From Methanocella sp. PtaU1.Bin125 (GTDB taxonomy: Archaea > Halobacteriota > Methanocellia > Methanocellales > Methanocellaceae), in the NCBI GenBank assembly GCA_002067315.1, contig MVRA01000185.1, forward strand, positions 1 to 64,000: a stretch of DNA of 64,000 nucleotides, in the 5' to 3' direction. Position numbers and translations under genes: made by a program. The notes beneath the pieces are model-generated. The model did no database searches and was not told where the DNA came from. It was given only the letters and a program-made list of their open reading frames with translations. Numbering within the stretch: the stretch's first letter is position 1; every line of letters begins with the position of its first letter. Below, piece after piece: positions 1 to 64,000 of the stretch.

Positions 1-127
1 CGGCGTTTATTACGAAAATAAGCGGCCGGAGATAGTATCTTACAGTCTTCGGTCATACCATAAATAATTAGTGGCGCTGGTAAACCTGATACACCTGTGT
101 ACCGCTCGCAATATTAAATGTTAATAG

Positions 128-158
128 AAAACGTGCCACGTTTTATTATAATATATTA
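128..158 (+). promoter_or_regulatory. Palindrome adjoining a TATA box upstream of the 230 gene
   Basis: Positions 128-144 read AAAACGTG-C-CACGTTTT, a perfect 8-bp inverted repeat with a one-base centre. It is followed directly by an AT-rich TATA-like box (about 146-158), which would place transcription start near 175-185, upstream of the GTG at 230. The layout fits a regulator site overlapping the BRE/TATA region. The cognate regulator is unknown. Confidence 0.4.
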
Positions 159-229
159 CGACATTAATATCAGGTATAGCGGGTGACGGCAGGGGTATCT
201 TATACTTTCGATGAGCGGAGGCGCCGCTT

Positions 230-2122
230 GTGAAGCGGATGGCCTGGTTATTACTCGTAGCAGCCGGGGCCATCATCGCTCTGCCGCTGGGCTGGCTGAG
301 CTTTGCGATGATTCTTTTTGCCCCGGGTTTCGCCGCACTTTCCATCGCGAAAAAAGAGCTGACAGTCTCAGAGCTGGCCGGCCTGTCGGCGACCCTGTCC
401 GTATTGCTCTTGCCGCTTGCCGTTTTGCTGTCCTCGCCGATATCCGTTTTTTACGCCGGGCTGCTGCTCGGGGTACTGACGGCAGCTACAGGCATTTATC
501 ATCTAGCGAGAGATACGCGCCTGCGTATCGACTTTCGCGACTGGCCGGTCCTTGCGCTTGCTGTGCCTGTCTTAATGATCGTACTGCTGGTGACGATGAA
601 GACCTTCATTCTGGATGATAATGGTCTCACCCTCGCGACCACGCATGCTTCGGACCTGAACCTTCACCTGTCCATTGCGCAGCGCTTTATCGTTTCGCCC
701 GCCCTGCCGCCGGAGGACCCGTATCTGCCCGGGTATCCCATCGTGTATAACTGGTTTATGCATGTGGCCATGGGGGGCATCACGTTGCTGTCCGGCGTGA
801 GGCTGTTCGATTCATTTAAAGTCCTCGTCGCCCTCGTATCCTCTTTGATCTTCATCGACGCCTGCCTGCTCGCACGGATAGCCTTCGGCGACTTCAAGGC
901 CTCCGTCGTCGCGGGCGTCATCTACGTCGCGAGTTCCGGTCTTTCCTGGCTTTACATGCTATATACGTGGCTTCAGGGCCGGGAAATCGACCTGTTTCGT
1001 GCCGTCATCTACGAGTGGAAGGGCATCATGGTGCTCAAATACGATTCCCCGTCGCTGTACTTCTTCCTGCCGCAGACGCAGACGTTCGGGCTGCTGGCCA
1101 TGATCAGCGGCATCCTGCTCTACATCCTGTCGGTCAGGGAACGCTCCGCCGCCCTGGCCGTTATCACCGGCGCAGTGCTGGGATCGATGGTCCTCTACCA
1201 CACGATCACCGCGTTTCCGGCGCTCGTCGCTCTCGGCCTGACGTTCCTGTACCTTATCTATCATGAGCGGCGGCGACTTTTCAGGCCCGAAGGTTACGGG
1301 CTGATCGCCATCGCCGCGGTGCCGCTGGTCCTCGCGGGTGTCGCCGCGATGTACCAGTGGGCTATCCTGTCCGCCAGCGCAGGCCAGCAGGTAGTCCCGG
1401 GGTACCAGGGCGACGTCCCGCAGACGATCGTCATGGCGCTCGGGCCGCTCGTCCCGTTCGCGCTGTACGGGATGTACCGGATGAAGGATAAACTGGCTGC
1501 AGTGCCGTTGCTCATCTTTGCCGCCGTCAACTTTCTCTTCCTCAACATACTGCAGATGCCGGCGACCTGGAACACGTATCGCTTCCTGGTATTTCTCGGC
1601 CTTCCGGTCTCGCTCTTCGCCGGGCTCGTGCTCTCGGGGTGGCTTTTTTCAGGCAAACGCTGGAAGGCCGTTATCGTCGTGCTCGTCATCCTGGCCATGG
1701 TGCCGTCGACCGCGGCGATCGTCCTTTTTTATAGCGACTCGTCGTATGTCCATGCGACGCCGGCCGACGTGAAAGCGCTGGCATGGGTCAGGGACAATAC
1801 GCCCGCGGACGCCATCTTTTTCGAGGAGCCCACGCACTTCGTCCGGCTGCCCGTGCTGACCGGCCGGGACGTGGCCTATGCCGGGAACGTATATACCTGG
1901 CAGTACCATAACGTCGACCGGCAGCCAGAAATGGAGGCCATCCTGCATACTACGGACCGGGAACAGCTGTACGCCGAACTGGTCAAAAACCGGGTGGATT
2001 ACGTCTTTGTCGGTTCCAGGGAGGCGGGCTATCCGTTTGCCGTCGTTCTCAATGGCATGGATAAAGTGCGGCCGGTCTATGACCGGGACGGCGTCAGGAT
2101 TTATCAGGTGTCGCATGCATAA
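230..2122 (+). CDS. Polytopic membrane protein, GT-C glycosyltransferase-like
   Basis: A 630-residue protein beginning at GTG. It has about a dozen hydrophobic segments over residues 1-500 and a soluble C-terminal domain of about 130 residues (from ALAWVRDNTP to the end). This plan resembles dolichyl-phosphate-sugar-dependent GT-C glycosyltransferases (PMT/ArnT-like), whose C-terminal part lies outside the cell. I see no diagnostic catalytic motif, so surface glycosylation is an inference from architecture. The N-terminal membrane segment resembles the small protein encoded just downstream (36 bp gap), which suggests one operon. Start alternatives were not resolved. Confidence 0.6.
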   Translation: MKRMAWLLLVAAGAIIALPLGWLSFAMILFAPGFAALSIAKKELTVSELAGLSATLSVLLLPLAVLLSSPISVFYAGLLLGVLTAATGIYHLARDTRLRIDFRDWPVLALAVPVLMIVLLVTMKTFILDDNGLTLATTHASDLNLHLSIAQRFIVSPALPPEDPYLPGYPIVYNWFMHVAMGGITLLSGVRLFDSFKVLVALVSSLIFIDACLLARIAFGDFKASVVAGVIYVASSGLSWLYMLYTWLQGREIDLFRAVIYEWKGIMVLKYDSPSLYFFLPQTQTFGLLAMISGILLYILSVRERSAALAVITGAVLGSMVLYHTITAFPALVALGLTFLYLIYHERRRLFRPEGYGLIAIAAVPLVLAGVAAMYQWAILSASAGQQVVPGYQGDVPQTIVMALGPLVPFALYGMYRMKDKLAAVPLLIFAAVNFLFLNILQMPATWNTYRFLVFLGLPVSLFAGLVLSGWLFSGKRWKAVIVVLVILAMVPSTAAIVLFYSDSSYVHATPADVKALAWVRDNTPADAIFFEEPTHFVRLPVLTGRDVAYAGNVYTWQYHNVDRQPEMEAILHTTDREQLYAELVKNRVDYVFVGSREAGYPFAVVLNGMDKVRPVYDRDGVRIYQVSHA

Positions 2123-2157
2123 AAATTTATCATGTAGGGCATGCATAACAGGATGCG

Positions 2158-2475
2158 ATGGAGATTACGCCGTTCCAATGGCTCGCCTTTCTGGCCGGAG
2201 TCTTTTACCTGTTGATTGTGCCGGGCGCCAACATCGTGCGGACGATGGACTGGGCCCGGAAGAAGCGCTATAACGTCGTGGAGCTGCTCGTCGTCTCGTT
2301 CGGCATCAGCCTGGCGATCCTGGTGCTGGTCACCCTCGCGCTGGCGCTCCCCGTCAGCGTCGGAGTAAATTTTTATACGTTGATGATCCTTGAAACGCTG
2401 GTCATCGTCGTCACCACGAAGGAAGTCGTGGCCTTCGCCATGGGTTTCCTCAGAAAAGCGCGACCGGGAGCCTGA
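2158..2475 (+). CDS. Small membrane protein (105 aa, DUF1616-like)
   Basis: Three predicted membrane helices (about residues 8-25, 40-65 and 70-95) with a positively charged stretch DWARKKRY between the first two. The layout, a helix containing a P-G-x-N motif followed by a VELLVVSFG helix, is reminiscent of the DUF1616 membrane domain and of the N terminus of the preceding GT-C-like protein. It lies 36 bp behind that gene, and its TGA stop abuts the TTG start of the next gene, so all three are probably co-transcribed. Function unknown. Confidence 0.6.
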   Translation: MEITPFQWLAFLAGVFYLLIVPGANIVRTMDWARKKRYNVVELLVVSFGISLAILVLVTLALALPVSVGVNFYTLMILETLVIVVTTKEVVAFAMGFLRKARPGA

Positions 2476-3384
2476 TTGTCACTCATAGACCTTCTGAAAA
2501 AACAGGGATATCACATTATCGGCACTCATGGAGCCATCAAGCCCTGCCTCTGGCTCAACCGCTCGATTAAAGCAAGCGGCTCCTGCTACAAGGCGTCCTT
2601 TTACGGCATCAGTTCCCACCGGTGCGTGCAGATGACGCCCTGCATCGCCTGCAACCAGCGGTGCTTGCACTGCTGGCGTCCGGTCGAAGAGCCTTTTTCC
2701 ATCGAGTCCTGGGACCGGCCGGAGCTGATCGTAGAGCAGTCGCTGGCCGAGCAGAAGCGGTTCGTGTCGGGCTACGGGGGCACCGGGGCCACGGACCGGC
2801 AGGCGTGGAAGGAGGCACTGATGCCGAAGCACGCGGCCATCTCGCTGGTCGGCGAGCCCACGCTGTACCCCTACCTCGACGAGCTGATCGCACAATACCG
2901 GGACCGCGACATGTCGACGTTCGTCGTCACCAACGGCACCCGCCCCGGCGTCGTCGCGCGTATCAGCCCGAGCCAGCTTTATATGTCGCTGGACGCGCCG
3001 GACCACGAGACTTACCTGAAAGCGTGCAATCCTGTCAGCGACCTGTGGGACCGGGTCAACGAATCGCTGGAAGTGCTGCGCTCCCGGCCGGGACAGCGGA
3101 GCGCGCTGCGGCTGACGCTCGTGAAAGGGCTGAACATGATCGACCCCGAAGGTTACGCCCGGCTGGTGAAGAAGGCACAGCCGGACTACGTGGAGGTCAA
3201 AGCGTACATGCACCTGGGCTACAGCCGTTACCGGCTGCCCCGGGAGGCGATGCCATCGCACGCGGAGGTCCTCGCTTTCGCCCGCAAGGTGGCCGACGCC
3301 GCGGGATACCGGCCGGCCATGGACGTGGAGCTCAGCCGGGTGGCGCTGCTCAGCAAGGACGGCAGCGCCCGCCCGATCGGCTAG
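2476..3384 (+). CDS. taw1: tRNA 4-demethylwyosine synthase (Taw1/TYW1 family radical SAM)
   Basis: Converts N1-methylguanosine at position 37 of tRNA-Phe to the tricyclic base imG-14 using pyruvate and SAM. The radical SAM cluster motif CX3CX2C is seen as C59-C63-C66 (CNQRCLHCWRP). Three upstream cysteines, C24, C37 and C50, have the 13-residue spacing of the second iron-sulfur cluster of archaeal TYW1. At 302 residues it is the usual archaeal length, without the flavodoxin domain of eukaryotic TYW1. The start is TTG, directly abutting the stop of the preceding gene. Archaea with wyosine bases normally need this enzyme. Confidence 0.9.
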   Translation: MSLIDLLKKQGYHIIGTHGAIKPCLWLNRSIKASGSCYKASFYGISSHRCVQMTPCIACNQRCLHCWRPVEEPFSIESWDRPELIVEQSLAEQKRFVSGYGGTGATDRQAWKEALMPKHAAISLVGEPTLYPYLDELIAQYRDRDMSTFVVTNGTRPGVVARISPSQLYMSLDAPDHETYLKACNPVSDLWDRVNESLEVLRSRPGQRSALRLTLVKGLNMIDPEGYARLVKKAQPDYVEVKAYMHLGYSRYRLPREAMPSHAEVLAFARKVADAAGYRPAMDVELSRVALLSKDGSARPIG

Positions 3385-3549
3385 ATTACCCCGCAGCAGC
3401 CCGTCTACTCAGGCGGACGTGTGGACGGACAGGTATGACAAGGGCGTCGCAGCCACTACTTTCTTGTCACTGAAGCCTTTTCTGTCGCGCCAACGCTTTA
3501 TTAGTTTTAAATAAATGCCCCTTTTTCATAAAATCGTAGGGGATGATTG

Positions 3550-4173
3550 ATGATGAGAATCTGGAATTTTGTCATATGTCTGATCGTGATAGCGCTGCTG
3601 GCTGGCGCGCTGACCGGGACGGCGCTCGCCCAGGCAGGGAATAAAGTTACTGCTACGCCGAAGGCCAGTCCCGTGCCAGCCATGAAGAACGGCATGGCGC
3701 AGGGTATCATGCTTCCGCAGGGCAAGACCCTTGGTCCCGGGGGCCAGATCATGGATATCAATAAGACACCGACCGTGGTCCCTGGAAGGGCTTATAATAG
3801 CACGGACCCGAAAGCGCCGGGCGGTCCCCAGGGGATCATGCTTCCGCCCGGAATGACCTTAGGGCCGTACGGCAAGGTGATGCCGGCGAACCAGACGCCG
3901 ACCGTGACGCCGAGGCCGGGGGCCAGCTACATGGCGCCTGACGTGCCCGGCGGCCCGGGAATCACCCTTCCAGCTGGCAAGACGCTCGGCCCGTACGGGC
4001 AGGTCATATCCATCAGCCCGGCTCCGACCGTGGCGCCGACGCCCACGATGACGGCTTCGCCAACGGCCCGACAGGCTCCTGCGACCGGTATGGCCGGAAA
4101 GCCGGCGGCGACGAAAGCGCCATCGCCGGGTCCCATGAAGGTAAAAAAGACCCTTGAGGACGTGAGGGGCTAA
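3550..4173 (+). CDS. Secreted protein with three ~38-residue repeats
   Basis: An N-terminal signal peptide (hydrophobic IWNFVICLIVIALLAGALTG, then A-L-A before QAG) is followed by three related units, each built on G-I-x-L-P-x-G-x-T-L-G-P-x-G and ending in a P-T-V-x-P linker. The C terminus is rich in Pro, Thr, Ala and Lys, with no membrane anchor. A TTG at 3547 and ATGs at 3550 and 3553 are possible starts. An imperfect hairpin followed by a T-run lies after the stop. The repeat is not one I recognise; an exported, low-complexity cell-surface protein is the most that can be said. Confidence 0.65.
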   Translation: MMRIWNFVICLIVIALLAGALTGTALAQAGNKVTATPKASPVPAMKNGMAQGIMLPQGKTLGPGGQIMDINKTPTVVPGRAYNSTDPKAPGGPQGIMLPPGMTLGPYGKVMPANQTPTVTPRPGASYMAPDVPGGPGITLPAGKTLGPYGQVISISPAPTVAPTPTMTASPTARQAPATGMAGKPAATKAPSPGPMKVKKTLEDVRG

Positions 4174-4257
4174 CCCGGGACCCTGGCAACGCTTTCCAGG
4201 TTCCGGGGAGCATAGCCGTGGGGCCGGGCCAGAGACCCGTCCGGGCCTTCTTTTTTA
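4174..4257 (+). terminator. Hairpins plus T-run after the secreted repeat protein
   Basis: Right after the stop is an imperfect GC-rich hairpin (4174-4209, CCCGGGACCCTGG pairing with CCAGGTTCCGGGG). A second weaker GC inverted repeat (4220-4247) leads into a T-rich run, TTCTTTTTT, at 4248-4256. Archaeal termination needs mainly the T-run, so the 3' end of the transcript probably falls here. Confidence 0.4.
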
Positions 4258-4293
4258 CGCAGATTTCATAATCCATGAGGGTGATCTGAGCAT

Positions 4294-4923
4294 ATGCGCG
4301 GCATGAAAGAGATTTGCGATCACATCCGGATACGGTTTGACGAGATGGACCGGGCCCGGGAGCAGTCGCTGGGCATCGCGAGGCGGATCATCCGTAACTC
4401 CGGGGACGCGATCAAGGCCATCCATCGCGGCGAATGGGACCAGGCCGACGCGCTGGTCGCGGAGACCGGTGACATGATCCGGCAGGTGAACGAGCTGCTC
4501 AGCGACCTGCCCGACATCTACTACTCCGGATACGTTGGCAACGCGCAGACCGAGTACGCCGAAGTCTGCATACTCCGCGCCGTCCTGCGGGAGACCGATA
4601 TCCCGACCCCTCACGAGCTGCGCATCGACAACGCCGCCTACCTCAACGGCGTCGGCGACGCGATCGGCGAGCTGCGCCGCCACGTCCTTGACCTGATCCG
4701 CAAGGGCCGGCCGGAAGACGGCGAAAAGTACCTCGACGCCATGGACGAGTTCTACACCGAGCTGATGTCCTTCGACTACCCGGACGCCATCACCCACGGC
4801 CTGCGCAAAAAGACCGACGTGGCCCGTTCGCTCATCGAGCGCACCCGCGGCGACCTGACGAACGCGCTGCAGGTGAAAGACCTGAAAAGCGCGATGGCGG
4901 AGTTCGAGCAGAAAATGGGGTAG
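4294..4923 (+). CDS. Translin family protein
   Basis: A 209-residue all-helical protein. It begins with a helix carrying RRIIRNSGDAIKAIHRGE and later has an AAYLNGVGDAIGELRRHVLD stretch matching the conserved DYLxGV segment of translins, then the terminal LRKKTDVARSLIERTRG helix. Translins form octameric barrels that bind single-stranded RNA or DNA; the archaeal members are poorly characterised and some have RNase activity as trax-like partners. A GGTGATC Shine-Dalgarno sequence ends 7 nt before the ATG. It stands alone, followed by a long repeat-bearing intergenic region. Confidence 0.8.
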   Translation: MRGMKEICDHIRIRFDEMDRAREQSLGIARRIIRNSGDAIKAIHRGEWDQADALVAETGDMIRQVNELLSDLPDIYYSGYVGNAQTEYAEVCILRAVLRETDIPTPHELRIDNAAYLNGVGDAIGELRRHVLDLIRKGRPEDGEKYLDAMDEFYTELMSFDYPDAITHGLRKKTDVARSLIERTRGDLTNALQVKDLKSAMAEFEQKMG

Positions 4924-4934
4924 CGATTATTTTT

Positions 4935-5550
4935 ATGAAAAAGCTGATAAAAATCAGGCCTTGTCAATGCAATTCGACTACTGTCACGCTCGCCAGGAGC
5001 GCCAGGAGGCTATGAGCGCCAAGATTTTTAATTATTATTGACTCTTCTGCATTGTTTAGATTGAAGGGCTGTTACCGGATATCTCTGATCGACTGTGATA
5101 GGATAGCATCTTAATCATTCTTCGAGAAACGTTGCGATCGTCGCCTTTCGTCGCGCTCGTCGCGGGAATCAGTACTGCGCCTGGCCATGGCAGAGCATTC
5201 GTCGCAGCCTCGATAGGCAATTCGACGGACGGTATACCCGCGACGATGCGACGAAACGCGACGATCGCGACGACTGTTAAAGGATAACAGATTCTTATAT
5301 CATTCTTCGAGAAACGTTGCGATCGTCGCGTTTCGTCGCGGTCGTCGCGAGAATTAGTACGACAGGCCCCCGAAACGAAGCCCATTTTCATTGTATCGAC
5401 CGATCCGAAAAACGCAGAGGAACCTTATTAGAAATGGTAGGCTTCATTAATAAAATCCTTGGCGCCTCTGGCTACCTGGCGCCGAAGCGACCTGAGGGTT
5501 GAACGCGTTAATTGGCGAGCGTGACAGGAGTCACATAGCCTGAGATACTG
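4935..5550. repeat. Family A palindromic repeat, interrupted copy
   Basis: The left part (4935-5025, including CTGTCACGCTCGCCAGGAGC) and the right part (5447-5545, including TTGGCGAGCGTGACAGGAGT) match the two halves of the intact copy at 7276-7531. There they are separated by about 40 nt; here about 420 nt intervene, and that spacer holds repeat family B. It is non-coding: short open frames over it are made of repeat sequence. Confidence 0.7.
5071..5437 (+). repeat. Family B palindromic element, copy 1
   Basis: About 367 bp built of CGACGA-rich arms. The core is a near-perfect stem of about 34 bp (5239-5273 against 5312-5346) around a loop of about 40 nt holding GTTAAAGGATAAC and ATCATTCTTCGAGAAA. 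A second right-arm copy lies at 5115-5175. The end reads GACAGGCCCCCGAAACGAAG. The whole, including both ends, is matched in reverse orientation at 27752-28067. It sits inside family A. Confidence 0.75.
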
Positions 5551-5587
5551 TAGTCACAAAATGCCAATTAAATGCTACCGGATGCTT

Positions 5588-5956
5588 TTATTTTTTCTCT
5601 TTCATCCTGATGTACAGCATGGAACCCCAGAAGACCCATCCGATAAGAGTCCACGCATAGAGGGCCAGCGACGCGAGCACGACCAGTATGCCGGCGACGC
5701 CTTCGGGGGTGGCGAGTCCGGATAAGAAGCTGTCCGGGGGCACGGGGGCGCCGTACTTGACGATGATGTCGGGCGTCGGGGTCGGCGGGGGGCCGTACTT
5801 GCCCATCGGAAAATACAAGACCATGCCGGCGATGAAGACGACGAAGCCTTCGGCGAGGGCGACCGGGATGGCCACCACGGTGACGATGAACTGGCTGATG
5901 ATGCCCAAAAGGATATGCTTCTGGCCGGCAGCCTTAATCCGGTCGATCATCGACAT
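5588..5956 (-). CDS. Membrane protein of unknown function (122 aa)
   Basis: Two strong hydrophobic segments follow an amphipathic N terminus (about residues 14-50, and 85-115), separated by a Pro/Gly-rich loop with PPPTPTPD. The C terminus is charged (RMKEKK). An AGGAG Shine-Dalgarno sequence is 8 nt before the ATG, which supports this start. The next gene in the same direction begins upstream and ends 39 bp before it, so the two may share a transcript. No family recognised. Confidence 0.6.
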   Translation of the reverse strand: MSMIDRIKAAGQKHILLGIISQFIVTVVAIPVALAEGFVVFIAGMVLYFPMGKYGPPPTPTPDIIVKYGAPVPPDSFLSGLATPEGVAGILVVLASLALYAWTLIGWVFWGSMLYIRMKEKK

Positions 5957-5995
5957 GTAACGATCTCCTGAATAACACTATCGGCATATTCGTAT

Positions 5996-7159
5996 TTATA
6001 TGATGTTGTCGGGGCGCCGGCGGGCCTCTTCCAGCGCTCTCAAGTGACACAGCACGGGCTTGCCCGCTTCGATGTCCCAGAGGTGCAGGCTGTTGCCCTG
6101 GCAGAACGGCCACCACTGACAGGCCGCGCATTCCCCGGCCTTTTTCCAGCTTAGGTCCCGCATGCGCCGGTACTCATGCTCCCACACGTCCCGGAACCGG
6201 TCGACGCGGACGTTGCCCTGTATGTAGTCGCGGGGCAGGTTGGGGCAGGCGGCGATACTGCCGTCGGCCAGGATGCTGCCGATGTTGATGCCGGCCGGGC
6301 AATAGTAGAGGCCGGTACGGACGATGCCCTCGTAGTCCGGGCCCAGGAACCCTTCCTCTTCGAAGGTGACTGACAGCCCTTTCTGGCCGCGTTTCGCGAC
6401 GATGAAGTCCAGCAATTGCTTGAGCTGCTCCGGCTTTAGCATGAACCGGGGGTCTTCCCGGGCCCGCCCGATCGGGTTCACGGTCAGCAGCCGCCACTCG
6501 TCGACGCCGTTACGCTTGAACCGGTCGTAAAGCTGATCGAGCTCATGCAGGTTATAGTCGCTAACGCATGTCGTCGCCTGGACTACCCGGAGCCTGCCGG
6601 AGGCCTTGAATGTCTCCAGCGCGCGGACCGACCGGTCGAACGAGCCCTTGAAGCGGCGGATATGGTCGTGCGTCTCCCGCAGGCCGTCGACGCTGACCGT
6701 GACCGTCCGCATCCCGGCGGCCGCGCACTTTTCCGCGATCTCCTCGTTGACCAGCATGCCGTTCGTGACCATGCCCCAGCCGAACCCGAGGCCGGATGCG
6801 TAGCCCATTACGTCGAATAAGTCTTTCCGCATCAGCGGCTCGCCGCCGGTGACCGCGACCATGATCGTCTTCGCGTCATAGTCTTCGGCGATCGACTTAA
6901 AAACGTCCTTGATCTCCTCCGTCGTCAGCTCGCCGGCCGCTGCAGGGCCGCAGTCGCTGCCACAGTGACGGCAGTGGAGGTTACATATGTGAGTGGTCTC
7001 CCAGAACAGGTACTGCAGCCGGTGCTCACGGCGGAACTTTTCCAGTCGCTCACTCCACCATTTCAGCTGGCCGAGGCGGATGGCCCGCGCGGCCGATGAG
7101 AATACCATCGATGGCATATAGTCATAGAAACTTAAATATTTGCTATTACTACTGGCCAA
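5996..7159 (-). CDS. Radical SAM/SPASM domain enzyme
   Basis: 387 residues. The SAM-cluster motif is CNLHCRHC (C59, C63, C66), followed by VTGGEPLMRKDL, the usual glycine-rich SAM-binding strand. The C-terminal SPASM region has cysteines in YYCPAGINIGS, AACPNLPRD, CAACQWWPFC and a later CH, enough for auxiliary iron-sulfur clusters. SPASM enzymes typically modify peptides or build cofactors such as heme-like tetrapyrroles or PQQ-like products. No precursor peptide gene is visible beside it, so the substrate is open. The TTG start follows a GAGGTGA with no spacing; an ATG at 7117 is an alternative. Confidence 0.8.
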   Translation of the reverse strand: MASSNSKYLSFYDYMPSMVFSSAARAIRLGQLKWWSERLEKFRREHRLQYLFWETTHICNLHCRHCGSDCGPAAAGELTTEEIKDVFKSIAEDYDAKTIMVAVTGGEPLMRKDLFDVMGYASGLGFGWGMVTNGMLVNEEIAEKCAAAGMRTVTVSVDGLRETHDHIRRFKGSFDRSVRALETFKASGRLRVVQATTCVSDYNLHELDQLYDRFKRNGVDEWRLLTVNPIGRAREDPRFMLKPEQLKQLLDFIVAKRGQKGLSVTFEEEGFLGPDYEGIVRTGLYYCPAGINIGSILADGSIAACPNLPRDYIQGNVRVDRFRDVWEHEYRRMRDLSWKKAGECAACQWWPFCQGNSLHLWDIEAGKPVLCHLRALEEARRRPDNII

Positions 7160-7275
7160 TCACCTCAAAAAAGTCCTCTGTCGAGTGATCTCCAATGCTA
7201 AACTATCTAACGTGACGGAACGCCAGGGGCAGTTAAAGGCTACAGAAAATTCGGTAGGCGACTAATGAATATTTA

Positions 7276-7531
7276 ATGTCAAGGCTGATAAAAATTAAAT
7301 CCTGTTAATGCAATGCGACTCCTGTCACGCTCGCCAAGAGCGCCAAGGTGCCAGGAGCGCCAAGACTTTACAAATATTAGGATATGCCACATTATATCAA
7401 TCCTTGGCGCTCCTGGCTACCTGGCGTCGACGCGACCGGAGGGTCGAACGCTTGTTTATTGGCGGGCGTGACAGGAGTCGCATAGCCTGTATAAGTCCAT
7501 ATTTTCATTAAATTCTACATGAAAACGCGCG
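7276..7531. repeat. Family A palindromic repeat, intact copy
   Basis: About 256 bp. The left arm, GACTCCTGTCACGCTCGCCA, is mirrored by the right arm, TGGCGGGCGTGACAGGAGTC, with inner arms AGGAGCGCCAAG and CTTGGCGCTCCT and a 38-nt AT-rich loop. It ends in the smaller inverted repeat TTTTCAT-N10-ATGAAAA. Related pieces occur at 4935, 13374, 47035 and 47905. A 67-codon open frame over it is an accident of the repeat. Confidence 0.75.
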
Positions 7532-7661
7532 TTTTAGTATGCTAGTACCCTGGGGCATTTAACCATTTCTTGCATTTCTTCCGCAGTCCCCTTGTGCCGT
7601 GTGTGCATGACGCATGCCGGAACGGTGATATATCGGAGGCGGCTTATTATGCCGTTTACAG

Positions 7662-8912
7662 GTGTGGCCAGTGAGCGGGAACATCTTCTCCAGGTATGAC
7701 CGGCAGGTGTGGATACTGGTAGGCGGCTCCCTGATCAACAGCTTCGGCTTCTCGCTCGCGTACCCTTTCATTTCACTCTACCTGTTCATGTACCGGGGCA
7801 TACCGATGACCGATGTGGGCATGGCGCTGCTCATCGCGTCGGTGGTCGGCCTGGGCGGCCAGTTCATCGCGGGGGAAATCTGCGACCGGTTCGGCCGTAA
7901 GGTGGTCATGAACCTGGGGCTGACGCTGAATACCGTGGCCTTCGGGCTGCTGACAGCCGCGATCCTGACGGCGCAGGGCTACTGGGTCTTCGTGCTCCTG
8001 ATGTGCTTCCGGGAGGTCTCCAGCGGCCTGTACCGGAACATCCCCAACGTGATGATAGCCGACGTGGTCGGCCCCGGCGACCGGAACGGGGCGTTCAGCC
8101 TGCTGCGTATCGGCGCCAACCTCGGCTTCGCGCTGGGCCCCATCCTCGGCGGCGTGCTGGCCGTCTACTCCTACGCGGCCATGTTCGGCGTCACCATGGT
8201 GTGCAGCTTCGTCTATCTCCTGATCTCACTGTTACTGCTGCGCGACACGAAGCCGGAGCGCTGCGGCTCCTCGCGGCTGGAGACGAACGGCCAGATATGG
8301 CGGGACCACCCGTTCATCCTGTACTGCCTGGTCACGGCTTTACTCAGCCTGGTCTACTCGCAGATGCTGACCACGTTCAGCACGTACTCGGGCAGCTACG
8401 GCCATATCGACGAATCTTTAATCGGGATCCTGTTCTCGCTAAACGGCTTCATGGTGGTCTTCCTCCAGTACCCCATCGCCGTGTTCCTGGAACGGTTCAA
8501 GCTGACCACGGCCCTGGCCGCCGGCACGCTATTGTACGCGGCGGGCTTCGGCATGGTCGGCTTCTGCACCGGCTTCTGGCCGCTCTTCGTCGCCATGTTC
8601 GTCATCTCCGTCGGCGAGCTGGTCACCTCCCCGCCGTCGATGAACATCGTGGCCCGCATGGCCAGCCCCGGGCGCCGGGGCCGCTACATGAGCTTCTCCG
8701 GCGTCATCGGCAACACCGGCTTCGCGGTCGGGCCGTTCATCGGGGGCTTCCTGATGGACGCCTTCGCGGCCCGGATCGAGATGATGTGGCTGTCCCTCGG
8801 CGCGCTGGGGCTGGTGTGCGTGTTCGGGTTCCTGCTGCTCCGGTCCCGGGTCAGCGCGGAGATCGATAAGTCCGAGGGCGTGGCCCGGGTCTACCCGCGG
8901 CTGCACCGGTAG
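7662..8912 (+). CDS. MFS transporter
   Basis: 416 residues with 12 predicted membrane helices and the MFS motif-A-like loop GEICDRFGRKVVMN between helices 2 and 3. The second half repeats the plan after a hydrophilic linker near residues 200-215. The substrate cannot be read from the sequence. GTG at 7662 and GTG at 7671 are both possible starts. The best Shine-Dalgarno sequence (GGAGG, 7635-7639) instead fits an ATG at 7649 that opens a 16-codon frame overlapping this start. It is monocistronic between family A and metG. Confidence 0.8.
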   Translation: MWPVSGNIFSRYDRQVWILVGGSLINSFGFSLAYPFISLYLFMYRGIPMTDVGMALLIASVVGLGGQFIAGEICDRFGRKVVMNLGLTLNTVAFGLLTAAILTAQGYWVFVLLMCFREVSSGLYRNIPNVMIADVVGPGDRNGAFSLLRIGANLGFALGPILGGVLAVYSYAAMFGVTMVCSFVYLLISLLLLRDTKPERCGSSRLETNGQIWRDHPFILYCLVTALLSLVYSQMLTTFSTYSGSYGHIDESLIGILFSLNGFMVVFLQYPIAVFLERFKLTTALAAGTLLYAAGFGMVGFCTGFWPLFVAMFVISVGELVTSPPSMNIVARMASPGRRGRYMSFSGVIGNTGFAVGPFIGGFLMDAFAARIEMMWLSLGALGLVCVFGFLLLRSRVSAEIDKSEGVARVYPRLHR

Positions 8913-9018
8913 AGGCCATAATGTCAGTAAAGTTTATGCGCCGCCAGCGCCAATGTCTGTCGGCTTAACGAATCGTTAATATCCTTAGAGACGATACACA
9001 CACAGAGAGGTATACTAC

Positions 9019-11049
9019 ATGCCAGAGTTCCCATGCGACAAACCAGTGCTGGTGACCTGCGGGCTGCCCTATGCGAACGGCCCCGCGCACATCGGTCACC
9101 TCAGGACGTACATTCCGGCCGACATGTTCGTGAGGACTCTGCGGAAGATGCGGCAGGACACCGTGTTCGTCTGCGGCTCGGACACCCACGGGACGCCGAT
9201 CATCGTCAACGCCGAGGAGCACAAGATGCCCCCGGCCGAGTTCATCAAGAAGTACCACTTACTGTTCGCGGACGTGTTCAAAAAATTCCAGATCGACTTC
9301 AATCGCTATGGCAGCACTGATGATCCGACCAACCATGAGCGCACCCGCTCGATAGTAATGGACCTGCAGAAGAACGGCTACGTTTATCCGAAAACGATCC
9401 CGGTCGCGTACTGCAAAACCTGCGCGAGAGGGCTGCCCGACCGCTACGTGGAGGGCGTCTGCCCCTACTGCGGCCAGAACGCCCGGGGCGACGAGTGCGA
9501 CATCGGCTGCCAGCGGCACCTGGAGCCGGGGGAGATCCTGGACCCGCGGTGCAAGGTGTGCGGCACGAAGGCCGAGATCAGGCAGCAGGAGCATTTCTTC
9601 TTCAAGCTTTCGAGCTTCGGGGATTTCCTGCAGCAGTACCTGGACACGTTACATGCGACGCCCAACGCGGTCAACTACGCGATGGAGTGGGCCAAAGAGC
9701 TGAAAGACTGGTGCATCACCCGGAACCTCGAGTGGGGGGTCCGGTACCCCGGGCACGAGGACCTGGTGGTCTACGTCTGGGTCGACGCGCCGATCGGCTA
9801 CATCGCCTTTACGGAGGAGTACATGAGCTCCGTCGGCCGGGACTGGCAGTCGATCTGGAAGGGCGACAGCCGGATCATCCACTTCATCGGCGGCGACATC
9901 ATCTACCACCACTGCATCTTCTGGCCGGCCATGCTCAAGGGAGCGGGCTACACCCTGCCGTGGGGCGTGGTCGCTTCCGGCATGATCAAGGTGAACGATA
10001 AGAAGTTTTCCAAGAGCAGGGGCTACATCGTCTGGGTCGAGGACGACTACCTGGCCCACGGGTTCCATCCCGACCTGCTGCGGTATTACATCCTCAGCTA
10101 CACGTCCCACACCAAGGACATCAACTTCTCCTGGAAGGAGTTCCAGACGAAGATCAACAAGGAGCTGGTCGGCAGCTTCGGCAACTTCGTGAACCGGATA
10201 CTGACCTTCATCGATTCTAAAGGGATCGACGTCCACGGCACCGTCGACCCGGAGGTCTCGGCCGCCATCAAGGTCGCCGCGGACACGATGACGACGGAGA
10301 TCGCCAACTACGAGTTCAAAAAGATCAGCGACGCGATCATAACATTATCGGACTTCGGCAACACCTACTTCCAGGGCCACGAGCCATGGAAGCTCATCAA
10401 GGAAGACCCGGCCGCCTGCCGGCAGGTCCTGTACAACTGCGTCCAGATCGTGAAAGCGCTCGCCGTCCTGTCCGAGCCACTGGTCCCGGCCAAAGCGGCC
10501 GAGATCTGGGGCATGCTGGGCTATAAGCCGGAGGACCTCGCGAACGCGAGCATCGACGAGGCCTTCGTGCCGTACGAGAACGTGGCCCGCCCGAAGCCGA
10601 AGATCCTCTTCGCCAAGCTGGAGGACAAGAAGATCGCCGAGATGGAGAAGATACTCGACCAGCGTGTCAGCGTCGCCGAGGCTAAAGCCAGAGGGCAGAA
10701 AGAGGCGGAACCGGAGCCGAAGATGGAGCAGATCACCATCGACGACTTCGGCCGGATGGAGCTGCGCGTGGGCAGGGTCGTCTCCTGCGAGCGCGTCAAG
10801 GGCAGCAAGAAGCTCCTGAAGAGCATGATCGACCTGGGCGAGGACAAGCCCCGCCAGATACTCTCGGGCATCGCGGAGGTCTACACGCCGGAAGAGATGG
10901 TGGGCAAGACGGTCATCGTCATCGCCAACCTCAAGCCCGCGAAGATCATGGGCATCGAGTCGAACGGCATGGTGCTCGCCGCGGACTCGAACGGCGCGAC
11001 GCTGCTGACGGTGGAAAAGCCCTCGGAGCCCGGCACGCGGATACATTAA
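9019..11049 (+). CDS. metG: Methionyl-tRNA synthetase
   Basis: Class I synthetase charging tRNA-Met. The HIGH motif appears as GPAHIGHL (residues 21-28) and KMSKS as KKFSKSRG near residue 330. Between them is a zinc-knuckle domain with two CXXC pairs (YCKTCARG with CPYCGQ, and CDIGC with CKVCG). A helical anticodon domain follows. Residues about 569-676 form a fused C-terminal tRNA-binding OB fold (FGRMELRVGRV), which some archaea encode separately. The length of 676 is typical for the fused form. GAGAGG precedes the ATG. Confidence 0.95.
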   Translation: MPEFPCDKPVLVTCGLPYANGPAHIGHLRTYIPADMFVRTLRKMRQDTVFVCGSDTHGTPIIVNAEEHKMPPAEFIKKYHLLFADVFKKFQIDFNRYGSTDDPTNHERTRSIVMDLQKNGYVYPKTIPVAYCKTCARGLPDRYVEGVCPYCGQNARGDECDIGCQRHLEPGEILDPRCKVCGTKAEIRQQEHFFFKLSSFGDFLQQYLDTLHATPNAVNYAMEWAKELKDWCITRNLEWGVRYPGHEDLVVYVWVDAPIGYIAFTEEYMSSVGRDWQSIWKGDSRIIHFIGGDIIYHHCIFWPAMLKGAGYTLPWGVVASGMIKVNDKKFSKSRGYIVWVEDDYLAHGFHPDLLRYYILSYTSHTKDINFSWKEFQTKINKELVGSFGNFVNRILTFIDSKGIDVHGTVDPEVSAAIKVAADTMTTEIANYEFKKISDAIITLSDFGNTYFQGHEPWKLIKEDPAACRQVLYNCVQIVKALAVLSEPLVPAKAAEIWGMLGYKPEDLANASIDEAFVPYENVARPKPKILFAKLEDKKIAEMEKILDQRVSVAEAKARGQKEAEPEPKMEQITIDDFGRMELRVGRVVSCERVKGSKKLLKSMIDLGEDKPRQILSGIAEVYTPEEMVGKTVIVIANLKPAKIMGIESNGMVLAADSNGATLLTVEKPSEPGTRIH

Positions 11050-11060
11050 TACCCGGCCTG

Positions 11061-11103
11061 ACGGCTCGTACGTACGCGGGCTATCCGCCCGCGCGCGAGC
11101 CGT
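11061..11103. repeat. GC-rich hairpin with alternating CG tract after metG
   Basis: ACGGCTCG (11061-11068) pairs with CGAGCCGT (11096-11103), and GCGGGC (11076-11081) with GCCCGC (11087-11092). The right arm carries the GCGCGCG tract. It follows the metG stop by 12 nt with no T-run, so it may be a repeat rather than a terminator. It belongs to a class of CG-tract intergenic sites seen eight times in the window. Confidence 0.5.
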
Positions 11104-11239
11104 TCCGGCCCGACGGCAGGTCAGCCGCATCGGTAATATTTTAGCGCTTATTTCATAACCCAAAGTTTTTAGCCTGATCAGAGACATAAATCTCAAAGCT
11201 AGACAGTATCAGGCATACTGGATTCGATGGTGGTATGAG

Positions 11240-11932
11240 TTGGCTTTACCGGACTACTTTAAATGTGTCGTGACAAACTGGGACTATATCTATGGCCTCT
11301 GCAGAGGGCTCTCGATCGACATCCGTAAATCCGGCTACAAGCCCGACGTCATCGTGGCGCTCGCCCGCGGCGGGTGGTTCGCAGGGCGGGTGTTATGCGA
11401 CTTCCTCGACCTGAACGACCTCACCAGCCTGAAGATCGAGCATTACACCGGGACCGCCAACGCCAGCGAGGGACCGCGGATACGCTATTTATTCGACGGC
11501 GACTCGGTGCGGAACAAGAACGTCCTCATCGTGGACGACATCTCGGACACGGGCAAGAGCATGATCGCCGCGAAGGAGTACATCGCGAAGCTCGGGCCCG
11601 CGGGCGTGAGGACGGCGACGCTCCAGCACCTGACCTGCTCGCAAATAAAGGCCGACTACGTCGGCGAGGTGCTCGACGAGTGGGCCTGGGTCGTCTTCCC
11701 GTGGAACTTCGTGGAGGACATGTGCGATCTCACCGGGCAGGTGATGCGCAAGGAAAAGCTTAAGGCCTACACGATCAGCGACGTGAAGAGCTGCCTGAAG
11801 AAGTATCACCAGATCGAGCCCACCTACTTCGAGATCACCCAGCCCGGCCGGCTGTACGAGATCCTGTGCGAGATGGAGTACCGCGGGAAAGCGCGCAAAT
11901 CCGGCAACGGCGCATGGGAGCCGGTCTGCTGA
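11240..11932 (+). CDS. Purine phosphoribosyltransferase (type I PRTase)
   Basis: The PRPP-binding motif is LIVDDISDTGKS at residues about 96-107, with an upstream IVALARGGWFAGRVL segment as in xanthine/guanine and hypoxanthine phosphoribosyltransferases. At 230 residues it is longer than bacterial Gpt; the extra C-terminal 60 residues look helical. The start is TTG. It is 13 bp upstream of MTA phosphorylase in the same direction, so salvage of the adenine released by that enzyme, or of guanine/xanthine, is a reasonable inference. The base specificity is not readable. Confidence 0.8.
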   Translation: MALPDYFKCVVTNWDYIYGLCRGLSIDIRKSGYKPDVIVALARGGWFAGRVLCDFLDLNDLTSLKIEHYTGTANASEGPRIRYLFDGDSVRNKNVLIVDDISDTGKSMIAAKEYIAKLGPAGVRTATLQHLTCSQIKADYVGEVLDEWAWVVFPWNFVEDMCDLTGQVMRKEKLKAYTISDVKSCLKKYHQIEPTYFEITQPGRLYEILCEMEYRGKARKSGNGAWEPVC

Positions 11933-11945
11933 GCGGAGGCACGTC

Positions 11946-12794
11946 ATGAAGGTCGGGATCATAGGCGGCAGCGGGATCTACAATCCCTCCATGTTCAGCG
12001 ATGTTAAAGCGGTCACCGTCGACACGCCGTTCGGCATGCCGAGCGACCCGCTCCTCGTCGGCGAGCACGACGGCACCGAAGTCGTCTTTCTCTCGCGCCA
12101 CGGCACTGGGCACCGGTTCTCGCCCTCGCAGGTGAACTACCGCGCCAACATCCTCGCGCTGAAAAAGCTGGGCGTGACGCACATCATCTCTGTCTCGGCG
12201 GTGGGCAGCCTCCGGGAGGACTACCGCCCGCTGGACATCGTCATCCCCGACCAGGTCTACGACCGCACCCGGTGCCGGGCCTCGACGTTCTTCGAGGACG
12301 GTATCGTCGCCCATATCGGTTTCGCCGACCCGTTCTGCCCGGAACTTTCCCGGGTCTTATATGACGTGGCAAAGGCGCGATACCCCGCCCATGGCAGGGG
12401 CACGTACCTGTGCATGGAGGGGCCGCAGTTCTCGACGAAGGCCGAGTCGAAGGTCTACCGCTCGCTGGGCTTTGACATCATCGGCATGACCGCTCTCCCC
12501 GAGGCCAGGCTCGCGCGGGAGGCGGAGATGTGCTATGGCATCGTGGCGACGATCACCGACTACGACGTCTGGCACGAGGAGCCGGTCTCCATCGAGCAGG
12601 TACTGGAGAACGCGGTGAAGAACGAGAAAGCCGTCCAGGATATCCTGCTCCGGGCCATCGACCGCATCCCGGAGAAGCCGGCCTGCGGCTGCGACCGGGC
12701 GCTGTGCGGTGCGATCGCCACCAGCCCGGATGCCATACCAGTCGAAACACGCAGGAAGCTCAGCCTGTTGCTCGATAAATACGCCGCCGGTTGA
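11946..12794 (+). CDS. mtnP: S-methyl-5'-thioadenosine phosphorylase family
   Basis: Phosphorolysis of 5'-methylthioadenosine to adenine and methylthioribose 1-phosphate. Seen are the N-terminal GIIGGSGIYNPS, the phosphate-binding SRHGTGHRFSPSQVNYRAN, SAVGSLR, and the purine-site segment MEGPQFSTKAESKVYRSLG with MTALPEARLAREAEMCY. Its length (282) fits the PNP/MTAP family. GGAGG lies just before the ATG. It lies between the phosphoribosyltransferase and a small unknown gene, in one operon. Some archaeal members also act on inosine or guanosine. Confidence 0.9.
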   Translation: MKVGIIGGSGIYNPSMFSDVKAVTVDTPFGMPSDPLLVGEHDGTEVVFLSRHGTGHRFSPSQVNYRANILALKKLGVTHIISVSAVGSLREDYRPLDIVIPDQVYDRTRCRASTFFEDGIVAHIGFADPFCPELSRVLYDVAKARYPAHGRGTYLCMEGPQFSTKAESKVYRSLGFDIIGMTALPEARLAREAEMCYGIVATITDYDVWHEEPVSIEQVLENAVKNEKAVQDILLRAIDRIPEKPACGCDRALCGAIATSPDAIPVETRRKLSLLLDKYAAG

Positions 12795-12809
12795 GACGGA
12801 GGATAAATT

Positions 12810-13289
12810 ATGCCGCCACAGGACATCGAAAAGGCCGATACGACCCTGTACATCATCGACCGGCAGGACAGGTCCGCCCGCATCGCCTGTACCTCGGGCA
12901 AAATCTCGATCAGCATGAAGCAGAGCATCGACCGCGACGTGCTTGCGCTTATCCTCCTTTCGCTGTCCAAAGTGGACTCCACCATCGTGTACGAGTACGA
13001 GACCCTGTGCAAGTACGACGACATCAACCGGTTCCGGCAGGACGACTATATCGTCATCTCCTACTCGAAGTCGGACGGGGGCTACAAGACCATCTTCAAC
13101 GTGCCCTTCTCCCGCAAAAAGGCGCTGCGGCGCCTGGCCTTCGGCGTGGTCGACCGGCTCAAGGCAGGCGACGTCGACATGTCCATCCTCTGGGACGGCA
13201 ACCAGTCCAAGATCGACCAGCTCTTCGAGGAACTCGGCTCCGGCGAGCACTGGAAGCTCCAGGTCATCGAGGCCAACAAGGAAGACTAA
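12810..13289 (+). CDS. Conserved-looking protein of unknown function (159 aa)
   Basis: A soluble alpha/beta protein with no signal or membrane segment and no motif I recognise. A strong GGAGG precedes the ATG, and the gene starts 15 bp after mtnP, so it is the third gene of the purine-salvage operon. The N-terminal half is rich in beta-forming residues (TTLYIIDRQDRSARIAC), the C-terminal half is helical and charged. Family A debris follows it. Confidence 0.65.
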   Translation: MPPQDIEKADTTLYIIDRQDRSARIACTSGKISISMKQSIDRDVLALILLSLSKVDSTIVYEYETLCKYDDINRFRQDDYIVISYSKSDGGYKTIFNVPFSRKKALRRLAFGVVDRLKAGDVDMSILWDGNQSKIDQLFEELGSGEHWKLQVIEANKED

Positions 13290-13373
13290 TCGTTTAGCTG
13301 TATTCTGGCAATCCTGTCGGAATCACAGAGGCCATAGAGTGCACAGAGGCTTCAAAGTGCTTTGATTAATAGA

Positions 13374-13470
13374 AACGCTTGGCGCTCTTGGCCCCATGGC
13401 ACCCTTGGCGAGCGTGACAGGAGTCAGATTGCATGGACAGGTCTCAATTTTCATTAGCCTTAAAATGAAA
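13374..13470. repeat. Family A repeat, right half only
   Basis: CTTGGCGCTCTTGGCC ... TTGGCGAGCGTGACAGGAGT and the terminal TTTTCAT-N9-ATGAAAA repeat match the right half of the 7276-7531 copy. The left half is missing; instead 13322-13360 holds a short CACAGAGG-type remnant. Confidence 0.6.
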
Positions 13471-13535
13471 ACACCTATTTATCATACGCCGAGTCATCTT
13501 TACTATTTTTCATTTTTTCATCGCCGTGGTCTAAA

Positions 13536-13584
13536 CCGCCTGCCCTATCCGTTATGATGGTTAAGTCCGTCGTACGGCAGGCGG
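13536..13584. repeat. 9-bp inverted repeat upstream of the hexuloisomerase gene
   Basis: CCGCCTGCC at 13536-13544 and GGCAGGCGG at 13576-13584 pair perfectly around a 31-nt loop, 77 nt upstream of the ATG at 13661. It could be a leader hairpin or a regulator site. The rest of 13471-13660 shows nothing else definite. Confidence 0.35.
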
Positions 13585-13660
13585 ATGAGGCTCAAAACGT
13601 TTATTTAGTAGTTCATCAAATAGAGACACAACCATCTATACCCTTACGGAGAAGCAAGCG

Positions 13661-14302
13661 ATGCCCGATATTGACGCCAGGCCGAAGGCCGATGCCGCTC
13701 TTGATACTACAACCAACGAACTCGTTACCGACACAATGGATACGATCTCTTATCATTTGATGGACGTTTCCCGGTCGCTGGACCACGGGGTCCTGGACGA
13801 GTTCGCCCGCATGCTGAACTCTGCCAACCGTATCTTCATCATGGGCGCGGGCCGGAGCGGGCTGGTGGCGAAGTCGTTCGCCATGCGCCTGATGCATATC
13901 GGCTACCAGGTCTACGTCGTGGGCGAGATCGTAACCCCGGCGGTGACCGCCGGCGACGTGGTCGTGGCCATCTCCGGTTCCGGCAACACGCGGACGATCT
14001 CCGAGTTCGGCGAGATCTGCAAGAAGCTCAACGTCAAGCTCATCACGGTCACGTCGAACCCTAATTCCACGCTGGGCAGGATCTCCGACCTGATCGTCAC
14101 CCTCGAAGTGAACCAGAAGCACGACCATAACAAGGAATACATGGAACGGCAGCTGCGGGGCAACCACAAGTCGATGACGCCGCTCGGCACTTTATTCGAG
14201 CTGACCGCCGCCGTGTTCCTGGACAGCTTCATCGCCAAGCTGATGGTGGTCAGGGGCGTCGACGAGGCGTATCTCAAGACCCGCCACACGGTCCTTGAAT
14301 AA
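13661..14302 (+). CDS. hxlB: 6-phospho-3-hexuloisomerase (SIS domain)
   Basis: Isomerises arabino-hex-3-ulose 6-phosphate to fructose 6-phosphate. In archaea it works with hexulose-6-phosphate synthase in the reverse ribulose monophosphate route that supplies ribulose 5-phosphate. The SIS fold is seen in IFIMGAGRSGLVAKSFAMRL, VVVAISGSGNTRTI and LITVTSNPNSTLG. The length of 213 is typical. The partner hxlA is not adjacent, so the assignment rests on family resemblance; other SIS isomerases are the alternative. Confidence 0.8.
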   Translation: MPDIDARPKADAALDTTTNELVTDTMDTISYHLMDVSRSLDHGVLDEFARMLNSANRIFIMGAGRSGLVAKSFAMRLMHIGYQVYVVGEIVTPAVTAGDVVVAISGSGNTRTISEFGEICKKLNVKLITVTSNPNSTLGRISDLIVTLEVNQKHDHNKEYMERQLRGNHKSMTPLGTLFELTAAVFLDSFIAKLMVVRGVDEAYLKTRHTVLE

Positions 14303-14422
14303 ACGCATTGCCCAAATAATAGAAAAATAAGTATATTTTTGTTTTATTTGTGTATGATGGACAGGCATTGTCATGTCCATCCGGTGGACAGGTATTTATG
14401 CTGGTCCGATGAATTAAAGCCT

Positions 14423-15151
14423 ATGCACTGCAGGACCGTGGCTATGATCTTATTCTCGTTGATAGCTATGGCATTATTCACCGGCACCGCTGCCGCGGGC
14501 ATCGACCTGCCGGCCACGGATACCACTTTGACGGTTGGCGAGTCCGGCGCCATACACGTCTGGGCGTTGCAGGCGGTCCCTGACAATCGCGAGGGCGCCA
14601 CGGACTATCATTTCGACCTGCAGAAGCTTTACCGGCCGGAGAACGTGCGCGTATACGACTTCGAGACCGGGAAGCCCTTGAAGTACGACGTCAGGGAGAC
14701 CGGCGAGGTATACGGCTACGACGTGCACTTCGACCGCCCCTACTATAACGGTTACCGGTTTGTCACGGAATACGACTGTCACAACCGGATCATTTACGAG
14801 GGCAACGGCGTGTACTCCCTCGGGATGAGAGCGGCTGCGGACGCGCGGACGATGGACCGTTCCTATACCGTGGTCCTGCCGCCGAAGAATTTCACTTATC
14901 TCGGGTATAACGCCGCCATGGATCATCCGGTATCCGAGACGGAGACGGGCGGCTATATCTATATCAAGTTCCATAACGTGAGCAACGCCGGGTCCGCCTA
15001 TGGCTGGGAAGTCCGGTTCGGGGCCACCGGCGTCGAAAGCGAGGCCCGGCAGATGAGCGCCCCGGCTTACGTGCTGCCCGTGCCGGGCATGTCTTTTATT
15101 GCGGCCGCGGCCGCGCTATTGATCGTTGCGATCGCTACGAGAAAAAGGTAG
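14423..15151 (+). CDS. Exported, membrane-anchored protein of unknown function
   Basis: The ATG at 14423 opens a clean signal peptide (TVAMILFSLIAMALFTGTAA, then A-G); the longer frame from 14339 would bury it, so I prefer 14423. The mature part is about 190 residues, rich in Tyr, Asp and Gly, with beta-strand character. A C-terminal helix (FIAAAAALLIVAIAT) and the tail RKR anchor it. It is followed after 20 bp by another exported protein, and both probably act at the cell surface. Family not recognised. Confidence 0.6.
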   Translation: MHCRTVAMILFSLIAMALFTGTAAAGIDLPATDTTLTVGESGAIHVWALQAVPDNREGATDYHFDLQKLYRPENVRVYDFETGKPLKYDVRETGEVYGYDVHFDRPYYNGYRFVTEYDCHNRIIYEGNGVYSLGMRAAADARTMDRSYTVVLPPKNFTYLGYNAAMDHPVSETETGGYIYIKFHNVSNAGSAYGWEVRFGATGVESEARQMSAPAYVLPVPGMSFIAAAAALLIVAIATRKR

Positions 15152-15171
15152 CAGTCACGGATGGATAAGCC

Positions 15172-15723
15172 ATGAGAACGTGGGTGTTAGTCCTCTCAGT
15201 CGCGGCGGCGTTCATTGCCATACCGCTGGCCTGTATCGCGATAGAGTACGTCAGCATGCCGTCCGGCGGCGAAGGCTCGGTCGTCCTCGTCGAGCACCTG
15301 AGCCAGATCCGCGGGCGACTGGTCAACGGTACGTATCCCGCAGCGGAGCTCGAGGGTAAAGCCTATGCCTTCGACATGACGCAAAAAGTGCTCGACGGCG
15401 GCGGGCTCGTCGTCAATGACACCCTGAAAGCGGTCGTCGGCATTTCCCGCAGCCTGGCCCAGGACGCGGGCACCGGAGCCGCCGGGGCCGCTTATGGCAT
15501 TTACGGCTTACCCTCGGCTGTCGAAGGTATCACGGTCCATGACGTCGCTTCCGACGGCACGGTGACATTGAGCTATAACGGCACCAGGATCGTCCTCGCG
15601 CCGGGCGCGCGATGGGAGAGAATATCGACCGATGCCGTCAGCACGCCGGACTATAGTATCAGGCTGACAAAGGCAGACGGGATACGGAACAACGGTTTTG
15701 TATCCCTCGCGACCATCAGGTAA
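15172..15723 (+). CDS. Exported protein, paralogue of the 60335 gene
   Basis: 183 residues with an N-terminal hydrophobic helix (about 4-26) serving as signal or anchor. Landmarks in order are VVLVEHL, RLVNGTY, TGAAGAAYGIYGLP, DGTVTLSYNGTRIVL and a terminal NNGFVSLA. The same landmarks in the same order recur in the protein at 60335-60937, so they are diverged members of one family. Several N-x-T/S sequons suggest an S-layer-side glycoprotein. It probably shares a transcript with the preceding exported protein. Confidence 0.6.
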   Translation: MRTWVLVLSVAAAFIAIPLACIAIEYVSMPSGGEGSVVLVEHLSQIRGRLVNGTYPAAELEGKAYAFDMTQKVLDGGGLVVNDTLKAVVGISRSLAQDAGTGAAGAAYGIYGLPSAVEGITVHDVASDGTVTLSYNGTRIVLAPGARWERISTDAVSTPDYSIRLTKADGIRNNGFVSLATIR

Positions 15724-15817
15724 AAAAGTCTGCGGGGGCCCGGGACGGCGACTCGCTCGTGCGCAGGACAGCAGGGCCGTCATCTTACCCGCCTCCGTGC
15801 CCTCCGTGCCCTCTATA

Positions 15818-16123
15818 TCATCCTAACAGGCGATAATAAATTTCCTCGTCCCAGTCGTAGATTTCCTGCAAACGGTCTACCAGTACTTTTGCCAGCTCGC
15901 ATGTGCTATAACTGTGCCATTTCCCCTCGAGGTCATCGAGGAACTCGTGGGTCCACGTGCCGGTCATCTTGAACTCCACCTCGCACATCTTGGTCAGGAT
16001 TTCCTTCTTGGTCATGTCCACGCAGCCTGTCGGGTAGCAGACCTCGACCACTTCGTCGAGGTTTTGATAATGCTTGATCTCGTTGTCCAGCAGATGGATG
16101 TAGTCGATTCGCATCATGGGCAT
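15818..16123 (-). CDS. Small acidic protein of unknown function, behind R15P isomerase
   Basis: 101 residues, acidic and rich in Trp, Tyr and Cys, soluble. GAGGTGA followed by a 5-nt spacer points to the ATG at 16123; a GTG at 16132 would extend it by three residues. It starts 19 bp after the end of the ribose-1,5-bisphosphate isomerase gene in the same direction, so it is co-transcribed. No family recognised. Confidence 0.6.
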   Translation of the reverse strand: MPMMRIDYIHLLDNEIKHYQNLDEVVEVCYPTGCVDMTKKEILTKMCEVEFKMTGTWTHEFLDDLEGKWHSYSTCELAKVLVDRLQEIYDWDEEIYYRLLG

Positions 16124-16142
16124 TGCGTTCACCTCGGGCGTA

Positions 16143-17072
16143 TCAGTCTTCAGGTTCCTCGATCTCCCATCCCAGCTTCTGGGTGATCACCCAGAACGCC
16201 ATCTCGGGGGGAATGGCGCCCGCCTCTGTACAGATCAGGTCGATATAGCGGTGCGGGGTAATGTCGAAGGCCGGGTTGCGGACCTTGAGGCTGGGCCATT
16301 GCTTGCGCTTTTCTTCGCTCAGCACCTCGACTGGGTCGCGTTCCTCGATCTCGACCAGCTCCCCCAGCAGCGTCCGGGGGCTGAATTTATACGTCTCTGC
16401 CGCGACCATGAAGGGCACCCGGGCCTCATGGGCGGCCAGCGAGAGCTGAGACGTGCCGATCTTGTTGATCAGGTTGCCGTTGACCGTGATCGCGTCGGCG
16501 CCGACTACGACCATGTCCACCTTTTTCATGAAATATCGGACGGCAGAGTCGAGGATCAGCGTGGTCGGTATCCCGGCCTTCTGCATGATATCCACGGTGA
16601 TGAGCCCCTGCATTCGGGGACGGGTCTCGGTGGCGATGACGTTGATGTGTTTGCCCTGGCGAAACGCCGTGGTCAGGATGGACGCGGCGGCCGAGGAGTT
16701 ACAGTGGGTCATGACGGTGTATCCGTCTTTTATGCGTCGCGCGCCGATCTCCCCGATTTTCTTGACCGCGCTCTCCGAACCGGATATGAACTCGTCCGCG
16801 TTGGCGATGATCTGCTTCCTTGCGTCCTCGACACTTTCAGCCCTGTATCTCATGACGATGCGGAGCGCATTGGGCAGCGAGACTGCCGTCGGCCGGGTCA
16901 GGTACAGCATCCGGTACGCGTCATGTATCTTACGGTTGAACTCTTCAAGACTATCCGCCTGTATGGAACTGGCCTCTTCCTTAAGCGCGAGCGCGGCGGC
17001 CCTTGCGATGCGGCCGGCGCCCCGGATCTCCATGTTCCTGATCTTTTCCGCGGTCTCTGTCAGCGTGCTCAT
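16143..17072 (-). CDS. Ribose-1,5-bisphosphate isomerase
   Basis: Converts ribose 1,5-bisphosphate to ribulose 1,5-bisphosphate in the archaeal AMP pathway, between AMP phosphorylase and form III Rubisco. It is an eIF2B/MtnA-fold protein. The catalytic cysteine is in MTHCNSS (C124) and the aspartate in VVVGADAITVNG (D193), with ETRPRMQG and GTSQLS of the sugar-phosphate site. The length of 309 fits the R15P group; MtnA proper is longer. The other pathway genes are not in the window. Methylthioribose-1-phosphate isomerase is the main alternative. Confidence 0.85.
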   Translation of the reverse strand: MSTLTETAEKIRNMEIRGAGRIARAAALALKEEASSIQADSLEEFNRKIHDAYRMLYLTRPTAVSLPNALRIVMRYRAESVEDARKQIIANADEFISGSESAVKKIGEIGARRIKDGYTVMTHCNSSAAASILTTAFRQGKHINVIATETRPRMQGLITVDIMQKAGIPTTLILDSAVRYFMKKVDMVVVGADAITVNGNLINKIGTSQLSLAAHEARVPFMVAAETYKFSPRTLLGELVEIEERDPVEVLSEEKRKQWPSLKVRNPAFDITPHRYIDLICTEAGAIPPEMAFWVITQKLGWEIEEPED

Positions 17073-17304
17073 GTGTACAGTAATCTCGTGGCCCGATAGT
17101 TAAAACTTTTCGGGTATCTTTCGCCCGGGGGATTGCCGGTTGCTTATATATACCGCCGTACGCTCCCCCATGGTAATATAAACCATATAAATTGTATATT
17201 TGTTATTCCGGGCTATTAATTTTTATATTATTTTCAGATGATTACGAAAAGATAATATTTATTCTGTACGATTAAGAATTTATTGTATCAGCGATAATCA
17301 TAGT

Positions 17305-19584
17305 GTGGCGATTGAGGTGAAAGAGCGTATACTGGTCGTAGAGGATGAGGCAATTGTCCTGCTCGACCTAAAAAACCGCCTGAATACATTAGGGTATGTG
17401 ATAGTCGGCAGCTCGTCTTACGGGGAGGAAGCTATCAAGAAGGCGGACGAGACGCGGCCCGATATCGTCCTCATGGACATCGGCCTCAAGGGTAAGATCG
17501 ACGGGGTGGAGGCGGCCGACCAGATCAAGAAGACGCTCAACATACCGATCATCTACCTGACCGCCAACTCTGATTTTAATACGCTGCAGCGGGCGAAGGT
17601 CACCGAGCCGTTCGGCTACATCCTCAAGCCGTTCGACGAGCGGGAGCTGCGGACCACCATCGAGATGGCGCTCTACAAGCACAAGCTGGACATCAAGCTG
17701 AACGAGAACCGGCGGTGGATGGAGACGACGCTGAACAGTATCGCCGACTCGGTGATCACCACGGACGTCAGCGCGCACATCACGTTCATAAACCCGGCGG
17801 CCGAGGCCATGACCGGCTGGAAGTCGGCGGACGCGATGAACAAGGACATCTCGGAAGTGCTCAACATCGTCGAAGAGGACACCCGTACCCGGATCGCGGG
17901 ACAGGTACAGAGCGTGCTCGAGCGTAACAGCCCGTATACGTCCAGCGGACATACGGTGCTCGTCTGCTGTAACGGTGCCGAGGTGCCGGTCGACAGCACG
18001 GTCTCGCCCATCAAGGACGTCAACGGCAAGGCTATCGGCGTCGCGTTCGTCTTCCGGGACGTAAGCGATAAGCGGAAGGCGGAAAAGGCCCTGCGGGAAA
18101 GCGAGGCCAACCTGGCCCGGGCCCAGGAGATCGCGCACATCGGCGACTGGGAGCTGGACCTGAAAAACAACACGATGCGGTGGTCCAGCGAAGTCTGGCA
18201 CATCCTGGGCGTCAAAGGCGTCGAGACTTCTCTGGAACTGTTCATCCAGTATGTGCTGCCCGAGGATCGCGATTTGATCATGAAGCAGTACCAGGCCATC
18301 CCGAACGATCGTAAGTTTTCGAGCTTCGACTTTCGCATCGCCCGGCCGGACGGCACCATACGGTATGTGCACGACGAGGCGGAGTACTTCCGTAACGAGT
18401 CGGGCGAGGTCATTAAGCTGTTCGGCACCATGCAGGACATCACCGACCGCAAGCTTGCCGAGGAGGCGCTGAAGGTCAGCGAAGAGCGCTTCTTCAACGT
18501 GACCAACTCGACGCTCGACGCCATTGTCTCCATCAACGAGACCAGCACGATCATCTTCTGGAACAAGGCCGCGGAGCGGATTTTCGGCTACTCGAAGTAC
18601 GAGGCCATCGGGAAGCCGTTCTGGATCATCCTGCCGGCGGAATTCCATTCGCAGTTCAGCCGGTCCATGGAGGTATACAACGCCAGCGGCAAGTCCCTGC
18701 CCCGGGACGCGATCATGCAATACAACGGCCTGAAGAAGGACGGCAGCACCTTTCCCATCGAGATGTCACTGTCCGGGTGGAAGGAGAAGGGCAAATCGTT
18801 CTTCACCGCCATCATCCGCGACATCACGGAGCGGCTGCGGGCCGAAGAGGTCGTCCGCAAGTCCGAGGACCGGTTCTCGAGCTCTTTCCGGGTGTTCCCG
18901 GCCCCGTCGCTGATCACGAACCTGCCGGACGGCCGGATTATCGAGGTCAACGACAGCTTTATCAAAACCACCGGATATTCCCGGGACGAGGTCATCGGCA
19001 AGACCTCCGTGGAAGTGGGCTTGATCAACGCCACCGTGGGGGCCGAGCTTACCACCGAGATGCAATCCCGCGGCAGCATAGGCAGCCGGGTGATCGAGTT
19101 CCGGAAGAAGTCGGGCGAGCAATGCCTGGGACTGCTGGCGAGCAACTATATGGACATCGAAGGCGGGCAGTACCTGATCACGAACGTCATCGACATCACT
19201 GAAATACGGCGTGCCGAAAGAGAACGTGCCGAGGCCGAAGAGATCTACCGGAACTTCAGCGGCGACCGGAAGGACGCCCTGACCATCATCGAAGGCGAAA
19301 ACGTCAAGTACGCCAGCCCCGGCGCGCTGGACATCTTCGGCATCAGGCCGGACGAGATGACGCACGACGTGCACATCGCGCTGGCGGCCCCCGAGGAAAA
19401 GGAACGGGTCCGCGAGATCACCGACCCGGGTAACGGCAACAGCGGGCCGGTCGAGTACTGGATCGTCCGCAAGGACGGCTCCCGCCGGAAGATCCGGAAT
19501 CATCACCTCGTGATCAGCAAGGACGAAAAGAGCGTCCGGAAGTACATTATCACCAGGGACGTTACCGACGAACGTCGCATATGA
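17305..19584 (+). CDS. Response regulator receiver with about five PAS domains, no kinase domain
   Basis: The receiver domain (residues 1-125) keeps the acidic pair E13/D14, the phospho-acceptor D58 (VLMDIG), T86 and K108 (ILKPF). It is followed by PAS units at about 140-265, 275-390, 395-515, 520-640 and 645-755, most ending in the D-I-T/S-D-R-K/E type linker. No HisKA, HATPase, GGDEF or DNA-binding domain follows; the protein ends right after the last PAS unit. Such REC-PAS proteins are common in methanogens and probably act through protein partners. The start is GTG; the 230 bp upstream is AT-rich with several TATA-like runs. Confidence 0.85.
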   Translation: MAIEVKERILVVEDEAIVLLDLKNRLNTLGYVIVGSSSYGEEAIKKADETRPDIVLMDIGLKGKIDGVEAADQIKKTLNIPIIYLTANSDFNTLQRAKVTEPFGYILKPFDERELRTTIEMALYKHKLDIKLNENRRWMETTLNSIADSVITTDVSAHITFINPAAEAMTGWKSADAMNKDISEVLNIVEEDTRTRIAGQVQSVLERNSPYTSSGHTVLVCCNGAEVPVDSTVSPIKDVNGKAIGVAFVFRDVSDKRKAEKALRESEANLARAQEIAHIGDWELDLKNNTMRWSSEVWHILGVKGVETSLELFIQYVLPEDRDLIMKQYQAIPNDRKFSSFDFRIARPDGTIRYVHDEAEYFRNESGEVIKLFGTMQDITDRKLAEEALKVSEERFFNVTNSTLDAIVSINETSTIIFWNKAAERIFGYSKYEAIGKPFWIILPAEFHSQFSRSMEVYNASGKSLPRDAIMQYNGLKKDGSTFPIEMSLSGWKEKGKSFFTAIIRDITERLRAEEVVRKSEDRFSSSFRVFPAPSLITNLPDGRIIEVNDSFIKTTGYSRDEVIGKTSVEVGLINATVGAELTTEMQSRGSIGSRVIEFRKKSGEQCLGLLASNYMDIEGGQYLITNVIDITEIRRAERERAEAEEIYRNFSGDRKDALTIIEGENVKYASPGALDIFGIRPDEMTHDVHIALAAPEEKERVREITDPGNGNSGPVEYWIVRKDGSRRKIRNHHLVISKDEKSVRKYIITRDVTDERRI

Positions 19585-19688
19585 TTTTTATTGGTAACTT
19601 TGCTTTTCACTTTTTTCAATAAGAGAACAAAGGTTATTAGCCGGCTCCCCTCTACAACCTATTGTTATACAGGGGATGGAATCGGTTT

Positions 19689-20516
19689 ATGGAAGAGACA
19701 ACAGGAGTTAACGGCATCAAGGTTTGCTATGAGGTCAGGGGCAATGGCGACAACCTGTTGCTGCTGCACGGTAACGCTATCGGCCGCCAGGCGTGGGACG
19801 GGCTGATCGCCGGCCTGTCGAAGCACTACACGGTCTATGCGCCGGACCTGCCGGGCTTCGGGTGCTCGGACATGCCGGATATCCCGTATAACGTCCCGTT
19901 CTACGCGGATTACCTGGACCGGCTCATGCAGCGGCTCGGGCTGGAAAAGTCGGCCGTCGCGGGCGTGTCCATGGGCGGAGCCGTCGCCGCCACGCTGGCG
20001 GCCGGCCACCCGGATAAGGTCACGAAGCTGATTTTAATAGCCCCGGCAGGGCTGACGCCGCCGCAGGGCGGATTCGTGAAGCCGTCGCGGTTCATGGACG
20101 CGAGCTTCTGGCTGCTTTCCCATAACCGGGACATGTTCCGGCGCTCGCTCGAAGAGCTGTTCTTCGACAAAAACCGGATCCCGGAAGGCGTGGCCGAGTC
20201 GGTCTTCTCCCGCATGAAAAACCCGGCGCACCGCCGCGCGATCCTGCGCAATGTCCAGTACATGGCGAAGGCCGACATGGCCTTCCCGGATATGCTCAAG
20301 GCGATCACGGCGCGGACATTGATCGTATGGGGCCGGGAGGACAGGGTCATCCCGGTAACCGACGCCGAACGTTTCGCGAAGCTCATCAAGTATGCCGAAG
20401 TCGTCACGCTGGCCCGGTGCGGCCACGCGGTACCCGTTGAAAGGGCCGAATCGCTGGCCGATGCGATGCTGTCGTTCCTCGGGGAGGTAAACCTGTATTA
20501 TCCAGCTGAACAATGA
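19689..20516 (+). CDS. Alpha/beta hydrolase
   Basis: 275 residues. Seen are the oxyanion segment LLLHGNAIGRQAW, the nucleophile elbow GVSMGGAVA (serine near residue 98), an aspartate in VWGREDRVIPV and a histidine in LARCGHAVPVERAE, in the order of the alpha/beta hydrolase triad with a helical lid between. The substrate is unknown. ATG 19689 is preferred to a TTG nine codons upstream, but no clear Shine-Dalgarno sequence decides it. Confidence 0.8.
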   Translation: MEETTGVNGIKVCYEVRGNGDNLLLLHGNAIGRQAWDGLIAGLSKHYTVYAPDLPGFGCSDMPDIPYNVPFYADYLDRLMQRLGLEKSAVAGVSMGGAVAATLAAGHPDKVTKLILIAPAGLTPPQGGFVKPSRFMDASFWLLSHNRDMFRRSLEELFFDKNRIPEGVAESVFSRMKNPAHRRAILRNVQYMAKADMAFPDMLKAITARTLIVWGREDRVIPVTDAERFAKLIKYAEVVTLARCGHAVPVERAESLADAMLSFLGEVNLYYPAEQ

Positions 20517-20761
20517 GCAACCTCCGTCGCAACACGAGCGATCCCTGTCGGGGTCACGCGCGCGCACGCGGGACTGTCCGGGGAGGCCTCTTATCGAGGG
20601 CCCGGCATGCCCCGCATTCTATGGTCGGGCCTGGCATGTGTATCCCGGTATATTCAAAAAATCCGATCATCAGTCATTACGAGTGAATCGCTACTGGCGT
20701 TAACCAAAAAGTTCTTTTTTCATTGAGGCAAATATGCGGAAATAACATTCTGGTGCGGGAA
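20517..20761. repeat. Intergenic region with CG tract and GC palindromes
   Basis: Holds the alternating tract CACGCGCGCGCACGCG (20555-20570) and, at about 20598-20635, GGGCCCGGCATGCCCC with an inverted-looking GGTCGGGCCTGGCATG. After 20640 the sequence becomes AT-richer and probably contains the promoter of the MMP9 operon (TTCTTTTTTCATTG near 20711). No gene is seen. Confidence 0.4.
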
Positions 20762-21856
20762 ATGTCTGATCTCTATAATCTGCATGCGGGCTATCTGAAA
20801 TTCCGGAACCCGGTCGCCGTGGCGTCCATGGCCGGTATCACCGACAGTGCCTTTTTCGAGCAGTGCAAGGATGCAGGGCTGTACATCCTGGGCGGCTACA
20901 GCCTGGACGAGCCGACGATGCAGGCCTCGAAGGCCATAGCGGCACGGGGGCGTAAGGAGTTCGTCTCCGACGACATCTTCTCGCTCATCGAATCGGAGCT
21001 GAAAAAGGTCTCGGGCAAGGGCGTCGCCATCGGTATCAACGTGCGGGCCACCACGGCCGGGCCGATGATCCGGGCAGCAGAGCTGGCGAAAAAGTACGGC
21101 GCGCTCCTGGAGATTAACGCGCACTGTCGCCAGGAAGAGATGGCCGCGATCGGCGTGGGCGAGGTCATGTTGAAAGACCGCATCAGGCTAGCCCGTCTGG
21201 TGACCGAACTGAAAAGTACCGGCGTGGTCGTGTCGCTGAAGATGCGGACGGGTGTGGTGGACGACGTAGCGCTGTTACGGCTGTTAGAGAAGGCCGGCCT
21301 GGACATCGTGCATGTGGACGCCATGGGCCGGGGTGGCGCCAACCTGAAAGAGCACGGCAACAACTCCATCGAAGGCTACGAGACGGCCCAGGCGATGTAC
21401 AGCGCCGGCTCGGACATGATCTCGATGGCGCGCGCCGTCATGGCCGGGCCGAAGATCGTAAAGAGCATCGTGGCATATACGGAAGACCAGCAGCAGATGA
21501 CCGGATGGTATAATGCGCCCTCGCATATCTGCCGCGGCGGCGACCTGCGCGGGCTGACCTGGTGCTGCCCGCCGATCAAGGACTGCCCGATCCACATGGC
21601 CCTGCGCCGGGCGAACCTCGACCCGGAGAAGTTCGCGAAGATCAAGCTGAACTTCGGCAAGGGCACCCCGCTGGAAGTCGGCACGACCACCTGCTTCGGC
21701 AGCATGGTCTGGTGCTGCAAGTTCAACAAGCATTGCTACCTCCGGGAGGGCTCCATGGAGGAGAACAACCTGGACATGAAAGCGTACGTAGCCCTGAAGA
21801 AAAAGCTGTCCGAAGAAATCATTAAAAATATAGATAAAGAAAGGGTAATAACATAG
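20762..21856 (+). CDS. Methanogenesis marker protein 9 (Dus-like)
   Basis: A TIM-barrel protein related to dihydrouridine synthases (VAVASMAGITDSAFF, INVRAT, LEINAHCRQEEM, VSLKMRTG, DIVHVDAMGRGG). It ends in the cysteine-rich extension that defines methanogenesis marker 9: HICRGGDLRGLTWCCPP, KDCPIHMAL, TTCFGSMVWCCKFNKHC. Found essentially only in methanogens and relatives; the function is not settled, and the Cys cluster probably holds metal or Fe-S. The ATG at 20762 gives the natural N terminus; a TTG frame extends 13 codons further. First gene of a tight operon with CitG-like and DUF447 proteins. Confidence 0.85.
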   Translation: MSDLYNLHAGYLKFRNPVAVASMAGITDSAFFEQCKDAGLYILGGYSLDEPTMQASKAIAARGRKEFVSDDIFSLIESELKKVSGKGVAIGINVRATTAGPMIRAAELAKKYGALLEINAHCRQEEMAAIGVGEVMLKDRIRLARLVTELKSTGVVVSLKMRTGVVDDVALLRLLEKAGLDIVHVDAMGRGGANLKEHGNNSIEGYETAQAMYSAGSDMISMARAVMAGPKIVKSIVAYTEDQQQMTGWYNAPSHICRGGDLRGLTWCCPPIKDCPIHMALRRANLDPEKFAKIKLNFGKGTPLEVGTTTCFGSMVWCCKFNKHCYLREGSMEENNLDMKAYVALKKKLSEEIIKNIDKERVIT

Positions 21857-21858
21857 CC

Positions 21859-22707
21859 ATGGAACGCTTGCTGACGCCTTCTTACATCGCGCGCTGCGCA
21901 GTGCTGGCCATGGCGCTGGAAGTGTCCGGCACGCCAAAGCCGGGCAACATCGACCGCGATCACGACTACGCTGACACCAAATACGAGGACTTCCTGGCCG
22001 CGGCTATCAGTGTGTTCCCGGTCATGGAGAAGGCGTGCCATAACCACGGCATCGGCGAGCTTATCCTCGAGGCGTCGGAGGAAAGCACCGCATGGCAGCC
22101 GGGCGGCAACACTCATTTCGGTGCATACATTCTGCTGTTCCCGCTCATCAAGGCCGCCTGCGCGAACCCCTCCGGCCTGCAGGACGAGGCGATCCAGGCC
22201 GTGCGCGAGACTACCGTGGAGGACGCCGTGGACTTCTATAAGGCCTTCGGCAAGGTCCAGGTGAAGATGAAGGGCTCGGAGGACCTCGACGTCAGCGACG
22301 CGTCCTCGCTGGACGACATTCGCAACCGCGGGCTGACGCTGTTCGACATCATGGAGATATCGTCCAAAAACGACATGGTCGCCCGGGAGTGGACCAACGG
22401 GTTCGCCCGTAGCTTTAAGGCTGCCGAGCTCATCTCGGAGCGACGCGACGGCGGGACGCTGAACGACGCCATCGTGCTCACTTACCTGGACCTGCTCGCG
22501 GACGAGCCTGACACCTTCGTCGCCAAGAAGTACGACATGAGCCGGGCACTGTACGTCCAGGGCCTGGCCATCGACGTGATAGAGCGCCGGATGACGCTGA
22601 ACGAGCTGTCGAACCGGCTATACCGGGAGAAGATCAACCCGGGCTCGACGGCCGACATCGTCATCGCGGGCATTTTTATCGCCCTGCTCCGCGGCATGAG
22701 GGTATGA
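21859..22707 (+). CDS. CitG-family triphosphoribosyl-dephospho-CoA synthase-like protein
   Basis: 282 residues matching the CitG/MdcB all-helical fold, with the family's SGTPKPGNIDR and WQPGGNTHFGAYILLFPL. Bacterial CitG makes the prosthetic-group precursor of citrate or malonate lyase from ATP and dephospho-CoA. Methanogens have no such lyase, so the archaeal substrate is open. It starts 2 nt after MMP9 and ends 1 nt before DUF447, indicating translational coupling and a shared pathway. Confidence 0.8.
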   Translation: MERLLTPSYIARCAVLAMALEVSGTPKPGNIDRDHDYADTKYEDFLAAAISVFPVMEKACHNHGIGELILEASEESTAWQPGGNTHFGAYILLFPLIKAACANPSGLQDEAIQAVRETTVEDAVDFYKAFGKVQVKMKGSEDLDVSDASSLDDIRNRGLTLFDIMEISSKNDMVAREWTNGFARSFKAAELISERRDGGTLNDAIVLTYLDLLADEPDTFVAKKYDMSRALYVQGLAIDVIERRMTLNELSNRLYREKINPGSTADIVIAGIFIALLRGMRV

Positions 22708-22708
22708 G

Positions 22709-23263
22709 ATGGGGCCGATCGACGAGATATTGCAGCCGGGCATCACCGAGACGGTCGTGACCACGCTGTCGATCGACGGAAAGCCGAACGCTGCGCCCAT
22801 GGGGATCGTGCGGCAGAACGACAGCCTTTACATTCGCATGTTCCCGGGCTCGAATACGTTCCGCAACGTTTCCGGGACCGGAAAGCTCGTGATCAACATC
22901 GTCGACGATCCCGTCGTCTTCGTCTGCTCTGCGTTCCGCGATCTGGACGAGAGCTACTACGTGCCGCAGCCGGGCATGCCACCGCTCATCACCGGCGTAT
23001 ACGCATGGGTCTACTGCGAGGCCCGGGTCGAAGGAACCGTCCGGCTGACGCCCGTGAAGAGCGAGATCGTCCGGCGCCGGGTCCCCCGCTTCAGCCGTGG
23101 CTTCGCGGCCGTGATCGACGCCGCCGTCACCGGCACCCGGCTGAAATTTCTGGGCGAAGAGGGCAAAAAGAAAATCCGCGAGGACGCCGTGCTCGTGGAA
23201 AAGTGCGGCACCCCGGCCGATAAGGAAGCGATGCGCAGGCTGAAAGAGATACTGGATATTTAA
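22709..23263 (+). CDS. DUF447 family protein (flavin-reductase-like fold)
   Basis: 184 residues beginning with TETVVTTLSIDGKPNAAPMG, then GSNTFRNV and KLVINIVDDPVVFVCSAF, the hallmarks of the DUF447 family, whose split-barrel fold is that of FMN-binding flavin reductases. A helical C-terminal domain follows. Third gene of the MMP9-CitG-DUF447 operon. A flavin- or nucleotide-linked role is an inference from fold. Confidence 0.8.
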   Translation: MGPIDEILQPGITETVVTTLSIDGKPNAAPMGIVRQNDSLYIRMFPGSNTFRNVSGTGKLVINIVDDPVVFVCSAFRDLDESYYVPQPGMPPLITGVYAWVYCEARVEGTVRLTPVKSEIVRRRVPRFSRGFAAVIDAAVTGTRLKFLGEEGKKKIREDAVLVEKCGTPADKEAMRRLKEILDI

Positions 23264-23671
23264 AGTCGTATCCGAAAGGTACCGGACTATCTCTGGCAAT
23301 TGCCGTGCCGGGCGACCTCGCGCGCGCATGAATGGCCGGGCATGGCCTGTTGCTCGTTTTACGGCCCCTGCCTGCCACGGAGAAAATGCTTCCGTCTGAA
23401 ACCATTTTTAAATGGTAATTGTCAGGTGTCTCTTCAACAGGTGGCCATGGCCATCGCACGCGCGCGCGAGCGGACGGCCGCCAGTCCATGAGACTCGCTT
23501 GATGAAGAACAGTTCTTCACGCGCAAGCAATGAAATGGGCCCTGTTTCGGTGCCGGTCATATAGATCCTCGCGACGACGCGGGAATACCGTCCTGCGCTA
23601 AGCCTCCGTAAAGGCTATTCCGGAAGCCTGAACAGGACTTAGAAGGAACACCTGAATAGTTACTTTAAATG
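23264..23671. repeat. Gene-free region with CG tracts and palindromes
   Basis: Two alternating tracts occur here, TCGCGCGCGCATG at 23318-23330 and GCACGCGCGCGCGAG at 23456-23470, the first followed by GGCCGGGCATGGCC. A hairpin at 23497-23527 is built on GAAGAAC-A-GTTCTTC with outer GCTTG/CAAGC. A short piece at 23570-23584 (CTCGCGACGACGCGGGAAT) resembles family B. I see no gene. Confidence 0.4.
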
Positions 23672-23893
23672 TTACTTTTTACTCATGATGTGAACGATGC
23701 CGGAGAGCAGGCCCAGCAAGAAGCCAAGCCCCGTCATCAGCAGGATGATCTGCCCGGAAAAGTCGATGCCTGTGATGACCTTCAGTCCGCCGGTGATCGC
23801 GTCACTGAAGGACGGGAAGAGGCTGATGATGACGCCGAGGACCAGGCCGATAAGCGCGCCGAAGATCGTACGCAGCAATGCTCCGAGAACCAT
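23672..23893 (-). CDS. Small membrane protein (73 aa)
   Basis: Two hydrophobic helices (about 5-26 and 48-68) joined by a short amphipathic loop, glycine-rich (GALIGLVLG, LGFLLGLLSG), ending in SKK. No Shine-Dalgarno sequence precedes the ATG, but an AT-rich stretch lies about 25-40 nt upstream, as expected for a leaderless archaeal mRNA. Function unknown. Confidence 0.55.
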   Translation of the reverse strand: MVLGALLRTIFGALIGLVLGVIISLFPSFSDAITGGLKVITGIDFSGQIILLMTGLGFLLGLLSGIVHIMSKK

Positions 23894-23944
23894 ATGAATA
23901 CCGTAATAATATCTACAATGCCCGGGATATTATATTTTACCGGC

Positions 23945-24319
23945 CTATTTCAGGCGGCTTTTGATCTTTTTGATCCGGTCGATATATGCAGACGTCTCTT
24001 TTTTCTTCTTTTCTTCAAGGATACTGAGCACGTCGTCCATGCTGCCGGCCAGGGTATAATGCATAACTCCACGGTCGTGGGGCTTTTCGGCCTTCTTCTC
24101 GCCCCGGACAATCCGGTCTTCGCGGAGCTTTTTCAGGATGATACTGACGGTCGAGGATTTAATCCCTGTGACAATCTCGATTTCCCTGCTGGTGCAATCG
24201 TCGTGCACGGCCAGGCATACGATAATGCGGGCCATCGATCGGCTCAATCCGAATTCCTCAAGAAGTTTAACGAATTGCTCTTCTTTTTCATCGAGTACAG
24301 TGATTTCCGCATGTTTCAT
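23945..24319 (-). CDS. Winged-helix transcriptional regulator (TrmB/MarR-like)
   Basis: 124 residues. The N-terminal helix LLEEFGLSRSMARIIVCLAV is followed by a helix-turn-helix (CTSREIEIVTGIKSSTVSII), a recognition/wing segment and a C-terminal lysine-rich coiled helix that could dimerise. It resembles small archaeal wHTH regulators of the TrmB/MarR type. The target is unknown; the neighbouring small membrane protein (51 bp downstream in the same direction) is one candidate. Confidence 0.75.
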   Translation of the reverse strand: MKHAEITVLDEKEEQFVKLLEEFGLSRSMARIIVCLAVHDDCTSREIEIVTGIKSSTVSIILKKLREDRIVRGEKKAEKPHDRGVMHYTLAGSMDDVLSILEEKKKKETSAYIDRIKKIKSRLK

Positions 24320-24453
24320 TTTTATTACCTTTGGCTCCGTTGATAAGAAATCGTCATATCCTTTGGGCCATCCATGGTATATTAATTTTACTTAACAGTC
24401 GGGTTAAATAAAACGGAATGCATAAGACGGATATTTATTTTTCCCGGGAGTAT

Positions 24454-25194
24454 TTATTTGGAAGGATGGCTGAAATTTCCCGTGTCGTCGGTCGCCGGGG
24501 TGCCCGCCTTGCCGGCACTCTCGGGCATATCGATGGCGTGCATGGCCTCGAACAGCCGGTCCCAGTCGAGCTGGGTGCTCACGCAGCCGGACCGGTTGAG
24601 CATGACGCCGATGGCCGGGACCCGGTGCCGGTGCATCATGTCCTGTCCGTCCCTGACCTCGTAGATACACCCGACGCCGATGATCGCTTCGGGCTTGTAT
24701 TTTTGCATCATGCGCATGATGAAGCTGGAGCCCGGGACGACGAAAAACATGTACCCCAGCCTTTCCGCCTCCTTGCGGGCGTCCGATATGCCGCACGCGC
24801 CGCAGCCGCGGCATTTGATGCCCTCGGGCGTGAGCGTCGCCGGGCAGGTGACCGAGCGAAGGCACTGGGGCAGGAAGATCGCGCGCTTGTTGAAGGGCAC
24901 CTTGCGGTACATGGGATAGATCGCCTGGTTCTTGAGCTTGATGGCAAGCAGGTCCATGCGGGTGTCGTCAACCCGCAGGAGCCTTAGAATCACGCGAATG
25001 GGGCTCTCGAAGAAGACAATCCCGGTCACCAGCAGGTTAGGGAACAGGATATTGCCCGTCTTGAACGAATAAGCGAGCAACAGCAGGATGATGAAAATGA
25101 TCAGGGCCGATATGAGCAGGCTGAGGATAACCACCAAACCAAGCAGCATCGCCAGTAGTGAAAATATATCAATAGCAGTCTCAACTAGCCCCAT
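24454..25194 (-). CDS. DUF116 domain membrane-anchored protein
   Basis: 246 residues. Two N-terminal membrane helices (about 10-45) are followed by a cytoplasmic DUF116 domain with conserved cysteines in PQCLRSVTCPA and IKCRGCGACGISDA, then FFVVPGSSFIMRM and IIGVGCIYEVRDG. The spacing suggests an iron-sulfur or zinc site. Family function unknown. It is divergent from iorA with about 115 bp between, so the two may be co-regulated from one region. Confidence 0.8.
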   Translation of the reverse strand: MGLVETAIDIFSLLAMLLGLVVILSLLISALIIFIILLLLAYSFKTGNILFPNLLVTGIVFFESPIRVILRLLRVDDTRMDLLAIKLKNQAIYPMYRKVPFNKRAIFLPQCLRSVTCPATLTPEGIKCRGCGACGISDARKEAERLGYMFFVVPGSSFIMRMMQKYKPEAIIGVGCIYEVRDGQDMMHRHRVPAIGVMLNRSGCVSTQLDWDRLFEAMHAIDMPESAGKAGTPATDDTGNFSHPSK

Positions 25195-25311
25195 ATAACA
25201 CAGTGAATGTGCAGAAGTTGTTAAATAGCTTGTCGGTGCGAATCGGAACGCGTGACAGAGGCTGGCTAGCTATTTATACTTTCATGTGCTGATGGAACAT
25301 GAGGAACGACC

Positions 25312-27093
25312 TTGAGCAAGGAATTCTTACTGGGCAACGAAGCGATTGCCCGCGGGCTTCTCGAGTCGGGCGTAGACGTGGCCACGGGCTACCCCGGGAC
25401 GCCCTCTTCGGAGATACTGGCTGCGCTGACTCCCGTGGCAGCAGAGCGCGGTTTTCACATCGAGTGGTCGGTCAACGAGAAGGTGGCCATGGAAGTGGCC
25501 ATCGGCGCGTCGTGGGCCGGCGCGCGCTCGGTCGTGACCATGAAGCACGTCGGGCTGAACGTCGCTGCAGATCCGTTCATGACGCTGTCCCACACGGGCG
25601 TGGTCGGCGGCATGATCGTGCTGGTCGCGGACGATCCGTTCTGCCACTCGTCCCAGAACGAGCAGGATAGCCGCATGTACGCGAAGTTTGCGAAGATCCC
25701 CTGCCTGGACCCCTGCTCGCCCCGGGAGGCGAAGGACATGATCGCGTACGCCTACGAGCTGTCGGAGAAGTACCAGACGCCGGTCATGTTCCGGCCGACG
25801 ACGCGCGTGTCCCACGGCAAGTCGGACGTGACCGTCGGCGAGCTGCCCGAGGGGAAACGCCCCGTGAAATTCACGAAGGACGTCGAGCGGTTCGTGGTGC
25901 TGCCGAAGCACACCCGCGCGCTGCTCAAGAAGCTGAACGCGAAGCAGGAAGCCATCAGTAAAGAGCTGCTCTCGTCGCCCTGGAACCGGCTTGACCTGAA
26001 GCCGGGCGCGAAACTTGGCGTCATCGCGTCGGGCGTTTCCAGCAAGTATGTCGAAGAAGCCCTCACGGCCATCGACGTTCCGGTCTCGTCCCTGAAGATA
26101 GGCGCGTATCCTGTCGATCCCCTGTTGATTACCCGGCTGGCAGAGAGCGTCGACCGGGTACTGGTGATCGAAGAGCTCATGCCCCTGGTCGAAGAGCAGG
26201 TCCGCATGTATGTCGACGACGTCGCCGGGAAGATGACCGGCGAGGTGCCCCACGAGGGCGAGTTTGACACGCTCCTGGTCTCGAACATCATCCGTAAGCT
26301 GCTCAAGCTCCCCGCGATTGAGGTGCGCGCGCCCCCGGCCGGCATCGAGCTGCCCATGAGGCCGCCGGCCATGTGCCCCGGCTGCCCGCACCGCGCGACC
26401 TTCTACGCGCTCAAGAGCGTCTTCAAGGAGGACGCCATTTTCGCCAGCGACATCGGCTGCTACACGCTGGGCACCCAGATGGGTGCCGTCGATACGTGCA
26501 TCTGTATGGGCGCCAGCATCACCGTCGCGTCCGGCCTGAGCTTCGCGGGCGTCCCGAACAAGGTCGCCTGCACCATCGGCGACTCCACGTTCCTCCACAC
26601 CGGCATCCCCGGCCTGATGAACGCCGTCTACAACAAGGCGGACATCACCGTCGTCATCCTGGACAACCGGACCACGGCCATGACCGGGCACCAGCAGCAC
26701 CCGGCGCTGGGCGAGACGATCACCGGCGAACCGACGACGGAAGTATCCCTCGAGCAGATGGTGAAGGCCTGCGGCGTGGAGCACATGCAGGTCGTCAACC
26801 CGTTCGACCTCGAGACGACGAAGGCCGCGTTCAAGAGCGCCTACGAGGCGGAAGGCGTCAAAGTCATCATCGCCCGCCAGCCCTGCATCATCACGGCAAA
26901 GCGCATCGGCATCAAGCGGAAACAGTACGAAGTGATCCCGGACCTGTGCGAGGGCTGCCGGCGCTGCGTGAAGTTCGGCTGCCCGGCCATGGAGTTCAAG
27001 GACGGTAAGGCCGTGACCAACGACCAGTGCGCGGGATGTGGCATATGCGCCGATCTCTGTCAGTTCGGCGCAATAAAAATAAGGAGCAGATAA
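25312..27093 (+). CDS. iorA: Indolepyruvate:ferredoxin oxidoreductase, alpha subunit
   Basis: Oxidatively decarboxylates aryl pyruvates to aryl-acetyl-CoA with ferredoxin, or runs in reverse for aromatic amino acid synthesis in methanogens. Seen are the N-terminal pyrimidine-binding region (TGYPGTPSSEILAAL), the TPP/Mg segment GDSTFLHTGIPGLMNAVY with VILDNRTTAMTG near residues 422-460, and a C-terminal two-cluster ferredoxin domain (CEGCRRCVKFGCP and CAGCGICADLC). The length of 593 is usual. The TTG start is preceded by GAGG. Forms a heterodimer with IorB, encoded 1 nt later. Confidence 0.95.
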   Translation: MSKEFLLGNEAIARGLLESGVDVATGYPGTPSSEILAALTPVAAERGFHIEWSVNEKVAMEVAIGASWAGARSVVTMKHVGLNVAADPFMTLSHTGVVGGMIVLVADDPFCHSSQNEQDSRMYAKFAKIPCLDPCSPREAKDMIAYAYELSEKYQTPVMFRPTTRVSHGKSDVTVGELPEGKRPVKFTKDVERFVVLPKHTRALLKKLNAKQEAISKELLSSPWNRLDLKPGAKLGVIASGVSSKYVEEALTAIDVPVSSLKIGAYPVDPLLITRLAESVDRVLVIEELMPLVEEQVRMYVDDVAGKMTGEVPHEGEFDTLLVSNIIRKLLKLPAIEVRAPPAGIELPMRPPAMCPGCPHRATFYALKSVFKEDAIFASDIGCYTLGTQMGAVDTCICMGASITVASGLSFAGVPNKVACTIGDSTFLHTGIPGLMNAVYNKADITVVILDNRTTAMTGHQQHPALGETITGEPTTEVSLEQMVKACGVEHMQVVNPFDLETTKAAFKSAYEAEGVKVIIARQPCIITAKRIGIKRKQYEVIPDLCEGCRRCVKFGCPAMEFKDGKAVTNDQCAGCGICADLCQFGAIKIRSR

Positions 27094-27094
27094 C

Positions 27095-27664
27095 ATGTTC
27101 GACCTGATCATCGTCGGCGTCGGCGGCCAGGGCGCCATCCTGGCGTCGGACATCATCGGCAAGGCGGCGGTCGCGGAAGGGCTGCCCGTCACCGGCGCAG
27201 AGACCCACGGCATGGCCCAGCGCGGCGGCGCCGTGGAGAACCACGTCCGCATCGGCAGCCGCTACGGCAGCATGATCCCGGCGGGCGGCGCGGACTGCAT
27301 GATGAGCATGGAGCCGCTGGAGGCGCTGCGCTTCGCGAAGTACCTCAAGCCGCAGGGGATCGCGATCGTGAACACGGAGCGCATCGTGCCGGTCACCGTC
27401 TACTCGGGCAAGACGCCCTACCCGGAGCTAAACGAGATACTCGGCGCGCTGAAAGGGGTCTGCAAGGAGGTCAAGGCGGAAGACTACACCGCGCTGGCCC
27501 GCAAGGCCGGGGCCGTCCAGGCGCTGAACGTCGTGATGATCGGTGCCGTCTCGAAGTACCTGCCGCTGAAGGAAGAGACCCTGAAGCAGGTCATCGCGAA
27601 GTCGGTGCCGCCGAAGACGGTGGCCGTCAACCTGAAGGCGTTCGACCTCGGGCGCGACGCGTAG
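27095..27664 (+). CDS. iorB: Indolepyruvate:ferredoxin oxidoreductase, beta subunit
   Basis: 189 residues of the pyruvate-oxidoreductase gamma-type domain: GVGGQGAILASDIIGKAA, then the signature ETHGMAQRGGAVENHVRIG. It completes the IorAB enzyme. GGAG lies inside the end of iorA and the ATG follows its stop by 1 nt. The downstream region holds a CG tract and a family B repeat. Confidence 0.93.
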   Translation: MFDLIIVGVGGQGAILASDIIGKAAVAEGLPVTGAETHGMAQRGGAVENHVRIGSRYGSMIPAGGADCMMSMEPLEALRFAKYLKPQGIAIVNTERIVPVTVYSGKTPYPELNEILGALKGVCKEVKAEDYTALARKAGAVQALNVVMIGAVSKYLPLKEETLKQVIAKSVPPKTVAVNLKAFDLGRDA

Positions 27665-27751
27665 CCGCCAGACACCAGGGCATCTATACGTAATTCGTCG
27701 CCCGGGCGGTCGCGCGCGCGAACGACAGGCCGACGACGATGAAATACTCTG

Positions 27752-28067
27752 CCCATTTTTTATGGTTCTTCTGCGTTATTCGGATCTGCCGATTCAATGA
27801 AATTGGCTTCGTTTCGGGGGCCGGTCGTACCCGTTCTCGCGACGACCGCGACGTTTCTCTAAGTTCTCGCGACGACCGCAACGAAACGGGACGGGCGCGA
27901 CGTTTCTAAGAATGATAATATTGTGGGTTATCCGTTAACCGTCGTCGCGCCCGTCGCGTTTCGTCGCCGGACATCAGCAGATGTCCGCGTCGTCGCGAGT
28001 ATGCAGTCCCGCGCCCTTGCGTACTCATCACAGGACGCCTGAACGGCAAACCATCAGAGACATCCGG
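27752..28067 (-). repeat. Family B palindromic element, copy 2 (reverse)
   Basis: About 316 bp matching 5071-5437 on the opposite strand, including both outer ends (GGATGTCTCTGAT and GGCCCCCGAAACGAAG). The stem arms are GCAACGAAACGGGACGGGCG with CGTCGCGCCCGTCGCGTTTCG. The loop, read on the minus strand, again contains GTTAACGGATAAC and ATCATTCTTAGAAA. The alternating tract TCGCGCGCGCGA lies just before it at 27709-27720. No gene is seen in 27665-28158. Confidence 0.75.
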
Positions 28068-28158
28068 CCACCGCCCTTCGATCCCGACAATACAGAAGAG
28101 TCATTTTTTATTTTTGATTCCTGACCCGGGCCCGGGTATTGGCCGATACCAGATTTAT

Positions 28159-29052
28159 TCAGGAAATCTTCCGTTCCGCGATCCACATGCCGGCCAGCAC
28201 GAGCAGCCCGCCGAAGGCGGAGGCCAGGTTGAGGCGCTCGCCCAGAATGAGCCACGCCAGCACGATAGTGGCCAGCGGGACGAGGTAGATGAACAGTGCC
28301 ACCCGGGACGCGTCCATGGTCTCGAGGGCCACGTTGTAGATGAGGTACGCGACGATCGAGCAGAGTAGCGCGAGGAACAGGATGGCGCCCCAGGCGGACA
28401 GCGGTATGGTCGCCGGGTCGGCATGGGGGGTCAGGAAGTAGAGGGGTACCAGCCCGATGGTGCCCAGGATGAACACCCAGTTCAGGATGGTCAGCGGGTG
28501 GTATTTCCCGGCGATCTTCTTGCCCAGGATGGAATATGCGGCCCAGAGGAGAGCGCAGAGGATGATCATGAGGTCGCCGATCTGGCCCAGCGAGAAGCCC
28601 AGCGTGCCTCCGGAGACCAGGAGGGCGACGCCCCCGAAGCCGATGAATGCGCCGATGACCCGGGAAGCGGTCAGTTTCTCCGCAAGGAACAGCGCACTCA
28701 GGAACAGGATGAAGAACGTCGACGTATTGATCAACAGCGAGGCGTTGATCGCCGTCGTGAAGCTCTGTGCGGTCACCTGTATGGCGTACTGCAGCGTCAC
28801 GCCGGTGATCGCCATGGCGACCAGCGTTAACAGGTCTTTCGTTTCGACCCGGAAGATGGACGGCCCTTTCCACAGCAGGGTGACGATGGCGAGCAGCGGG
28901 GCCGCGATGAAAAACCGGAGCGACGCTATCTCGATGGGCCCGACGCTCTCCAGCGCGATGGCGTTGGCGATGAACGAGCCGCCCCAGAACACGTTGATCG
29001 CGAACAGGCCTAACAGTAGTGGCAAATCGTTCCGCGCCTTTTCTCCGGTCAT
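28159..29052 (-). CDS. EamA/DMT family transporter
   Basis: 297 residues, ten predicted membrane helices in two tandem EamA repeats. It opens with FAINVFWGGSFIANAIALE, typical of the drug/metabolite transporter superfamily. Substrate unknown. The next gene upstream, 29167-30171, encodes a second member with a similar start (VLWGGSFVASRVGLDSL), so the pair probably arose by duplication. A CG-tract region separates them. Confidence 0.85.
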   Translation of the reverse strand: MTGEKARNDLPLLLGLFAINVFWGGSFIANAIALESVGPIEIASLRFFIAAPLLAIVTLLWKGPSIFRVETKDLLTLVAMAITGVTLQYAIQVTAQSFTTAINASLLINTSTFFILFLSALFLAEKLTASRVIGAFIGFGGVALLVSGGTLGFSLGQIGDLMIILCALLWAAYSILGKKIAGKYHPLTILNWVFILGTIGLVPLYFLTPHADPATIPLSAWGAILFLALLCSIVAYLIYNVALETMDASRVALFIYLVPLATIVLAWLILGERLNLASAFGGLLVLAGMWIAERKIS

Positions 29053-29091
29053 ATGAAGGCTGATAAACGCGACGATAAATATTAAGGCTGA

Positions 29092-29160
29092 TGGTACCGG
29101 GGCACGACCGGGCGCTTACGCGTGCGCGCGCGATCGGTCGCCTGCCATCAGGGGCCGCCC
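29092..29160. repeat. CG-tract hairpin region between the two DMT transporters
   Basis: Contains ACGCGTGCGCGCGCGA (29118-29133) flanked by CGACCGGGCG and CGATCGGTCG, which can pair in part. It is another member of the alternating CG class that recurs at gene borders here. Confidence 0.4.
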
Positions 29161-29166
29161 GGCCGG

Positions 29167-30171
29167 TCAACGCGGGCGGCTGGCCGGGCCCCCGCTATCG
29201 CTTTTAAAGAAGTGGCCGAGGAACTTCAGGTTATTATCGGCCATCGCGATGCCCGCGATGATCAGGGCCGCGCCGAGGCCGATGTAGACCGTGAAGGGCT
29301 CGTGTAGCAGCAGGATGGCGAAGACGATGGCGAACATGGGCTCGAAGTACTGGTAGATGGCCGTCTGCGAGGGGCCGATCTTGATGATGGCGTCGTTGAA
29401 GAAGAAATACGCTATGATGGAGCAGATGATCGCGAGATACAGTAGCGACGCCCACGACATGGGGCCCAGCGAGGCGATGTTGTGGTGCGGCGTGAGGAAG
29501 TAGACCGGCAGCAGGCCCAGGAAACCGATGATGAAGATATAGTTGAGCTGGGTGAGCACTGAGTATTTACCGGCCAGCCGGTTGCCGATCAGGATGTAGG
29601 TCGCCCAGAACATCGCGCAGACGAGCACCAGCCCGTCGCCGATCAGGTTGACCGACAGGGCGATGTTGCCGTTGGTGGCGACCAGCCCGGCGCCGATGAA
29701 CGCCAGGACGACGCCCAGCGTATTGTCGGCGGAAAATTTCACCTTCAGCAGCAGCACCGAGGGTATGATCACGAAAAACGTCCCCATGTTGATGAGCAGC
29801 GCCGTGTTGGTGACGCTGGTGTACGTCATCGCGATGAACTGGACGATGTACTGTAGTGTCACACCGGTCATGGCCATCGCGATGAGCACGGGCAGGTCTC
29901 TGGCCTCGACCCGCAGCGATTTTACCCCGTAGAGCAGCACGGTGATCAGCAACAGTACCGGCGTCGCGATGGCGAACCGAAGGGTGGCCAGCTCGACCGG
30001 GTACAGGCTGTCCAGGCCTACCCTCGATGCGACGAACGACCCGCCCCATAAGACCATGACCAGTACCAGGAGCACCTTAGTGCCTGAGTACCGGGAAGAG
30101 GCCGCGCTTTTACTGCCTGAGGCCTCTCTGCGTGAAGGGATGACGTAAGAAATCTTTTCCGTGATGCCCAT
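29167..30171 (-). CDS. EamA/DMT family transporter
   Basis: 334 residues with ten membrane helices in two EamA repeats, preceded by about 30 hydrophilic N-terminal residues. VMVLWGGSFVASRVG marks the first helix. The second repeat ends near FAILLLHEPFTVYIGLGAAL. It is homologous to the adjacent transporter, but with a longer N terminus and a charged tail. Substrate not readable. Confidence 0.85.
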   Translation of the reverse strand: MGITEKISYVIPSRREASGSKSAASSRYSGTKVLLVLVMVLWGGSFVASRVGLDSLYPVELATLRFAIATPVLLLITVLLYGVKSLRVEARDLPVLIAMAMTGVTLQYIVQFIAMTYTSVTNTALLINMGTFFVIIPSVLLLKVKFSADNTLGVVLAFIGAGLVATNGNIALSVNLIGDGLVLVCAMFWATYILIGNRLAGKYSVLTQLNYIFIIGFLGLLPVYFLTPHHNIASLGPMSWASLLYLAIICSIIAYFFFNDAIIKIGPSQTAIYQYFEPMFAIVFAILLLHEPFTVYIGLGAALIIAGIAMADNNLKFLGHFFKSDSGGPASRPR

Positions 30172-30307
30172 TTTTATGCCAGCGACACTGTAGCCAGTGT
30201 CCCTGTTTAGTGTATCTATAATCAGATTAAACTATTGGTAGTCATCGGACCGGTAAAAAATGGTATCGACGGCGCCCCCGGATCCAGAGTCGCCTGTCGA
30301 ACGGCAT

Positions 30308-31144
30308 TCATCCTAATCGCTTATACCAGACGTTCATGCTTTCGAAGGAGCCGCAGATGTTCGTGTTCTTCACCAGCGTGCCGCCATACGCATATCCGGC
30401 CCGGGAGAAGAGGCTGTTGACCGGGTACGAGAGCGACCGGGCGATAGTATAAGCCATTTTCATGCCTTCGCGCAGCATCTCATCTTCCATCCTGTGGAGC
30501 AGGTTCGCCGAGAGCTGCCGGCCCCTGTGGTCCGGATGCGTAGCGAAGTCGGTCATCTCGACGTTCCGCAGGCCCGGGTCCATTTCAGCGGAAGACGCGG
30601 CGACGATCTCGTCCTCTTTCCGGACGCAGAAATACCGTATGTTCTCTGCCATCGTCTTTTTCAGGTACCCTTCATCAAAAATCGGAAACGGGTACGTGAC
30701 GAAGACTTCCCGGTACAGCTTCGCCAGGTCTGCGGCGTCTTCATGGGTGGCCGTATGGATTGAGTAACCGGGCGTCAGGGATACATGCCGGTAACGGCCC
30801 GCAATGGCCAGCGCCCGGGCCAGCACCTCCTGGATACGGTCGCCTTTGGGCTCGTGCCGGCGAATCTCCTTCAGGTACCGGGCCAGGAAAAAGCCGTCCT
30901 CGTGGCCGTCGAATAAATGCGGCACGTGCGCTTCGATGACGTACCCCTTTTTCAGCAGGTTCCCAAGCGCCGATGCCGGCGCCTTGACGAAGATCTTCGA
31001 GTACCCGTGATCCAGGGCGAGGTCTTTCAGGTAGTCGATGACCCAGGGCAGGTCGCGGGGGGCCAGCTTCATCACGTAGATGCGATCGTTGTGCGGGCCT
31101 TTCTGCACGACCGTGTGGCCGATCTTCACGATCTCGTCAGACAT
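30308..31144 (-). CDS. ablB: Beta-lysine N6-acetyltransferase
   Basis: Transfers acetyl from acetyl-CoA to beta-lysine, giving the compatible solute N-epsilon-acetyl-beta-lysine used by methanogens under salt stress. The GNAT fold lies in the C-terminal half: [19 protein letters not shown], then [17 protein letters not shown], the acetyl-CoA-binding turn. The ATG at 31144 overlaps the last 8 nt of ablA, the usual coupling of this pair; the longer frame to 31180 is less likely. The length of 278 fits the AblB family. Confidence 0.9.
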
Positions 31145-32444
31145 GATACCGGTTCGTATACCTGCCGTTCTTAGGCACAAGTGCGATGGTGCTGTCCCTG
31201 TCCGAGAGGAGCCGGGCGATCCCGACCTCTTTGTCCCCCACGTCTTCGGTACTGTAATCCAGCGGACATTTGTCGCAGTCGCCTTCGCATTTCACGGACC
31301 GGTACATATCCGGCTCGGTGTAGGTAGTGATGACGCCTTCGTAGTTCCGCAGCACGACTTTATTGGTCGCAAGCGAAATCAGGTAATTGGGCATCAGCGG
31401 GATCTTGCCGCCTCCGCCGGGCGCGTCGACCACGAAGGTCGGCACGGCGAACCCGGTCGTATGGCCGATCAGGTTCTCGATGATCTCGATGCCCTTGGAC
31501 ACGGACGTACGGAAGTGCGCCAGGCCTTCCGCGAGATCGCACTGGAACAGGTAGTAAGGCCTGACCCGGTTCTGGACCAGCCGGTGGACGAGGTTCTTCA
31601 TGATCTCCGGGCAGTCGTTGATGCCGGCCAGGAGCACCGACTGGTTGCCCAGCGGTATGCCCGCGTCCGCCAGCTTGCACAGCGCCTCCCGGGAGGCCGG
31701 GGTCATCTCCTTCGGGTGATTGAAGTGGGTGTTGATCCATAACGGGTGATGCTTCTTTAGCACGGCGACCAGGTCGTCGGTGATCCGGTACGGCAGGACG
31801 ACCGGTACCCGCGTCCCGATACGGATGACTTCGACATGCGGTATGTTCCGCAGCTCCGTCAGTATCCAGTCGAGATACTCGTCAGGGAGCATGAGCGGGT
31901 CACCGCCGGAGAGTAGCACGTCCCTGATGCGGGGATTGTTGCGGATATACCTGAGCCCTTTCTCGATCCGTTCCCGGTCAGGGATGTAATCGACGTTGCC
32001 GACTTTACGCTTCCTCGTACAGTGGCGGCAATACATGGCACAGACGTTGCTGACGAGAAACAGCACCCGGTCCGGGTACCGGTGAGTGATCCCTTCCACC
32101 GGGCTGTCGCGGTCCTCGGCCAGCGGGTCTTCCATATCGCATTTCTCGATGATCAGCTCCGCCGGGGAAGGAAAACACTGCTTGAACACCGGGTCGTTTC
32201 TCACGTCCCCCGGGTTGATCAGCGACAGGTAATAAGGGGTGATGGACATCGGGAATCTCTGGATTGTCTTTTCCAGCTCTTCACGCTCCTCGTCGCTGAA
32301 TTCTACGCCAGTCAATCGTTCGAATGTCCGAATATCGCGAATTGCATGTCCCATTTGCCATTTCCAGTCTTTCCATTGCAGTAAAGCGACCGAGGAATCG
32401 AGCTTCTTAGCCATCTCTAGCTGTTTTAATGCCAAATATCCCAT
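31137..32444 (-). CDS. ablA: Lysine 2,3-aminomutase
   Basis: Radical SAM, PLP-dependent conversion of L-lysine to beta-lysine, the first step of N-epsilon-acetyl-beta-lysine synthesis. The cluster motif is CAMYCRHC (C135, C139, C142), followed by [14 protein letters not shown]. The PLP lysine sits in [12 protein letters not shown], and a C-terminal [12 protein letters not shown] fits the zinc/multimer site. The length of 435 is normal. A GGATGGTGA sequence precedes the ATG. Expression with ablB is expected to respond to osmolarity; the 358-bp AT-rich region upstream carries the promoter. Confidence 0.93.
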
Positions 32445-32802
32445 TTTGTCACCATCCTTTACAGTTCAGTCTCATTTGCCATAATCTGTTGATAATTAAG
32501 CGTTTTTCTTGAGATGTTAAATACCTTTTCCCCGGTTAATTTTTACTTAAAATGGAAGATAATAGGAATATAATGCTAATTTCACAGAATAAAACCATAA
32601 AAATTGTTATCGAAAATAAATTTTATTTATCTATTAATAATAACAATATACATTTAATTTGGTATTCGTCATTCCTGTAACATTTTGTATATGCTGATAA
32701 GCTATGGACTCTGTGTTGAGTGCCGTCCGGCATTACGAGAAGAACCGGGAATGAGTATATACGTCGCGGCTGTCGTGGCCGAACGGATTAAAAAGATCGA
32801 CG
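32445..32802. promoter_or_regulatory. AT-rich intergenic region upstream of ablA
   Basis: Between ablA (reading left) and the 3' end of hisB. The part next to ablA (32500-32680) is strongly AT-rich with several TATA-like runs and must hold the ablAB promoter, though I cannot choose one. The distal 100 bp is GC-richer and shows no gene or repeat that I can support. Confidence 0.4.
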
Positions 32803-33381
32803 TCAGAGCATACCCTTGGTGCTGGGAATGCCCCGCTTTTCGTTCTTCGCCGTGGCCATCCACATCGAAAGCGCCAGCGCCTTGAACATGGCCTCGACCA
32901 TGTGGTGGTCGTCCTCGCCGTCGATTTCGACACGGATCGTGATGCCGGCGGCCCGGGCGAAAGAGTCGACGAAGTGCTTCGTCATCGCAGTCGAATAGCC
33001 CCCGACCTTCGTGCCGCGGAACTCCGCCTTGACGACGCTGTAGCCCCGGCCGCTGATGTCGACGGCGACGACGGCAAACGCGTCGTCCATGGGCACCAGC
33101 GCGTGGCCGAAGCGCTCGATGCCGGATTTGTCTTTCAGCGCCATCCGGTAGGCCTCGCCCAGGGAGATCCCGACGTCCTCGACCGTGTGGTGGTCGTCGA
33201 CCGATAAATCGCCTCTGGCTTTAAGCGTCAGGTCCATGAGGCCGTGCTTGGCGAACGAATTGAGCATGTGATCGAAAAAGCCGATGCCGGTGTCGACGGT
33301 CGCGTTGCCCTTGCCGTCGATGTTCAGCTCGATCGTGATATCGGTCTCCTTCGTCTGCCTGTGTACCGTCGCCGTCCTCAT
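32803..33381 (-). CDS. hisB: Imidazoleglycerol-phosphate dehydratase
   Basis: Histidine synthesis: dehydrates imidazole glycerol phosphate to imidazole acetol phosphate. The two metal-binding motifs are DDHHTVEDVG and DDHHMVEAMFKAL, and TGIGFFDHMLNSFAKHG is also present. The length (192) is that of the monofunctional enzyme. ATG 33381 matches the family's MRTA start; an ATG at 33390 adds three residues. hisA lies about 180 bp upstream in the same direction, but with a GC hairpin between, so co-transcription is uncertain. Confidence 0.95.
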   Translation of the reverse strand: MRTATVHRQTKETDITIELNIDGKGNATVDTGIGFFDHMLNSFAKHGLMDLTLKARGDLSVDDHHTVEDVGISLGEAYRMALKDKSGIERFGHALVPMDDAFAVVAVDISGRGYSVVKAEFRGTKVGGYSTAMTKHFVDSFARAAGITIRVEIDGEDDHHMVEAMFKALALSMWMATAKNEKRGIPSTKGML

Positions 33382-33439
33382 AATACCCATTTCAATAGCT
33401 TCTTTTCACGTAAATAAATGTTGTCGTGCTGCGATCAAG

Positions 33440-33500
33440 CCGGCCCGGCATGATATCGCAGGCCCGACGGGAGCCCGCGCGGGCGCGCGACCTCCCGGGG
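33440..33500. repeat. GC palindrome with CG tract between hisA and hisB
   Basis: CCCGCGCGGGCGCGCGA at 33474-33490, preceded by GGCCCGGCATG at 33448-33458 and followed by CTCCCGGGGA. It has the same composition and accompanying GGCC-GGCATG motif as the other CG-tract sites in this window. Confidence 0.4.
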
Positions 33501-33558
33501 ACAGACCGGATGCGTTAATATAGAGAAACGATAGGCGACGCGCCGCTGTCTGCTGGCA

Positions 33559-34284
33559 TCAATTGATCGTCTTATCGATGGCCTCGCGCAAAGTAAAGTG
33601 GTTCTTATACAGCGCGGAACCAACGATGACGCCCGCCGCCCCGACCTGCTTAATCTGCAGGATATCGTCGATAGTAGTGACGCCGCCGGACGCGATCACC
33701 GGGATGCCGACCGCCTGTGTCAACGCCTTGATCGGGCTGGCGTTGATGCCTTTCAGCAGCCCTTCGACGTCTACGTCCGTAAAGAGAATGCTGCCGGCGC
33801 CCTGCCGCTCGAACAGCCGGCCCATCTCGACCGTGCCCCGGCCCGAGCCTGCCGTCCAGCCCTCGATGACCACCTCGCCTTTCTTCGAGTCCAGCGAGAC
33901 CATGATGGCGTCCCGCCCGAAATCATCCGACAACCGGCGGACCAGCGACGGGTCTTTCACCGCGGCCGTGCCGAGGATCACCCGGCTAATGCCGAGCCCC
34001 AGCAGGTACTTTGCCGTCCCGTAGTCACGGATGCCCCCGCCGACCTGCACCTCGACGTCGAATTTCGAGACGATCTCTTCCATGATGTATGCGTTCTTCC
34101 GCTTCCCGGAAAAGGCGCCGTCGAGGTCGATGATATGCAGCGTCCTCGCGCCCTGGCCCACCCAGCCGGCCGCGACTTCCACCGGGTCGTCAATCGATAT
34201 GACCTCGGTGCCCGGGACACCCTGGACGAGGGAGACACATTTGCCATCTTTCAGGTCGATGGCGGGTATGACGTTGAAGGACAT
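33559..34284 (-). CDS. hisA: Phosphoribosylformimino-AICAR phosphate isomerase
   Basis: Amadori rearrangement of ProFAR to PRFAR in histidine synthesis. TIM barrel with VIPAIDLKDGKCV (catalytic Asp), LGTAAVKDPSLV, the second-half catalytic-Asp strand LFTDVDVEGLLKG, and phosphate-binding VIASGGVTTIDD and VIVGSALY. The length of 241 is standard. ATG 34284 is chosen over a TTG one codon upstream. Confidence 0.95.
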   Translation of the reverse strand: MSFNVIPAIDLKDGKCVSLVQGVPGTEVISIDDPVEVAAGWVGQGARTLHIIDLDGAFSGKRKNAYIMEEIVSKFDVEVQVGGGIRDYGTAKYLLGLGISRVILGTAAVKDPSLVRRLSDDFGRDAIMVSLDSKKGEVVIEGWTAGSGRGTVEMGRLFERQGAGSILFTDVDVEGLLKGINASPIKALTQAVGIPVIASGGVTTIDDILQIKQVGAAGVIVGSALYKNHFTLREAIDKTIN

Positions 34285-34393
34285 CAACAGGAGATGACGG
34301 GCCGATGAAATATAGATTCTTCTATCGGCAGAATTTGGTATGTTATTCGATTTATAGAAATATTAATTAACAGGCGATTGCAAACCTATCCGG

Positions 34394-35032
34394 ATGATGA
34401 GGCGGGATTTCTTTATCAGGGCGACGATGTCATCTGTCATCATCGTCGGTTTCATCGTTATGGTAATGGCGGGGTCCGCATCGGCAGATTCAAATATCAT
34501 GCTGACCGGCCACCTGAACTACGAAGGCCCCGGAGGCGTGTTCTATTCGCCTGAAGGCGCGAACGTCACGGCAAAGTACATGGGACAGGAGTACTTTACG
34601 AGAGCCGACGAGCACGGCGACTATTCGATCGGCCCGATCCCGCTGGGTTCGGATTACATTCTCGCGTTCAGGGTCAACTACACGGACCCGGAAGGCAACT
34701 ACCACGTCTGGCCGTTGAGCGGATGGCACGAGACGCTGTTGCCGGCCAACTACCACGTCGTCCAGGACATGATCCTGATCAAGTCGACAGCCCCGACACC
34801 GGAACCGACGGCCACCCCGACACCGACACCGGCACCGGAACCGACAGCGACGCCCGCACCGACGCCGGAGCCGACGGCCACCCCCGCGCCGACGCCTGCT
34901 GCTACACCGACACCGGCACCGGAGCCGACGGCCACGCCGGCGCCCACGCAGGCGCCGTCCGTGTTGCTCAGCGGTATCGGGGCCCTGGCAGTCCTCGCGT
35001 TGATCGGCTATCTGGCTGCGAGAAAGCAATAA
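34394..35032 (+). CDS. Secreted protein with Thr/Pro stalk and C-terminal anchor
   Basis: A signal peptide (SVIIVGFIVMVMAGSASA, then DS) precedes a domain of about 95 residues resembling a carboxypeptidase-regulatory-like beta sandwich (GHLNYEGPGGVFYSPEGANV ... ADEHGDYSIGPIPLGSDYIL). About 55 residues of T-P-x-P and P-E-P-T-A repeats follow, then a hydrophobic C-terminal helix (LLSGIGALAVLALIGYLAA) with RKQ. This is a typical archaeal surface protein with a probably O-glycosylated stalk. The stalk DNA is a degenerate tandem repeat. Role unknown. Confidence 0.7.
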   Translation: MMRRDFFIRATMSSVIIVGFIVMVMAGSASADSNIMLTGHLNYEGPGGVFYSPEGANVTAKYMGQEYFTRADEHGDYSIGPIPLGSDYILAFRVNYTDPEGNYHVWPLSGWHETLLPANYHVVQDMILIKSTAPTPEPTATPTPTPAPEPTATPAPTPEPTATPAPTPAATPTPAPEPTATPAPTQAPSVLLSGIGALAVLALIGYLAARKQ

Positions 35033-35102
35033 ACCGGGGCTGTATGCCCCGTCCCTTTTTAATCAACAGCTTTATTGCCCCGTCCGTTCTTTATTTCAGG
35101 CA

Positions 35103-35993
35103 ATGGACCTGTTGAGCGTAATCGTTCCCATTTTTGGCCTCATCGCTGTCGGCTGGCTGCTGAAGGCGATCGGCCTGTTCCCCCGGTGGCTGGTCAAGGC
35201 CTTGAACGACTATGTCTACTACGTGGGCATCACGGTGATTACGTTCCTCAGCCTGCACGACGTCAGCTATAGCCTGCTGCTCGACCCGATGGTCTATGCG
35301 CTGACCGTTTTACCGATCGCGGCCGTCGTCCTGATCGCGTTTGCCGCGGCCCGGCTGATGAAGCTGGAAAAGGCTGCCGTGCCGGTTTTCGTCATCTGCG
35401 CGTTCTTCGGCAACACGGGGTACATCGGCTTTCCGCTGAACATCGCAGCCCAGGGCCGGGAATCGCTGGCGCTCACCGCGTTCGTCTCGACCATCTACAC
35501 GGTGATCGTGTTCACGTTCGGCGCCTATCTCTGCCAGCGGTACTCGGATAAAGAGAAGAAAGGGCTTCGGCTGCACACGATACCCGTTTTCTGGGCCGCT
35601 GCCGCGGGCATTCTCCTGTCGTTTGTCGCGCTCCCGGAAATCGTCCGGCTGCCGCTGGTGCTCATCGAGGACAGCACCTCGCCGCTGGCGCTGCTGGCGA
35701 CCGGGGCCATGATCTCCGCGATAGGGATGAAGGAGAATCTCAAGCCCATCGGCGCGATCAGCGCGATCAAGCTGCTCCTCATGCCCGCGATCGTCGCGGT
35801 AACGGCAGTGGCGGCCGGCGTTTCAGGCACCGTCTACAGGACCTCGGTGCTGGAAGCGGCCACTCCTGTGGGTGTCACCAATACGGTGCTGGCCCAGCAG
35901 TTCGGCCTCGACGAGCGGCTGGCGTCCGGCGCGGTCGTCATCTCTACTCTACTCTTCTTCCTCACGATGCCTCTCGTATTGCTGCTAATTTAG
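35103..35993 (+). CDS. AEC family transporter (auxin efflux carrier-like)
   Basis: 296 residues with ten predicted helices in two five-helix halves. ICAFFGNTGYIGFPL is the conserved crossover segment of the first half, and AATPVGVTNTVLAQQFGLD the equivalent in the second. Members export or import carboxylates and other anions; the substrate here is unknown. Its stop overlaps the convergent ecfT stop by 4 nt. Confidence 0.85.
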   Translation: MDLLSVIVPIFGLIAVGWLLKAIGLFPRWLVKALNDYVYYVGITVITFLSLHDVSYSLLLDPMVYALTVLPIAAVVLIAFAAARLMKLEKAAVPVFVICAFFGNTGYIGFPLNIAAQGRESLALTAFVSTIYTVIVFTFGAYLCQRYSDKEKKGLRLHTIPVFWAAAAGILLSFVALPEIVRLPLVLIEDSTSPLALLATGAMISAIGMKENLKPIGAISAIKLLLMPAIVAVTAVAAGVSGTVYRTSVLEAATPVGVTNTVLAQQFGLDERLASGAVVISTLLFFLTMPLVLLLI

Positions 35994-36760
35994 ATATAGC
36001 CAAGCGCGTAGAGCCCGAACCCGACGGTCAGCGCAATTATACCGGCGATCGACAGATAGTCCTTCATCTTCAGGGGTATCTCGGTGAACTTGATCTTCGC
36101 GTTACTCCGGTATCCGCGCAGCTCGATCACGTGGCCCAGGCTGCCGGCCCTGCCGATGGAGTTGGAGAGCAGTGGCGTTATGGTCGGCCCGATGATGCGG
36201 GACATGTCCGAAAGCCCGGCAGGCTTGAACCCGCGGACGGCCTGCGCCTCGGTGATCTTCCGGGCTTCCACCTGCAGCGTCGGGATGAAGCGCATGGTGA
36301 TCATGATCATGAGCGCGTAGTCCATGGGGAAGTGCAGCCGGCTCACCAGCGTGTTGACCAGGTCCCCGGGCTTCGTGGTCGTCACCAGCAGGAGGAACGC
36401 GAAGAACATGGCGCCCAGCCGCAGCGAGATCAGGACGCCGGTCAGGAGGCCATCGTAGGTAGCCAGGCCTACGCCGGAGACCGAATACATCTCGCCCGTG
36501 CGCACAGTCAGCACTGATATCAGGATGAGCAGCGCGAAGACGATCAGCAGCATCTTGCCCTGGGTGATGATGTCTTTTATCATGCCCGCGACGATTAGCG
36601 CTACAATGGGGATGCCCATGAGCAGTACCAGTACCAGCGGGTCGCCGTTGATGATGCCGGCGATGATGACAAAGACGCTGAAGAGGATCTTGACCAGCGG
36701 GTTCAGCTTGTGGACATAGGTATCGCCGTCGATGTACTGGAAGACTTCGGCCCCGCTCAT
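35990..36760 (-). CDS. ecfT: ECF transporter transmembrane subunit
   Basis: The T component of an energy-coupling factor transporter, linking the ATPases to a substrate-binding S subunit. 256 residues with about five helices and the coupling-helix motifs EARKITEAQAVRG and NSIGRAGSLGHVIELRGYR (A-R/Q-x-x-R-G types). ATG 36760 overlaps the ecfA stop by 4 nt (ATGA), so the two are translationally coupled. No S component is visible in the window. Confidence 0.9.
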   Translation of the reverse strand: MSGAEVFQYIDGDTYVHKLNPLVKILFSVFVIIAGIINGDPLVLVLLMGIPIVALIVAGMIKDIITQGKMLLIVFALLILISVLTVRTGEMYSVSGVGLATYDGLLTGVLISLRLGAMFFAFLLLVTTTKPGDLVNTLVSRLHFPMDYALMIMITMRFIPTLQVEARKITEAQAVRGFKPAGLSDMSRIIGPTITPLLSNSIGRAGSLGHVIELRGYRSNAKIKFTEIPLKMKDYLSIAGIIALTVGFGLYALGYI

Positions 36761-38397
36761 GACAGCGCCCCCATGAACTCTTCGACAGTGAGACAGATCC
36801 GGCCGCACCCGGAAGAGAGCACCACGATCGGCGGCGATTTCAGGGAGGCGGCCTCCATCGCGGCGGCGTCGCGGAGCACTTCTGCAGGCGTCCCTTGCTT
36901 GAAGATCTTACCCTCCGAGAGCACAATCACCCTGTTCATGTACCGCGCGACCAGGTTCATGTCGTGCGTGACGATGATCAGGGCCACGCCCTCGGACTTG
37001 AGCTTCAGCACGACCTCCATGAGCTTCGCGCACTCGTTATCGTCCAGCCCGGTGGTCGGCTCGTCGAGGATGATCAGCTTCGGGCCCATGGCCAGGATAG
37101 ACGCCACGCAGAGCCGGAGCTTTTCGCCGTTGCCCAGGTACCGCGGGTACTCGTCCTTCTTGTGCAGCAGCCCGACCTCTTCCATCGCCTTGAGGCTCCG
37201 CTCTTTCGCGTCGTCGAATCCGAGGTTCGCCGGACCGAACATCACCTCCTCCAGCGCCGTCTCGGCGAATAGCATCGTGTCCGGGTTCTGGAAGAGGAAC
37301 CCGGCCGTCCTGGCGGCCTGGTCTACCGACATGTCCCTGACGTCCCGGCCGCTTAATAATACCATACCCTTTTCCGGTGGCTTCAGCAGGCCGATGATGT
37401 TCTTGAGCAGCGTGGTCTTGCCGCAGCCGTTGTGGCCCAGTATGGAGACGACCTCGCCGGGCATCACCTTTAAAGAGATCCCGTCGAGGACTTTGACACT
37501 GCCATAGCCGAACCGGAGGTCCTTAATCTCCAGGATGGGCGCATCCTGCGTGCCGGGCGTTCTCCCGTTGTCGTTGCCAGGCCTGAGCGAGACGCCTGCC
37601 GACTTGAGGTATCGTTTACCTTCCTCCATGCTCAGCAGCATTTCGGGCGATTTGAGCTCGACCGCGAGCCGCGATACGCACGGGTAGGGCATGGCGTTGA
37701 ACAGGTCCCGGCTCTTCAGCACGTCGCGGGGCGCGCCGGACGCAATGACCCTGCCGTCGTCGATGACCGCGATCTTATCGACTTTATCGATGATGTCCTC
37801 GATCTTCTGCTCAACCAGGATGATCGTCTTTCCCTCGGCACGCAGTCTCGACAATATTTCGTAAATCTCGATCGTGCTCTGCGGGTCCAGCTGCGACGTG
37901 GGCTCGTCGAACAGGATGATCTCCGGGTCTACCGAGAGTGCGGCGGCGATGGCGACCTTCTGCTTCTGGCCTCCGGACAGCTCGTGTGGCGCGCGCTTGA
38001 TCAGGTGGCTGATACCGACCCGGTCCAGGGCTCTTTTAATGTCGTCTTTACCCGAAGGCATATTACGCGCCTGGAGGCCGAACTTGATCTCGTCCTCCAC
38101 CAGCGGCATGAATAACTGCGAGTCCGGATCGTCGAACACAACGCCCATGAACTCGCCGATCTCGCCGATGGTATACTCTTTCACGTCCCGGCCTTTCAGC
38201 TTCAGCGAGCCCTCGAAGTCGCCGCTGATGTCATGGTGCAGCGCCCCGAACATCGCCCGGCAGAGCGTCGTCTTCCCGGCGCCCGAGCGGCCGGTGATCA
38301 ATAAAAACTCGCCTTTGTTCACCTGCAGGGTAATGTCCTTGAGCATGGGCCCTGTGCCGCGCGGATATTTATAGGTAAAATGGTGGAACGTGATCAC
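36757..38397 (-). CDS. ECF transporter fused double ATPase
   Basis: 546 residues with two ABC ATPase domains. The first has Walker A GRSGAGKTT (about 36-44), LSGGQKQKV and ILFDEPTSQLD. The second has GHNGCGKTT (about 315), an atypical signature LGNGEKLRL instead of LSGGQ, and LIILDEPTTGLD. Fused EcfA pairs drive uptake of vitamins or metal ions; the substrate is set by the missing S subunit. The start is GTG with GAGGAAG before it. A palindrome 24 nt upstream and a TATA box (38451-38459, reverse) suggest repressor control. Confidence 0.88.
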   Translation of the reverse strand: MITFHHFTYKYPRGTGPMLKDITLQVNKGEFLLITGRSGAGKTTLCRAMFGALHHDISGDFEGSLKLKGRDVKEYTIGEIGEFMGVVFDDPDSQLFMPLVEDEIKFGLQARNMPSGKDDIKRALDRVGISHLIKRAPHELSGGQKQKVAIAAALSVDPEIILFDEPTSQLDPQSTIEIYEILSRLRAEGKTIILVEQKIEDIIDKVDKIAVIDDGRVIASGAPRDVLKSRDLFNAMPYPCVSRLAVELKSPEMLLSMEEGKRYLKSAGVSLRPGNDNGRTPGTQDAPILEIKDLRFGYGSVKVLDGISLKVMPGEVVSILGHNGCGKTTLLKNIIGLLKPPEKGMVLLSGRDVRDMSVDQAARTAGFLFQNPDTMLFAETALEEVMFGPANLGFDDAKERSLKAMEEVGLLHKKDEYPRYLGNGEKLRLCVASILAMGPKLIILDEPTTGLDDNECAKLMEVVLKLKSEGVALIIVTHDMNLVARYMNRVIVLSEGKIFKQGTPAEVLRDAAAMEAASLKSPPIVVLSSGCGRICLTVEEFMGALS

Positions 38398-38420
38398 TGT
38401 TCTTCCTCAAGCGATTCTCA

Positions 38421-38459
38421 ATATTGTACAGCAATGTACAATCATGTTCATTGCTTATA
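38421..38459 (-). promoter_or_regulatory. Operator palindrome and TATA box of the ecf operon
   Basis: ATTGTACA (38421-38428), GCAA, then TGTACAAT (38433-38440) form a perfect 8-bp inverted repeat. A further half-like TGTTCATT follows at 38443-38450, and a reverse TATA box (TTTATAAGC) at about 38451-38459. Transcription would start about 25 nt from the TATA box, that is, on the palindrome, so a repressor bound there would block initiation. The regulator is not identified. Confidence 0.55.
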
Positions 38460-38516
38460 AATGTAGCGGCATTTTACTATAATGGGCGGTTAATTATAAT
38501 AAAAATCGGGCTCCGG

Positions 38517-38708
38517 TTATTGTGTTCCGGCCCGGCTCATAAAAACGAAGTTCGTCCATAGAATGACAAAGAAGAATGTCACAAAGGTGGCAAAGCCCAG
38601 GATAATGCTGTATATCGCCGGGATCTGCATTGGAAAGTATGCCGTGAGCCCTACGATGATGCCGGTAACGATGGCCGCGGTTATCAGGAATGTAAGCTGT
38701 GACATCAT
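38517..38708 (-). CDS. Small membrane protein (63 aa)
   Basis: Two membrane helices (about 5-25 and 33-56), the first Ile/Thr-rich, ending in SRAGTQ. GAGGGA lies 5 nt before ATGATG. It is 119 bp upstream of the ecf genes in the same direction, with the operator in between, so it has its own promoter. Too short and featureless to assign; it is not an ECF S component, which has about six helices. Confidence 0.5.
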   Translation of the reverse strand: MMSQLTFLITAAIVTGIIVGLTAYFPMQIPAIYSIILGFATFVTFFFVILWTNFVFMSRAGTQ

Positions 38709-39219
38709 ATCCCTCTGTACGTTTTTCGACTGATTAACGCAAGGGGTATCGCCGTCATGATGTAACGGGAATGTGCTACGTTTGATTACTTACTATTTTG
38801 TAACTATGAATATTAAAGCGTTGCGACCGGTCGGGTAACAGGCCCATAAAACGGTATACATTGCAGCGATATCAATAACTCCTGAGATAGTTAGACGATG
38901 CAGCCATAATCGTTATTATAATCACACCAAATAATTTTTATCAATTGTTGCGCAATGAGGCCAGACCTTCATACCTCCTGGCTGTTGACGCCCCATTACT
39001 TCACCACACCCGCTCGCCGATTCTGTATATTGCCGAGCGCAACAATTCTTATCATATGCTGCCCAATCCGCTCCGGGAATGGGGAGATGACGACGACGCA
39101 ACGTTTTCGCTTCGCCGTTTCGTGAAAATATATATAAAATGTTCGACAGAAGGATATCTGGTGAACGTAATGACGCCTGCAGAAGCTTTTAAGGGCGCTG
39201 CGGCCTTTTATACATAACG
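38709..39219. promoter_or_regulatory. Intergenic region upstream of polB
   Basis: 511 bp between a left-reading small gene and polB. A clear AT-rich TATA-like run, AAAATATATATAAAATG, lies at 39125-39141, about 80 bp before the polB ATG, with another TTTTATACATAA at 39206. A 90-codon open frame (38945-39217) runs into the polB start, but its sequence is compositionally unlike a gene. No repeat is seen. Confidence 0.4.
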
Positions 39220-41619
39220 ATGAAGTTTCGCGGCTGGCTGCTTGATGTGGATTACATCGTAGAGAACGATCGTCCCGTGATCAGGATGTGGTGCCTGGAC
39301 GACGAGGGCCGGAGCGCCGTCATCTTCGATCCGACCTTCGAGCCTTATTTCTACGTAGTCCCTTACGGCGACGTGCCTATCGCGTCGATCGAAAACATAT
39401 CGGACGTGGTGGGCGGCGAGGTGCTGAAGCCGGTCAGGGTGGACGTGGTCGACCGCAAGAACTTCGGCGATCCTATCAAGTGCTACAGGATTTTTACGCG
39501 GCTTCCCCGCGACGTGCCCTACCTGCGGGAGCAGGCCGCCAAATTCGGCGACGTCAGGGAAGCGGATATCCTGTTCGGCGTCCGCTACATCATCGACCGG
39601 CGGCTCATCCCCATGGGCGGCATCGAAGCGGAAGGCGAGCCGGTCGAGGTCGAATACGCCGGGACGGGGATGATATGCAATCGCCCGAAAGCGTTCGCCC
39701 GGGAGGACGAGCCGGGACTCAAGATCATGGCCTTCGACTGCGAGATGTACAATCCCCACGGCATGCCCGGCGCCAAAACTGACCCGATCGTGCTCATCTC
39801 AGTAAAGACCGGCCTGGAGCAGCGCGTCTTCGAGGCTAAGGACAACGATGACCGTGACATCCTGAAGGAGTTCATCCGGTATATACAGGACTACGATCCG
39901 GACGTGATCGTCGGCTACAACCAGGACTCCTTCGACTGGCCTTACATACAGGACCGGGCGAAGCACCACAAGATCAAGCTCAGCGTCTCGAGAGACGGGT
40001 CGACACCTATCTCTGGCCGGGGCGGCATCCAGAAGAAAGTCAAGCTGATCGGGCGGCTGAACGTCGACCTGTACCAGGTCGCGGCCCGGGACGTGGACGG
40101 CATCAAGATCAAGACGCTGGACAACATGGCCGATTTCTTAGGCGTCATGAAAAAGGAGGATCGCGTCAACATCCCGGGGGCACAGATCGCCGCCTACTGG
40201 ACGGACCCGGCGAAGCGTCCGACGCTGATACAATACAGCATGGACGACGTGATAAGCACTTATGGCCTGGCGAAGGAGCTCCTGCCGCTGCAGTACGAGT
40301 TCGCCCGCATGGTCCACGAGCCGCTGGACAACGTGTCGAAGATGGGCCGCGGCCGGCAGGTGGAGGCGTACCTGGCCTACATTGCTTATGAGCATGGCGA
40401 GCTGATCCCGTCGAAGGGCGGCTCGGTCGAGACCTATGCCGGGGGTTTCGTGTTCGAGCCGGTCAAAGGCCTGCACAAGAGCGTGGCTTCGCTGGACTTC
40501 TCGGCCATGTACCCGTCGATTATGATCAACTATAACATTTCGCCGGATACCGTGTGCCTGCCCGGCGAGGAGAAGGACTGCTCGGCCCCGGCGCCGGAGG
40601 TCGGATACCGGTTCCGGAAGGCGCCGGAAGGCTTCTTTACCACGATACTGAAAGGGCTGGTCCATCACCGGATAGCACTGAAGAAGAAGCTGGCGACTAT
40701 GGACAGGAAGGATCGGGAATACCGGTTCCTCGACATCCGGCAGAAGACGATCAAGATCCTCACCAACGCGTTCTACGGCTACACCGGCTGGGCGGCCGCC
40801 CGGTGGTACCGGCGGGAGTGCGCCGAAGCGACGTCGGCATGGGGCCGGTTCTTCATCAAGAAGGCCAACGACATCGCGATCGAGATGGGGCTGGAAGTGC
40901 TCTACGGCGACACCGACTCGCTATTCGTCAAATATATGGATGGTAAAGGCTTGCGTGAGAAGGTGCGGGAGTTCATCGATCGCGTCAAGAAAGAGCTGCC
41001 GCTGGACATGGACGTGGACAACTACTACCGGATCATCTTCTTCACCGAGTCCAAGAAACGATATGCCGGGCTCACCGAGAAGGGGGAGATCGTCGTCCGC
41101 GGCCTCGAAGTCCGGCGGGGCGACTGGTGCGGCCTGGCCAAAGAGCTGCAATCGGAGGTCATCCGGATCATCCTCGAGGAGGAGAACCCGGGAAAAGCCG
41201 CGAAGTACGCGAAGGATACGATACGCCGGGTCCGGGAGGGTACAGTACCGCTGGGTGAGCTGGTCATCCATAAGACGCTGACCAAGAGCGTCACCCGGTA
41301 CGAGAGCGCTCAGGCGCATGTCAGGGCGGCCGAGAAGGCGATGGAGCTGGACATGGCCTCGGAAGTGGGCAATAAGATCAGCTACGTCATCGTCCGGGGC
41401 CCGGGCATATTGAGCGATCGCGCCTACCCGGCGGAAATGTTTAATAAGTTCAAGGACGGCAGGCTGTATACGAAAGACCGCACCTATGAGCTGGACTCGG
41501 ATTATTACATCGATAAACAACTGATCCCTACGGCCATGAGGATTCTGGGGTATTTCGGGTACACCGAGGACGAGCTGAAAGGCCGCAGCGTGCAGGGTAC
41601 GCTTGAGGCATTTTTCTAA
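39220..41619 (+). CDS. polB: Family B DNA polymerase
   Basis: Replicative/repair DNA polymerase with 3'-5' exonuclease. ExoI is FDCEMYNPHG (near 173). The polymerase motifs are A, LDFSAMYPSIM (near 426), B, KILTNAFYGYTGWAAARW (near 512), and C, YGDTDSLF (near 562). No intein interrupts these motifs, the usual insertion points. The length of 799 is normal for an archaeal PolB. It is monocistronic. Confidence 0.95.
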   Translation: MKFRGWLLDVDYIVENDRPVIRMWCLDDEGRSAVIFDPTFEPYFYVVPYGDVPIASIENISDVVGGEVLKPVRVDVVDRKNFGDPIKCYRIFTRLPRDVPYLREQAAKFGDVREADILFGVRYIIDRRLIPMGGIEAEGEPVEVEYAGTGMICNRPKAFAREDEPGLKIMAFDCEMYNPHGMPGAKTDPIVLISVKTGLEQRVFEAKDNDDRDILKEFIRYIQDYDPDVIVGYNQDSFDWPYIQDRAKHHKIKLSVSRDGSTPISGRGGIQKKVKLIGRLNVDLYQVAARDVDGIKIKTLDNMADFLGVMKKEDRVNIPGAQIAAYWTDPAKRPTLIQYSMDDVISTYGLAKELLPLQYEFARMVHEPLDNVSKMGRGRQVEAYLAYIAYEHGELIPSKGGSVETYAGGFVFEPVKGLHKSVASLDFSAMYPSIMINYNISPDTVCLPGEEKDCSAPAPEVGYRFRKAPEGFFTTILKGLVHHRIALKKKLATMDRKDREYRFLDIRQKTIKILTNAFYGYTGWAAARWYRRECAEATSAWGRFFIKKANDIAIEMGLEVLYGDTDSLFVKYMDGKGLREKVREFIDRVKKELPLDMDVDNYYRIIFFTESKKRYAGLTEKGEIVVRGLEVRRGDWCGLAKELQSEVIRIILEEENPGKAAKYAKDTIRRVREGTVPLGELVIHKTLTKSVTRYESAQAHVRAAEKAMELDMASEVGNKISYVIVRGPGILSDRAYPAEMFNKFKDGRLYTKDRTYELDSDYYIDKQLIPTAMRILGYFGYTEDELKGRSVQGTLEAFF

Positions 41620-41715
41620 CCATCAGTTAATTTGTTTTTATCACAAAATATTAAAAATAATATATCGATAAATTATCAAGTAATCTTTATATAATCCCTT
41701 GCGGGATTAAAATTT

Positions 41716-43794
41716 ATGGCCTGCGCCGTTTCCTTGAAACCTGTTGCATTGGTATTAATTGTATTTCTGGCGAATGTGATATTTTCTCTTCCTGCAATAG
41801 CTGCGGATAGTAATGATACGTTTCCTCCTGTCGAGTGGCAGACCACGTACGGTGGTGCGTACAGCGATGTCGGCTATTCTGCGGTCCCTGTCCCCGACGG
41901 CTACCTGGTGGTCGGCGTGACTAAATCGTACGGGAACGGCAGCTATGATACCTGGCTGCTTAAGCTGGATAATGCCGGCAACGTCCTGTGGAACCGTACC
42001 TACGGCGGCACCGGGGGAGACTGGTGTTATGGCATCATGCCTGCTTCCGATGGCAATTACGTGATGGTCGGAGCCACGAACAGCTGGGGTGCGGGCGGCT
42101 TCGACATCTGGCTGGTCAAGGTGAACGGGGATGGCGACCAGATCTGGAGCAAGACCTTCGGCGGGCCCAACGGGGACGCGGGGTTTGGTGTCGCCCCGCT
42201 GGCCGACGGCGGCTTCGCCGTCACCGGGTACTGGAGCCAGAATAGCGGCCTTACCGACTTCGCCCTCATCCGCACTGACAGGGATGGCGAAGTGCTCTGG
42301 GACCATTTTTATAATTACGGGGACCAGGACTGGGGCAAAGCGATCGTCGCGGCCAGGGACGGCGGCTTCGCGATAGCTGGATGGACATCAACGCCGGGCA
42401 GAAATGCCCAGGCATACATCATAAAGACGGATGGCAACGGCAACCTGCAGTGGCAACGCGCTTACCATTACGACAGCAGCGATACCTACGGCTACGGCAT
42501 TGTCCAGGTCGAAGACGACGGCTACATCTTCGGCGGCTATACGGCGGCGGGCGAAAACGGCGGCGTCGACGTCTACGCCATCAAGGTCGACAGGGACGGC
42601 CACTGGTTGTGGGAGAAGACCACCGGGCTGGCGAAGGACGACTACGGATTCAACGCCATATCCTACGGCGACGGCTATGTGTTCGGCGGGTATTCCAGCT
42701 CGTTCGATCCCGTCCTCTGGAAACCGTACCTTGCCAGGACCGATCGCGATGGCAACCTGATCGACTACCGCAGCTATGGCCCGGAAAACGTCAGCGTAAA
42801 GGCCGGCCTGTCGATAAAGACGGCCGACGGCGGGTTCCTTTTCGTGGGCAACACCAACGAGTATGGCAGCGGGAAGGACGACGTTTTCGTAATGAAGCTG
42901 GGCGGCTCGCCGGTCGCGCCCCCGGCGGAAGACATCGTGGCCAAAGCGGCGGTCCCGGTCGCGGCCGTCGCAGCCGGTACCGGGATAAGCTTCCTGGGAC
43001 TGTTCCTCGGCAGGATATTCGATACCCTGTCCGGATTTTTTAATAAGTTGTGGGATAGCCTGGGCGACTTCTGGGATTCGATCATGAAGATACCCGCCGT
43101 CAACGCGGTGTACAAGCTGATCTATGGCTTCTTTAACACAAACCTCAGGTCCGTGGTGATCGGGCGGATGAACAAAATCACGGTGGCCACTGCGACAGAA
43201 CGCGTACCTCTCCTCGCCGGGCTGTCCGGGGCCGAACTGGTAGCGATAGCCCTTTCGGCCGTATTGTTCGGACTGGCATACCTCATTGCCAAAAGGATCG
43301 ACCTGTTCCAGCTGGATAACCTGATCCTGTACATCTTTATTGCAGGCTTCGTAATGTCGCTCCACGACCTGGCGCATCGCTATTACGCCCGAAAATACCA
43401 GTCCGTCGCGGAATACAAGGTCTGGGGCTTTGGCACGGTGATCGCATTCCTGACCGCGTTCTTCTTCGGGGTCACATATGCGGTGCCTGCCCGAACGGTC
43501 ATTAATGGCGCTAGCAAGATGGGCCTGAAAGAGCAGGCTATTGTCTTCCTATCCGGGCCGATGATCAGCGCCATCCTGGCCCTCGCGTTCCTGCTGCTGG
43601 TGCCCTTCGGCGGGCTGCTGAAGACCATCGGCCTGCTGGGCGGCTCGATGAATCTGTTGTCGGCCGTGTACAGTCTCACGCCCTTCCAGCCTATGGACGG
43701 CAACAAGGTCTACAGGTGGAAAAAAGGTATCTGGGCCGCCGTCTTCGTGCCCCTGCTGCTCCTGTACCTGGGCATCACAATCTTCGTGCAATGA
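41716..43794 (+). CDS. Exported beta-propeller fused to a site-2-protease-like membrane domain
   Basis: A signal peptide (to about residue 30) is followed by about seven units of roughly 50 residues with G-G-x-x-x-D-x-G, D-G-G-F/Y-x-x-x-G and D-x-D-G-x-x-x-W landmarks, a beta-propeller. A linker helix near residue 410-440 leads to a C-terminal membrane domain with the M50-like motif HDLAHRYYARKYQS, where site-2 proteases have HExxH, and the second motif LTPFQPMDGNKVY, matching N/L-x-P-x-P-x-D-G. Glu-to-Asp at the catalytic position may mean altered or lost peptidase activity. TATA at 41687-41697 fits a leaderless ATG. Confidence 0.8.
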   Translation: MACAVSLKPVALVLIVFLANVIFSLPAIAADSNDTFPPVEWQTTYGGAYSDVGYSAVPVPDGYLVVGVTKSYGNGSYDTWLLKLDNAGNVLWNRTYGGTGGDWCYGIMPASDGNYVMVGATNSWGAGGFDIWLVKVNGDGDQIWSKTFGGPNGDAGFGVAPLADGGFAVTGYWSQNSGLTDFALIRTDRDGEVLWDHFYNYGDQDWGKAIVAARDGGFAIAGWTSTPGRNAQAYIIKTDGNGNLQWQRAYHYDSSDTYGYGIVQVEDDGYIFGGYTAAGENGGVDVYAIKVDRDGHWLWEKTTGLAKDDYGFNAISYGDGYVFGGYSSSFDPVLWKPYLARTDRDGNLIDYRSYGPENVSVKAGLSIKTADGGFLFVGNTNEYGSGKDDVFVMKLGGSPVAPPAEDIVAKAAVPVAAVAAGTGISFLGLFLGRIFDTLSGFFNKLWDSLGDFWDSIMKIPAVNAVYKLIYGFFNTNLRSVVIGRMNKITVATATERVPLLAGLSGAELVAIALSAVLFGLAYLIAKRIDLFQLDNLILYIFIAGFVMSLHDLAHRYYARKYQSVAEYKVWGFGTVIAFLTAFFFGVTYAVPARTVINGASKMGLKEQAIVFLSGPMISAILALAFLLLVPFGGLLKTIGLLGGSMNLLSAVYSLTPFQPMDGNKVYRWKKGIWAAVFVPLLLLYLGITIFVQ

Positions 43795-43830
43795 TTTGTG
43801 GGATAAAATATTTTCAGCGAGGAGCTGACG

Positions 43831-45003
43831 ATGAAAGATCGCTATGATGTCATCGTGGCAGGGGCGGGACCGGCCGGATCGGTGGCGGCGAAGACCGCTG
43901 CAATGAACGGCCTTAGCGTGCTGCTTCTCGAGAAGCGGCAGGAGATCGGCGAGCCGGTCAGGTGCGCCGAAGGGATATTATGCGATCGCCTGACTGAGTT
44001 CACGCCGCCGGACCCGCGATGGATATGCGGGCGCGTCCGGCGGCTGCGCATACATACGAAAGACGTCACCCTGAGTTTCAACGACGAACGCGACGTCATT
44101 TATATTACGGATCGTAAGATCTTCGATCGCGAGCTGGCCCGGTCGGCGGCGGCCGCCGGCGCCGACGTCGTGACCAAGACGCAGGTGACCGGGCTGATCG
44201 TCAACGGCGGACAGGTATGCGGTGTCAAAGGCAAGTGCCGCAGCGACGAGTTTACGGCCGCGGCGCAGGTCGTCGTCGCTGCTGATGGCATCGAGTCCCG
44301 GATCGCGCGATGGGCAGGCATCGACACGACGCTGGGCCTGAAAGATATCGTATCCTGTGCCCAGTACCACCTGACCGATATCGATATCGATCCCGGGCAG
44401 ATCGAGCTATACTTCGGCAGCGACCTGGCCCCGGGGGGCTACGCCTGGGTCTTCCCGAAAGGCGAGCGCGAAGCGAACGTCGGGCTGGGCGTCGTGTATC
44501 ATGGCCGGAAATCGCGAAGCTCCGCAGAGCATCTCGACGACTTTGTCCGCGCCAGGTTCCCGGGAGCCAATGCCATTAGTATCGTAGCCGGCGCCGTCCC
44601 CATCAGCGGCCTGATACCGGTGATATCGGGAAACGGCATCGTCGCAGTCGGTGACGCCGCCCGGCTCAGCGATCCGCTGACGGGAGAGGGCATCCTGAAC
44701 GGGATGATCAGCGGGCGCATTGCGGGCAACGTGATCGCCGACTGTATCCGGAAGAGCGATGTGACGGCGGCCGCGCTCCGGCAATATGACATTGAGATGG
44801 CAAAGGTGCTGGGCCCTGCCCTGGAGCGGAACTACGCTCTGAAAGAACACCTGCGCAACGCCGGTGACAGACAGTTCTCCCTCTTGTTCCGTACTGCCCG
44901 GGCCTTGGGCGCCGAGAAGTACCCGACTTCGGCCGTGATCAACGAGGTCTTTTACCCGAAGAGCCGCCGGGCCGCCACGTTAATGCACCTGATCGTACGG
45001 TGA
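43831..45003 (+). CDS. Geranylgeranyl reductase family FAD enzyme
   Basis: Saturates the isoprenoid chains of archaeal membrane lipids (digeranylgeranylglycerophospholipid reductase) or related prenyl groups. Seen are the N-terminal dinucleotide fold DVIVAGAGPAGSVAAKTA, EKRQEIGEPVRCAEG of the family, VVVAADGIESRIARWAG, and the second FAD motif GIVAVGDAARLSDPLTGEG. The length of 390 is typical. GAGGAG precedes the ATG. Several paralogues exist in methanogens, so whether this is the main lipid enzyme is open. Confidence 0.88.
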   Translation: MKDRYDVIVAGAGPAGSVAAKTAAMNGLSVLLLEKRQEIGEPVRCAEGILCDRLTEFTPPDPRWICGRVRRLRIHTKDVTLSFNDERDVIYITDRKIFDRELARSAAAAGADVVTKTQVTGLIVNGGQVCGVKGKCRSDEFTAAAQVVVAADGIESRIARWAGIDTTLGLKDIVSCAQYHLTDIDIDPGQIELYFGSDLAPGGYAWVFPKGEREANVGLGVVYHGRKSRSSAEHLDDFVRARFPGANAISIVAGAVPISGLIPVISGNGIVAVGDAARLSDPLTGEGILNGMISGRIAGNVIADCIRKSDVTAAALRQYDIEMAKVLGPALERNYALKEHLRNAGDRQFSLLFRTARALGAEKYPTSAVINEVFYPKSRRAATLMHLIVR

Positions 45004-45070
45004 CAGGCCATTTTACTTTCACGCCGCATTCTGATTTTTCTTATATACCTGTCCGTGGTATCTACGATCG

Positions 45071-46183
45071 ATGGGAGAGAAGTACCATACGCTGGAAGAG
45101 CGGATGAAGATACTGGCCGACGGGACGAAATACGATAGCTGCAACAGTACCACAACCTGCCACACTTTCACGCCCGACGGCCGGTGTATCCAGCTCTACA
45201 AGACGCTGATGACAAACAGCTGTAGCGGGGAATGTCTCTACTGTCCGAACCGGTGCGGCCGGGAAGCCACGCGGGCTTCCCTGTCGCCCGATGAAATCGT
45301 CAAGATCACATGGGACTTTTACCGAAGGAACGCAATCGAGGGCCTGTTCCTTTCATCCGGAGTCATTGGCGACCCCGAGCTGACGACGGAGCGGCAGCTC
45401 GACGTGCTAAGGACCCTGCGGGGCAGCGGCTTCAACGGGTACGTCCACGTCCGGCTCATGCCAGGGGTGCCCAGGGACATGATCCGGGAGGTATCGCTCC
45501 TCGCCAATAAGTTCGGAGTGAATGCGGAGACAACTTGCCAGTCACGCTATGACGAGATATGCCCGAACTTCGACTACAGGAACGACATCCTGCGCCGGAT
45601 GGAATGGACGTACGGCGCCGTCCGGCAGCGCCGATCGGAAGTGCGCTACGGGGAAGGAATTATCGGGGCGAACGATACCCAGTTCGTCGTCGGCGCGACC
45701 GGCGAGCCGGATAGCGAAATAATCGACACCATCGGCCGGTTCATGGACAGCTACGGGCTGCGCCGCCCGTTCTTCATGAGCTTCGACCCGGTACCCGACA
45801 CGCCGCTGTCCGGCAATAAGGCTTCGCCGCTATGGCGGGAGGCCCGGCTGTACCAGACGTCCTACCTGCTGAAAGACTACGGGCTGAAGCCCCGGGACCT
45901 GGAGACCGTGCTGGACGACCGCGGCTTCCTGCCCGACGACGATCCCAAGCTGGTGCTCGCCCGCCTGAACCGCGACGCGTTCCCGGTCGACGTGAACCTT
46001 TCGACTTACAGCGAGCTGATCCGCGTGCCTGGCATCGGGCCCCGCACGGCAAACCGCATCGTCCGCTGCCGGCCGGTGCTCAGCTACGTACAGCTGGCGT
46101 CGATGGGAGTCGTCATGAAACGCGCCCGGCCGTTCATCAAGCTGGGCAACAGCCGCCAGACCGACCTGGAGGCGTTTGTGTGA
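45071..46183 (+). CDS. Putative DNA modification/repair radical SAM protein (TIGR03916-type)
   Basis: 370 residues. An N-terminal Cys-rich stretch YDSCNSTTTCHTF precedes the radical SAM motif CSGECLYC (C51, C55, C58), then the SAM-domain barrel. The C-terminal helix-hairpin-helix (IRVPGIGPRTANRIVRCR, near 320-337) suggests nucleic acid binding. The family is named for this pairing and for its constant partner, here overlapping by 4 nt (GTGTGA). Reaction unknown. Confidence 0.85.
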   Translation: MGEKYHTLEERMKILADGTKYDSCNSTTTCHTFTPDGRCIQLYKTLMTNSCSGECLYCPNRCGREATRASLSPDEIVKITWDFYRRNAIEGLFLSSGVIGDPELTTERQLDVLRTLRGSGFNGYVHVRLMPGVPRDMIREVSLLANKFGVNAETTCQSRYDEICPNFDYRNDILRRMEWTYGAVRQRRSEVRYGEGIIGANDTQFVVGATGEPDSEIIDTIGRFMDSYGLRRPFFMSFDPVPDTPLSGNKASPLWREARLYQTSYLLKDYGLKPRDLETVLDDRGFLPDDDPKLVLARLNRDAFPVDVNLSTYSELIRVPGIGPRTANRIVRCRPVLSYVQLASMGVVMKRARPFIKLGNSRQTDLEAFV

Positions 46184-47013
46184 TCATCGGCTACAGGCGG
46201 GACGTCGATGACGTGCTCAGGGCCGCGATAGCGCTGAAACGCGAGCCATCGGCCACCCTGGTCTGCGGGAAGAATACCCGGGACGTCAAAGAGAAGCTAA
46301 AGCTATACCGCGGAGACGCGAAGGTCATGGTCGAGGCGCTCGTGCCGCACGTGCCCACGGCCGTCAGGCTGAAGCTCCGGGAACGGCCTCCCCGGGTCGG
46401 CAGCCGGTGTCAGCCCTCGCTGCATACATACATCACATTCTCTCTGCGACACAGGCAGTGCGTGCCCGACGAGCTTGTCCGCCTCATCGCCTCGTACTAC
46501 CCTGACATCGGGCAGGCGCTGGCCCGCAAGGACGGGCTCGCGAAGAAATATTTTTTCATGCATATGGAAGTGCTCCGGGAGATCGAACGCCTCAAGGCAC
46601 ACACCCGGCCGCGGCCGGCCGGCGGCCTGATGTACGTGGAGATACGCCCCGATCACGACGTCGTCGACCTCTATCTCGAGTGGATCGCGAAGCGAGTCAA
46701 CGATCGGGCCTCCGTTGTCAAAGCGCATGATGACAGCTACTATCTGGCCAACGCGAACCTCCTCGGGCACGATCTATGGATAAAAAAGATATCCGACGAA
46801 GAGGCCCGCCGGTTAATCGGCGACCTGCCGCAGGATGACTTCTCGACCTGGGAAACGTACTACGACTCGCAACTGATCGAAAGCCGGCGTAACAAAACCT
46901 TCGCGAAAAAAATGCTGCCCGCTAAGTACTCCTACATCAGCCCCGAGGTCCGGCTGGAGCGGCTGAAAATCGAGCATGGCATTTCGAAACATAACCTTGA
47001 CGATTTCTTTTAA
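46180..47013 (+). CDS. DUF4130-type partner of the radical SAM/HhH protein
   Basis: 277 residues. The GTG at 46180 overlaps the radical SAM stop and has GGAGG upstream; the open frame extends further 5', but only as shadow of the previous gene. Landmarks are MYVEIRPDHDVVDLYLEW, KAHDDSYYLANANLL and a terminal RLERLKIEHGISKHNLDDFF. It matches the probable DNA metabolism protein (TIGR03915/DUF4130) always found beside the radical SAM enzyme. The fold somewhat resembles uracil-DNA-glycosylase-associated proteins; catalysis is unproven. Confidence 0.8.
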   Translation: MIIGYRRDVDDVLRAAIALKREPSATLVCGKNTRDVKEKLKLYRGDAKVMVEALVPHVPTAVRLKLRERPPRVGSRCQPSLHTYITFSLRHRQCVPDELVRLIASYYPDIGQALARKDGLAKKYFFMHMEVLREIERLKAHTRPRPAGGLMYVEIRPDHDVVDLYLEWIAKRVNDRASVVKAHDDSYYLANANLLGHDLWIKKISDEEARRLIGDLPQDDFSTWETYYDSQLIESRRNKTFAKKMLPAKYSYISPEVRLERLKIEHGISKHNLDDFF

Positions 47014-47034
47014 TCTAATGCAATTATAATTTTA

Positions 47035-47160
47035 TAGCTCAGTCAATGCAACTCCTGTCACACTCGTCAGGAACGCCAGGTAGCCAGGAGCGCCAAGGAC
47101 TGATTAGTTAAGGCCGTATCACAATATCTGTATCAGTACTTCCTGGCTTGCTGTTTATTG
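47035..47160. repeat. Family A repeat, decayed copy
   Basis: GTCAATGCAACTCCTGTCAC with CAGGAACGCCAGGTAGCCAG matches the left half of family A. CTTCCTGGCTTGCTGTTTATTG near 47145 looks like a decayed right half. It begins 20 bp after the stop of the DUF4130 gene. Confidence 0.5.
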
Positions 47161-47194
47161 TCTTCTATGCCATGCGTCTAGTCACGAAAACACG

Positions 47195-47592
47195 AAACTA
47201 CCTTTTTTAGATTACACAAAATCACGAAGGCCACGATAGCACGGTTAATCCGCGAAGGGCACGATTAAAGGCACGAAGACACCAATGGCACGGTCTGGAA
47301 CACGAAAGAATCACTAAAGGTTGAAAGCACTAAGACTAAAACAAGTAAAGGACGATGCCGTGTCATCCTCTCGCACTCTCATACCCTTACAAGTAAACGG
47401 TCGCATGCCATGGTCTCGCACCAGTCAGTTTCCGGGGCAGCGTTCCTTTCATGTTTTAGTCTTCGTGTCTTCGGGCCCTTCGAGCTTCTTTCGTGTTTCA
47501 GACCGTGCCATTGGCGGCTTCGAGAATTAATCGTCTATTAGTGCTCTTCACGGATTAACCGTGCTATCGTGGCCTTCGAGCTTTAGTGTAAG
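47195..47592. repeat. Long imperfect palindrome (~135-bp arms)
   Basis: The left arm 47221-47351 and right arm 47446-47580 pair over most of their length. The best block is GAAGGCCACGATAGCACGG plus TTAATCCG (47226-47252 with 47551-47577); also CCAATGGCACGGTCTG with CAGACCGTGCCATTGG, and AGACTAAAACA with TGTTTTAGTCT. The 94-nt loop is unrelated. The arms themselves consist of CACGAA-type short units every 15-25 bp. A 69-codon open frame in it is not a gene. Confidence 0.7.
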
Positions 47593-47649
47593 CCTAAAAA
47601 CAAGTTTAGTCCCATGAAAATATTTTCTGTTTATGCATGCGCAGTAGTA

Positions 47650-47763
47650 AAGCGCGCCAAGTTCGCCACGTACCGCCAGGTTCGCCAAGGTTTAATAATA
47701 GGGATTCACGCTTGCCATAAAAGACGTGGCGAGCCTGGCGGTTCTTGGCGAGCCTGGCGCGCT
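47650..47763. repeat. Second palindrome (37-bp arms)
   Basis: AGCGCGCCAAGTTCGCCACG and the following TACCGCCAGGTTCGCCA (47650-47690) pair with TGGCGAGCCTGGCGGTTC and TTGGCGAGCCTGGCGCGCT (47727-47763), leaving a loop of about 35 nt. It is related in vocabulary (CGCCA/TGGCG) to family A but different in order. A TTTTCAT-type tail follows at 47797-47826. Confidence 0.6.
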
Positions 47764-47904
47764 GTACCGCTGCGGATAGCCTTGATAAGGCCCGATTTTC
47801 ATTAGCCTTCACATGATAATACCCATTTTCATTAACGAGTGTTTTCGTGATTGGACGCAAACCCGGACCATCGATAATACAACAAGCACGGAACTACTGT
47901 GTAT

Positions 47905-48000
47905 AGGCTTGGCGCTCCTGGCTTCCTGGCGTCGACGCGACCGGAGGGTCGAACGCTTGTTTATTGGCGAGCGTGACAGGGGTCGCATAGCCTGTACAAG
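47905..48000. repeat. Family A repeat, right half
   Basis: GGCTTGGCGCTCCTGGCTTC, GGAGGGTCGAACGCTTGTTT and GGCGAGCGTGACAGGGGTCG match the right half of the 7276-7531 copy almost base for base. Its left half is either the piece at 47035, about 800 bp away, or lost. Confidence 0.65.
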
Positions 48001-48006
48001 GAAAAG

Positions 48007-48141
48007 TTACTTGAACTCGAAGTGTTCCGTGCCGGACTGTCCCTTGACGGGTTCCTCGACGGGCTCCAGGTTTTCAATGACTCTTTTGCGCTTACGCATA
48101 ATCTCTTCTTTCCGTCTATCGCCCGGTTTCTCGTGAGGCAT
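48007..48141 (-). CDS. Small charged protein (44 aa)
   Basis: A short frame on the minus strand, with GGGTGAT about 5 nt before the ATG at 48141. It is highly charged: an N-terminal PHEKPGDRRKEE, a KRKR cluster, then an acidic EPVEEPV and a terminal HFEFK. The codon choice resembles neighbouring genes rather than repeats. It lies just downstream of another small hydrophilic gene in the same direction. No family recognised; it could still be chance. Confidence 0.45.
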   Translation of the reverse strand: MPHEKPGDRRKEEIMRKRKRVIENLEPVEEPVKGQSGTEHFEFK

Positions 48142-48199
48142 CGATATCACCCATGATCAATTAACATGTATCATAAAAGAGATTTGCCGTATTACGCCC

Positions 48200-48541
48200 T
48201 TAAAGCTCGTACTCAGGCGGCTTCGTGGTCCGTTTCCGGTGGCCGGGCTCGTGCTTTCTTTCGATGTCTTCCTCTCGCGGGTTGGCTCTGGCGGAGTCGA
48301 CCCAGGTGACCACGCCGTGCTGCATCTCCTGCATCCCGTCGGGGGTGGCGATGTACTGGCGGGCCGAGTCAGCCTGCGGCCAGTCAGGTATCTGGTGAAA
48401 CGCGTAAAACTGCCGCCCCTGCTGCACGATCTCGTCCGATGTCCCGAGTTCCTCTCTCGGCGGGGTATAGGTCTCTTTATCTTCGTCAGGCGCCTTTCCC
48501 GGCCGCCTGCCATGCTCGTGTAAGCGGGTCTGTCGCGCCAT
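48200..48541 (-). CDS. Small hydrophilic protein (113 aa)
   Basis: Soluble, rich in Arg, Glu, Gln and His, with the central segment GRQFYAFHQIPDWPQADSAR. No signal, membrane helix or known motif. The start ATGGCGCGACAG has no clear Shine-Dalgarno sequence. The next small gene begins 58 bp downstream. The opposite strand is also open over much of it, so it is a probable rather than certain gene. Confidence 0.45.
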   Translation of the reverse strand: MARQTRLHEHGRRPGKAPDEDKETYTPPREELGTSDEIVQQGRQFYAFHQIPDWPQADSARQYIATPDGMQEMQHGVVTWVDSARANPREEDIERKHEPGHRKRTTKPPEYEL

Positions 48542-48629
48542 TTGATCGAGGTATTATATTCTGCGACTTCATTAACGATAGGCGAAAAAAACGCGGTTAT
48601 GCCTGCTGCCGCTCGCGCGAACGGTCAGT

Positions 48630-49817
48630 TCATTTCCTGAGCTCGAGCGATATCACAGCGTGTTTTAAGCTGGAGCCTGCCTCGATGTTCAGCGCCCCGA
48701 ACGCGCTCCCCTCGAACAGCCGGCGCTTGAACGCGAAAGCGATCCCGTGGCCGCGGGCGATGCGATCCGGGCTGCCGGAGGCGAAAAAGGTGCCTTCGTC
48801 GATGCGCAGCAGGCCGTACTCAAGCGGCCTGCGTACGTCGACGAACACGCCGTTCATCCTGACATGATAGGGCAGGACGACGGCGGCCTTGAACCCGGCG
48901 GGGACGTCCTTCGGCTTCAGCCCGATCTCGGCACGGTACCACCCGTTGGCGGCGATCTTCCACTGTAGCAGCGCGCCCGCGCCTCCGGCGAAGGTAAGCT
49001 TCTTACAGGACGGCACCGGCTTCGGTCCGTCGCGGTGGTACGAGCCCGGGGCGAAGACCAGGCCGTCGAACGGCGTGGCCGCGGCCTCGACGGGCTCCTC
49101 TTCCTCGTCGATGACCGACAGGGACGTGATCGTGCTCTCTTTGCCTTCAAGGAAGACGGCCGCACACGGGAACGAACTGTTGCCGGGTATGCGGCTGTCG
49201 AGGCTTCTGTCGAGGCCGGGGAATCCTAACACCAGGCTGATGCGGGCCATCTCGGGCGAGACGTCCAGCTCCAGGTTCCGGAGCACTGCGTGAACGCCTT
49301 CGAGCTCGGGCGGGAGATAGCAGTCGCAACCTGCAGCGTCGTTGCCGTGCGCGGGCTTGTTGTCGCGCGTCCGCTCCAGCGTGTCCATGGCGTCCATGAC
49401 CCGGGCGGCGAGCCCGTCGTTCTTCAGTGTAAGCGCGACCTGCAGCGCCTCTTCCAGGCATTCGGACGCCTCAGAGAAATGACAGACGCACCGGTGGGCT
49501 TCCGCGAGCCCGATAAGCGAGCCTGCCACTTCCGGGTTGTTATAGATCGGCCGCCGGATGGCCGCGGCCTCGCTGAAGGCCTGCGCAGCGTCCGTGTACT
49601 TGCGTAAAAGCAGGTTCACGCTGCCGATGCTGTTGAGCACGCCGGCGATGTCGTCGTTCAGCGAGCCGTCCCGGTTCTCGCTGCGCAGCGAGAACAGCGC
49701 GATCTTCAGCTCGGAGAGCGCCTCGCTGTACATCCCTTTTGCCGCCATGGCTCTGGCTCTCTCGCTATGGGTCATGCCGATCCGGGCAAGCCGGGTCAGC
49801 TTCTTCCGGGCAGCCAT
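48630..49817 (-). CDS. TPR-repeat protein with a C-terminal beta domain
   Basis: 395 residues. Residues about 10-165 form tetratricopeptide-like helix pairs (RARAMAAKGMYSEALSELKI, SVNLLLRKYTDAAQAFSEAA, AEAHRCVCHFSEASECLEEA). The C-terminal 200 residues are beta-rich with no recognised motif and one cysteine pair (CDCYLPPEL). ATG 49817 begins MAARKKLTRLARIG; the frame is open further 5' but without gene-like sequence. Probably a protein-interaction protein. It is alone in its direction. Confidence 0.7.
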   Translation of the reverse strand: MAARKKLTRLARIGMTHSERARAMAAKGMYSEALSELKIALFSLRSENRDGSLNDDIAGVLNSIGSVNLLLRKYTDAAQAFSEAAAIRRPIYNNPEVAGSLIGLAEAHRCVCHFSEASECLEEALQVALTLKNDGLAARVMDAMDTLERTRDNKPAHGNDAAGCDCYLPPELEGVHAVLRNLELDVSPEMARISLVLGFPGLDRSLDSRIPGNSSFPCAAVFLEGKESTITSLSVIDEEEEPVEAAATPFDGLVFAPGSYHRDGPKPVPSCKKLTFAGGAGALLQWKIAANGWYRAEIGLKPKDVPAGFKAAVVLPYHVRMNGVFVDVRRPLEYGLLRIDEGTFFASGSPDRIARGHGIAFAFKRRLFEGSAFGALNIEAGSSLKHAVISLELRK

Positions 49818-49884
49818 CAAACAAATGTTCGTATGATCGTTTATATAACCATCGAAGAAATAGGCCACAAATAACAGCCAGGCG

Positions 49885-49935
49885 GTCGGCCTCGCGCGCG
49901 CGTGCGCATGCTCCGGCCGGGCATGCGACGGCAAC
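49885..49935. repeat. CG-tract palindromic site upstream of the TPR gene
   Basis: TCGCGCGCGCGTGCGCATG at 49892-49910, then CCGGCCGGGCATGCG. It has the same two-part layout (alternating tract, then GGCCGGGCATG) as 23318-23343. Confidence 0.45.
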
Positions 49936-50020
49936 CCTGCACTTTTTCATCGTTTCTCCCGGCTAAAATACTGAGCATTGCCATTGCAGGGATACGACGA
50001 TGATAATGGCAGTATAAACG

Positions 50021-51433
50021 TCAGCTCTTCTTGATCTTGATGCCTTCCTTCGTGTCCTCGATGGTGATGCCGAGGTCTTTCAGCCGGCTGCGGATCAGGT
50101 CCGAGGTCTCGAAGTCTTTCTTCTTGCGGACGGCCTGCCGGATGTCGACGATCAGCTTCAGTAATTCTGACGAGAGCACGTCCTCGCCGGCCGGTGCGGT
50201 CCAGCGTATCCCGAGGATGTCCGAGAAATGGGCATATAGCGCCATGATCTGATTGAGCTCGTCATGGGACAGGCTGCCGGACATCAGCCTGTTGATCTCG
50301 CGGGTGAAGTCGAAAGCCTCCGCGAGGGCTTCCCGGGTGCTGAAGTTGTCGTCCATGGCCGCGTCGAACTTCGCGCGGCTTTCCTCCGCGATCCGGGCGA
50401 CGTCCTGGCCGGACGGGTCGCCGTCCGGCTGGCCGAGCCGCGACTGTATTTCAGCGACGGCGTTCTGCAGGCGGGCGTAGCCCTTTTTCGCCTCTTCCAG
50501 CGCCGCGTCGCTGTAGTCCAGCGGGCTCTGGTAGTTGGTGTTCAGGACGAAGAACCGGACGACCTCCGGCGGATATTGCTTCAGCACGTCCCGGATGAGG
50601 AAAAAGTTGCCCAGGCTCTTCGACATCTTTTCCTTGTTGATGAGCAGGAACCCGTTGTGTATCCAGTATTTCGCGAACGGCTTCTTGCCGGTAAACGCCT
50701 CGGACTGCAGCACCTCCGACTCGTGGTGCGGGAAGACGAGGTCCATGCCGCCGCCGTGGATGTCGATCTGTTCGCCCAGCAGCTTGATCGACATGGCCGA
50801 GCACTCGATGTGCCACCCTGGCCGGCCTTTGCCCCAGGGGCTGTCCCAGTAGATGCACTCGCCCGGCTTCGACGCTTTCCACAGCACGAAGTCCATGGGG
50901 TTCCGTTTTCTCTCATCGACCTCGACCCGGGCTCCGACGCGCAGCGCTTCATAAGACTGGTGGGATAAGGCGCCCACGTCCTCCGTCATGCGATCGATGC
51001 TGAAGTAGACGCTACCGTCAGACTCATATGCGTATCCTTTCTCGACCAGTCTTTTGATCATGTCGAGAATCGAGTCCATGTTCTCGCTCACCCGCGGGTA
51101 GTAGTCGGCCCGCATCACGTTCAGCCGGTCGAAGTCCTCGAAGTACGCCGCGATGTACCTGCGCGAGATCTCCAGCGGCGTGAGGTTCATTTCGGCCGCC
51201 CTCCGGAGGATCTTATCGTCCACGTCGGTAAAATTCTGCACGTAGATAACGTTATAGCCCCGGTATTTCAGGAAGCGGCGGATCACGTCGAACACGATGT
51301 ACGACCGCGCGTGGCCCATGTGGCAGTAATCGTAGACCGTCGGCCCGCAGACGTACATCCGCACGACCATGTCCTGGATCGGCTGAAAGTCCTCCACGGA
51401 CGATGTCAGGGTATTATAGAACCGTAGTGGCAT
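50021..51433 (-). CDS. cysS: Cysteinyl-tRNA synthetase
   Basis: Class I synthetase for tRNA-Cys. CGPTVYDYCHMGHARSY contains the zinc cysteine and the HIGH motif, KEKMSKSLGNF is KMSKS, and GWHIECSAM contributes further zinc ligands. The helical anticodon domain occupies the C terminus. The length of 470 is standard. Methanogens may use SepRS/SepCysS instead or as well; its presence shows direct cysteine charging here. A tRNA-Cys gene lies 5 kb away. Confidence 0.95.
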   Translation of the reverse strand: MPLRFYNTLTSSVEDFQPIQDMVVRMYVCGPTVYDYCHMGHARSYIVFDVIRRFLKYRGYNVIYVQNFTDVDDKILRRAAEMNLTPLEISRRYIAAYFEDFDRLNVMRADYYPRVSENMDSILDMIKRLVEKGYAYESDGSVYFSIDRMTEDVGALSHQSYEALRVGARVEVDERKRNPMDFVLWKASKPGECIYWDSPWGKGRPGWHIECSAMSIKLLGEQIDIHGGGMDLVFPHHESEVLQSEAFTGKKPFAKYWIHNGFLLINKEKMSKSLGNFFLIRDVLKQYPPEVVRFFVLNTNYQSPLDYSDAALEEAKKGYARLQNAVAEIQSRLGQPDGDPSGQDVARIAEESRAKFDAAMDDNFSTREALAEAFDFTREINRLMSGSLSHDELNQIMALYAHFSDILGIRWTAPAGEDVLSSELLKLIVDIRQAVRKKKDFETSDLIRSRLKDLGITIEDTKEGIKIKKS

Positions 51434-51499
51434 GTCGGATATCGTATTATTATCGTGGAAACGTAATAAACGCTACGGCAAAGCCATACGCTATCGGGA

Positions 51500-52195
51500 C
51501 TATTCATTCAGCGCCTTTTTACGCTGGCGAATCCAGCGGCGCACGATCTCGGGGACGACCAGTACGACGATCGCAAGCGCAAGGCTGATGTAAAACCCGG
51601 TGGAGCCGATGTCGTCGAGCGACGAGCCCAGCATGACCAGCACGAACGCGGCCGGCAGTTCCCCGATGACCGTGCCGATCATGAAGTCCCGGAAGCTGAT
51701 GCGGGAGATGCCGGCGATGTAGCTGACGATGTCGAAGGGCAATACGGGTATCAGCCGCAGGAACACGATGAAACGCCAGCCACGGGACTCGATAGCCCGG
51801 TCGATGCCCGGGATGCGGCCGGAAAAGCGGCCCCGGAGGTAGTCGTGCAGCAGGTACCGGGCGACGTAGAACGCCAGTATGGCGCTGAGCGTGGTGCCGG
51901 CCAGCGACCAGAGCAGGCCCTGCCAGAACCCGAACAGGAAACCGCTCGCCAGGGTGAACGGGGTCGCCGGGAGAAAGAAAAACGGCCGCAGGACGCTGAC
52001 AGCCAGGTATGCCAGCACGGCCAGCGCCCCGAACGAGCTCACCATGTCCCTGATGCCCTCCGGGGTCACGTGCTCGTAAGCAGTCAATATCTTATCCGGG
52101 CCTGTGACGATGATCGCGCCAGCCAGCAAGGCTATCCAGAGAGAGACGGCCGCAATACGCAGGAAATACGGGCTCTTCAGGTCCACGCGTTCCAT
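51500..52195 (-). CDS. TVP38/TMEM64 (VTT domain) membrane protein
   Basis: 231 residues, about six hydrophobic segments. The VTT/DedA-superfamily core shows FFLPATPFTLASGFLFGFWQ, then the basic stretch and LRLIPVLPFDIVSYIAGISR, with two re-entrant glycine-rich loops. The C terminus is basic (RRWIRQRKKALNE). Members are thought to act in lipid scrambling or transport. It is next to cysS in the same direction with 66 bp between. Confidence 0.85.
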   Translation of the reverse strand: MERVDLKSPYFLRIAAVSLWIALLAGAIIVTGPDKILTAYEHVTPEGIRDMVSSFGALAVLAYLAVSVLRPFFFLPATPFTLASGFLFGFWQGLLWSLAGTTLSAILAFYVARYLLHDYLRGRFSGRIPGIDRAIESRGWRFIVFLRLIPVLPFDIVSYIAGISRISFRDFMIGTVIGELPAAFVLVMLGSSLDDIGSTGFYISLALAIVVLVVPEIVRRWIRQRKKALNE

Positions 52196-52291
52196 ATGGG
52201 CATGATAGAATATAAAAGCCTTCCACAGCGGGGGAGTGGCGGCCGCAGAGTAAAACTATTTAGGATGACAGGCCTATACAGGCTGAGTCCC

Positions 52292-52798
52292 ATGACACAC
52301 CCGCTGCAGTCCTACTTTTACGACGTCAAGGACGGTCACATACCTGATCAGGTGGCGAAGGACGATATCACCGGGCTGGTGAACGACCCCGACCTCGTCC
52401 GGGACGTCTGCGCCTGTTTCCGCGACCGGAACAACCTCGACGCCACGTGTTACGCGATCGGGAAGGTGTACGACGTCGGCGGAGAAAGCTACGGATGCGT
52501 CTCTATCCTCTCGGAGGACGTGACCAACATCATCGGAGAACCGCTTGATGACGTTCAGGAACAGATCAACTTCATGCTGATCAACACGTACCTCGAGTTC
52601 CGGCGCGTCTGCAACGGCAGCGCGGAAATCTTCGATGCATGGGACGGATACGTGGACACCGTCATGTCCAAAAGCTTCCTGCCACTCTACGAGAACGGCA
52701 TACGTGCCCGGCTCATCTACAACGGCCGCATCCACGCGGCCCGGTTGCCCACCGTCGTCTTCGTCGTCTACCAGCAATACGATGCGCTATACAGGTAA
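52292..52798 (+). CDS. Protein of unknown function (168 aa)
   Basis: A soluble acidic protein. The ATG at 52292 (MTHPLQSYF) is preferred; ATG 52265 would add nine residues, and the open frame further 5' only shadows the TVP38 gene. It contains DVCACFRDRNNLDATCYAIG and a hydrophobic C-terminal strand PTVVFVVYQQYDALY. No family recognised. Confidence 0.55.
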   Translation: MTHPLQSYFYDVKDGHIPDQVAKDDITGLVNDPDLVRDVCACFRDRNNLDATCYAIGKVYDVGGESYGCVSILSEDVTNIIGEPLDDVQEQINFMLINTYLEFRRVCNGSAEIFDAWDGYVDTVMSKSFLPLYENGIRARLIYNGRIHAARLPTVVFVVYQQYDALYR

Positions 52799-52915
52799 TT
52801 ATGCCTGAAAAGAAAACAGAGGAAGTTGTCAGGTTGATCAGGCACTCAACACAAAGTTCACAGAGTCCCCGGAGTATAGCCTTTTTATGTAAGCAACGAC
52901 TATCTGTACTCGCTT

Positions 52916-53332
52916 ATGATTCCAGGTAAAGATTACGTAGGGCTTGGCGTGGGCGCGGTGATTGTCCGGGAAGGCAGGGTGCTGATGCTGCTGCGCTCGG
53001 ACGCCTGCCGGAATAACCGGGGCCTGTGGACTATCCCGGGCGGGATGGTAGAGGTATCCGAGGGACTGGAGGACGCCGTACGCCGGGAAGTGATGGAAGA
53101 GACGGGGCTGCGGGTACTCTCAGTCGCGTTCCTTTCGGTATCCGATCGCGTCTTTGACGGCGAGCACTGGGTCAGTATCCTGTATCGGTGCGAAACAGAA
53201 GGCGAGCCCGCGAACACAGAGCCGGAAAAGCACAGACAGATCGCGTGGCGGGGCCTTGATGACCTGCCGACCGGCATCACGCTGCCCAGCCGTGACGCCA
53301 TTGACGCTTACCGAATGACCCGGGGCCTGTAA
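52916..53332 (+). CDS. NUDIX hydrolase
   Basis: 138 residues with a complete Nudix box, GX5EX7REVXEEXG, at about residues 41-63 (GGMVEVSEGLEDAVRREV, then MEETGL), preceded by RGLWTIPGG. Hydrolyses a nucleoside diphosphate linked to another group; WxIPGG and the short length are like MutT/ADP-ribose-type enzymes, but the substrate is not readable. It is flanked by CACAGAG-type repeat remnants (52838-52880 and 53385-53430). Confidence 0.88.
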   Translation: MIPGKDYVGLGVGAVIVREGRVLMLLRSDACRNNRGLWTIPGGMVEVSEGLEDAVRREVMEETGLRVLSVAFLSVSDRVFDGEHWVSILYRCETEGEPANTEPEKHRQIAWRGLDDLPTGITLPSRDAIDAYRMTRGL

Positions 53333-53475
53333 GTGTATTGAGTCGCCGGGATATGCGGCGGGTGATATGGCCCGGATACCGACCCGTCCCAAGTGCCCCC
53401 CGTGCCCTCTATGGCCTTTGTGTTCGCTCATTTTTGTAATACGGGCTATATAATTGGGGCGATAACAGGCCTTAT

Positions 53476-54252
53476 ATGAAGTGGATGGCATTGGCGTGCA
53501 TCTTCCTGGTGCTCATGGTCGGCATCGGCGAAAAGACCACACATTTTTCCATTAAATACAGCGACTCAAAGGCGTTCACGCCGGGCACCGGGCGGGCGCT
53601 CGAGGACGCGTACCGGGCGGTGGACAGTACCCTGGGTAACCTGCCGAAGGCGATCAAGGTCGTGGTGGTCGACGGCGACGAGATGGATAACGTCGGCAAG
53701 CACGTGGAAGCGTTTTCGGCCTGGAACACGCAGTCGAGCACAATCGTGTTGCGGGGCGATACGCTGAAGGATAAAAAATCGCTCGGCGTCGTGGCCAAAC
53801 ACGAGATCTGCCATCTCGCGCTGAACGATATCCTGGAGAAGAAAGGCAAGAGCAATTACGCGTGGATGGAAGAAGGTATCTGCATGGTCGTCTCCAACGA
53901 GCCGCTCGACGATGTGAAGGTGGCGAAGTACATCACCTCCAATGGCTTCATGAGCCCGCAGGAGATCGCGAAGGCAATCGACTGTAAGGACTACGAAGTA
54001 TGTAAGAACGGCTACCTGCAATCGTTCAGCCTGTGTAAAAAAATCTCCCAGCGTTATGGCATGAGGACGCTCGTCGACGTCATCAAGTCACCGAACCCGG
54101 ACTTCGAGGTCGCGTTCAGGCAACTTACCGGCCAGGATTTCAAGCGGTTTTATAACGAGTGGAGAGCTTCGGTCGAAGCGGATGCGAGAGGTAAAGCGTC
54201 GCCTCGCAGCCTTACGATTCATGGATATTTGTGCCTGGACGAGGCCTGCTAG
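53476..54252 (+). CDS. Exported peptidase MA-like metallopeptidase
   Basis: 258 residues with an N-terminal hydrophobic segment (about 3-16). VAKHEICHLAL carries the HExxH zinc motif near residue 109, and AWMEEGICMVVSN supplies the third-ligand Glu about 22 residues on, in the W-x-E-G context of gluzincins (peptidase MA family). The C-terminal GQDFKRFYNEW helix also fits. It is probably outside the membrane; substrate unknown. It is followed 38 bp later by another gene in the same direction. Confidence 0.8.
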   Translation: MKWMALACIFLVLMVGIGEKTTHFSIKYSDSKAFTPGTGRALEDAYRAVDSTLGNLPKAIKVVVVDGDEMDNVGKHVEAFSAWNTQSSTIVLRGDTLKDKKSLGVVAKHEICHLALNDILEKKGKSNYAWMEEGICMVVSNEPLDDVKVAKYITSNGFMSPQEIAKAIDCKDYEVCKNGYLQSFSLCKKISQRYGMRTLVDVIKSPNPDFEVAFRQLTGQDFKRFYNEWRASVEADARGKASPRSLTIHGYLCLDEAC

Positions 54253-54290
54253 CTAGAAATATATAGCAGGCAGGCGTTGATGGTAGATGC

Positions 54291-54929
54291 ATGCTCAAGA
54301 TCGCCATACCTCACAGGATATACTCGGAAAATAAGGTGAAGATAAAAAACATCATAAAAAAGTACGGCATGTCCTGGGACAGCGGAAAGAACGGGTGGGT
54401 CAACGCGGCGACGGGCGACGGGGTCTACATAGACCGGGCCATCATGGACATGATCCTGAGCGACTCCTTTTCCGGGGATATGCCCATGACGATGTTCGTC
54501 GAATCCTCGAACACCGACTTCATCGGCGAGATCGGCGAAAAAACCCGGGCCATAGGCGGCACGGTCACCGAAGAGGCGGCCCCTGCGGGCATGCGGTCGG
54601 CGCCTCCGGTCACGCCGGCGCCGGTCAGGCCGCCAGCGCCTGTAAAGCCCGGAAAGGGGGACATATTCACCCGCCTGCAAATCCGCGACGCAGAAGGCTG
54701 CAACACGGCGGAGTTCACGGAAAAAGCGGCCGAAGACCTGAGGGACATCAACCGCCGGTGGGAGCGGCGGAAGGCGCAGATATTGCGGGAATACGAGCGC
54801 ATCGGCATGGACGAAAATGATATCGACCGGTTCCTGCACCGCGAAGAGATCGCGTTCCGGAAGTCCAACGCGTGCTGGGTGACCGGGGAATTCCCGTCGG
54901 CACAGGCCGGGAACGGCGAAGACCGGTAG
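54291..54929 (+). CDS. Protein of unknown function (212 aa)
   Basis: Three parts are visible: an N-terminal basic/aromatic segment (HRIYSENKVKIKNIIKKYG), a Pro/Val linker near residues 100-120 (PVTPAPVRPPAPVKPGK), and a charged helical C terminus (DINRRWERRKAQILREYERI). No signal peptide. No family recognised. It reads toward the 48-bp tandem array and ends 130 bp before it. Confidence 0.55.
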   Translation: MLKIAIPHRIYSENKVKIKNIIKKYGMSWDSGKNGWVNAATGDGVYIDRAIMDMILSDSFSGDMPMTMFVESSNTDFIGEIGEKTRAIGGTVTEEAAPAGMRSAPPVTPAPVRPPAPVKPGKGDIFTRLQIRDAEGCNTAEFTEKAAEDLRDINRRWERRKAQILREYERIGMDENDIDRFLHREEIAFRKSNACWVTGEFPSAQAGNGEDR

Positions 54930-55015
54930 GAAGTCTTCAACGTACACGTATTTTTAGACGATTCTCATGGAAACAATGGCGGCGAACGCCATTCGACAAT
55001 TTTAAGCCGCCAAAC

Positions 55016-55026
55016 CTCTATATAGT
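55016..55026 (+). promoter_or_regulatory. TATA box upstream of the 48-bp array
   Basis: CTCTATATAG at about 55016-55025 is a good archaeal TATA box. Initiation about 25 nt downstream would start just before the tandem array (first unit 55060), so the array would be transcribed as a leader ahead of the MC1 gene at 55347. Confidence 0.4.
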
Positions 55027-55059
55027 CCGTTCCGTCATATCTAAATCCGGCTATGAAAA

Positions 55060-55300
55060 GGACGTTTGCCATCTGGCGCCCCGGGCGGGCCGCTAATGGC
55101 AACCGTAAGGACGTTTGCCACCAGGCAACCCGGATGGGTACTAATGGCAACCGTAAGGACGTTTGCCACCAGGCAACCCGGATGGGTACTAATGGCAACC
55201 GTAAGGACGTTTGCCACCAGGCAACCCGGATGGGTACTAATGGCAACCATAAGGACGTTTGCCACCAGGCGCCCGGTACGGGCCGAGGACGGCAATCGTT
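55060..55300 (+). repeat. 48-bp direct tandem array, five units
   Basis: GGACGTTTGCCA recurs at 55060, 55109, 55157, 55205 and 55253. The three inner units are identical or nearly so over all 48 bp; the first and last diverge. Between units lies the inverted repeat TGGCAA-N12-TTGCCA (starts 55097, 55145, 55193, 55241), and inside each unit TTGCC-ACCA-GGCAA. There are no unique spacers, so it is not CRISPR. The period of 48 keeps reading frames open on both strands, which explains several open frames here; none is convincing. Confidence 0.85.
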
Positions 55301-55346
55301 AAATATCGAAGCGGCTTTAGAGTAAGTCCAAAGGAGGCCGATTGTT

Positions 55347-55718
55347 GTGGTAAGCACATCGAACGACACCGAATCCAGAGACAAGAAGAACTTTGGTCTC
55401 ATTAATGAGAACGGAGAGGAAGTGGGAACGTACAGTGGTGCCCAGCCCAGGGACGCGGCGCTTAAGGCCGCTAACAGGGGCGTAACGAACATCATTCTCC
55501 GGGAGAAGGGCACCAAGAAACTCCATTACTTCAAGGGCAAGAGGGAACTGGTCCCTGCCCCGGCCAACGCTCCGGAATGGATCAAGAAAGCGGCAGCCAG
55601 GAACCAGGGTAAGATCTTCAAGGCCAACGTGGAGAAGGCCGGCACGGCCAACCTCGAATACAGCGAGCTCGAGCGGAACCCGAAGTCGCTCTTCAAGGTG
55701 CCTGCCACCAAGAAATAA
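55347..55718 (+). CDS. MC1 family chromatin protein
   Basis: Monomeric architectural protein that binds and sharply bends DNA, a main chromatin component in Methanosarcina relatives. NFGLINENGEEVGTYSG, then AQPRDAALKAANRGVTNIIL, REKGTKKLHYFKG and the proline loop APANAPEWI match MC1 in order. At 123 residues it is about 30 longer than the classical form because of a C-terminal tail (ANLEYSELERNPKSLFKV). AAGGAGG lies 9 nt before the GTG start. The 48-bp array sits directly upstream. Confidence 0.9.
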   Translation: MVSTSNDTESRDKKNFGLINENGEEVGTYSGAQPRDAALKAANRGVTNIILREKGTKKLHYFKGKRELVPAPANAPEWIKKAAARNQGKIFKANVEKAGTANLEYSELERNPKSLFKVPATKK

Positions 55719-55733
55719 AGTCAAAAGCATTAA

Positions 55734-55759
55734 TTTTTCTTTTACTTTTTACTTTTTCA
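55734..55759 (+). terminator. T-run terminator after MC1
   Basis: TTTTTCTTTTACTTTTTACTTTTT just after the stop is a typical archaeal oligo-T termination region; no hairpin is needed. The next small gene has its own AT-rich promoter region at 55765-55805. Confidence 0.6.
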
Positions 55760-55818
55760 ATCATTATTTTGGCATATTTTTATATATCCATCGATATACT
55801 AGTGATTTAGTGATAGTT

Positions 55819-55986
55819 ATGGCAAGGAAAGAAGTAAAAGGTGAAATCAGCGTCCGAGAGGCAGGCAGACGTGGCGGCAACACCACGAAGGAACGGCACG
55901 GCCCCGAATTCTACCGTGACATCGGCCACAAGGGCGGCCAGAAGGTCCGGGAGCTCATCGAGCGCGGCAAATCGGCCGAGCGGTAA
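55819..55986 (+). CDS. KGG/Em-type small stress protein (55 aa)
   Basis: A very hydrophilic 55-residue protein with two copies of the glycine motif: EAGRRGGNTTKERHGPEFYR and DIGHKGGQKVRELIERG. This is the stress-induced KGG (Em/LEA group 1-like) pattern found in bacteria and archaea, linked to desiccation or general stress. The ATG is preceded by an AT-rich promoter stretch (TTTTTATATATCC, 55776-55788), consistent with a short or absent leader. Confidence 0.75.
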   Translation: MARKEVKGEISVREAGRRGGNTTKERHGPEFYRDIGHKGGQKVRELIERGKSAER

Positions 55987-56176
55987 CCTGCCTGGCGATC
56001 CGGTACCAGTACAAGTAAGCTTGACCGGGTTTTATTCGTCCCGGTTAAGCCGATAATTCATAATTTCTTTTTTCTCCATCTGCCTTGCATACTGCCATCT
56101 GTACATTACTGAGACTATTATAGTTTCATAAATGTAAATGCAAAATCTTATTAAGGATTAGAGCAAACTATTGGAT

Positions 56177-56279
56177 GTCCGGGGCTTACTTTAAAAGTAC
56201 CCCCATCGGTGAATTCCTTAACCCTATAATCATATTATCACCAATAATTTTAATTAAGCCCCGGACGCTCGTCGTTTTT
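56177..56279 (+). ncRNA. Candidate structured RNA: 12-bp stem hairpin plus T-run
   Basis: GTCCGGGGCTTA (56177-56188) pairs perfectly with TAAGCCCCGGAC (56255-56266). Inside, GGTGA (56208-56212) can pair with TCACC (56238-56242) around an AT-rich loop. GCTCGTCG and TTTTT (56275-56279) follow, like a terminator, and a TATA-like TTTCATAAATG lies at 56128-56138. It is 190 bp from the nearest upstream stop and 93 bp before the next open frame. It could be a small RNA, a leader, or a DNA palindrome; direction is not certain. Confidence 0.4.
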
Positions 56280-56371
56280 ACTATTCGATTCTCGTGTTTA
56301 CAGTAGGATGATCGTTACTTTCGCCGGGCTTTATCGATGAATACAATAATCGAGTCTTAAAAGTAAATCAT

Positions 56372-56572
56372 ATGCTAACACGATCATGTCACGACTGCCG
56401 TAACGGGCCGCTGTTCAGCCATGCGTTTCCGGACCGGCGGTGTACCGGCTTGCTCGCAGACAGGCCGGTTTCCGGTTTCACGCTGTCCTCCTGCTGGGAT
56501 TGCCCGGGCTGGCAGCCGCCAATACGGCAAGGGACGAATGATAAAAAACCGAGTGCAGGGAGGGAGAGTTGA
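56372..56572 (+). CDS. Possible Cys-rich small protein (66 aa)
   Basis: Contains two CXXC pairs (SCHDCRNG and SSCWDCPGW) that could bind a metal. Its last 18 nt run into the tRNA-Cys gene on the other strand, which argues against it or for a shorter 3' end. No Shine-Dalgarno sequence; an AT-rich run lies 20-30 nt upstream. Low certainty. Confidence 0.3.
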   Translation: MLTRSCHDCRNGPLFSHAFPDRRCTGLLADRPVSGFTLSSCWDCPGWQPPIRQGTNDKKPSAGRES

Positions 56573-56626
56573 ACTCCCAAAAAACAGATCTGCAGTCTGC
56601 CGCATTAGCCGCTCTGCCATCCCTGC
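56555..56626 (-). tRNA. tRNA-Cys (GCA)
   Basis: 72 nt on the minus strand. The acceptor stem GCAGGGA pairs with TCCCTGC, the D arm has AGCGGCTA, the anticodon arm is GCAGA-CT-GCA-GA-TCTGT with anticodon GCA, the variable loop is TTTTT, and the T arm is GGGAG-TTCAACT-CTCCC. All stems close. There is no encoded CCA and no intron. The base after the acceptor stem (discriminator 73) reads A, whereas tRNA-Cys normally has U. A T6 run follows at 56543-56548. Confidence 0.88.
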
Positions 56627-56933
56627 GTCTTCGTCTCACTCATTGTTTCACGAAGGCAACAAAATAGTACGCCTTTATGAAACATATAAGTTTCGGGTTA
56701 TATAGAGACTATTTAATATATTAACTTTACGAAAAATGGTACGCTGTGCGGGTAATTAATCAGCAACGTATATTTTACATGGCAGCGCAGATCGTTTTTC
56801 AGAAAATTTATTGCGCATGTCGCGGCCTTTGCGGACGTCGCATCTGGCGTCTGCTTCCATCATTTCTTACATAGCGGATACAGGACAATGCTTTTCTAGT
56901 CGGTCACGCCATAAATATTACCGGGGATAAAGA

Positions 56934-57758
56934 TTGGACTACGTCAGCATCTTTCTCGATGAGAAGCGGCTGTCTTCCAGCAAGGGTACGATACGGCAGT
57001 ACGACCAGGTGCTGCGGAGCTTCGTGAAATATACGGGCAAGCCGCCTGAGGCCGTGGCGAGACAGGACGTGATCAGGTACCTGAATCACCTCATGTTCGA
57101 AAGAAACCTTTCGAAAGCCACCGGGTCGAACGTCCTCAGCGTTTTAAAGTCATTTTACCGGTTCATGGTGGAAAACGGTAACGTAGAGTCCAATCCTACA
57201 CGCGGCATCAGCAGCATCAGGCTGGACAAAAAGGCCCCGGTGTACCTGACGATACAGGAGATGCGTGACCTGATCGATACAGCTGTCGACCGCCGGGACC
57301 AGATCATCGTCCGGATGCTCTATGCGACGGGCGTCCGCATTTCCGAGCTGCTCAACATCCGCAAGCGCGACATCGACTTCGAGCGGCGGACGATTAAAGT
57401 CTTCGGAAAAGGCGCAAAAGAGCGCATCGTGCTCATCTCGGACGAGATGGCCGAAGAGCTGGCACAGTACTGCGAGCAGGAGCGTCTCGGGAACGAGGGC
57501 AGGCTTTTCGACCTGACGCCCCGCACGGTGCAGCGGGACATTAAAGTCCTGGCCCGCCGTGCCGGGATTACGAAGAACGTCACGCCGCACAAGCTGAGGC
57601 ACAGCTTCGCCACCCACATGCTCCAGAACGGCGGCAACGTGGTGGCCATCCAGAAGCTCCTGGGGCACGCTTCGCTTAACACCACACAGATTTATACACA
57701 CTACAACGTCGACGATTTGAAGGAGATGTACGGGCGCACGCATCCGCTCGGACACTGA
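56934..57758 (+). CDS. xerA: Tyrosine recombinase XerA
   Basis: Archaeal Xer protein that resolves chromosome dimers at dif. The N-terminal SAM-like DNA-binding domain (SSSKGTIRQYDQVLRSFVKY) is followed by the catalytic residues Arg in ATGVRISELLN, Lys in the beta-hairpin, HKLRHSFATHM, LLGHASLNTTQIY and the nucleophile Tyr in QIYTHYN. The length of 274 is typical of XerA and shorter than integrases of mobile elements. The TTG start follows GGGATAAAGA. I found no dif-like site beside it. Confidence 0.88.
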   Translation: MDYVSIFLDEKRLSSSKGTIRQYDQVLRSFVKYTGKPPEAVARQDVIRYLNHLMFERNLSKATGSNVLSVLKSFYRFMVENGNVESNPTRGISSIRLDKKAPVYLTIQEMRDLIDTAVDRRDQIIVRMLYATGVRISELLNIRKRDIDFERRTIKVFGKGAKERIVLISDEMAEELAQYCEQERLGNEGRLFDLTPRTVQRDIKVLARRAGITKNVTPHKLRHSFATHMLQNGGNVVAIQKLLGHASLNTTQIYTHYNVDDLKEMYGRTHPLGH

Positions 57759-57866
57759 TCGCCGATTCGTGATGCCCGGGGCTGATGATTCCACATCAGA
57801 ATCGGCCTGTATCCGCTATTTTACATGCCTGATGTTATATTCGCATATTATTATTAATATACAGTA

Positions 57867-58448
57867 ATGTCACAGCCGTTTGCATATTCCGGCCAGTCAG
57901 GTATTCCTATGATCGAGATGACCTTGAACCAGTTCCAGTGCAAGCAATGCGGCAGCTGCTGTAAGTCGGACAGTATGATACCACTGACGCTCGACGACAT
58001 TTTCCGGATAGCCGATTTCCTCGACCTCGGGCCGGACGAGTTCATGTCCCGGTACTGTACCGAGGTCTCACACGGGAACAGCGTCCCGATGCCTTACCTG
58101 AAGCGCGAAAACGGCTGCCCGTTCCTGGACGACGGCCTTTGCTCCATCCATTTCGTCAAGCCGCTGCTCTGTAAGTACATGCCCTCGACCATGTTCGGCA
58201 GCCTGCAGTATTTACGCAGCAAGATGCCGCCGTCGTGCGCGATCCATCACATGAAATCACGGGTACAGGTCAACGACGACGACAGGATACGCGAGAAGTA
58301 CATGGTATCGATGATACTGACGTCCATTTACTACAGCATTCACAGCACGTTTATTTATGAGCAGGCGAAGCCCTACATTTACCGGATCCTGCTCATCAAC
58401 CGGAACCGCAACAGCCTCTTCAGGGACCAGTCGATGGTGACGACCTGA
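57867..58448 (+). CDS. YkgJ family cysteine cluster protein
   Basis: 193 residues. QCKQCGSCCKSD near the N terminus and later CPFLDDGLCSIHFVKPLLCK form the CxxCxxCC...C...C pattern of the YkgJ (UPF0153) family, which binds Fe-S or zinc. The remainder is helical. A TATA-like box (GTTATATTCG, 57833-57842) about 26-30 nt upstream supports a leaderless ATG at 57867; ATG 57909 is the alternative. Function unknown. Its stop abuts the convergent YgiQ gene. Confidence 0.8.
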   Translation: MSQPFAYSGQSGIPMIEMTLNQFQCKQCGSCCKSDSMIPLTLDDIFRIADFLDLGPDEFMSRYCTEVSHGNSVPMPYLKRENGCPFLDDGLCSIHFVKPLLCKYMPSTMFGSLQYLRSKMPPSCAIHHMKSRVQVNDDDRIREKYMVSMILTSIYYSIHSTFIYEQAKPYIYRILLINRNRNSLFRDQSMVTT

Positions 58449-60290
58449 TCAGCGCCTGCGAGGCTTACGCGCGGCGGCCCGGGAAGCAGACGCCGGCCGG
58501 ATAGGGGGGATCAGGCATTTCGCGCCATAACCGATCAGGTCTTTTCGCCCGGCTTTGATCAGCGCCGATCTGACCAGGTCATAGTTATCCGGGTTCTTGT
58601 ACTGGAGCAGCGCCCGCTGCATCCGCCGTTCCTCGACACTCCTGGGCACGTATACCTCCTGGCCCGTGTAAGGGTTATAGCCGGTATAGTACATACAGGT
58701 GGACAGGGTCGACGGCGTCGGGGTGAAGTCCTGTACCTGCTCCACGTAATAGCCCATGTCCCGGACGTATTCGGCCAGCTTCACGGCGTCTTCCAGCGTA
58801 CAGCCCGGGTGGCCCGCGATGAAATACGGGATGATGAACTGGTTCTTTCCGAGCTCGCGGTTGATCTCCCGGTATTTTTCCACGAACCGGTCGTAGGTCT
58901 CGATGGCCGGCTTGCACATGGCGTCCGTCACCGCCCGGGAAACGTGCTCCGGCGCCACCTTGAGCTGGCCGCTGATGTTGTTCTCGCAGATATGATAGAG
59001 ATATTCCTCGTCCTGCATGGCCAGGTCGTACCGGATGCCCGAGCCCACGAACACGTTCTTTACGCCCGGCACCCGGCTGACCGCGTCCAGCATGCGAATG
59101 AGCTCCGCGTGGTCCGTGTTCAGGTTCGGACAGGGCGCGGGATAGAGACAGAGCCGGTCCCGGCAGGCGCCCTGCGTCGCCTGCTTCGCGCAGCCGAGCA
59201 TGTACATGTCCGCCGTGGGGCCGCCGACGTCGGTGATCGTGCCCTTGAACCCGGGCATCTTCGTCAGCCGCGTCGCCTCGCGGACGATGGAGCCGGTGCT
59301 GCGGCTCTGGATAATCCGGCCCTGGTGGTTCGTTATGGCACAGAACGAGCAGCCCCCGAAACACCCGCGATGGCTGGTAATCGAGAACATGACGGTCTTC
59401 AGCCCGGGTATCTCCTGCCGGTAAGACGGATGCGGGCGCCTCGTGTAAGGCAGGTCATAGATCGCGTCCATCTCTGCCGTTGTAAGCGGATAGCACGGAG
59501 GGTTCTGGACAATGATCGTTTTCGGGTGGCGCTGGACCACTGTGCGGCCGTGGAACGGGTCCTGCTCTTCCGTATACATGCGGAAAGCCTCTGCGTAGGC
59601 GCGCCTGTCCGTCGACACGGTCGCGAAATCGGGCAGCTCGACGCAGCCCGTGAGCCCGGTGACGTCTCGAGTCTTATAGACCGTCCCCCGGACGTCCGTG
59701 ATAGCGCTGACGGGCACGCCTTCGCTCAGCTTCCGGACGATCTCGAGCACGGGCTTCTCCGCCATGCCATAGGCGATCAGGTCGGCCGGGGCGTCGGCCA
59801 GGATGGACTGCCGGACTCTGTCGTCCCAGTAATCGTACTGGGCGAAACGCCGCAGGCTGGCCTCGATGCCGCCGGTGACGATCGGTGTCTTCTTGAACGT
59901 CTCCCGTATCCGGTTGCAGTAGACGGTCACCGCGCGGTCAGGCCTTTTACGGGGCTCGCCGCCCGGGCTGTAATCGTCGCTGGAGCGCAGCCGTTTGTTG
60001 GCCGTGTAGTTATTGACCATCGAGTCGACGTTGCCCGACGAGACCAGGAAGCACAGCCGGGGCTCGCCCAGCGCCGCGAAAGCCTCCTTCGAAGTATAGT
60101 CCGGCTGGGCTATCATGCCGGCCCGGAACCCGGCGTCTTCCAGTACCCGGCCGATAATGGCCGCGCCGAACGAGGGGTGGTCCACGAAGGCGTCGCCGTT
60201 TACGATAATGACGTCGCAGGCGTCCCATCCGAGCCGATCAGTCTCGCGGCGGGACATCGGCAGAAACCGGCCCCGGGCAACATTATGCAT
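58449..60290 (-). CDS. YgiQ family radical SAM protein (UPF0313)
   Basis: 613 residues. The N-terminal B12-binding-like segment FLPMSRRETDRLGWDACDVI is followed by PIVTGGIEASLRR, the radical SAM motif CFGGCSFCAIT and QGRIIQSRSTGSI, plus downstream PGVKNVFVGSGIRYDL and the C-terminal UPF0313 domain (RALLQYKNPDNYDLV). The reaction is unknown. The convergent gene ends at the adjacent base. The Arg/Ala-rich C terminus (SRAAARKPRRR) is basic. Confidence 0.9.
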   Translation of the reverse strand: MHNVARGRFLPMSRRETDRLGWDACDVIIVNGDAFVDHPSFGAAIIGRVLEDAGFRAGMIAQPDYTSKEAFAALGEPRLCFLVSSGNVDSMVNNYTANKRLRSSDDYSPGGEPRKRPDRAVTVYCNRIRETFKKTPIVTGGIEASLRRFAQYDYWDDRVRQSILADAPADLIAYGMAEKPVLEIVRKLSEGVPVSAITDVRGTVYKTRDVTGLTGCVELPDFATVSTDRRAYAEAFRMYTEEQDPFHGRTVVQRHPKTIIVQNPPCYPLTTAEMDAIYDLPYTRRPHPSYRQEIPGLKTVMFSITSHRGCFGGCSFCAITNHQGRIIQSRSTGSIVREATRLTKMPGFKGTITDVGGPTADMYMLGCAKQATQGACRDRLCLYPAPCPNLNTDHAELIRMLDAVSRVPGVKNVFVGSGIRYDLAMQDEEYLYHICENNISGQLKVAPEHVSRAVTDAMCKPAIETYDRFVEKYREINRELGKNQFIIPYFIAGHPGCTLEDAVKLAEYVRDMGYYVEQVQDFTPTPSTLSTCMYYTGYNPYTGQEVYVPRSVEERRMQRALLQYKNPDNYDLVRSALIKAGRKDLIGYGAKCLIPPIRPASASRAAARKPRRR

Positions 60291-60334
60291 AGAGAATTAT
60301 GGGTGCGCCTTCATAGAAAAAAGTATTTGCACGG

Positions 60335-60937
60335 TCATACAGCGGGTACCATTCTCGACAGAATCGCGTTCCTGTCGATCAGGCCGTGGTTCGTATACTG
60401 GTGCTGGTAGACGACGCGGACGATGCCTTTGCCTTCTTTGAGCACTTCAGTTTCATTATAGCTGTACGTCTGTCCCGCCCTGAGGATGACGGTCCGGTTA
60501 TTCACGAACATGCTCACCGTCCCGTAACGGTCTGCGCTATAGATGACGGCATTATCGGCCCGGGCAGGCAGCGAGTAGATGCCGAAGAGCTTGTTGCCGG
60601 TGCCGGCGCCGAAGTTGCCTTTCAGCGTCAGCGCGTCCCCGAAGATCATGACCAGCGAGTCGTCCAGCGCAAAGCCGATGTCACCGTTGAGCTGCCGGGT
60701 GTTCTCGTTGAACCAGTAGCTGGGGAAGTTGACAGACCGGAACGGGACAGTGCCGTTGACGACCGTGCCGTTCGCGATCAGGTTATGCTCCAGGAAGACT
60801 ACTCCGGCAGAAGTCAAACCGGGAGATGATGTGCCCTGGCCGTCAACGGCACGGACACACTGTCCCGCAATCGAAAATAGTGTCGCCACAAGGATTACCA
60901 ACACTAATGTACGCCACCGGCCGTCCAATATCCCCAC
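60335..60937 (-). CDS. Exported protein, paralogue of the 15172 gene
   Basis: 200 residues with an N-terminal signal helix (LVLVILVATLFSIAG). It shares ordered landmarks with the protein at 15172-15723: VVFLEHN, GTVVNGT, AGTGNKLFGIYSLP, YGTVSMFVNNRTVIL and a final TNHGLIDR. Beta-rich, several N-x-T sequons, no C-terminal anchor. The start is GTG. It lies 44 bp upstream of the YgiQ gene in the same direction. Function unknown. Confidence 0.6.
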   Translation of the reverse strand: MGILDGRWRTLVLVILVATLFSIAGQCVRAVDGQGTSSPGLTSAGVVFLEHNLIANGTVVNGTVPFRSVNFPSYWFNENTRQLNGDIGFALDDSLVMIFGDALTLKGNFGAGTGNKLFGIYSLPARADNAVIYSADRYGTVSMFVNNRTVILRAGQTYSYNETEVLKEGKGIVRVVYQHQYTNHGLIDRNAILSRMVPAV

Positions 60938-61148
60938 CAGTCAATCATCCGGTACAAATGCCAATATAACTAATCGACATTATTGCCGGAACGGCGACCT
61001 TCAGGCGCCATATTCGGCATCTCTGTCACGACTGCAATGCAGGTGCTTTCACAGTAAACTTTTTAACCAGAAGCGCATAATATATAATGGTGATATTATA
61101 TATATTAACCGGCGCAATCTCGAGCTGGTAAAAAGCGTATCAGGCATC

Positions 61149-61418
61149 ATGCTGGTCTTTTACGTGTTCGTATCGATCCTGGTACTGGAGCTCGGGGCCC
61201 GGAGCATGATCGATGCGGCGACCGTCGGGGCCGTCCAGACCACCCTCGACATGCCCACGATGCTTGCGCTGGTCGTGTATGCCGGCCTCACTATCCGGCT
61301 CGAACTGTTTAAGCCGAAGTATAACCTGAAAAGGAACCAGCGGCCGCTGATCGATGGGGCCCTGATCGTTACAAGCGTCGCTGTCATTGCCCTGATGATC
61401 ATGTTAAAATATGGATAA
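61149..61418 (+). CDS. Small membrane protein (89 aa)
   Basis: Three hydrophobic segments (about 1-15, 33-48 and 68-85) with a basic cytoplasmic loop (RLELFKPKYNLKRNQR). The ATG at 61149 is the first plausible start; the frame is open upstream but AT-rich with TATA-like runs (61078-61103). No family recognised. It is the last GC-rich gene before the AT-rich island. Confidence 0.5.
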   Translation: MLVFYVFVSILVLELGARSMIDAATVGAVQTTLDMPTMLALVVYAGLTIRLELFKPKYNLKRNQRPLIDGALIVTSVAVIALMIMLKYG

Positions 61419-61585
61419 TAATAACGGCCCCGCATCAGGACTCATAGGTTTTTCGGACAAAAAGTGATGAACCCCATTTTACAACTAAATAGAAATAACT
61501 GCATAGTATGCCGATTTAAACTTCCATGATTCGCCTAACGAGACAATAGTTCGTAACCAGCATAAAAGTGTTAAGTATCATCAGA

Positions 61586-62206
61586 TTAAATACCGGGTAT
61601 TCCAATATTTCTCTTTAAAAAGTTAGTGTACCTAGTTATTACCAATCTTAAAGTGTCCGAGGGATTTGTTAGATCCGGCGAGAAATAAATAGTTAATCTC
61701 TTTTCATTACTTTTATCGTTTAGTGCGAATCTTCTTACAAAATTAACTCTTAAAACAAAAATATTTCCAAAATCTAAGAACACTGGTTCGGTCTCAAAAT
61801 TGTTTCCTTCTACATTTGATAATGGTAGTAAATGATATCGATGTTGCTCATATCCCTGTAATCTCTCAATAAATGAATCCTCGTCCAAATCATCTTTTAA
61901 ATGATTATAATAGTAGTTATCCCGCTTTATACGTAAAAGCGTATATAGGGGTACTAACGGGCATAGAAGTATATATTTTACTTTACCATCGTTGTCAAGA
62001 TCGCAAGAATTTGTTAATACCATTGAATAATCTATCCGGCCAACTTTTGCTTCTATCGAAGCTAAATCGACAGTCTGATCATTATTAACTCTATAATTTC
62101 CTGTCGGTTGGAATAAATACGGGCAATTTTTAAGGATATCGCCCTGACTTATCGGCTCATCAGCGGTGATAAGTGTATAAACTCCATCATGTACTAATTT
62201 GGTCAC
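61586..62206 (-). CDS. Unknown protein of the AT-rich island (206 aa)
   Basis: A soluble protein with the notable stretch PISQGDILKNCPYLF near the N terminus and DYSMVLTNSCDLDNDGKVKY near residue 60, then ILLCPLVPLYTL. The QGDI...SCDL...K layout reminds me of uncharacterised proteins found in accessory regions, but I cannot name a family. It is 20 bp behind the 73-residue gene and probably co-transcribed with it. Low-GC codon use. Confidence 0.6.
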   Translation of the reverse strand: MTKLVHDGVYTLITADEPISQGDILKNCPYLFQPTGNYRVNNDQTVDLASIEAKVGRIDYSMVLTNSCDLDNDGKVKYILLCPLVPLYTLLRIKRDNYYYNHLKDDLDEDSFIERLQGYEQHRYHLLPLSNVEGNNFETEPVFLDFGNIFVLRVNFVRRFALNDKSNEKRLTIYFSPDLTNPSDTLRLVITRYTNFLKRNIGIPGI

Positions 62207-62226
62207 AATACCCCCACCCTTAGAAA

Positions 62227-62448
62227 TTAGTCCAAATCAATTGTGGAATAAAAATCTTCATCAGAACCAATTTCAACATTAACATCTTTGACATCTTTCA
62301 GAATATCTGATAGACTAACGTCAATGTCTTTTACTTTCTTTTTCTTAGATGTTTTATGCGGGGTTTGTGGCTCCATTTTATGCTCAGCCATTAGCTTTTC
62401 GATGATTTCTTGAGAAGTCAGATTTATTTCTCTTTGAGATAATAGCAA
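62227..62448 (-). CDS. Small acidic/basic two-part protein (73 aa)
   Basis: The first gene of a two-gene left-reading operon. The N-terminal half has EINLTSQEIIEKLMAEHK and a KKKK cluster; the C-terminal half is acidic (DVNVEIGSDEDFYSTIDLD). It begins at TTG with GGAG 7 nt upstream; a TATA-like run (62478-62490) fits as promoter. The small size and position ahead of a larger unknown gene are compatible with an accessory or antitoxin-like partner, but nothing proves it. Confidence 0.5.
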   Translation of the reverse strand: MLLSQREINLTSQEIIEKLMAEHKMEPQTPHKTSKKKKVKDIDVSLSDILKDVKDVNVEIGSDEDFYSTIDLD

Positions 62449-62762
62449 TTCTGCTCCTGCAATTATCTGGAATAAATCGCTTTATATAATACATTCTCTC
62501 GGGGACAGGGCATCAGTAGTAGTTTTATGGGTACCTACACTTGATCTGTTGATCGATTTTTTTCGTAATAATTGCCCTTCCGGCATTAATCAACCCTATC
62601 CTGATATTTGTAACATTAATGTAATCGCTTATACCATAATAGTTTTTATGGTAAAACTAAAGATACTTTCTGTATGGCTTTTCAAGTCAATTATTGATAT
62701 AGATTTGCAATGGCTATCATTTTACAATAAGATTAATTTAAATGGTTAGAGATTAAGTAATA

Positions 62763-63317
62763 ATGATACAAGAACTAAATCTTCAAATAACAAACGGTAA
62801 ACTATGCTGCCCTGAAGAAACTGAAATATTATTTGAAGATAACCTCTGCTATATCGACCGACATATAGATTATGCTAAAACCGTGAGTAATATAATTTTA
62901 AAAAATAATAACATTAGTATAAAGTGTTTAATTATAGGCGACGATGATAAAGAAAAAGCAATGTGGACGCTTGGATTTCTAAATGGAATCGCCTATAATT
63001 TATCATACCAAAAGTATGGCTCAATTCATAGGTGGAAAAAATTTTTTATTATGGAAAAAGACATTGCCATTATTCTCCCTGAAGAGATTATGAAATTAAA
63101 AAACAGGGCACGTAAACAACATCATTTGTACTTCCTTGATGATATCGGATTTGCATATGACGATTCTGAATGGATGTTAAATGCAGATAAAATAATGGAC
63201 CAAATATTCGATCCAAAGGATAACTATAATAATTGTATTGCGGCAACAATGAGATCAAGCAAATGGATGGGTTGTGAAGCAATTAGACATTTTAATTTCC
63301 CCCAGTGTCCGCCCTGA
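62763..63317 (+). CDS. Unknown protein of the AT-rich island, 3' end possibly truncated by the IS
   Basis: 184 residues, AT-rich codons. Contains CLIIGDDDKEKAMWTLGFLN and QHHLYFLDDIGFAYDDSEW, the latter like a Walker-B strand, but no Walker A is seen. The last codons (FPQCPP) lie where composition switches from AT-rich to GC-rich, immediately before the IS, so the natural C terminus may be lost. It is divergent from the two-gene operon, 314 bp away. Confidence 0.55.
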   Translation: MIQELNLQITNGKLCCPEETEILFEDNLCYIDRHIDYAKTVSNIILKNNNISIKCLIIGDDDKEKAMWTLGFLNGIAYNLSYQKYGSIHRWKKFFIMEKDIAIILPEEIMKLKNRARKQHHLYFLDDIGFAYDDSEWMLNADKIMDQIFDPKDNYNNCIAATMRSSKWMGCEAIRHFNFPQCPP

Positions 63318-64000
63318 ATCGGTATAACTGATATAAGCATGGGCGTTTTTGTTTTTTATGGTGCAATGGGCAGACCAGTCGATAGTGGTGTACGTCCCTC
63401 CTGTCAGAACGATTCGTGTGATTATTACTTGAAGTCTGAAGGGAGTCATGTTGTCAAGAAAGGGTTTAGCAAAGCGGGGCATCAGATGTACCTATGTCGG
63501 CATTGTGGGCGGCAGTTCAGTGAGACTGTTAATACTCCTATGTTTTGCCGGCGTATCAGTCGGGAAGAGGTTATTCGGATTGGTCGACTGTTGAATGAGC
63601 GTAATGGCATCCGGGCTATTGAGCGTATTACAGGTCATCATCGTGATACGGTGATGCGGATAGCTAAAGTTCTCGCCAGGCATGCGGAGTACTTGAGCAC
63701 TCTCCTTGGTGATGAGTTGGACCCGGAGATTGATGTGCATGAAGTGGATGAGATGTGGACGTTCGTTCAAAAAAAGAAGAGCATAAACAAGTAGGGGATG
63801 AGGAATGGACTGGGGACGCGTGGATATATACGTGCGTGAGGCGGGAATCCTACTATTTCGTGGGTTTTAGCGTAGGCAAATGGACTCAGCAAACCTGCCG
63901 GGGAATGCTCACCCAGGTCAGCAACTCGGTCACGGAGGGCGTCTTCACCGTGTATTCGGATGGAAATGACGACTACTATTATACGCTCACCGATTACTTT
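63318..64000 (+). mobile_element. IS1-family insertion sequence, partial at window end
   Basis: Begins at or slightly before 63318, judged from the composition change and the transposase start; the left terminal inverted repeat could not be fixed because the right end is outside the window. It carries an IS1-type transposase in two frames. Its insertion probably truncated the gene at 62763. Confidence 0.75.
63366..64000 (+). CDS. IS1-family transposase, two frames joined by -1 frameshifting (partial)
   Basis: Frame 0 (63366-63794) encodes an N-terminal zinc finger (CQNDSCDYY with LCRHCGRQF), a helix-turn-helix (RAIERITGHHRDTVMRIAKV) and the start of the DDE domain (EVDEMWTFV). At 63770-63776 the heptamer A AAA AAG allows a -1 shift into a frame reading KKEEHKQVGDEEW ... 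GFSVGKWTQQTCRGML ... VYSDGNDDYYYTL, open to the window end. IS1 uses just such a -1 shift to make its active transposase. Without the shift the product ends at TAG 63792. ATG 63339 is an alternative start. Confidence 0.85.

Follow-up and report, generated by a model that had tools for sequence, protein, structure and literature searches.

A palindromic 48-bp tandem array beside the MC1 promoter of a Methanocella genome, probably a lineage-specific intergenic satellite

Does a conspicuous palindromic repeat directly in front of a gene for a chromatin protein control that gene, or is it one of the satellites that its genome builds between genes? The question is raised by a tandem array in a 64-kb stretch of DNA from Methanocella sp. 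PtaU1.Bin125 (contig MVRA01000185.1, positions 1 to 64,000; hereafter the window). Tandem Repeats Finder (TRF) reported the array at 55058-55270 with a period of 48 bp, 4.4 copies, 93% matches, and a score of 354, the highest of any tandem array in the window; a decayed fifth unit extends beyond this core up to the promoter of the downstream gene (Table 1). A preliminary description of the locus, made from the sequence, had counted five units, three of them nearly identical, in front of an MC1 gene, and both points were confirmed: units U2 and U3 are the same, U4 carries one substitution, and the downstream product matches PF05854. Directly 3' of MC1 is a gene for a small KGG-motif stress-type protein (PF10685; 55810-55986), and blast matches to the DNA of this gene region were found near MC1 in three relatives (L002, L003, and L021). 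An archaeal XerA tyrosine recombinase (NF040815, E = 1.9e-86) is encoded at 56934-57758, 1.2 kb downstream of MC1, and no link between it and the array was found.

Table 1. Positions of the array, its promoter and gene, and two dispersed array families (window coordinates unless a locus or contig is named)
Feature	Position	Strand	Remarks
Upstream TATATA	55019-55024	+	Sequence
Unit 1 (U1)	55064-55112	+	49 nt; diverged middle (GGCGCCCCGGGCGGGCCG)
Unit 2 (U2)	55113-55160	+	Inner unit; identical to U3
Unit 3 (U3)	55161-55208	+	Inner unit; identical to U2
Unit 4 (U4)	55209-55256	+	Inner unit; single G-to-A change (CCGT to CCAT)
Unit 5 (U5)	55257-55304	+	Decayed; 3' end merges into core promoter
Dyad copy 1, TGGCAACCGT-AAGG-ACGTTTGCCA	55097-55120	.	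Pattern search
Dyad copy 2	55145-55168	.	Pattern search
Dyad copy 3	55193-55216	.	Pattern search
Dyad copy 4, one mismatch	55241-55264	.	Pattern search
MC1 core promoter, BRE-like AATC + TATA element GTTAAATAT	55294-55306	+	Sequence and position kept in three orthologous loci
Shine-Dalgarno AGGAGG of MC1	55332-55337	+	Aligned in same-genus and one same-family relative
MC1 chromosomal protein gene	55347-55718	+	GTG start, 123 aa; PF05854, E = 2.7e-23
22-bp family sites	L184:3326-3472, L192:17389-17493, L155:101-228 and 14525-14605, contigs C172, C173, C50, C43, C46
~23-bp family sites	L156:1-98, L192:3951-4055, contigs C49, C80, C123

The GC content of the array is 60%, that of the intergenic DNA bordering it 43-44%, and a codon-based gene model places 55058-55270 outside coding sequence. 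A coding reading was rejected, as a Pfam search gave no match and the open frames shift between units because of the 49-nt length of U1. The number of copies could have been altered by assembly, since the genome is in 219 contigs. The outer units share a GGCGCCC..CGGGCCG middle that the inner units U2 to U4 lack. TTGCC-ACCA-GGCAA, which the preliminary description had placed in every unit, is present in U2 to U4 only; U1 and U5 have GGCGC in its place. Judged from this pattern, the outer pair probably keeps an older form and the inner form would have spread later; the near-identity of U2 to U4 bears out the recent expansion of the inner units that had been proposed.

The same description had units joined by TGGCAA-N12-TTGCCA, and this motif is indeed perfect at four junctions (starts at 55097, 55145, 55193, and 55241); with up to two mismatches allowed, it has 9 matches in the window against 1.8 expected. 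Each full junction forms a 24-bp dyad whose arms are complementary at 9 of 10 positions. In dinucleotide-preserving shuffles of a single unit, the dyad score was reached in 53 of 2000 cases, which is modestly beyond chance, and 1 of 60 shuffles had as good a hairpin energy. That the dyad recurs four times follows from duplication of the unit.

To locate the array relative to the MC1 promoter, we compared the window with the orthologous MC1 loci of a congener (L002) and two other genera of the family (L003 and L021). At all four MC1 loci, that of the window included, the start codon is preceded by a BRE-TATA sequence of the form AANN-GTTAWATAT at a distance of about 40 nt; the window has AATC-GTTAAATAT, and the other three have AACT-GTTAAATAT, AACC-GTTATATAT, and AATG-GTTATATAT. 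With this conserved core promoter at its 3' end, the array precedes BRE and TATA, abutting BRE exactly, and is not part of a leader; the earlier placement between a TATA box and the MC1 ribosome site had to be given up. The upstream TATATA at 55019-55024, for which no counterpart was seen in relatives, may be an extra promoter. At the other end of the MC1 upstream region, the stretch from the last in-frame stop to the conserved MC1 fold in the congener (L002, about 1480-1500) contains no ATG, GTG, or TTG, and neither does that from the core promoter to the MC1 fold in L003 (same family; reverse strand, about 1840-1850). In both, the GTG start of the window is matched in the alignment by an ACG that follows the Shine-Dalgarno sequence (GGAGG) at 8-9 nt, suggesting a putative non-canonical ACG start codon for MC1 conserved in these two species.

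The position of the promoter bears directly on the possibility of a structured RNA, in which a transcript of the array, either an antisense RNA or a long leader of MC1 driven by the TATA at 55019, would act as tandem hairpins. The TATATA at this position and a minus-strand fold with a z-score of -5.76, in which G-U pairs stand where the plus strand has A-C mismatches, are consistent with it. However, the plus strand does not fold better than shuffled sequence (z = -1.16), the array precedes the conserved promoter, no promoter for an antisense RNA is apparent, an Rfam search of the array gave no match, and a good fold is trivial, by construction, for any tandem array of dyads. The leader RNA suggested earlier is thus disfavored by the promoter position and the sense fold, and we consider a structured RNA of either strand quite improbable.

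The main rival to a satellite is an upstream activating or operator array, in which a dimeric helix-turn-helix regulator would bind the 24-bp dyads cooperatively and contact TFB/TBP at the BRE, so that copy number would tune MC1 dosage. Methanogens have activators that bind multiple sites upstream of BRE (PMC5512572), and the repeated sites immediately upstream of BRE/TATA that mark EarA- and Ptr2-type promoters are found here as well. EarA has four repeated sites that directly precede BRE and TATA at the fla promoter of Methanococcus maripaludis (PMC5512572), and the Ptr2 work cited there describes multiple sites upstream of BRE at the rubredoxin 2 promoter of Methanocaldococcus jannaschii. 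The four intact dyads of the MC1 array follow each other in 48-bp steps, the center of the last lying 50 bp upstream of the TATA center; the divergence of U1 is limited to the linker and spares the dyad arms; and in U5 a degenerate half-site, cGGCAAtCGT, which overlaps BRE beside the TATA element, is retained though its surroundings have changed. The likeness has limits: the EarA sites are 6 bp long, their activator is known, and mutants have been tested (PMC5512572), and Ptr2, as described in the same source, is a known activator that recruits TBP, whereas the MC1 array consists of 24-bp dyads that do not recur elsewhere in the genome beyond chance and for which no binding protein is known.

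If the dyads were regulator sites, a regulon would be expected; across the own genome and the three relatives, they are neither kept at orthologous promoters nor recurring. Outside the array, a dyad with up to three mismatches occurs once in the own genome, once in the congener, and in neither of the other two genomes of the order; a half-site combined with a TATA element, and the TTTGCC-N4-GGCAA pattern, gave counts not clearly above controls. Furthermore, 48 bp corresponds to 4.6 helical turns, which would put neighboring sites on different sides of the helix, and relatives have the same promoter without the array. The cooperative operator of the preliminary description is still the strongest competitor, but with no recurrence of its dyad above chance level in genome or order, we regard it as doubtful.

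Autoregulation is another proposal: MC1 would repress its own promoter by binding bent or cruciform DNA formed by the array. This would fit the preference of MC1 for four-way junctions and distorted DNA (PMC6776556) and the ability of the repeated 10-bp dyads to form hairpins. The best match of the array to the SELEX consensus AAAAACACACMCCCM is only 8 of 15 positions, a level reached by 99.8% of 251-bp windows and so no more than background; the MC1-binding array that had been suggested has no support from the preferred sequence. In addition, the 10-bp arms contain a mismatch, the weak sequence specificity of MC1 (PMC6776556) implies that an array of sites is not needed, and no array lies upstream of the orthologues or of the paralogous MC1 gene. 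We consider this explanation very improbable. The paralogous gene in the own genome does have a palindromic tandem array of its own, GAATGT-TGC-ACATTC in 2.8 copies, about 25 bp past the gene end (L161:3874-3926 = L019:1894-1946), which is possibly a coincidence or related to termination.

Direct repeats in tandem are also a feature of iterons and origins, which had been raised as a further option. The single Cdc6_C (Orc1/Cdc6) match of the own genome is on another contig (C58), with no initiator gene near the array, and the complete congener genome has its MC1 locus at 0.19 Mb, a long way from its two Cdc6_C matches at 1.79 and 1.21 Mb; the chance that the array is an iteron-like or origin-like site is, in our estimation, negligible.

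Comparison with relatives was the first check that the preliminary description had called for, and it would have abandoned a regulatory role had the array been absent from all relatives and neither bound nor transcribed; the first part, absence, is what was found. None of the three other genomes of the order (the congener and the two confamilial genomes) has the array, although all three keep the MC1 locus with its core promoter. We also retrieved ten MC1-bearing loci, most of them from Methanocellales, from a large genome collection, and none of the 8 upstream regions inspected had a comparable array. A candidate single-copy ancestor in the congener, a GTTTGCC that precedes the TATA element by about 46 bp, was rejected, as the alignment was not significant (251 of 2000 shuffles were as good). 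No other copies of the array beyond chance were found in the own genome; blastn searches of plasmids and phages gave short, weak matches only, and two exact 17-mer matches in IMG/VR were unrelated sequences without the array.

We next asked how unusual such an array is in its own genome. The same repeat search and codon-based gene model were applied to 1.25 of the 3.24 Mb of the own genome (39%) and to 0.8 Mb of the congener; the gene model was home-made and misplaces some gene boundaries. This census found 33 non-coding tandem arrays in the own genome, or about 26 per Mb of sampled DNA, and 14 in the congener. Arrays of the own genome in intergenic regions of known orientation were divided into 9 convergent, 4 divergent, and 16 same-strand cases, against 7.1, 6.0, and 15.9 expected from intergenic length (chi-square P = 0.56), and the arrays therefore show no promoter preference. 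Comparable non-coding arrays being common and without promoter bias, the claim that the MC1 array is the clearest undescribed regulatory candidate of the window was too strong. For five own-genome arrays, that of MC1 included, both flanks lay in the sampled congener DNA, and TRF listed an array at none of the five sites there. In the part of the own genome that was sampled, no other non-coding array has as high a TRF score or as long a period as that of MC1.

Two families of shorter arrays are dispersed through the own genome (Table 1). The 22-bp family (CRRYSSWGGYYGCYCGTRTGTA) has 32 matches there and the 23-bp family (GSYCGATCTAAGRGACCC) has 16, and neither has any match in the three relatives or in controls. 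In the 22-bp family, the arms vary and stay complementary (CAGC-GCAG-GCTG, CAAC-GCAG-GTTG, and CAAC-CCAG-GTTG, each followed by YCGTRTGTA). The neighbors of the two families, among them SRP19, NUDIX, DHDPS, and JAB proteins, have no common function. Kinship of the 48-bp unit with either family was not supported.

The congener and two other genomes of the family keep the MC1 promoter but lack the array; taken together with the high background of arrays and the lack of promoter preference, this leads us to conclude that the MC1 array is probably a lineage-specific intergenic satellite that grew beside the promoter of this gene. Its copies run head to tail and the inner ones are nearly identical, as expected of a satellite, and absence from three relatives with all five orthologous congener sites empty agrees with species-specificity and rapid turnover. 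Non-coding satellites are already known for Methanocella, and the MC1 array is one of many in its own genome: a survey of prokaryotic non-coding satellites reported long-repeat families, called rare in prokaryotes, in Methanocella conradii (PMC6749651). By description, its family Fam_27_37_5 appears similar in forming short, species-specific, non-coding head-to-tail arrays in the same archaeal family, and differs in having a 37-bp unit at several loci, whereas the MC1 array is a 48-bp unit with a dyad at a single locus.

For such a satellite, a GC-rich promoter-proximal segment with a short dyad would have been duplicated first and then expanded to five 48-bp units, presumably by replication slippage or unequal recombination; the three inner units would have been homogenized recently while the outer units decayed. 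Arrays of this kind would come and go at many intergenic sites of the lineage, and the end of this one at BRE/TATA would be happenstance. A dedicated regulator would not be needed to explain the array, which we infer to have no dedicated function; it may incidentally influence MC1 transcription, through spacing, DNA flexibility, or chance sites next to BRE. Against a satellite stand the top TRF score and longest period in the sample, the exact abutment on BRE, a dyad and hairpin beyond most shuffles, and the kept half-site of U5. A recently evolved control element tunable by copy number, in which a putative dimeric regulator on the 24-bp dyads would let the repeat number, possibly variable among strains, set MC1 dosage, seems to us unlikely.

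A striking repeat before a chromatin gene must thus be weighed against the array background of its own genome. With about 26 arrays per Mb and two dispersed families present in no relative, this lineage appears to build intergenic satellites actively; should repeat number prove to tune MC1, the locus would exemplify the control of archaeal chromatin by a satellite.
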